Of a DNA stretch of 23,341 nucleotides, positions 1-23,341 are shown piece by piece. The notes beneath the pieces were generated by a model. The model saw only the letters and a list, made by a program, of their open reading frames with translations. It made no database searches and was not told the DNA's origin. The translations under genes and the position numbers were made by a program. Location: positions 1-23,341 of IMG/VR virus record IMGVR_UViG_3300049825_000671, one strand, 5' to 3'. Numbering within the stretch: position 1 is the first letter of the stretch; the number at the start of each line of letters is the position of its first letter. The stretch is from a virus.

Positions 1-284
1 AATGGGAGCACGACAGGCGCCGATGCGACAGCAAGAGCCTGACCTTGTGCTGGGATCTTCTCTACGGCAATTTTGATTGCGGCGGAGTTGTCGTCGATGA
101 CTTTCCACGACGCAACGCCGGCCGTCCCTTGGTTAACAGTGCCGCCGCCGCCACCGCCACCAGACGTGTCGATTGCGCCGTCTACGGTGCCAGCGACAGG
201 AATGAGTTCGCCGCTCGGGCTGCGCACGTGCAAAAGCACGCCGCTTCCCGCAAGCGTTACCGCTGGATTCGGATCTTGTGCCAT
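1..284 (-). CDS. Phage fibre-cassette protein, C-terminus cut by window edge
   Basis: Partial gene; the reading frame is open to the left edge, giving 94 visible residues. It starts at an ATG (284) reading MAQDPNPAVTLAG, 28 nt after the stop of the upstream gene. Visible features are a short beta-type N-terminus (GVLLHVRSPSGELIPVAGTVDG), a glycine run (SGGGGGG, about residues 48-53) that looks like a linker, and a segment with SAAIKIAV and PAQGQALAVASAPVVLP. The latter resembles the AGQALAAASVPVVL-type segment I have seen in many small phage structural proteins. It follows two fibre genes in the same direction, so a fibre-associated or virion surface role is likely. No enzymatic motif is visible. 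The function is inferred from position only. Confidence 0.7.
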   Translation of the reverse strand, partial: MAQDPNPAVTLAGSGVLLHVRSPSGELIPVAGTVDGAIDTSGGGGGGGTVNQGTAGVASWKVIDDNSAAIKIAVEKIPAQGQALAVASAPVVLP

Positions 285-309
285 GGGATTTCCTTTTACG
301 CCGCTACCG

Positions 310-323
310 CGATCACGTGATCG
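310..323. repeat. 14-bp perfect palindrome CGATCACGTGATCG
   Basis: The sequence CGATCACGTGATCG is its own reverse complement and covers the TGA stop codon (313-315) of the upstream minus-strand gene, in a 28-nt gap before the next start. It could be a protein-binding site or chance. It has no loop and no T-run, so it is not a typical intrinsic terminator. Confidence 0.4.
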
Positions 324-702
324 AAAGAACCTGTACGTTTTGCCCGTCGGACACGAACACAAGCCGGTGCTCGCCCGTGGACGGTGCCCACTCGTTCGGT
401 ACACCGCCGATCGTTTGGCCATTGCTCGACGTGATTCGAATGCTCGAGCCGTCCTCGGCTCCGCCTTGGTTCGTGGTGACGACCGAGATGCATTTACCAA
501 CAGACGTCTTATCCGATGGCGGAAGCTTGATCGTCACGCTTTCCGGAGCGATCTTGCCGGCCATATTGATCCTGACCAGCTCGCCCCATGACGGCGCGTA
601 GTCGGTCGTGATAACCGGCGTGATACTCCACGATGCGAACGGAGTCGGAGTGGGCAAAGCCGCGCCGACAAGCCACTGCCAAACCTTCTTGAACATCGAC
701 AT
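313..702 (-). CDS. Small fibre-cassette protein of unknown function
   Basis: A 129-residue protein that starts MSMFKKVWQWLVGAA: a short basic, tryptophan-containing amphipathic stretch followed by a Pro/Thr spacer (PTPTP). The remainder looks beta-rich, ending in EHRLVFVSDGQNVQVLSI. An A/G-rich stretch (AAGAAAG) lies just before the start and may serve as the ribosome site. It sits 28 nt after the large fibre gene and 28 nt before the next gene, so it is co-transcribed with the fibre genes. I do not recognise a family. The context allows a fibre accessory or chaperone, a small virion protein, or, because of the N-terminal helix, a membrane-associated protein. Confidence 0.65.
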   Translation of the reverse strand: MSMFKKVWQWLVGAALPTPTPFASWSITPVITTDYAPSWGELVRINMAGKIAPESVTIKLPPSDKTSVGKCISVVTTNQGGAEDGSSIRITSSNGQTIGGVPNEWAPSTGEHRLVFVSDGQNVQVLSIT

Positions 703-730
703 GATTTTCTTTCTTCGTTTACGCGGCGTT

Positions 731-2590
731 TTATGCCGGCTGCATCAGCGTGACGTTTGGCGCCACGAACCATTCGACGTCTGTGCCAACCACGCCGGTC
801 ACTTTGATCACGACGTTGGTTGTGCTGATGTCCATCAGCGCGTCATACGCTGCATTGTCCTCGAACGTGGTGACGACTGGAGCGCCAATCAACGCGGCGT
901 TGCCACCACCAAACCGTTTTGCCCCGCCCTTGATGTTGTAGACCGCGCTTGTGCCATTAGATAGCGTGTATGCCACGACGTCCACATCGAATGACGCGGC
1001 CGAGTTATTCGGAATCGCGAACGTGTACGCCGTTGTCACTGTGGCGTCCGTCGTGGTGAGCCGCCTGGCTCGCCGATCCTTTGCTCGTAGGTCTTCGGTA
1101 CCTGCTGCGTCTTCGACGGCGGGCATTAGCGTGCAGAGCGCGTACGCCTTTGCTTGGAGTGATTTCCCTGTGGCGTAAAGTTTGACGGAATCGGTGATCG
1201 ACGTTGGCGCCGTCGTGGCGTTGGCGATGTTGATGACACCCGTGCCGCCCCCAAAGTCACCAGCGGCCGAGAACATCGCAATGTTAGCCGCGTCGAGCCG
1301 GAGTTCGTTCGCATCAATGCGTGCGGGCGTTGCGCTTGGTCCGAGCGTGATTGTCGTTTCCGGTGAACCGTTTGCATAGGCGATGGTTGCAAGCGTGCCA
1401 AATGCCCCACCCTTGACCGCGAGCGTGCCAGATACCGTCGCGCTCGCCTCCATCTCGAGGTCAATCCCCGTCGGAGCACCGCCCGCCCCAGGGTCGCCAG
1501 CTTCAAGACTGAGCTTTCCGCCGGCGAACGTTGCACCACCACCTTGCGCCTTGATCGTCGCTGTTGCACCCGCGCCTGCAGCAACATCCTGCGAAATATT
1601 GAATGTGGATGTCGTGGCAAACGCAATACCACCCGCCTTGGAGAACGTTTGCATCACCGCCAAGTTGTCAAAGATCTGGACGTTGCCGCTTGCCTTGACG
1701 CTCAAAAACACGCTTTCCGCGAGCACGTCGCCAATCTGCACGCAATCCAGTCCAAACGCGCCCCATGAAAGCAGTGGAACATTGGCAGTGTCCGAATCGT
1801 TGCGACCGACCACAAGGAACTCCACTGCCGAGCCTCGAACAAGTCCCGTCGTCGCGGGGCTGGCTACCGACGTTGCGAAGTACGGTCCGATGAATCCGCC
1901 GCTCGTGAGCGTTTGGCCATTCACCGTGATCGCTGCGGATGCTGCGGCAAGGATCGAGTTCAAAACGGTGAACGTGAGCTGGTGGCTGTGGTTGCCGGTT
2001 GCGTACGAGCCCGGTGTGCCTGCACTGCCCGTCGTCGCGATGACCGCAGTCGGAGTGCCTCCAAACGGTGTTGCCGCCGCGATGATGGCCGCGTCAAGGA
2101 TCCGCAGATCGTCTTGCCACGTGCCGACCCATGCCCGGCTCGGGTCGAACTGGATCTCCTCACTCACCGCGATGTCAAGAAGCCCGCCGGGTCCGATGAT
2201 CTGGACACCCGTCGAACGGTCAATGAGCTGCTGCGCGGGCAAGCCGTTCAAGATCCCACCTGCCACGGTCAAGTCGAACAGGAACTTCCCCCACATGGGC
2301 AGTGCTGGAAGCGTGAAGATCGGGGGCGGACCTAGCCCGGTGAAGACGTAGACGTCGCTCGTGCCGCCAAAAGGTGAAGGCACGCTCTCCGTGGTCCATC
2401 CCGAAGCGGGGCCGGTCCAGCCTGGAGGGTAGGCGTAAATCACCCACCGGGGTGCTGTTTCGAGGGGCCATTGCGCCGTTGATTCCGCCGTGAGCTGAAC
2501 GGTATCGCCGTTGGCCGCGGTAATTCCGCCGCTTTGGGGGCCGCCTCCATTCAGGGACACAAGGAGTTTTGCGTACGGTGTGCTAGGCAT
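731..2590 (-). CDS. Tail fibre protein, 619 aa
   Basis: A long, low-complexity protein rich in Gly, Ala, Thr and Ser with almost no Cys or Trp in its middle, typical of trimeric beta-structured tail fibres. The N-terminal ~150 residues (KLLVSLNGGGPQSGG, then several Trp/Pro-rich strands) probably form the attachment or first globular domain. Around residue 200 there is a YATGNHSHQ motif of the GxHSH type frequent in phage fibres. Residues ~210-500 are repetitive beta-type sequence. The last ~120 residues (from RRLTTTDATVTT) resemble a beta-sandwich common at the tips of phage fibres, with the closing pattern VVIKVTGVVGTDVEWFVAPN. It lies in the Mu fibre position after the baseplate genes. The ribosome site is weak (AGAAG upstream of ATG 2590). 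Receptor specificity cannot be read from the sequence. Confidence 0.82.
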   Translation of the reverse strand: MPSTPYAKLLVSLNGGGPQSGGITAANGDTVQLTAESTAQWPLETAPRWVIYAYPPGWTGPASGWTTESVPSPFGGTSDVYVFTGLGPPPIFTLPALPMWGKFLFDLTVAGGILNGLPAQQLIDRSTGVQIIGPGGLLDIAVSEEIQFDPSRAWVGTWQDDLRILDAAIIAAATPFGGTPTAVIATTGSAGTPGSYATGNHSHQLTFTVLNSILAAASAAITVNGQTLTSGGFIGPYFATSVASPATTGLVRGSAVEFLVVGRNDSDTANVPLLSWGAFGLDCVQIGDVLAESVFLSVKASGNVQIFDNLAVMQTFSKAGGIAFATTSTFNISQDVAAGAGATATIKAQGGGATFAGGKLSLEAGDPGAGGAPTGIDLEMEASATVSGTLAVKGGAFGTLATIAYANGSPETTITLGPSATPARIDANELRLDAANIAMFSAAGDFGGGTGVINIANATTAPTSITDSVKLYATGKSLQAKAYALCTLMPAVEDAAGTEDLRAKDRRARRLTTTDATVTTAYTFAIPNNSAASFDVDVVAYTLSNGTSAVYNIKGGAKRFGGGNAALIGAPVVTTFEDNAAYDALMDISTTNVVIKVTGVVGTDVEWFVAPNVTLMQPA

Positions 2591-2618
2591 TTGGTGTTTT
2601 CTTCTGTTATTGCGACGG

Positions 2619-2638
2619 ACGTAAACGACATTTTACGT
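2619..2638. promoter_or_regulatory. Inverted repeat in divergent intergenic region (candidate operator)
   Basis: ACGTAAA and TTTACGT form a perfect 7-bp inverted repeat around a 6-nt centre (CGACAT). It lies in the 217-nt AT-rich space between the divergent fibre gene (starts 2590, minus) and lipoprotein gene (starts 2808, plus). No T-run follows on either strand, so an operator is more likely than a terminator. A second inverted repeat, CGCTTC (2752-2757) with GAAGCG (2771-2776), lies just upstream of the lipoprotein's ribosome site. A poor promoter-like pair, TTGCGG (2714) and TATTCT (2736) with a 16-nt gap, is the best I see for the plus-strand gene. Confidence 0.35.
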
Positions 2639-2807
2639 GGGCGTAATGTGTATTATGAGCACTGCGAACATAACGTAGTGGAATAAATCGTATTGGTTTG
2701 GGTGACTCGGTACTTGCGGGGCCGAATCCGCTTCTTATTCTGTGGGCCTGTCGCTTCGGAGTGTTTTCCTGAAGCGCGGCAAATACCTTGAAAGGAAGCT
2801 GTTACCA

Positions 2808-3128
2808 ATGAAACGATATTGGGCCGTAGTGCTTTGTACGATGATGGCAATGGGATGTGACACCTACACACTTGTCCCAGAGCCAAACGAATTGCATGAT
2901 GATTGCATTCCGGAAACCGTCACGCGCACACGTGTCCCGTCCGTCTTATTCGACGGGATCTATATAACGTTGTTATGCACTGAGTGCGATGTTGACGAAT
3001 GCAATTCGCTTGGCGCTCGTTGCGATGTTGAAGGCGAGGCGTGCGACTTCTATGGCAAGCTGGGCGTGTGCAAGGGGTGCTGCGATAGCGAGTACGGAGA
3101 ACTGCATTGCGCGTTAGCTAGCTATTGA
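2808..3128 (+). CDS. Cysteine-rich predicted lipoprotein, antisense moron
   Basis: A 106-residue protein on the opposite strand to the late operon. The start at 2808 is chosen because AAAGGAAG lies about 10 nt upstream and because it gives a clean lipoprotein signal: MKRYW, a hydrophobic core (AVVLCTMMA), then a lipobox-like MAMGC with the lipid cysteine at residue 17. The mature part carries ten further cysteines, many in a C-x5-6-C pattern and one CKGCC cluster near the C-terminus, suggesting a disulphide-stapled exported domain. The gene is preceded by its own intergenic region and overlaps the 3' end of the next fibre gene by 7 nt. Known phage lipoproteins in such positions often act in superinfection exclusion or alter the lysogen surface; that role is inferred here. 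Cysteine-rich lipoproteins of this style are common in Myxococcota. Confidence 0.8.
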   Translation: MKRYWAVVLCTMMAMGCDTYTLVPEPNELHDDCIPETVTRTRVPSVLFDGIYITLLCTECDVDECNSLGARCDVEGEACDFYGKLGVCKGCCDSEYGELHCALASY

Positions 3129-4129
3129 CGCGACAACACTATAAAATGTACGGCCACCGCGTTACCAACCGCTGCCTGAGTCAGACTGTCGTATACGGTG
3201 AATCTAAAGCCGGTTGTGGATCTTGAGGTAGTGCACGCAATCAGGCCAATGGCGTTTGAGGTAAATACCACTGGGTAGCTACTGTTCGACATTGCTCGCA
3301 CAAATGTCACATCGTAAACGCCAGTAGAAACATCCGTAACAGTGCCGATATTGTACGAATCGGCCGGAGTATACGGTCCGGCGCCAGACGCTACGGACAC
3401 GCTAGCCCATGCCTTTGGAATGGCCATTGCGTGAAGAGCGTTGTTGGCGCCGGGGTTTACGCCTGGACTCGGGTCGGTCCCCGTTAATTGGATATACCCG
3501 GCAAACGTACCCGCGCATGTTGGCGCAACGTTTGTTTGGGCCGTGCCAGAAACCGCGGAAATGCCAGGGCCAGTCGTTCCGCCAATGCACGATGCGCCCG
3601 CGCCTGTACCATTACCCGTCGTGGTAATGGCGCTGGTGTTGGCCGTCGATTGCGTTACCGTGACACCCTTGGTCAGCGCCACGGTATTCGAGCACGTCAA
3701 CGCACCCGAGATCGTCGTGGTTCCTGATAGCGTATTCGTTCCGCTCAACGTCGTCATCGCGGCAATGTTTGCCGTGCTTCCCGAGTTCATCGTGAACGTC
3801 CCGCCGCTCGAAACGGTCACGAAACCCCCACTGAGAATCCCGATGCCCGCGCCGCTATTGACGAGTTGATTCCCGGTGAGCTGAAGGACGGCCCCGAGTT
3901 CAATCGTCAACGTCGTGTCAACGGAGATGACTTTTGCGTCGGATGCGTTGAATGGTCCAGTGACCGTGACGCCCGCGCCGCCAATGGTGAGGAGAGCGGA
4001 GGGGCTGTATGTTCCGCCATTCAGGCCGTCCACCGCATAGGCATAGTCGTCGATATGCTCAAACTCTGCCGGCGCAACCGTCGAGTTGAACGTCCAGAAA
4101 CCTGGCAATCGTGTACGTGTAAAACTCAT
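3122..4129 (-). CDS. Tail fibre/spike protein with repetitive beta-helix-like middle
   Basis: A 335-residue protein with a good ribosome site (AGGAG, 5 nt before ATG 4129). The N-terminus (MSFTRTRLPGFW, then HIDDYAYAVDGLNGGTY) looks like a phage fibre attachment segment. Residues ~45-170 are short repeats rich in Thr, Ser and Gly (for example LSGTNTLSGTTTISGAL), as expected for a stacked beta-helix shaft. The C-terminal ~100 residues (from AWASVSV) form a compact beta-rich tip ending VHFIVLSRQ, a pattern seen at the ends of other phage fibres. Two fibre-type genes in one cassette suggest either two different receptor-binding proteins or a shaft and a tip. The 3' end overlaps the plus-strand lipoprotein gene by 7 nt. 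Confidence 0.8.
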   Translation of the reverse strand: MSFTRTRLPGFWTFNSTVAPAEFEHIDDYAYAVDGLNGGTYSPSALLTIGGAGVTVTGPFNASDAKVISVDTTLTIELGAVLQLTGNQLVNSGAGIGILSGGFVTVSSGGTFTMNSGSTANIAAMTTLSGTNTLSGTTTISGALTCSNTVALTKGVTVTQSTANTSAITTTGNGTGAGASCIGGTTGPGISAVSGTAQTNVAPTCAGTFAGYIQLTGTDPSPGVNPGANNALHAMAIPKAWASVSVASGAGPYTPADSYNIGTVTDVSTGVYDVTFVRAMSNSSYPVVFTSNAIGLIACTTSRSTTGFRFTVYDSLTQAAVGNAVAVHFIVLSRQ

Positions 4130-4136
4130 GATACTC

Positions 4137-4529
4137 CTAGACGAACGAAGCGCGGTAGGCGTTTGTCGTAATGCCGAGCATCATCAAAACGCCGGCGTGA
4201 AGCGCCAACGATGCGACGTTAGCTTCGCTTTCAGAAAACGCAATCGCCACCGTGGTGATGTAGAATTGAAGGTCAGCATCAGGCGTGAGCGAGACGTTTG
4301 CACCTGGCAAACCAACGATTGAAAGAAGCGGATAAACCGGCAACGTGTTTGGCACGTCAATCTTGGCCATGATGGCGTTCAAGCCGACTTGGATCGTGCC
4401 GAGCTTGATTTCATCGGAGGTCAACGCGGCCAAGGGTGGAGTGAGCGACGCGCGCAGCGTGTTCACGTCCGATTCGATCGTCACGAGGCGCGCAAGGTCT
4501 TCGGTCAAGACAAATACGTTTATGGCCAT
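4137..4529 (-). CDS. Small hypothetical protein before the fibre genes
   Basis: I place the start at ATG 4529 (MAINVFVLTEDLARL), giving 130 residues. An upstream in-frame ATG at 4598 would add 23 residues (beginning MDALRFPVPDRF), but that stretch is translated from the inverted-repeat region and looks non-coding. No strong ribosome site precedes either start. The protein begins with an amphipathic helix, has a central region containing DVPNTLPVYPLLSIVGLPG, and ends with helical, Ala/Leu/Met-rich sequence. The family is not recognised. It is 7 nt from the following fibre gene, so a fibre-linked role (adaptor or assembly factor) is plausible but unproved. Confidence 0.6.
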   Translation of the reverse strand: MAINVFVLTEDLARLVTIESDVNTLRASLTPPLAALTSDEIKLGTIQVGLNAIMAKIDVPNTLPVYPLLSIVGLPGANVSLTPDADLQFYITTVAIAFSESEANVASLALHAGVLMMLGITTNAYRASFV

Positions 4530-4547
4530 GGGGGTCCGTTTGGGTGT

Positions 4548-4585
4548 GGTTCCGTGGTTCCGGAACCGATCGGGAACCGGGAACC
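4548..4585. repeat. Cluster of GGTTCC/GGAACC direct and inverted repeats
   Basis: Within 38 nt there are two GGTTCC hexamers (4548, 4556) followed by three GGAACC hexamers (4562, 4573, 4580). The centre GGTTCCGGAACC (4556-4567) is a perfect 12-bp palindrome. The outer copies can also pair with each other, so the region can fold into alternative hairpins in RNA. It lies in the 122-nt non-coding gap between the gp48-like gene and the fibre cassette. Confidence 0.6.
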
Positions 4586-4600
4586 GTAAGGCATCCATCC

Positions 4601-4617
4601 GTCAAGGAATCCTTGAC
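4601..4617. repeat. Inverted repeat GTCAAGG-AAT-CCTTGAC
   Basis: A perfect 7-bp inverted repeat with a 3-nt centre, downstream of the gp48-like gene stop in the minus-strand direction of transcription. No T-run follows on the minus strand, so a classical intrinsic terminator is not supported. A processing hairpin, a binding site or a recombination relic are alternatives. Confidence 0.55.
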
Positions 4618-4622
4618 AGTTC

Positions 4623-4647
4623 AGTTGTAAAGGATCTCTTGACAACT
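4623..4647. repeat. Inverted repeat AGTTGT / ACAACT, 13-nt loop
   Basis: A 6-bp perfect inverted repeat directly beside the stop codon of the gp48-like gene. Its inner part (AAGGATCTCTTGACA) is a near copy of the neighbouring AAGGAATCCTTGACA, suggesting a local duplication that has since diverged. It is the third hairpin-capable element in about 100 nt. Confidence 0.45.
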
Positions 4648-4651
4648 CAAA

Positions 4652-5644
4652 TCATGCAGGAATCGTCACGCTTCCGATGGTCTGATACCCAAGCGGACCA
4701 ACGCCGACTTTGAACGCCCCGGTGAATCCAGGGTTGAGCGGATCCTCTTGCGCAATGTTCCACGTCGAGACGGCACGGGCCATGCGGCTGAGAAGTTCGT
4801 TGATCTTGCGTCGTGGTTCGGGTGTCGATGCCGTGACCGTATCAGTGACGACCAGATTGAATCGCTTCGTTGAACACCACAATGGAAACGGCATATTCGT
4901 CACGAGCGCCCCAGCGGAATGCGGATTCTGAAACGTGGCTTCAAGCTCCAAGTATCCCGGCGCCAATTCGCGCACGCCCGTGACCGTGATCCGTTCCTGA
5001 AGAAGGTTTTGCCCAGGCTCCACGACGAACGTTTCGCCCACGTAAACACCCGTAGGTTGAGCATCGACGTCTGGCACGCTCGGAAGTGTAAACGGCTCAT
5101 AATACACCCATTGCGGGCCAGGGTCCGTGATCGTTTCGGTGATCGTCAGGAGCTTGGGCAAACGAGACGTCACGAGGTTCATTGGCTGGTCCCCGATGTT
5201 CGACGGGTACAGAATCGCGTCCGCGTACGCCGTTGGGATGTATTGCACGAATGAATCGCCGAGCAATGTGAGCAACGCGTTTTTGATGTTGTTGAAATCG
5301 CCGCCCTTGTGCGCGATGATGCGAGCAGCAAGCGTTGCGCGTCGAGTGTCGAGGCTATCGGTTGGTCCAGGGACGATGCCGTATTCCGCTTCCCGAAGCG
5401 GGAGCATTTCGGTGATCTTGAGCGGGTCGAGCTGGTAGCCCGCGTGTTTGAGGGTGTACCGTACGCGCGCCGCGTTCATGGCGCTCGCGTAGCAGAATGC
5501 CCGCATGCGCGTGCCTTCTTCGGTCGAGAGGCTGTCCACGCCAAGGAGCGAGATCATGTTCCGGTAGATCCGCTCGCCATGCGACGGTGCGCCGCTGAAG
5601 GCGAATCCCGCGCCAAAGGGGGTAAATGCTGAAAAGAGGGGCAT
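4652..5644 (-). CDS. Mu gp48 / P2 gpI-like baseplate protein
   Basis: A 330-residue protein. Residues ~30-135 match the gp48-like pattern: a helical start (NMISLLGVDSLSTEEG), then LDPLKITEMLPLREAEYGI, then LDTRRATLAARIIAHKGGDF and an NALLTLLGDSFVQYIP strand. In the family, the acidic LLPxxExxxGL segment is followed by an arginine helix and a Gly-rich turn. The remaining ~190 residues are beta-rich with a helix near 280-300 (INELLSRMARAVSTWNIA), so it is longer than the usual ~200 residues. In Mu-like phages this protein links the baseplate periphery to the fibres, and here it lies between the J-like gene and the fibres as expected. It begins 6 nt after the decayed methyltransferase, and no clear ribosome site is visible. 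Confidence 0.75.
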   Translation of the reverse strand: MPLFSAFTPFGAGFAFSGAPSHGERIYRNMISLLGVDSLSTEEGTRMRAFCYASAMNAARVRYTLKHAGYQLDPLKITEMLPLREAEYGIVPGPTDSLDTRRATLAARIIAHKGGDFNNIKNALLTLLGDSFVQYIPTAYADAILYPSNIGDQPMNLVTSRLPKLLTITETITDPGPQWVYYEPFTLPSVPDVDAQPTGVYVGETFVVEPGQNLLQERITVTGVRELAPGYLELEATFQNPHSAGALVTNMPFPLWCSTKRFNLVVTDTVTASTPEPRRKINELLSRMARAVSTWNIAQEDPLNPGFTGAFKVGVGPLGYQTIGSVTIPA

Positions 5645-5650
5645 GGTGGG

Positions 5651-6321
5651 TTATTGGAAAAGCGTTCGCTGTGGTTGGCGATCGTCTACGAGTCCGATGT
5701 TGCGGGGGTCTTCTTCGCGCGCTACGGCATGAAGGCGAGCGTTGACGGCTGTTTTGCAATACAACTCCTCAACCTCGCACGCGATGACTTTAAGGCCCCT
5801 CGCTTGCGCGGGTCGAAGGTCGGGACCGCTCCCCATGTAGGGGATCAAAATGGTATCGCCGCGCCTTAGTCTCTTGCGCTTTTCGGCATGGTAAAAGACG
5901 AATTCGGAAAGTGCTTCTGGCGTTTGGGTGCCATGAAGGTGAGCCGTTGAGCATGCCGACGCTCGGAGTGAGCCCTTCCGCGTTTGTCCCACAGGAACCA
6001 TGATGGAGAATCCAAGAGCCGTGGCGCGTAATGATTGGCTCCCCATGTCACGAGGGGGCGATCAAGCACAATGAGTGGCGACGGATCGAACGGTTTTTCG
6101 TCGCCTGTCATTGCGGGATAGGCGCGCTCGCGTTGTGGTTTGCCGCCGTTGATACTGCGTCCAGCGCCGCGCTTGCCAAGCTTTGCCCGAATTCCATACG
6201 GCGGATCGGCGTGGACGAGCGCGATATCTTTCGCGACGAACACGCCCGCGGCGTAAACGTCCTCCCACCTTGCATGGAATATGCGGATCGTGCCGTCTGG
6301 CGTGGTGTAATAAGGTTCCAT
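5651..6321 (-). pseudogene. Decayed beta-class DNA methyltransferase (frameshift, missing target-recognition region)
   Basis: The 5' part, from ATG 6321 (MEPYYTTPDGTIRIFHARWEDV), reads through the catalytic motif ALVHADPPYG (motif IV) and VTWGANHYA to SWFLWDKR. From WDKR (about 5980) the reading frame shifts: the original frame stops near 5866, while another frame carries the rest, with HGTQTPEALSEFVF (normally HPTQKP), then GDTILIPYMGSGPDLRPAQ (motif I, normally DPxxGSG) and the SAM-fold strand LKVIACEVEELYC, ending at TAA 5651. Only about 15 codons separate WDKR from HGTQ, where related phage enzymes have several tens of residues, so the target-recognition region appears deleted as well. 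The motif order IV-to-I marks the beta class. An active form would methylate adenine or cytosine amino groups, perhaps to evade restriction. A genuine programmed shift is unlikely given the deletion and altered motifs. Confidence 0.78.
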
Positions 6322-6362
6322 CAGCCCACGATAATCACGCGACGAACCATGTCGATGTCTCG

Positions 6363-6863
6363 TCACCACATCGTCAGCGTGAACGGGTAATCCGTCGCCG
6401 CGCCCGCGCTGTTTTGGGTCACGACTCGAACGCTCGTCGCCGTCGGTTGCGAAACGCCCGGATACCGTGCGCCCGTTGCGGCAATGACGTCCACTTGCGG
6501 GGGACGTGTGGGCGGCACGAATTGCCCCGCCAACGACGTGTAATTGAAGGTCGTGTCGCCTGTCCCATTGTCGATGATGAGCCCCGAGACGGCCAACAGA
6601 TAGGTCAGCGTGAACGTCGATCGCACGCTTTGCGCGGACACGAGCGTCGGAACGCCCGCGACCATGTTGATCTGCACGACCAGGAACGGCACGACCTTGC
6701 CCCATGCTTCGATGGAGTGTGCGAACGCATTCCAGTTTTCCGCCGTCGGCATTGTGACGGGGTCCGGAGGAAACTGCGCGTCGTCTTGCTTTGCCGCGCC
6801 GCCAAGATCGTCGAGGGACGGACGTCGAGGGGGCGTGAGGTCGAAGGTGAAGGTGCTGGACAT
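6363..6863 (-). CDS. Baseplate-region protein of unknown function, 166 aa
   Basis: It starts at ATG 6863 with GGAG about 9 nt upstream, 3 nt after the J-like gene's stop, so it is translated with the baseplate genes. The N-terminus is proline-rich (DLTPPRRPSLDDLGG) and leads to MPTAENWNAFAHSIEAWGKVVP, a helix I have seen in small phage proteins at a similar place. The rest is beta-type (TFTLTYLLAVSGLIID, SVRVVTQNS). It has no transmembrane segment and no catalytic motif. Mu has no gene here between gp47 and gp48, so this is an addition to the baseplate module. An additional virion component is likely; the precise role is unknown. Confidence 0.65.
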   Translation of the reverse strand: MSSTFTFDLTPPRRPSLDDLGGAAKQDDAQFPPDPVTMPTAENWNAFAHSIEAWGKVVPFLVVQINMVAGVPTLVSAQSVRSTFTLTYLLAVSGLIIDNGTGDTTFNYTSLAGQFVPPTRPPQVDVIAATGARYPGVSQPTATSVRVVTQNSAGAATDYPFTLTMW

Positions 6864-6866
6864 GAA

Positions 6867-8366
6867 TCAATCTCCGTAAACGCCAAAGTCCGCGAGTTCA
6901 AGCAGATACACCAACGTGCCCGGCGTGCCGACCGTCGTGTTGAATGGGATCGTTGGTTCGAGCAAAACCGCATTGCCAATCGACGGCAACGCGAGCATCG
7001 CGGACATGATCTTGTTTGTCACGGTTGACGGGTACGAATCCGGATTTGCCGGATTGCGCTTTTGCCGTATGCCCGGATCGGTGAATGAGGCAAACATTTC
7101 ACCCGGTCCGAATAGATCCAGAAACGACAACGTCGGCGTGACAAGCGGGTTGAGCGAATCGCTCCACGGTGAAACGACTTGCCCGGCAATCGGCGTATAG
7201 GTCACGTCACTCGCGAGATTGACCGTCGAAAACGTCAAGTCCCACTCTTCGCCCGGCGTGACGATCGTGACGGTATCGATTCGCTTGTTCCTGAACTTTG
7301 CATTTGCGCGGTCATACACCGCAATGGTTTGCCCAACGATCGGATCGTCAATGGGTCCGGCCGATGTGGACGCGCGGAACGATGTCACCGTCGGAGCTGG
7401 TGATGCTTCGACCACGACCGATGGCGAGACATACGCCGGCCATCGTGGATCGTTTGCCCAGCCAACTGCGGAGTTTGCCCACGTCACACGATAGGCGACG
7501 GTGAGTGATTGACTCAGCATTACGGCGGCGAAGATGCCATCATCCGCTGGTTCGCGCCCGAGCAACGTCGCAAGCGCAAGGTTGAGCTGTGCCCCGTTCG
7601 GGATGCGGCTCGCGCCTGGAATGGGCGGGCGCAAGGTGAATGCAAACGCCATCGTGCCCGGTCCGAATACGGCGGGATACGTGAACGCTTTTTGAATGCC
7701 AAGGCTCGGGATGTTTTCAATGGTGCGCTGGTATTCGGCGTCGTTGCCGCTTGACGGTGGATTCGCGCGCTTCATCTTGATCCTGATGCGGTAGTCGTCG
7801 TCGCTTTCAATGCCACGCCCGCCGGTCAATCCGTCGCCGTTCGACTGTTCGAATACTTCAGCGAGTTCGACGCACCCAGGACGCGGCGCCGAAAACTTGA
7901 CGATCGTGCCCGCGTCGAGATCCGTGACTTCGCCCGTGTCGAGGCCAACGACGGGAACGAGCGCGCCGTCTTGATACAGCGCCGTCTGAGCAACGAGAAA
8001 ACGAAGGCCCGTGCCTTGTGCTCGAACTTCGTCGCCTTGAAAGATCGTCGTACCGCCGACGGATGCTTCGATCACGATGTAGCCGCTCGCGCCCGCTGCG
8101 GGAAGCTTGTAGACGCCTTCACTCTCGCCCGTTTGCTTCAGCCAAACGCCAGTCATCGTGTCGATATTCGTGCCGTTTCCGATCGTAATCGCGTCGGCAA
8201 AAAGCACTTGCGCGCTGTCGGCATGGAGCGACGCATCGACATACGGTTGCGTGCCAGGACCGACGTCGGCTTCGGGCACGAACAGCGAGTATCCCTGCAA
8301 ATACAGGTCGCGATCCTCGTCGCGCGTGAGCGTTACGATTACGCCGGGAAGTTCTTCGTCTGCCAT
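6867..8366 (-). CDS. Baseplate J / Mu gp47-like wedge protein
   Basis: A 499-residue protein. The family signature is clear in the middle: LDAGTIVKFSAPRPGC (~165-180), then GLTGGRGIESDDDYRIRIK (~195-215), then ANPPSSGNDAEYQRTIENIP (~218-238), matching the J-like GGxxxESDxxYRxR...PxxGGNxxDY pattern. The N-terminal ~160 residues form the wedge domain with beta strands. The segment ~330-420 looks like an extra beta domain compared with short family members. The protein lies in the ring of wedges around the hub and triggers sheath contraction in known phages. It follows the gp46-like gene by 11 nt, and the ribosome site upstream of ATG 8366 is weak. Confidence 0.88.
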   Translation of the reverse strand: MADEELPGVIVTLTRDEDRDLYLQGYSLFVPEADVGPGTQPYVDASLHADSAQVLFADAITIGNGTNIDTMTGVWLKQTGESEGVYKLPAAGASGYIVIEASVGGTTIFQGDEVRAQGTGLRFLVAQTALYQDGALVPVVGLDTGEVTDLDAGTIVKFSAPRPGCVELAEVFEQSNGDGLTGGRGIESDDDYRIRIKMKRANPPSSGNDAEYQRTIENIPSLGIQKAFTYPAVFGPGTMAFAFTLRPPIPGASRIPNGAQLNLALATLLGREPADDGIFAAVMLSQSLTVAYRVTWANSAVGWANDPRWPAYVSPSVVVEASPAPTVTSFRASTSAGPIDDPIVGQTIAVYDRANAKFRNKRIDTVTIVTPGEEWDLTFSTVNLASDVTYTPIAGQVVSPWSDSLNPLVTPTLSFLDLFGPGEMFASFTDPGIRQKRNPANPDSYPSTVTNKIMSAMLALPSIGNAVLLEPTIPFNTTVGTPGTLVYLLELADFGVYGD

Positions 8367-8377
8367 TGGTTTGTTTC

Positions 8378-8860
8378 TCAGGCGTACGCGAGGGAGCCGT
8401 TGACGGTCGTGAAGGCTTTGCTTTTGGAGAGGAACGCGAGTTCGAGGTTCAGGTACGTCACGGCGAACAAGAGCCTACCAGGGACGTCGGGATCAACCTT
8501 GATCTGCTGAATCTCGATCGACTTGGTCGACAAGAGATCGGCGAGAGCTTCGCGGATGAAACTCCGGCAAAGCGTTTCTGCCACGCTCGGCCGCACCCGT
8601 TGGATCGTGCGGAGCTTGTTGCCGATGCCAGGGACCGATGCGATCGCGCCGCGGGGCAGGCTCAATTGAAGCGCCACCTTTTGGTCGACAGGGTGCATCT
8701 CACGGTAAAACCCGTTTTCGTCGAGCGGGAAGTCTCGCGTTTGTCCGTCGAAGTAAAGCGCCGCGGGGGGTCGAACATCGCGCGGGGCATTCGGAGGAAC
8801 GACGGGAGAATATCCCGCGGGGCCAATGCCGGCTGGATACCAACCAAAACCGCTCATCAT
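8378..8860 (-). CDS. Baseplate gp46 / gpW-like protein
   Basis: A 160-residue protein starting MMSGFGWYPAGIG. The diagnostic-looking part is YFDGQTRDFPLDENGFYREMHPVDQKVALQLSLPRGAI, where a short acidic strand is followed by the HPxxQxVxxxL helix typical of gp46/gpW/gp25-like proteins, and then a helical segment (SVAETLCRSFIREALADLL) and terminal strands. It overlaps the spike gene by ATGA (8857-8860), implying translational coupling. In Mu-like baseplates, gp46 sits between spike and gp47, and the gene order here is the same. The Gly/Pro-rich N-terminal ~35 residues are longer than usual and may contact the hub. The assignment rests on position plus this motif. Confidence 0.75.
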   Translation of the reverse strand: MMSGFGWYPAGIGPAGYSPVVPPNAPRDVRPPAALYFDGQTRDFPLDENGFYREMHPVDQKVALQLSLPRGAIASVPGIGNKLRTIQRVRPSVAETLCRSFIREALADLLSTKSIEIQQIKVDPDVPGRLLFAVTYLNLELAFLSKSKAFTTVNGSLAYA

Positions 8861-9558
8861 TCGCTCCGAAGTTTCGTGGTTGTCGACGTTGGAATCGCAG
8901 CAAGTGCACCCTGAAGTGCCGTCCCAGCCGCTGCGACTTGCACGATCGTTGTGGCTGTCCCGAGCGCCGTTGCGAATACCTGAAGCGCCGTTTTCATTGC
9001 GGCAAACGCCACGTCTTTCGTGAGCGCCAACGCGAGCACGTTGTCACCGATGACCGTTTCGAGCGCCTTCACGGTAAGCTCGCACCCGCCGCCGTTCGCC
9101 AGCAGAATCTCTTCCGCGCCTGGAGTCCCGACGTCGACCAAGACTCTTGACACGCCCGCGCCAGAGTGCGGCACACGCAACGCAAACGAGCCTGTCGTGC
9201 CGTCAAGGACCATGACGGTGATGTCCTCACGCCCCGTGTCGGCAAAGGCTCCCCACGTGCCGTAGGATGCCTCTGGTAGCTTCGGCCAAACCCTTGGGTC
9301 GTCTTGAATCCACGCGTGTCGGCTCTTGCCGGCGTACCCAAAGAGCACCGTGCACCCGACGCTGCTGGAATTATCAGGGGCCGGCGTGGGATCGCGGGGA
9401 CGTCCAAACGTGCCGTAGGGAAAGCGCGCTTCGAATGGTCCGGTGCCAGAGCTATCGCCGCCCGGCACATCGATGCCAACACCGAGAAACGACCCGCTGT
9501 ACGTCGTCAGAACGGCTTTGCCAAAGTCCAGCGAAATAACATCACGATCGTCAATCAC
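8857..9558 (-). CDS. Baseplate spike protein, Mu gp45 / gpV-like
   Basis: About 233 residues from GTG 9558, which overlaps the hub gene's TGA in a GTGA quartet; an in-frame TTG at 9570 is an alternative start. Residues ~45-110 match the gp45 region: FGRPRDPTPAPDNSSS, then VLFGYAGKSRHAWIQDDPRVWPKLPE and ASYGTWGAFADTGRED. A DPRVxPKLP-type loop and ADTG strand are usual in this family. The remainder (DITVMVLDGTTGSF, then Gly- and Val-rich repeats) fits a beta-helix or OB-type needle. The C-terminus is Ala/Thr-rich and helical (FATALGTATTIVQVAAAG). The protein forms the puncturing device at the tail tip, directly below the gpD-type hub encoded upstream. Confidence 0.78.
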   Translation of the reverse strand: MIDDRDVISLDFGKAVLTTYSGSFLGVGIDVPGGDSSGTGPFEARFPYGTFGRPRDPTPAPDNSSSVGCTVLFGYAGKSRHAWIQDDPRVWPKLPEASYGTWGAFADTGREDITVMVLDGTTGSFALRVPHSGAGVSRVLVDVGTPGAEEILLANGGGCELTVKALETVIGDNVLALALTKDVAFAAMKTALQVFATALGTATTIVQVAAAGTALQGALAAIPTSTTTKLRSE

Positions 9559-10748
9559 GGCGGCACCCAATCGGCTGGATCAATGAGTGTGAGCATCGTA
9601 CGCGTTCCGGAGCCATCGCGCTGAAACTGCACGTCTTGAATGTAGTACGTGCCATAAATTCCGTATTCGTCGTCGTCGACTTGAACCGTGGTATCTGGAG
9701 ACCATACCGCGCGATCATTGACGGTGCGGCCATTCAACGCGGGGACCGTGTGTCCCGAGACCGCATAGGATAGGTTCCACGAATCGCGTCGGTCGTCCGC
9801 ACGCATGCGCCAAGCAAGTTTGAGGGCTTCCGCCGCGTTGGAGACGTTATCGGCTCGAGCTGCCCGCCGTCGTTGCCGTGGGAACCCGTAACCGAGCATT
9901 TCGTTGTCGGTGTAGGTCGCTTGGACGGCTTGCTGTCCGGTTTTCGGATCGCCGCCACGGCCAAACACCACGTATTCGCAAAACCGTTTGGCAGTGTCAT
10001 TCTTGAGCGACGCCGTTGTCGAGTTGACGGCGTTTCGCAATTCGCCGCGCCGTCGCAAAATGCTGTAGCGTGGGGGCTGCGTCGTGTTCGGTTCAGTCAA
10101 AACGAACACGGGGCCGCTCCCAACGTCCGCCGATGCGAGCAGAAACAGCCCGCCTTGATCAAGTTCCTTTTTGCAGAATGAATAATACGTCTCGCCAAGT
10201 TTGAGCTGTCCCGCTTTTTTCTTCGCTGTTGTCGACGAACGAGACGCCCGGCCAAACACCGTTCGGGTCGTCGTCGATGGAACCGCAACGCCCGTGCGCC
10301 GATCACGGTTTTGCGTATTCTCGAAGATGAGCGCGTAGTTTTGAACGCCTGCCAAGTCGAGGCACGTCGATACCACGTCTTCGTAGCTTGCGTCGTCAAA
10401 TGAACGATCCACCGACGCCATGGAATCATGCAGCGGCGCAAGGTCATCGCGCCCGTGGAACGTGACTTCTGTCGCGCCCGCGCTTTGTTCTGCGTTGACG
10501 CTGTCGATCCGCCCGGTGAACTGCACGCGCCCCGCAATGAGTAGCTCAAACGGCGTGTTCGGGGGATACTTTTCGAGCAACTCGAGCGTCGTGCCGCCCC
10601 AACCCGTGCGAAGCGCGAACACCGTCGGCTGCGTGAAAAACGACATGCGCACGTCGTAGGATTCGGCGATCAGTAGGTCAGCGCCACCAAGACGCAAGAT
10701 AACCTTGTCGTTGACGCCGCCGAGATCTGTTGACGAAAAGTCAGGCAT
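9555..10748 (-). CDS. Tail hub, late control gene D / Mu gp44-like
   Basis: A 397-residue protein with an N-terminal beta-barrel start (DKVILRLGGADLLIAESYDVRMS), a FxLLIAGRVQFTGRIDSV strand pair (~65-85), and the family hallmark VTFHGRDDLAPLHDSM (~93-108), in place of the FRGRDxxxxLxDSS of gpD/gp44 proteins. A basic insert (~165-190, RASRSSTTAKKKAG) precedes the YYSFCKKELDQGGLFLLA helix-strand and later hub strands. It forms the trimeric hub that joins tube and spike. ATG 10748 has no strong ribosome site. The region just upstream is shared with the divergent plus-strand gene that starts at 10778, so translation of this gene depends on mRNA that runs antisense to that gene. Confidence 0.85.
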   Translation of the reverse strand: MPDFSSTDLGGVNDKVILRLGGADLLIAESYDVRMSFFTQPTVFALRTGWGGTTLELLEKYPPNTPFELLIAGRVQFTGRIDSVNAEQSAGATEVTFHGRDDLAPLHDSMASVDRSFDDASYEDVVSTCLDLAGVQNYALIFENTQNRDRRTGVAVPSTTTRTVFGRASRSSTTAKKKAGQLKLGETYYSFCKKELDQGGLFLLASADVGSGPVFVLTEPNTTQPPRYSILRRRGELRNAVNSTTASLKNDTAKRFCEYVVFGRGGDPKTGQQAVQATYTDNEMLGYGFPRQRRRAARADNVSNAAEALKLAWRMRADDRRDSWNLSYAVSGHTVPALNGRTVNDRAVWSPDTTVQVDDDEYGIYGTYYIQDVQFQRDGSGTRTMLTLIDPADWVPP

Positions 10749-10757
10749 GGTTATGGT
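10730..10757 (+). promoter_or_regulatory. Candidate promoter for antisense gene at 10778
   Basis: TTGACG (10730-10735) and TATGGT (10752-10757) with a 16-nt spacer resemble a sigma-70-type promoter on the plus strand. It lies across the first codons of the hub gene and just upstream of GTGGAG and the ATG at 10778. Transcription would start close to the ribosome site, leaving a very short leader, so this is only a candidate. Confidence 0.28.
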
Positions 10758-10777
10758 TGGCCGTGGAGACGCATCTT

Positions 10778-11329
10778 ATGATTTATGCGACAAGCCTTTA
10801 TGACGAGCGCGGAGAATGCTGGGAGACTCATGATTGCCGTGGATACCACGCAAAAACGCCATTAGATGCGGCACTTAAACGATGGAGTCATGCATGGCTC
10901 AATGATCCGTACACGGACGACGACAACGTCAAGGAATGGCTGAACGGGGAGGATACGCACGCCGCAATCCACGTGATCGCTCGCGATGGCAAGCAATCAA
11001 TCGTAACGTTTGATGTCATTCCCATCGGGTTCAAGTGTTCTCGACGCGGAAAGCGTCGACGTATTGTTTGGAAAATAATCAATACCAAAACGAGAGCTTG
11101 CCCCAAGGCGCACGCGTCTAGATACAAGGCTCGATGGACATGGGTATCCAAGAAACACATCGACGGCGACATCCGCGAAAACGGGAACGATTGGAGCGAC
11201 TTGCACATCGGTTGGTACATTGATCATTTTTGCGAAGCGCAACCATGCAGATGGTGCCTTGATCTTAAGCCGCACGTTGCCTCGACGTTGGGTCATAATA
11301 CCGCAGAATCGTCCCGTTCCGAATCATGA
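10778..11329 (+). CDS. Antisense moron of unknown function, Trp/Cys-containing 183 aa
   Basis: ATG 10778 (MIYATSLYDERGECWETHDC) is chosen over the upstream ATG at 10730, because the hub gene on the other strand already covers that part and because GTGGAG lies about 9 nt before it. It fills a 516-nt gap in the minus-strand genes; those strands have no long open frame there. The protein has about ten Trp, six Cys including CRWC near the C-terminus, several His and a basic central patch (KCSRRGKRRRIVWK). No signal peptide is present. The last ~20 residues are encoded antisense to the gpN-like gene's 3' end and look unstructured. The gene is more AT-rich than its neighbours, as expected for a late insertion. 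No family is recognised; CxxC and His content allow a metal site but this is speculative. Confidence 0.65.
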   Translation: MIYATSLYDERGECWETHDCRGYHAKTPLDAALKRWSHAWLNDPYTDDDNVKEWLNGEDTHAAIHVIARDGKQSIVTFDVIPIGFKCSRRGKRRRIVWKIINTKTRACPKAHASRYKARWTWVSKKHIDGDIRENGNDWSDLHIGWYIDHFCEAQPCRWCLDLKPHVASTLGHNTAESSRSES

Positions 11330-12278
11330 ACGGATCCGGCAACGCGTTGAGCTGCATGATCTCCGCGGCGTAACTCGAATCCCCATAAATAGCCCGTGAC
11401 ACCGCGCCAATGGTCGTATCGGTGCGCGCCTGGAAAAACAGGATGCGTGCCGTTCGAGATTTGACGCTATCACGCAATTGCACAGCGGACGCCCAAAGCC
11501 GCTTGTACGCCCATCGTCGCGAATACATGAGCGGGTTTTGCAAGACTTCGATCCGCTCATACGCTTGCGCGCACGACGTCACGACGGCTTCGGCGTTACG
11601 AATGATCTGGTCTGCAAAACGATCCGGCTGCTCTGCAATCGTCAAGGCTTGCTGATACGCCGATCGAATCTGGTTCAGCGCGTTCGCGTCACGTTGTCGG
11701 AGCTGCGTGAATGCCCCCGCTACCGTCGTGGCACGGGGCACGGTGCCCGCAGGAGGCGGGATGATGCGTGTCGGAGCCGTAGCGCTCACGGTGCCGCCTT
11801 CGAGCAACGGTGCGAATTCTTGATCGAATTGCTCGCCAGCATTCTGCAACGTTGTCGACGATATCTGTACAATCGAATTGATGAGGAACGCTTGCGCTTG
11901 GTCCTCGACGAACTCGAACTCAGCCTCCTCGCCGCTTTGCCGCTCGGGGGTCGCGCGTTGCGACCACGTCACGCAATACGCTTGAATGTCTCCGATCGTC
12001 GGAATGGAAAGCGTCGACGTGACTTGCTGCTGGAACCGATCGCGCAAGTCCGACAAGTCCCCCGGCCAAAGGTTGTCCCCATAGCCGGAAATCTTTTGGT
12101 CGAATACCCCGGTCATTTGGATCCGGTACAGCTTGCGACCAAGCTTTTCAACCGCGCCGCCCGGTGAATGCGGGTACTCGTGCACGTGATCGCGAATGCC
12201 ACCCGACACGATGCAGCTTTTGATCGGGAAATTGATCCCGTCGAATCCTGCTTTAGCGAGTGATTGAAAGGCGGTCAT
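11265..12278 (-). CDS. DNA-circularisation/gpN-type protein with LysM-like C-terminus
   Basis: A 337-residue protein. Residues ~25-135 match the 'DNA circularisation protein N-terminal' pattern of Mu N: HVHEYPHSPGGAVEKLGRK, then RIQMTGVFDQKISGYG, LRDRFQQQVTSTLSIPTIGDI and CVTWSQRATPERQSGEEAEFEFVED, as in the family's HExPxRDxPxVExLGRK. A helical middle (~135-285) is followed by a final ~50-residue segment with TTIGAVSRAIYGDSSYAAEIMQLNALPDPFMIRNGTILRYY, matching a LysM/gpX-type tail module (I...N......I..G..L). In known phages this protein joins tube end, hub and sheath. It overlaps the tape-measure gene by ATGA (12275-12278), and its own 3' end overlaps the plus-strand gene by 65 nt. Confidence 0.82.
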   Translation of the reverse strand: MTAFQSLAKAGFDGINFPIKSCIVSGGIRDHVHEYPHSPGGAVEKLGRKLYRIQMTGVFDQKISGYGDNLWPGDLSDLRDRFQQQVTSTLSIPTIGDIQAYCVTWSQRATPERQSGEEAEFEFVEDQAQAFLINSIVQISSTTLQNAGEQFDQEFAPLLEGGTVSATAPTRIIPPPAGTVPRATTVAGAFTQLRQRDANALNQIRSAYQQALTIAEQPDRFADQIIRNAEAVVTSCAQAYERIEVLQNPLMYSRRWAYKRLWASAVQLRDSVKSRTARILFFQARTDTTIGAVSRAIYGDSSYAAEIMQLNALPDPFMIRNGTILRYYDPTSRQRAA

Positions 12279-14554
12279 TTCGTTGTGTTCGAGGTGTTTG
12301 CGGTTGGACCTGGAGCGCCGCCGGCAAGACTTACTTCGCCGCTAACTTTCAACGGTTTGCCTAGTTGCGCGGACAACTTCTCGATCACGCCGGCAAGGCT
12401 CTTGTAATCAGCAACCAATTGATCTGTTTTGCCCGCGTCGGCTTTCGCGCGCCCCATGTCTTCGATCGACTTGTCGCCAAACGCCACGTTCAACGGATTC
12501 GCAGCATCGTTCATGTTGGTGATGCGCTCACGAATGGACGCTTGCTGCGCTCTTGCCTCATGAAGTGCGTTTATTTGTTCAATCTGTTTTGCACCCTGAA
12601 GTGCTGCATCGCTTTCCGCGTCGCCAGTCGTCTTGGTTGCTCTAAGCGCACGCGATCCACCGACAAGTGCGTCGCCGATCTTTAGGTCTTGTGAGACCGA
12701 CGTATTCACGCCCTTGTCCATTTGGCTCATCACGTTGTCAATGGCCAACATGCCAACAGACGCAATAGCAATGGACGCCGCGACGATCGAGAGAGCATTG
12801 CCGACGTTCAAACCGGCGCCACTTGACGCACCTTTGATGAGACCTTCGACCGCGCTGCTGACGGACGCGCCAATTGCTGCTTTGCCAATGCTTGCCACGA
12901 CAGCCCCCGTAATCGCCGTGCCTGGGTTCTGCGATGCCCACGAGATCATTTTGGCGAATGCTTCGACGACTTTGATGATCGTCGGTTCCGCCTTGATGAG
13001 TTCGGGCAGGACCTTTTCCGCCATCGCTCCACCGATTTCACCGAGCTTGTTGTTGAAGAGTTGCACTTGCGCGGCGCTGGTCTTCATGCTCGCTTTGAAC
13101 GAGTCGTTTTCTTCGTCTGCGGATATCGCTTTGCCAAAGGTATCGAACAGCTCGTCAATGGCTTTCTTGCCGGCCATATCGGCCTTCGTCTTGTCCTTCG
13201 TAACTTCGATGTTTGCGCGGAACGCCTTGGAATATGCTTGAAACGCAGGGTCCGCAGCTTGGGCGCCCTTTACGTTGGCAAACATCTTTTTGAATTCGAT
13301 CGGTGCCTCGGTACCACCACGGGATACGGCGGCCGCCGACGAATCTTTCAGAATGTCCCGAACTGATTTGAATCCGCCGTCTTTGTTGTATACATCGACG
13401 CCGTGCGCTTTGAACTCTTTGACGCGCGCTGGGGTTTTAAGCGTATTCGCAAAACCTGCGACGGACGTAGCTGCTTCGGCTGCACTTGCAGCGCCACCCC
13501 GAGCGATTGAAAGCTGGGCAAGCGCACCCATATCGCCAAGGTTTTTGGCAGAATCGCCACCAAATGCTTGCGATGCAGCGGCAAGACGGCCGCCGTACTT
13601 GGCCATGTCTTTCAGTTCGGCCGCGCCAATCTTGCCCTGTCCCGCCTGAAGGCGAAGGACATCGACAAGCGCTTTCCCCTTCTCAGCAGCCGTCTCAAAT
13701 GCTTTGCCGGGGCCGACGTCGCCAAGCGCCTTCGACGCTTCACCAGCCGCACCGACTATGTCTTCAAGGGTCGTACCCGTTGCTCGCGCAAGCTTTGCAA
13801 GTCCAGGAAGTGCCGCTTGTCCCGTCGCCAGATCACCCGTCTTGCCGACGAATGATTGGAGCCCCTCTAGCACCTTCGACGGGTCGAACGCCGCCTGTTG
13901 GCCGACGTCGCGTCCAAGTCTGACGAGCGACTTCGGGTCGATGCGCTTGCCCTTGTCGCGCTTTTCATCGTAAGCTGAGTTCGAAAGGTCGGAAGCTCGC
14001 GTCTCGAGCTCTACCGCGCTGCCAACGTACGAGCCAAGGTCGGTTTGAACGCCCGCGCCCCGAGCAATGCTTCCAGTGACGCCAAGCGCACCACGCCCGA
14101 TCTTGCCGAGCGTTTCCATGGAGCCGCTGCCAATGGCTCGTGCACGCCCTACGTTTGCCGAACGCTCTTCCTTTTGCGAACGCTTCCATTCGCGGATCTT
14201 GTCGGCGCCACGTTTGAATTCCGCGTTTTGCAACTCGCGTTGCGTTCGTTGGACCTCCGCCAGTTGTTTACGTTGCGCCCGTTCCTGTTCGGCGACGATG
14301 CGTCGTTGTTTCCGTGTCTCGATCGCGACGACTGTATCTGCCGCTCGTTCCGCCTCACGAACAACGCTTCGATATGGTCCGCCACCACTGGCACGTTTTG
14401 CCGCGCCACGACCATTGACCGCGGCCCATGCGCGATCCATCTCGGCTTCGATCTGACGACGTGCGTCTTTCGCCGCTTCGATGATGGGTCGGAATGCACT
14501 GCCGACGTTTTTGTCGACGGAACATCCAACGCGAATGCGTATGGATTCGGCCAT
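12275..14554 (-). CDS. Tail tape measure protein, 759 aa
   Basis: The longest gene in the window and in the tape-measure position, after the chaperone genes and before gpN. The N-terminal ~170 residues are charged and helical with a strong coiled-coil stretch (~50-130: REAERAADTVVAIETRKQ, EQERAQRKQLAEVQRT). The middle is helical and Gly/Ala-rich, with the recurrent DMAKYGGRLAAASQAFG-type phage tape-measure segment and residues such as GVDVYNKDGGFKSVRDIL typical of TP901-type tape measures. Residues ~545-605 hold hydrophobic helices (TAITGAVVASIGKAAIG, ALSIVAASIAIASVGML) that may enter the host membrane during DNA ejection. Using the usual ~0.15 nm per residue, the tail would be about 110 nm, similar to Mu; this is inferred. 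Confidence 0.9.
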   Translation of the reverse strand: MAESIRIRVGCSVDKNVGSAFRPIIEAAKDARRQIEAEMDRAWAAVNGRGAAKRASGGGPYRSVVREAERAADTVVAIETRKQRRIVAEQERAQRKQLAEVQRTQRELQNAEFKRGADKIREWKRSQKEERSANVGRARAIGSGSMETLGKIGRGALGVTGSIARGAGVQTDLGSYVGSAVELETRASDLSNSAYDEKRDKGKRIDPKSLVRLGRDVGQQAAFDPSKVLEGLQSFVGKTGDLATGQAALPGLAKLARATGTTLEDIVGAAGEASKALGDVGPGKAFETAAEKGKALVDVLRLQAGQGKIGAAELKDMAKYGGRLAAASQAFGGDSAKNLGDMGALAQLSIARGGAASAAEAATSVAGFANTLKTPARVKEFKAHGVDVYNKDGGFKSVRDILKDSSAAAVSRGGTEAPIEFKKMFANVKGAQAADPAFQAYSKAFRANIEVTKDKTKADMAGKKAIDELFDTFGKAISADEENDSFKASMKTSAAQVQLFNNKLGEIGGAMAEKVLPELIKAEPTIIKVVEAFAKMISWASQNPGTAITGAVVASIGKAAIGASVSSAVEGLIKGASSGAGLNVGNALSIVAASIAIASVGMLAIDNVMSQMDKGVNTSVSQDLKIGDALVGGSRALRATKTTGDAESDAALQGAKQIEQINALHEARAQQASIRERITNMNDAANPLNVAFGDKSIEDMGRAKADAGKTDQLVADYKSLAGVIEKLSAQLGKPLKVSGEVSLAGGAPGPTANTSNTTK

Positions 14555-14559
14555 TTAAT

Positions 14560-15144
14560 TCACGAGTTGCCGTTCAACACTTCAATCGCGGCTTTGATCA
14601 ACCGTCGCGCTTTGCGCTCTTGCTCCAGTGACATCCCAGCGAATGCGCCGTCCGCGACAAGCATGTCCGCCAGCGCAAGCAATTCGTCATCCGTCGCTTC
14701 GGGCGCAATCGGTGAATGCGATACCGTGAACGCCTCGTAATGATCCCACAAGAACCGAATGCCGTCCGGCGTGAGGTCGAGGAAGATCTTGACGTCAGCA
14801 ACTTCAAAGAACCGACGATCCGTGCTCTCTGGATGGCACGTTGCTTCCGCCATGAGTAGGCCAATCAGCCGCGAATTGAAGCAGTCGATCCGGTTCGCCT
14901 CATCGTCTGGATTCTGATGCTCGCGCCAAGCATGATTTGCCGCGATGGTTCGGCAACGCTCGAGTTCCGCTTCGGGGAGCAAGCGCAACCCCACCTTGAC
15001 TGGCGCGGATGGTTTCGACGGGCGTCCATCAGCCCAAAGAGCAGGCGGAAGTTCAACGAAGCTCACAGGCTTCTTTGGCGCTTCGGCCTGCTTTTTGGCG
15101 AACGGGCTTGGTGGCCCAGTGCGTTTGAATGCGGAGGGATTCAT
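14560..15144 (-). CDS. Protein in second tail-assembly-chaperone position, 194 aa
   Basis: ATG 15144 overlaps the upstream gene's TGA (ATGA). It is also in the -1 frame relative to that gene, directly after a TGA in the same frame (see the slippery site). The N-terminal ~65 residues are Pro/Lys-rich (SAFKRTGPPSPFAKKQAEAP, then PAPVKVGLRLLPEAE), and the rest is mainly helical (AELERCRTIAANHAWREH, FLWDHYEAF, ELLALADMLVADGAFAGM). The predicted helical, acidic nature and placement between tube and tape measure fit the T-type half of a lambda G/GT or Mu/P2 chaperone pair that coats the tape measure. No sequence motif proves this. It ends 5 nt before the tape-measure start. Confidence 0.65.
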   Translation of the reverse strand: MNPSAFKRTGPPSPFAKKQAEAPKKPVSFVELPPALWADGRPSKPSAPVKVGLRLLPEAELERCRTIAANHAWREHQNPDDEANRIDCFNSRLIGLLMAEATCHPESTDRRFFEVADVKIFLDLTPDGIRFLWDHYEAFTVSHSPIAPEATDDELLALADMLVADGAFAGMSLEQERKARRLIKAAIEVLNGNS

Positions 15145-15737
15145 TCAGGGCTTTGCGTCTGCGACTCGTTTGGCGCGGAGCTGTTTGAGTGCGAGCCATA
15201 GTGCGATTTGTCCGGCGCTGAGTGATACAACGCATTGGCCAAAAAATGCATATAACTCGCTCGCGCGCTCGGCCCCCACTTCCAAAAAGGGAGATCGTCA
15301 GCACCCACCTCCGAGGTCACGATCTGGTGCGTCGCCGCCATCATTTCTTCAGGCGACAATCGCTCTTTGCGCATGCCGTGATCCTCTTGAATGCGTTGCT
15401 GCATTTCGTAGAGGTACGATACGCGGTCACGATCGAGCCCTTGAAGGATTTCGTTCGCGTCGGTGAAGAACGGTTGCCCCTTGTCATCACCGTCCACGGA
15501 TTGGCACGCGAGAACGAGCGTGCATGCCCAAATGCACATGACGTAGCGGGGATCTTCCGGCGCGGGCTTGCTCGTTCCTTTTGGATCGAACAGAGCAAGC
15601 GCCTTGTCGATTGCGTCCTTTTCTTCCCACGCAGAGATGGGACGCTGCCCGATCACGATTGGATTCTCGTGACCAGGCAACATCAGCTCCGTGGGGCGAA
15701 CGTCCGCTTGGCCTTTTACAAGCGCCGCGAATTTCAT
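15141..15737 (-). CDS. Putative tail-assembly chaperone, first part, 198 aa
   Basis: It starts at ATG 15737, overlapping the tube gene's stop (ATGA). The protein is helical and acidic in places, with strands at the start (FAALVKGQADVRPTELML), then ISAWEEKDAIDKALALFDP (~34-52), PRYVMCIWACTLVLACQS (~62-80) and LDRDRVSYLYEMQQRIQED (~99-118). It has the small-protein-before-tape-measure position of G/E-type chaperones. Codon 166 is the last base-set of a T_TTT_TTG heptamer; normal decoding adds a Ser/Asn/His-rich tail (HSNSSAPNESQTQSPE), whereas a -1 shift would give a helical 31-residue end and a protein of 197 residues. No biochemical activity can be assigned from sequence alone. Confidence 0.7.
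   Translation of the reverse strand: MKFAALVKGQADVRPTELMLPGHENPIVIGQRPISAWEEKDAIDKALALFDPKGTSKPAPEDPRYVMCIWACTLVLACQSVDGDDKGQPFFTDANEILQGLDRDRVSYLYEMQQRIQEDHGMRKERLSPEEMMAATHQIVTSEVGADDLPFWKWGPSARASYMHFLANALYHSAPDKSHYGSHSNSSAPNESQTQSPE
15240..15246 (-). other. Candidate -1 programmed frameshift site T_TTT_TTG
   Basis: On the minus strand, codons CAT-TTT-TTG at 15248-15240 give the heptamer T_TTT_TTG in the correct zero frame, the same heptamer used by P2 E/E'. A -1 shift leads into GQCVVSLSAGQIALWLALKQ and ends at TGA (15147-15145), one codon before the next gene's ATG (15144) in that same frame. Confidence 0.55.
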
Positions 15738-16111
15738 ACGAGTTGGATGTTCCCCGACGACTCGAACTTGAACGTACCCTCGAACTTGCCGTTTTGCGCT
15801 TCGGAGCTACCCGAGAACGAAATACATCGGCACGTCACGACGAACACGCGAGTTGCGAGCGTCGCCTGAATCTCGCACTCTAGTTTGCCCAAGATGATGT
15901 CGACGATCGCGGCCTCATCGCCGCCCGTGAGCGCGACGATCGTCTTGACCTCGAAGTCGAGCGTCGCAACGCCGTCGCTATGGCCAAGCACGCCTTCCAA
16001 AACGATCTGTCGCTCGTCGTTCGAGTTGAGTTCCGGGCTCGTCCCGGTGACGTTTGCAATCGCCTTGTCATTGAGGCGAATGAACTGCGGCTGAATTCGA
16101 TTGTTTGCCAC
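15734..16111 (-). CDS. Tail tube protein (Mu gpM-like)
   Basis: A 125-residue protein with a GTG start at 16111. Its position between sheath and chaperone genes is exactly that of Mu M. The sequence is mostly short beta strands around one helix, as expected for the tube fold: NRIQPQFIRLNDKAIA, a VLEGVLGHSDGVATLDFEVKTIV hairpin, then AAIVDIILGKLECEIQATL, and a closing FKFESSGNIQL. A very good ribosome site (AGGAGG) lies 5 nt before the GTG, fitting the high expression needed for the most abundant tail protein. It is the inner tube through which DNA passes. It overlaps the chaperone gene by 4 nt. Confidence 0.8.
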   Translation of the reverse strand: MANNRIQPQFIRLNDKAIANVTGTSPELNSNDERQIVLEGVLGHSDGVATLDFEVKTIVALTGGDEAAIVDIILGKLECEIQATLATRVFVVTCRCISFSGSSEAQNGKFEGTFKFESSGNIQLV

Positions 16112-16116
16112 GACGA

Positions 16117-16122
16117 CCTCCT
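16117..16122 (-). promoter_or_regulatory. Strong ribosome binding site (AGGAGG) of tube gene
   Basis: AGGAGG on the minus strand, 5 nt before the GTG start of the tube gene and directly after the sheath stop. It decides the GTG start at 16111; most other starts in this operon have weak or no such site. Confidence 0.7.
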
Positions 16123-16123
16123 A

Positions 16124-17578
16124 TCAGCCGTTATTGGTTTGGCGGATCTGCCCGCCAAGCTGGTGATTCCCGTTCGCAATTTCTGCTGGAAACACGAACA
16201 TGATTCGATTCGCAATCGGGTCGAATTGCGAGAACGGCAGATTGTTCGCCACGTCGGTGATGACGGGAAGCCCCGACGACACGACGTTTGCCGCGCCTTC
16301 CGCAAGGTCATACGCGTATTTCGTGAGGGTTTTGGTCCAAAGCGCCGGGAATGCGATGCCGGGCTTTGGCGGCCGTTCCCCCGTTCCGGGATCGTCTTGC
16401 ACGCGCGGGTTGTTCGCGATGAACGATACGCCCATTCGATAGATTCCACGACGCGCAAAGTCCGGCGCCGATGCACGCTCGGTGCCCAACGTGCGGAAGT
16501 CCGCGACGCTGCTTGACAAACACTTCGTCGTGATGCTCCGGATGATGACGGCGTCGCCATTGTCGTGTGTGGTTTGCGGAGCAATGCCCGTGAGCGCAAA
16601 GCCGTCGTATTGCGACGATGCCGCAGGGTCACTCTGCTCGAACACCGAACGGTGCGCCGTCCATCGCGCCGCCATTTCGGACGGATGCGACTCGCCATTT
16701 TGCATCGCCAAAAGCTGCAACCGTTCGGCGTTCATGGTGACCGTGGCGAGCGTTGTTGCCGCCGAAAGGCTCGTGTTGAGTCCGACGACGCCGAGTTGCA
16801 GAATGCCCACGTCCCATGCCGATTGATTGTTCAGCCACGTTTCGATGATCGGTAGGTTTGTCGTGTCGTTCTGCGCAAATTCCGTGCTCGACATGGTTGA
16901 CAGAAGCGTGGTGACGTCTTCCGTGCCTGCGCCGTTTACAAATACAACGCCGCCTCCAGTGACCGCCGCGCCGCCTGCAATCGCGCTCGAAATCGTCGAC
17001 GGAAGCAACGTTGTATCCTGCATCAGAATGTACTGATTGCCTCGGATACCGGCACACTTCGCCGTCAACGTGACGACGTTTGTCGAGACGGTTGCCGTGA
17101 CTGGCAAATCGGTACGAGCATTGACAGCAGCGCCGATCGCCGTGGCAAGCGCGTTTTGCGTGACCGTCGTGCTCGTTGCTCCGGAAAGCGCAATGCCGCC
17201 GATACGATACCGCCATTCACCCGTTGCCGCATGCACTGGCGTCGACGTGATGGTGATCGTGGCCGTCGCCGCAACAGCACCACCAGCTGGCGCTGGGCAT
17301 GCGATCCAAAGCTGGACGCCAGATTCACGCAGCGCCTGATACGCCATGCGCGCGGCTTCGCTTCCGACCTGCACAAGCGCATCAACATCGTTTTTCGACA
17401 ACGCGAGTTTGGGCGTGCCGTCGTTCGTAATGGTGCCCGTCGAGCCCTTCAGCCCAACAACGAGACATTTGAGCGGGGCGCTCGCGTTGGAGATTTCGCC
17501 GGCGCCAAACACCGTCTCCATGTAAATGCCCGGCACTTTGAATGCCGACGTGAATCCTGAAATGACAATCGAAGACAT
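16124..17578 (-). CDS. Contractile tail sheath protein (Mu gpL-like)
   Basis: A 484-residue protein, near the ~495 of Mu L. The N-terminus has the sheath pattern (FTSAFKVPGIYMETVFG), followed by an N-terminal beta domain (LKCLVVGLKG). A variable, Thr/Val-rich insertion (~105-200) contains AATATITITSTPVHAATGEWRY, as in Mu-like sheaths whose surface domain is built from such strands. The C-terminal half has the conserved helical/strand core, including RASAPDFARRGIYRMGVSFIANNPRVQDDPGT and the YDLAEGAANVV helix. AGGA about 5 nt before ATG 17578 is a good ribosome site. Around the tube, the sheath contracts to drive it through the envelope; its presence defines a myovirus. Confidence 0.9.
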   Translation of the reverse strand: MSSIVISGFTSAFKVPGIYMETVFGAGEISNASAPLKCLVVGLKGSTGTITNDGTPKLALSKNDVDALVQVGSEAARMAYQALRESGVQLWIACPAPAGGAVAATATITITSTPVHAATGEWRYRIGGIALSGATSTTVTQNALATAIGAAVNARTDLPVTATVSTNVVTLTAKCAGIRGNQYILMQDTTLLPSTISSAIAGGAAVTGGGVVFVNGAGTEDVTTLLSTMSSTEFAQNDTTNLPIIETWLNNQSAWDVGILQLGVVGLNTSLSAATTLATVTMNAERLQLLAMQNGESHPSEMAARWTAHRSVFEQSDPAASSQYDGFALTGIAPQTTHDNGDAVIIRSITTKCLSSSVADFRTLGTERASAPDFARRGIYRMGVSFIANNPRVQDDPGTGERPPKPGIAFPALWTKTLTKYAYDLAEGAANVVSSGLPVITDVANNLPFSQFDPIANRIMFVFPAEIANGNHQLGGQIRQTNNG

Positions 17579-17586
17579 CTACGTCC

Positions 17587-18069
17587 TCACTTTGGCGCCG
17601 CGACAGGCGCTTGATTGGGTTGCGCCCATGCGGGCAATTCGCCAAACTGGCGCTCGAATTCTTTCGCGGCCTTGTCGCGTTCTCGCGCGAGGATCTTTTC
17701 AGGCTGCTCGAATTGCACGCCGCATTTTTGCGCGGTGAATGGATCGGCCGCAATCAATGCGCCTTCACGCACACGATCGCGATAGTACGAGCCGACCGTG
17801 CCGTCCGCGGGAACTCCGACGGGTTCCACGGAAAACGTGAACGACGCCTTGGAGCGATCGTATTGCGCGAGCTTTTGCTCGACAACCTTTTTGCCGCCAA
17901 CGACGCGAGTGACGTCCACGTATTGCGCGGGCTCGCTCTCGATCATCGTGCGCATTGCGCCGACGAATTCGCCCGGCGCATGGCGCGAGTGGCACGGCAC
18001 GACCGCCGTTGGTTTCCCGTCCGCGTCGAGTACGCCGTACGGGTTTGGAATGACTTGCAGCATTTTCAT
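17587..18069 (-). CDS. DUF2635-like protein (Mu gp38 position) with extra N-terminal part
   Basis: A 160-residue protein starting MKMLQVIPNPYGVLDADGKP. Residues ~88-118 (VEPVGVPADGTVGSYYRDRVREGALIAADP) fit the short DUF2635 pattern GxxVPxSxYWxRRxxDGxL found just before the sheath in Mu-like phages. Unlike the ~60-residue standalone proteins, it has ~85 residues in front (CHSRHAPGEFVGAMRT, then TRVVGGKKVVEQKLAQYDRS) and a helical, Pro-rich tail (EKILARERDKAAKEFERQ). It is 8 nt from the sheath gene, and its start lies 30 nt from that of the divergent plus-strand gene, with AATAACC close by. The exact role of this family is not known to me; a neck or tail-top adaptor is plausible. Confidence 0.68.
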   Translation of the reverse strand: MKMLQVIPNPYGVLDADGKPTAVVPCHSRHAPGEFVGAMRTMIESEPAQYVDVTRVVGGKKVVEQKLAQYDRSKASFTFSVEPVGVPADGTVGSYYRDRVREGALIAADPFTAQKCGVQFEQPEKILARERDKAAKEFERQFGELPAWAQPNQAPVAAPK

Positions 18070-18099
18070 GGATGGTTATTGTCTCCGCTGGAGGAAGAA

Positions 18100-18549
18100 A
18101 TGAGTGTTTCGACGTTTCTCGAACAATGGGTTTGTCTGTTACGGTTCGGCGTATACGAGCCCGACAATCAGCCGCGCTTTGTCGTGGATGAAACGGCAAT
18201 CGATTCAATCGTTGCCAACTTCAAGGGACCAATGCCGCTTCAATCGGAGTTTGCCAACGAGCGCGACCCAAGCACATATCCGTCAATGCATCACACGGGT
18301 TCGATGCTCATTGCCGTCGAGAAACGTTACGACAAGCGCGTCCCGTATTTGGCTGGTCTTGTGAAGACGCCAGTCGTTTCAATTGCATACGTCAGGGATG
18401 CGCAGGATCGTAAAACCGGCATTTCCATCGGTCCGCGATTGACCGCGGCTTCGTACATTCAACGCCCGCTTTTACCGATCGAGAGCGCGACCGATCCAGC
18501 TAAATCGGAACCTTCATCGCCTGCTCATACCCCGCCTGATTCGCGCTAA
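18100..18549 (+). CDS. Antisense moron, 149 aa, weakly protease-like
   Basis: ATG 18100 has an excellent ribosome site (GGAGG, about 5 nt upstream), which is why I do not extend the frame to 17611; the upstream part is antisense to the DUF2635-like gene. The gene fills a 430-nt gap between two minus-strand genes and ends 50 nt inside the terminator gene. The protein begins MSVSTFLEQWVCLLRFGVYE, then VVDETAIDSIVANFKGPMPLQSEF, SYPSM/HHTGSM-like His and Ser residues, and GLVKTPVVSIAYVRDAQ. The pattern of VDETAIDSIVANF followed by a His-containing loop and a strand faintly recalls phage Mu I-type protease N-termini, but no catalytic set is clear and I treat the function as unknown. Its Pro/Ser-rich C-terminal ~16 residues come from the antisense overlap. 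Confidence 0.65.
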   Translation: MSVSTFLEQWVCLLRFGVYEPDNQPRFVVDETAIDSIVANFKGPMPLQSEFANERDPSTYPSMHHTGSMLIAVEKRYDKRVPYLAGLVKTPVVSIAYVRDAQDRKTGISIGPRLTAASYIQRPLLPIESATDPAKSEPSSPAHTPPDSR

Positions 18550-19603
18550 CCGTCCCGTCGAGTCCATTCAACGTGGCGTAATCGTCGCGGTCCCAAAGCT
18601 CGAACGTTTCGAATGGGATGGACACCGCCTCGTAAATCCGTGTCTCCCGGATCGGCGCTTCGGTGATTCCTGACGAAATCTCCACTTCGACTTGGTCAAC
18701 CGCCCACGGTCCAACACGCTTGAAACCGATCGGCGTGAAGTTCGTCACGAGCGATCCGCGCCCGGCGTACGCGCCAAGTCCAAACTCGAAAGCACCTGTC
18801 ACGCCAGCCTGTGCCGCCACAACGATCTGCGTGATTTGGGTGAACGCGTAGCCCGTCGAGAATGTCGTGGGAATCGTTGCCGTCGAAATCGTCAACGTCT
18901 GTGTCGACGTCCGACCAAGTACGTCCTTGCCCATGACGGTGATCGTTGAACCGTCAACGAAGGCGCCTACGAGCCCCGTGATCGTCGCCGTGAAAGCTCG
19001 AGGCTGTAGGAACGCCGTACCGCCCACGACGCCGTTTAAAGCCGCGCCAGAGTAGGTCTGTACGCTCGTCGAGGTGGCGATCGAAGTCTTGATCGAGTCA
19101 ACGTCAGCCGCGATGGTTGCAGCCGTGGGATCCGTGTCGCTTGGATGCACGTAGCAGGCGTCGCGCATTTGCTCGATTCCCGCATCAAAAAGCTTTTGCA
19201 ACGCATTTGCGAACGGGACTCGGATCCTTGTCGCGTCTTGTGCCCCAGTGGGGAATACCCACAGGCACGTCACGGCGTCATGACTTGCCCGCCCGTCAAG
19301 CCATTCCCACTCGGGTGCAGCGCCGCCGGTGCGATAAATAAACAGGCACGGGAAGTCGCGTTCGTTGAACGGCAGCACCGTGCGCCGGTTTGGGTTGTGC
19401 GTGTGCGTCGTGCGGATCGGCGCGATCGGTTCGGCGAGCACGTTTACGCGCGGGTAGCAGGCCGTCCATGCGGCTTGCCCGTATCGGTTGACGAACGCCT
19501 TGAAAAACGCCGCCCACACGTCAAGCGCGGGGTCTCCGGTGGCCTCGGTCAACGGGTTCGTGGGAACCGCGACGGGAATTGTGGTTGCGCCGTAGGTGCT
19601 CAA
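18500..19603 (-). CDS. Tail-terminator-like protein with inserted beta-sandwich domain
   Basis: A 367-residue protein with a TTG start at 19603 (MSTYGATTIPVAVPTNPL). Residues ~25-150 look like a tail terminator/completion protein: DVWAAFFKAFVNRYG, then RDFPCLFIYRTGGAAPEWEWLDGRASHDAVTCLWVFP, where the FPxLxVYRxxG strand and the VxVxWxFP strand are usual, and PFANALQKLFDAGIEQM. Residues ~185-295 look foreign: PRAFTATITGLV, STITVMGKDVLGRTSTQTLTIS, FTQITQIVVAAQ and GAFEFGLGAYAG, a beta-sandwich pattern known from phage head fibre or decoration-type proteins. The last ~70 residues (VDQVEVEISSGITEAP) appear to continue the terminator part. In the Mu order this is gp37's place. It caps tube polymerisation if the call is right. 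Confidence 0.6.
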   Translation of the reverse strand: MSTYGATTIPVAVPTNPLTEATGDPALDVWAAFFKAFVNRYGQAAWTACYPRVNVLAEPIAPIRTTHTHNPNRRTVLPFNERDFPCLFIYRTGGAAPEWEWLDGRASHDAVTCLWVFPTGAQDATRIRVPFANALQKLFDAGIEQMRDACYVHPSDTDPTAATIAADVDSIKTSIATSTSVQTYSGAALNGVVGGTAFLQPRAFTATITGLVGAFVDGSTITVMGKDVLGRTSTQTLTISTATIPTTFSTGYAFTQITQIVVAAQAGVTGAFEFGLGAYAGRGSLVTNFTPIGFKRVGPWAVDQVEVEISSGITEAPIRETRIYEAVSIPFETFELWDRDDYATLNGLDGTVSANQAGYEQAMKVPI

Positions 19604-19920
19604 TGGTTATCTCAATGTGCATGAACGTAAAGCTAAGTATTCAAATCGACGGGGCTACTGGCACACTCCGAATTGACCGCGTTATACCCGCAGATGTACT
19701 GCTACAATCTGTGATTCCAGCGGTGATGTTATCGACAATCATCGACAACACGAAGAAGCTACTTTTGAGCCCTAACGGCGACAATGCCACCGAACAGGTT
19801 TTGGCATTCCTTCAAGAGGAACGAGAGATCGCCGCCCTAAAAAAGGCAACGGATGAGGCTACCGCAAAGCTCAATGCCGCATTGGACAAGAAGATTGCAG
19901 CATCAAAACAGCGCCGCTAA
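19603..19920 (+). CDS. Antisense moron, about 105 aa with C-terminal coiled coil
   Basis: I choose ATG 19603, because TAGGTG lies about 5 nt before it; ATGs at 19615 and 19621 are in the same frame, and 19621 gives the tidier N-terminus MNVKLSIQIDGATGTLRID. The start overlaps the TTG start of the divergent terminator gene. The N-terminal ~35 residues are beta-type; then VIPAVMLSTIIDNTKKLLLS and a clearly helical, charged tail (FLQEEREIAALKKATDEATAKLNAALDKKIA) that is likely a coiled coil. No signal peptide or membrane segment is obvious. It ends in a CTAA convergent overlap with the neighbouring gp10-like gene. It is AT-richer than flanking genes and has no known family. A small regulatory or adaptor protein is as far as one can guess. 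Confidence 0.6.
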   Translation: MVISMCMNVKLSIQIDGATGTLRIDRVIPADVLLQSVIPAVMLSTIIDNTKKLLLSPNGDNATEQVLAFLQEEREIAALKKATDEATAKLNAALDKKIAASKQRR

Positions 19921-20387
19921 TCCCACATCGCCACAACTTTAGCGGCAAGCGCCTCCAAGTCCGCGCGTAGCACTCGCTGCGCCTTGAAATACATCTTCCC
20001 CGCAAACCCATCACCCTTCGTTCCTGGGTGCCGCACGCGCTTCGCGAACACGATGTTCCCATCGCTCGCGATGAACCGAAGCATCTTTGCGCGCACGGGG
20101 CGAATCTCATGGGGCTTCGTTCCCGCGTCGAGATATCGATGGTAATGCAACGGTGCCACGATGTCGGCGTGAACGTCGTGGAACACTTTCTTGGCCATGG
20201 TGGCCTTGATCGTTCGCCGTGCATTCCCCGTGCGGTCTTTCCACGTCGCAGAACGCACGCCTTCCGCAGCGCCTTCTGTCGAAGCACGCTGGACCGCCTT
20301 GATCGCGCCGTCGTGGATCTCGGTTGTCATCCGCGCCCACTTGCGTTCGAACTCTGGGATGCCTTCGATTTCTACGGTGAAGCCCAT
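19917..20387 (-). CDS. HK97 gp10-like neck/tail-completion protein
   Basis: A 156-residue protein with clear gp10-type features: an N-terminal helix pair (GFTVEIEGIPEFERKWARM, HDGAIKAVQRASTEGA), the DRTGNARRTIKATM motif (~52-65), an RYLDAGTKPHEIRPVRAKMLRF strand-loop (~86-108) and VFAKRVRHPGTKGDGFAGK (~114-132). In the family, the TGxLRxSI motif and the VxHPGTKGxxF signature are the most reliable marks. It closes the head-tail joining region and acts near the terminator. Its start follows the connector gene's TAA (TAACCATG), and its 3' end meets the plus-strand gene in a CTAA overlap. Confidence 0.82.
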   Translation of the reverse strand: MGFTVEIEGIPEFERKWARMTTEIHDGAIKAVQRASTEGAAEGVRSATWKDRTGNARRTIKATMAKKVFHDVHADIVAPLHYHRYLDAGTKPHEIRPVRAKMLRFIASDGNIVFAKRVRHPGTKGDGFAGKMYFKAQRVLRADLEALAAKVVAMWD

Positions 20388-20389
20388 GG

Positions 20390-20833
20390 TTAGAAGTCGC
20401 TCGGGTGGTTGCCGATCAAGATCGTCCCCGTCGCCGATACGACGCCGCCGATATTCCTCGGTGGCGACACTTGCGAGACTTCGGGCAAACGTTGCTTTGC
20501 CGCCTGAATGCGCATCATCATCGCGTGCGCTTCCTGATACTGCGTGACTTTCCCGATTTCGCCGTACGTTCGGACGTACTCGGGACGTCGCATGTACGCC
20601 ATTGCCGTCGCAAAAAGCAGCGTTGCGTGACGAATGAGCCGGTCCGTCGCCGGGTCGAGAGGATACGTATAGAATCCCAAGAGATAGGAATCCGTGAGTC
20701 CTTCGGCCCGGTCAATGACAAGCCCAACCGCCGCGACGTCTACCGTGTTCGTTTCAGGAGGTGCGAACAATTCGATGTACGTCTGCGGCGATAGGGCTGT
20801 CTGAAGTGCGCCCGCGTCAATGTATGTGCCCAC
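20390..20833 (-). CDS. Head-tail connector, Mu gp36 / DUF1320-like
   Basis: A 147-residue protein from a GTG start (20833) with GAGG about 7 nt upstream. The pattern MGTYIDAGALQTALSPQTYIELF, then a helix pair GLVIDRAEGLTDSYLLGFYTYPLD (~36-60), then LIRHATLLFATAMAYMRR (~66-84) matches gp36-type proteins, whose AxxxAxxxIDxYLxxRYxxPL helix is characteristic. After residue ~105 the sequence is polar and probably flexible, ending ILIGNHPSDF. The family forms the ring between portal and tail. It comes right after the capsid gene as in Mu, 12 nt downstream. Confidence 0.78.
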   Translation of the reverse strand: MGTYIDAGALQTALSPQTYIELFAPPETNTVDVAAVGLVIDRAEGLTDSYLLGFYTYPLDPATDRLIRHATLLFATAMAYMRRPEYVRTYGEIGKVTQYQEAHAMMMRIQAAKQRLPEVSQVSPPRNIGGVVSATGTILIGNHPSDF

Positions 20834-20845
20834 GGGCGACCTCGC

Positions 20846-21994
20846 TCAGGGTTGGAAAGCGCCTTTGATCAAGTACGCGATGCGGGTGTCGATCACTTGC
20901 TCCGCGTCTTCGTGGTACGCGATGACCTTGTTTCCGCCTTGCGTTCCGCGGGTGAAGTCGAAGAACGACCGCACGCCGAAGCCATTGACGAAGGTCAGCG
21001 TGCCCATGCCGTTCATTTCGGCTTGGTTGACGCCCGGCTGCGATCCGCCGGCCCACCGGAACGTGCGCCACGGGACTGGGATCCCGATGCCGTCGACGGT
21101 CTCGGGCATGTGGAAGCCGACGACATCATTGCCCCAAATGTACTCGATCGCTTGCGTGGCGGGGTTGAACCACTTTTGGTGGCCAATGACGATCTCCGGC
21201 AACGAAAGGATCGCCGACAAGTCTTTCGCCTCGAAGTCCGACGGCTTCGCTTTCGCGTTCGACTTGAATGCGAAGTATTTTTGCACCGCGGCATTTTGGA
21301 CCATCGAGTCGTAGCTATCCGGACTCATGACAATGTGCGTGATCGGCAGAATGCTGCGACGATTGTAGGTCAACAGATTGTTGATCGGGTCGGATGTCGA
21401 GCCGCCGTTCCATTTCGCCGTCGGCGTCGCGGTGAGGTCCAAGTAATTGAACGCCGCGTATTTCGACGAATCGCGCACCGTGGTCGAAACGCGGACCTCG
21501 CGCATCAACGTGAGCAGATACAGCGGCAATTGCAGATAGCGCTGAGCGAGGATCAAACCTGCGTCGCTGTTCGCCTGCACCTGCGTCGGGAGAAATGTCG
21601 CCATACCGCGCGGAATGCACTGGTAGGAATCCTGCGATTGCCGAGGCGACACTTCCGGGGGATTCGCACCCGCTGCAACGACGGTTTGCGGCGCAATGTT
21701 GAGAAAATCGTCGAGTGCGTGTTTCCAGTATTTATCGCTCTGTTTCGCGACAGGCGATCCGGTAGGCATCACGCGGTCGGCGATGCAATACTTGGCCGTG
21801 AGCGGGTATCCCTGGGCGAACGTCGCGAGGGGGCCGTCGATGTGGACGTTGCCTGGACCGTTGTCCAAAAGAAAGGTTTGTCCCGAAGGATCACTCATGA
21901 AAAATCGACCGCTCATGGGGTCGAACTGGACCGGCATCGGTGGCCCTTGGTTTGGCGCGCCCATCGGGGCACCCATCATTTGCATATCGAACAT
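20846..21994 (-). CDS. Major capsid protein, 382 aa
   Basis: Position (after scaffold and decoration, before connector), length and sequence all fit the major head protein. The first ~45 residues are Met/Gln/Pro/Gly-rich (MFDMQMMGAPMGAPNQ), probably a flexible arm. The rest fits an HK97-type fold: the long helix and strand stretch YLQLPLYLLTLMREVRVSTTVRDSS, a WNGGSTSDPINNLLTY motif (~195-210) typical of capsid proteins before the P-domain, ITHIVMSPDSYDSMVQN, then VIGHQKWFNPATQAIEYIWGNDVVGFHMPE and C-terminal beta strands. AGGA lies ~8 nt before ATG 21994. I do not recognise a close relative by name, and it need not be Mu T. Confidence 0.85.
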   Translation of the reverse strand: MFDMQMMGAPMGAPNQGPPMPVQFDPMSGRFFMSDPSGQTFLLDNGPGNVHIDGPLATFAQGYPLTAKYCIADRVMPTGSPVAKQSDKYWKHALDDFLNIAPQTVVAAGANPPEVSPRQSQDSYQCIPRGMATFLPTQVQANSDAGLILAQRYLQLPLYLLTLMREVRVSTTVRDSSKYAAFNYLDLTATPTAKWNGGSTSDPINNLLTYNRRSILPITHIVMSPDSYDSMVQNAAVQKYFAFKSNAKAKPSDFEAKDLSAILSLPEIVIGHQKWFNPATQAIEYIWGNDVVGFHMPETVDGIGIPVPWRTFRWAGGSQPGVNQAEMNGMGTLTFVNGFGVRSFFDFTRGTQGGNKVIAYHEDAEQVIDTRIAYLIKGAFQP

Positions 21995-22058
21995 CGTGTT
22001 GGTTCCTGTAAATTGTGCAGGTTGCTGGTTGAAGCTTTGGGGTTGGCCGTGCCAAACG

Positions 22059-22508
22059 TCAGGCGTTGCGTGCCTTGGCGAGGAGAATCAAGACATATTC
22101 GCCATCGGCGGCAGTGGTTTTGGCTTGGCCGACCTGCTGAATGCCAGCGCCGCAGACTTTAGCCCAGCCGAGCTTGTTGGCCGTGTCCGACGCCTGGACG
22201 TAATCGCCAGCGGTGATCGTACCGTTGGCTGGGACGCGAATCGCGCCCAACACCGCAACACGACCAGGACGCGTCGAGCCGTCGTCACGGGGCGGGAAGA
22301 GCTCGTCCACGGTCACACCGTAGGTGCCCGCGACTCCGCCGCTTGCCGTCGGAAGAACGACGCCCATAGGTTCGCTGGGCGAAAGAACGTTCGCCGTGTC
22401 GACCAAAACGATCCGGTTCGAGGGAATCGACGTCGCGCCGTAATTGGCCGCGGTGACGTCCCCGCCTGGAACCGGTTCGCGCTCGTAATTGTACGTATCA
22501 ATGGCCAC
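22059..22508 (-). CDS. Head decoration / DUF2190-like protein
   Basis: A 149-residue protein from GTG 22508, with AAGGAG about 7 nt upstream, a strong site. It has the DUF2190-type character: an N-terminal YNYEREPVPGGDVTAAN, Gly-rich VVLPTASGGVAGTYGVTVDEL, VAVLGAIRVPANGTITAGDYVQAS (~83-107, the IPANGTIxxGDxVxxS strand-turn) and a final VGQAKTTAADGEYVLILLA strand. Such proteins reinforce the capsid lattice at its surface. It lies directly before the capsid gene, as decoration or stabilising genes often do, separated by 64 nt. Confidence 0.72.
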   Translation of the reverse strand: MAIDTYNYEREPVPGGDVTAANYGATSIPSNRIVLVDTANVLSPSEPMGVVLPTASGGVAGTYGVTVDELFPPRDDGSTRPGRVAVLGAIRVPANGTITAGDYVQASDTANKLGWAKVCGAGIQQVGQAKTTAADGEYVLILLAKARNA

Positions 22509-22587
22509 GATGGCTCTCCTTGTTTCGTTGGAATGGAATCGTTGCCGCTCTCAATGTTTCAAGAGCCGGCGACAACTGCGGGTTGTG

Positions 22588-23341
22588 TCAGGTCGTGATG
22601 GGTGCGGGCGCCATGAGCTGGCGTCGCGCTTCGACCGTGGCCAATTCGAGCGGCATTTTCTCGTCGCTCATGAGACGCTTCGTCAGCTCGAGGTGGGCCT
22701 GAACGAAGTTTTGCGGTTGCGCGCCTTGGCCACTGGTCGGCATCGATCCGCCTTGTGGCCGCCATTGATTGGCATTCTGCTGCGTCGCGGGGCTTTGCCG
22801 CGCCGACAGATTGCGTTGCAAATGGCGCTGGTCCGGTGCGACGGACGGGTAAAGCGTGTCGAACGTCGCGCGGTCGTGGCGATACGTCAGCAGCATCGAC
22901 TTCTTGTGTGCGTCGGTGAGCTTATGCGTATCCTTGTACGTCGCGAACGCGAGTTCGATCGCGGCGCTTTCGTCAGCTTCGGCGCGTTTAGCTTCGTTGT
23001 CCCGAAGCGTCTTCAGCTCCGTGTCGAGCGTTGCGAGCTTGCCGTTTCGATCGGCGAGTTGGAGCTCGAGTCCCGCGACCTTGGTATTGAGCGTTTGGTT
23101 CTCACTCGCGAGAACTGCTTTTTCGCTCATCAACGTTGCGAGCTTCGATTCCGCGTCGCGCAGTTTGACCACCGTTTCTTGATCCGCCATATTCCTATTT
23201 CCCATCTCCCGCGACGACGCGGGGTCTTCTTCGGTGTGCATTTTGTCTTTGTGCACGCCCATTGCCGTTTCGATCATCGCCTTCACGATTTCTAGCATTT
23301 CGGGCACGGTGATACCGAGTCCCATCTGCATCGCATCGCGA
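22588..23341 (-). CDS. Scaffold / capsid-protease C-terminal region, cut by window edge
   Basis: The frame is open to the right edge, so the N-terminus is missing (an in-window ATG at 23331 exists but is not a convincing start). The visible part starts with MGLGITVPEMLEIVKAMIETAMG, then a long charged coiled coil (~50-120: LRDAESKLATLMSEKAVLA, then ASENQTLNTKVAGLEL, LDTELKTLRDNEAKRAEAD), and ends in a Gln/Asn/Pro-rich tail (LSARQSPATQQNANQW) plus a final helix. Coiled coil plus Gln-rich tail upstream of the capsid gene is the scaffold pattern. In Mu and lambda, the scaffold is made from an internal in-frame start of the protease gene; here ATG 23190 (MADQETVVKLRD), with AGGAAT just before it, would give a 200-residue scaffold. 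Confidence 0.68.
   Translation of the reverse strand, partial: RDAMQMGLGITVPEMLEIVKAMIETAMGVHKDKMHTEEDPASSREMGNRNMADQETVVKLRDAESKLATLMSEKAVLASENQTLNTKVAGLELQLADRNGKLATLDTELKTLRDNEAKRAEADESAAIELAFATYKDTHKLTDAHKKSMLLTYRHDRATFDTLYPSVAPDQRHLQRNLSARQSPATQQNANQWRPQGGSMPTSGQGAQPQNFVQAHLELTKRLMSDEKMPLELATVEARRQLMAPAPITT

Follow-up and report, generated by a model that had tools for sequence, protein, structure and literature searches.

Does the gene lying between the tail tube and tape measure genes of this virus specify a second product through a programmed −1 ribosomal frameshift, and if so, at which codon would the ribosome slip? The window examined here is the whole stretch of 23,341 nucleotides that makes up positions 1 to 23,341 of the IMG/VR record IMGVR_UViG_3300049825_000671, in which a first-pass annotation had assigned the shift to the heptamer T_TTT_TTG. 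As described below, it is very likely that this gene (gene A) undergoes programmed −1 frameshifting, and we estimate a probability of roughly 0.9 that the shift is of the lambda G/GT or P2 E/E' type and takes place at another heptamer, C_CCU_UUU. This reading is based on sequence comparison and modeling, namely, a conserved heptamer, a conserved domain in the −1 frame, three relatives in which only a shift gives access to this domain, a chaperone-like predicted fold, and gene order. The features discussed are summarized in Table 1.

Table 1. Features of the tail module in the window relevant to the proposed frameshift
Feature	Position	Strand	Remark
Tail sheath	16124..17578	minus	phrog_165, E 2.6e-34
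Tail tube protein	15734..16111	minus	assigned by position after the sheath
Gene A (G), tail assembly chaperone	15141..15737	minus	zero-frame ORF, 198 aa
SD-like CGGAGGTGG, candidate stimulator	15305..15313	minus	13 nt 5' of C_CCT_TTT
C_CCT_TTT, likely frameshift site	15285..15291	minus	slippery heptamer; in frame, 45 nt (15 codons) upstream of T_TTT_TTG
T_TTT_TTG	15240..15246	minus	codons CAT-TTT-TTG, zero frame of gene A (198-aa ORF, 15737-15141)
T domain, −1 frame, 48 codons (PFLEVGAERASELYAFFGQCVVSLSAGQIALWLALKQLRAKRVADAKP)	15148..15291	minus	conserved in 7 loci
−1 frame stop TGA	15145..15147	minus	
Zero-frame tail of G	15141..15284	minus	dual-coded with T domain; low conservation
Zero-frame stop TGA	15143-15141	minus	
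Gene B, second chaperone-like gene, 194 aa	14560..15144	minus	start codon overlaps the gene A stop
Tape measure protein	12275..14554	minus	phrog_28, E 1.2e-10

Gene A is situated between the tail tube and tape measure genes, and the second chaperone-like gene, gene B, intervenes before the tape measure. The tube protein gave no significant family match in Pfam or PHROGs and is 97% and 68% identical to those of two relatives. We also noticed that the sheath of the window is the shorter by 28 residues when compared with those of the relatives L002 and L003, the small internal gaps being near YARIA and near QDGDRWTTSEQDTLLNNGVTPVT in L002, and that the sheaths of two other relatives (L015:9781-11544 and L016:4753-6516) are 587 aa long, against 484-512 aa in the group of the window, with an apparent internal insertion.

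Six homologues of gene A were identified, each of which is located between a tube gene and gene B, and the comparison set hence comprised the window and L002, L003, L006, L014, L015, and L016, representing five distant lineages. All seven loci were drawn from a virus contig collection, and two of them are close (85% identity). L002 (85% identical to the window) and L003 (about 50-54%) were retrieved by a search of viral contigs with gene A, L006 and L016 via the sheath, and L014 and L015 by a DNA pattern for the −1 frame peptide that included no slippery site; the gene A identity to the window is 24-30% in the latter four. In Pfam and PHROGs, gene A had no match except for a weak one of L006 to phrog_508 (E 0.003), and the curated Pfam cut-off was reached by none of the gene A, T domain, or gene B sequences scanned. 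A recognizable gene A was also absent from a cultured-phage collection, while a search of cultured phages and plasmids with gene A and the sheaths returned only Bordetella phages (23%), through the sheath of L016; a search of genome contigs gave no result.

The −1 frame of gene A is genuine, conserved coding sequence, as had been proposed at first reading. Across the seven loci, the −1 peptide starting from the heptamer follows the family pattern PF....A.RFA.EL..[FY][FY]G.....LT..Q[IV]..W. When the zero-frame peptides were fixed, synonymous codons redrawn, and the similarity of the −1 peptides scored, the observed similarity had a z of 16.4 in six loci, a value reached in none of 5000 redraws; in five distant loci and with the heptamer codons left out, z was 13.2 and none of 3000 redraws was as high. 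The T domain encoded there is predicted by AlphaFold to be a helix-turn-helix of two helices with a pLDDT of 93.5, and a Foldseek search of a viral library with this domain returned nothing significant. Furthermore, the window has a stop codon in the −1 frame at two codons before the heptamer C_CCT_TTT, and L016 has one at three codons before it; the shift is thus bounded from the 5' side.

Exactly two in-frame heptamers of the X_XXY_YYZ form occur in gene A of the window, C_CCT_TTT and T_TTT_TTG, the former of which had been overlooked. A single in-frame heptamer is by itself unremarkable, because a mean of 1.58 per gene is expected when the synonymous codons of gene A are redrawn. What distinguishes the two is their conservation: C_CCT_TT(T/C/A) stands in the zero frame at the homologous codon in all seven loci, and T_TTT_TTG is found only in the window and L002. 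The codon preceding C_CCT_TTH varies (CTC, AGC, and TTC), with its last base always being C, and CCT is rare in these loci, accounting for 4-14% of the proline codons. Given the peptide, a slippery heptamer would arise at this position by chance with a probability of 0.0025-0.0775 per locus, and multiplication over six loci (L002 left out) gives a combined chance of about 1e-10 if the lineages are independent. In tail chaperone papers of the open literature, no CCCTTT heptamer was found.

A GGAGG sequence is also present 5' of C_CCT_TTH in all seven loci, albeit weak or off-spacing in L006 and L015. In the window, the duplex of the SD-like CGGAGGTGG with the anti-SD sequence has a calculated energy of −14.0 kcal/mol, which is reached at 0.3% of background positions. 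Upstream SD-like sequences have been described to promote backward frameshifting (PMC10274946), and the element may have such an effect here. As for a downstream hairpin or pseudoknot, no consistent or common RNA structure was evident among the loci.

Regarding T_TTT_TTG, the first-pass annotation was correct in that the heptamer is in frame, that the −1 frame remains open for 31 further codons up to the TGA, and that the ATG of the next gene (15144-15142) directly follows this TGA in the same −1 frame. Its assignment as the frameshift site was, however, not borne out; the heptamer is disrupted in five of the six other loci (L003, L006, L014, L015, and L016), where the zero frame is still open, and it was rejected as the site. 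The corresponding sequences are TTTTTTG (L002), TTTTATG (L003), TACTTTG (L006), TACTACG (L014 and L015), and CACTACG (L016), which read in the −1 frame as Phe-Phe, Phe-Tyr, Tyr-Phe, Tyr-Tyr, and His-Tyr, respectively, followed by a constant Gly. The T-run is therefore explained by the −1 frame, which encodes a conserved aromatic pair with Phe-Phe codons in the window, and T_TTT_TTG is probably a by-product of these Phe-Phe-Gly codons and, at most, an auxiliary site.

Such an auxiliary role constitutes a refinement of, rather than an exclusive alternative to, our preferred reading: in the lineage of the window, both heptamers would act, with C_CCT_TTT as the ancestral and main site and T_TTT_TTG as a second site with slight slippage. 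Indeed, both are in frame and enter the same open −1 frame, but the second site is not conserved and its product would lose most of helix 1 of the T domain, and we regard this possibility as rather unlikely. It is far less probable that T_TTT_TTG is the site, as in P2 E/E', with C_CCT_TTT being incidental. While T_TTT_TTG belongs to the canonical heptamers, is in frame in both the window and L002, and also precedes the −1 extension of the chaperone in Bordetella phage PBb001 with a similar gene order, its loss from five of the seven loci and the origin of its T-run in the aromatic pair argue against this; moreover, the stretch of 14 −1 frame residues that separates the two heptamers is conserved, which would be unexpected if it were never translated.

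Instead of being reached by a shift, the −1 frame might represent an independent, overlapping gene that has a start codon of its own and GGAGGTGG as the ribosome binding site. In the window, TTG and GTG are indeed available at two and four codons after the start of the heptamer, with the SD-like sequence upstream, but this element is about 20 nt from them, too far for ordinary initiation. Also, upstream of the conserved EL, the −1 frame of L006, L015, and L016 contains no ATG, GTG, or TTG, and the T domain in these three loci is therefore reachable by frameshifting only. Internal initiation, which furthermore leaves the conservation of the slippery heptamer unexplained, was thus rejected and seems hardly credible. 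A sequencing or assembly indel, or a pseudogene broken at a homopolymer, was likewise rejected and has a negligible probability, since the frames do join at C and T runs but the same arrangement recurs in seven contigs with both frames open, which for the zero frame has a chance of about 1%.

With the shift at C_CCT_TTT, the products would be nearly equal in length. The lengths of 197 aa (GT) and 198 aa (G) reported at first reading hold, but the shifted part starts further upstream, so that, in GT, the part read at that time is preceded by 14 different residues (LEVGAERASELYAF instead of WKWGPSARASYMHF). Across the loci, 45-83 further zero-frame codons follow the heptamer, and in six of the seven the −1 domain terminates ahead of the zero-frame stop, extending beyond it only in L016. 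Judging from the reading frames, the T domain of the window is nested wholly inside the tail of G; because the shifted product is not longer than G, this represents a variant of the G/GT layout and not the standard one, although a longer product is unneeded for the mechanism.

The zero-frame tail itself is open in all loci, for which the joint probability by chance is the 1% given above. In the reverse redraw test, its z was 6.1 in six loci and 3.1 in five distant loci, as compared with 3.2 and 2.1, respectively, for the unused +1 frame as a control; the tail is therefore only weakly conserved. Disorder is predicted for the C-terminal 25-28 residues of G, with a mean pLDDT of 32-46 over the last 28.

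The first-pass annotation had also described the layout as a G/GT overlap with a stop in the joint that may be a variant solution. It is not a variant fusion with the next gene, which is a separate homologous chaperone: alignment of the gene A profile with that of gene B by hhalign gave a probability of 94.9 and an E-value of 4.5e-8. Five of the relatives have gene B in the corresponding position, and the contig of L002 ends just after the gene B start. On this sequence evidence, genes A and B form a tandem of homologous, chaperone-like genes upstream of the tape measure. None of the seven loci has gene B fused to the −1 frame; the frames of the two differ in L014 and L016, and in L006 the distance from the −1 stop to the gene B start exceeds 100 nt. 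Fusion with the next gene was accordingly rejected, as every one of the seven loci has a stop between the two. In the window (15147-15141), L002, and L003, the joint reads TGAATGA, in which the −1 stop, the zero-frame stop, and the ATG of gene B fall within seven bases. Both frames thus stop at the start codon of gene B, which suggests that, in these three loci, gene B would be translationally coupled to either product.

Gene A had been annotated as a chaperone gene between tube and tape measure, and this is supported by both gene order and the predicted fold. The model of G (mean pLDDT of 69) matched the HK97 tail assembly chaperone 2ob9 with a VIA-align Z of 9.3 (rmsd of 3.5 over 99 residues), followed by YqbN (3klu; Z of 7.4), whereas unrelated structures had Z values of 3-5. 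No plain Foldseek E-value for the G model was significant when taken alone, and its matches in the viral library included many tail assembly chaperones, weakly. The gene A product hence resembles, in the predicted fold of its first about 118 residues, the tail assembly chaperone of HK97; the sequence identity is, however, 9%, and HK97 is a siphophage whereas the phage of the window is contractile-tailed.

Among known systems, the lambda heptamer is G_GGA_AAG, whereas that of the present family is C_CCT_TTH. Furthermore, the shift in lambda occurs close to the 3' end of G and makes GT clearly longer, while the T domain of about 46 residues in the window is inside the G tail. A −1 slip with an upstream SD-like stimulator and a shifted product that is not longer is also known in dnaX (tau/gamma), in which the shift ends translation quickly; in the window, the shift would add a folded domain. 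The likeness to lambda gpG/gpGT is a −1 shift within a gene upstream of the tape measure gene; the minor chaperone made in this way differs in having an alternative domain at its C-terminus (PMC5009743). The binding partner of both G and GT in lambda is the tape measure, and that of T is the tube protein (PMC5009743).

Two other myophages (L007 and L022, the latter being Bordetella phage PBb001) encode a chaperone of the PF10109 family between the tube and tape measure genes and, like P2 E/E', share with the window the order of sheath, tube, chaperone, and tape measure, a short −1 extension, and a resembling motif (YYG...LT...W in L007 and ASEF...L...I.FW in L022). In L022, the −1 stop is also coupled to the start of the next gene, as in the window. 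The G proteins of these two are, however, 89-96 aa long and terminate about 12 codons past the slip site, as opposed to about 200 aa for gene A, and the second chaperone gene before the tape measure sets the window apart from them. Gene A had no match to PF10109 (Phage_TAC_7: E, 41, 14), to which L007 and L022 match at about 1e-12. Their −1 extensions matched P2 GpE (PF06528) weakly (E-values of 0.0015 and 0.01), and four −1 peptides of the window family scanned against the same model gave no match. Since the comparison of the T profile with the −1 peptides of L007 or L022 by hhalign was weak (probability of about 4%, E 0.011), the likeness of the T domain to these extensions is suggestive only.

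From these comparisons, we propose the following mechanism. The majority of ribosomes would stay in the zero frame and produce G (198 aa), which has the chaperone domain and the disordered tail. A minority would slip back by one base at C_CCU_UUU (15291-15285), with tRNA-Pro moving from CCU to CCC and tRNA-Phe from UUU to the UUU one base back, and this slip may be promoted by pairing of the SD-like GGAGGTGG, 13 nt upstream, with the anti-SD of 16S rRNA. The slipped ribosomes would then read the 46-residue helix-turn-helix T domain in the −1 frame and terminate at the TGA at 15147, yielding GT (197 aa). By analogy with lambda gpG/gpGT, G would coat the tape measure, and the T domain of GT would recruit the tube protein. 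As a more tentative and rather doubtful proposal, the frameshift would pick between two C-terminal tails of nearly the same length on the same DNA, both under selection, with one being disordered (G) and the other folded and tube-binding (GT), and the duplicated second chaperone would have taken over part of the job of G.

A divergent lineage, with a gene A unmatched in Pfam, PHROGs, and cultured phages, would thus join the tail-chaperone frameshift family, and its T domain indicates that such a domain can sit wholly within G. Genes of this kind would go unnoticed by annotation pipelines in which a shifted product has to reach beyond the zero-frame stop. Also, a visible heptamer can mislead, and only the comparison of relatives picks the real site.

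Apart from the chaperone locus, a DNA methyltransferase-like reading containing DPPYG (about 6390-5651, minus strand) was noticed inside the tail module; it seems to be divided between two reading frames (ORFs 6870-5866 and 6046-5651), which may reflect a broken gene or a sequencing indel. Two plus-strand ORFs (10730-11329 and 2742-3128) oppose the direction of the tail module and look like added, moron-type genes, one of which encodes a cysteine-rich possible lipoprotein.
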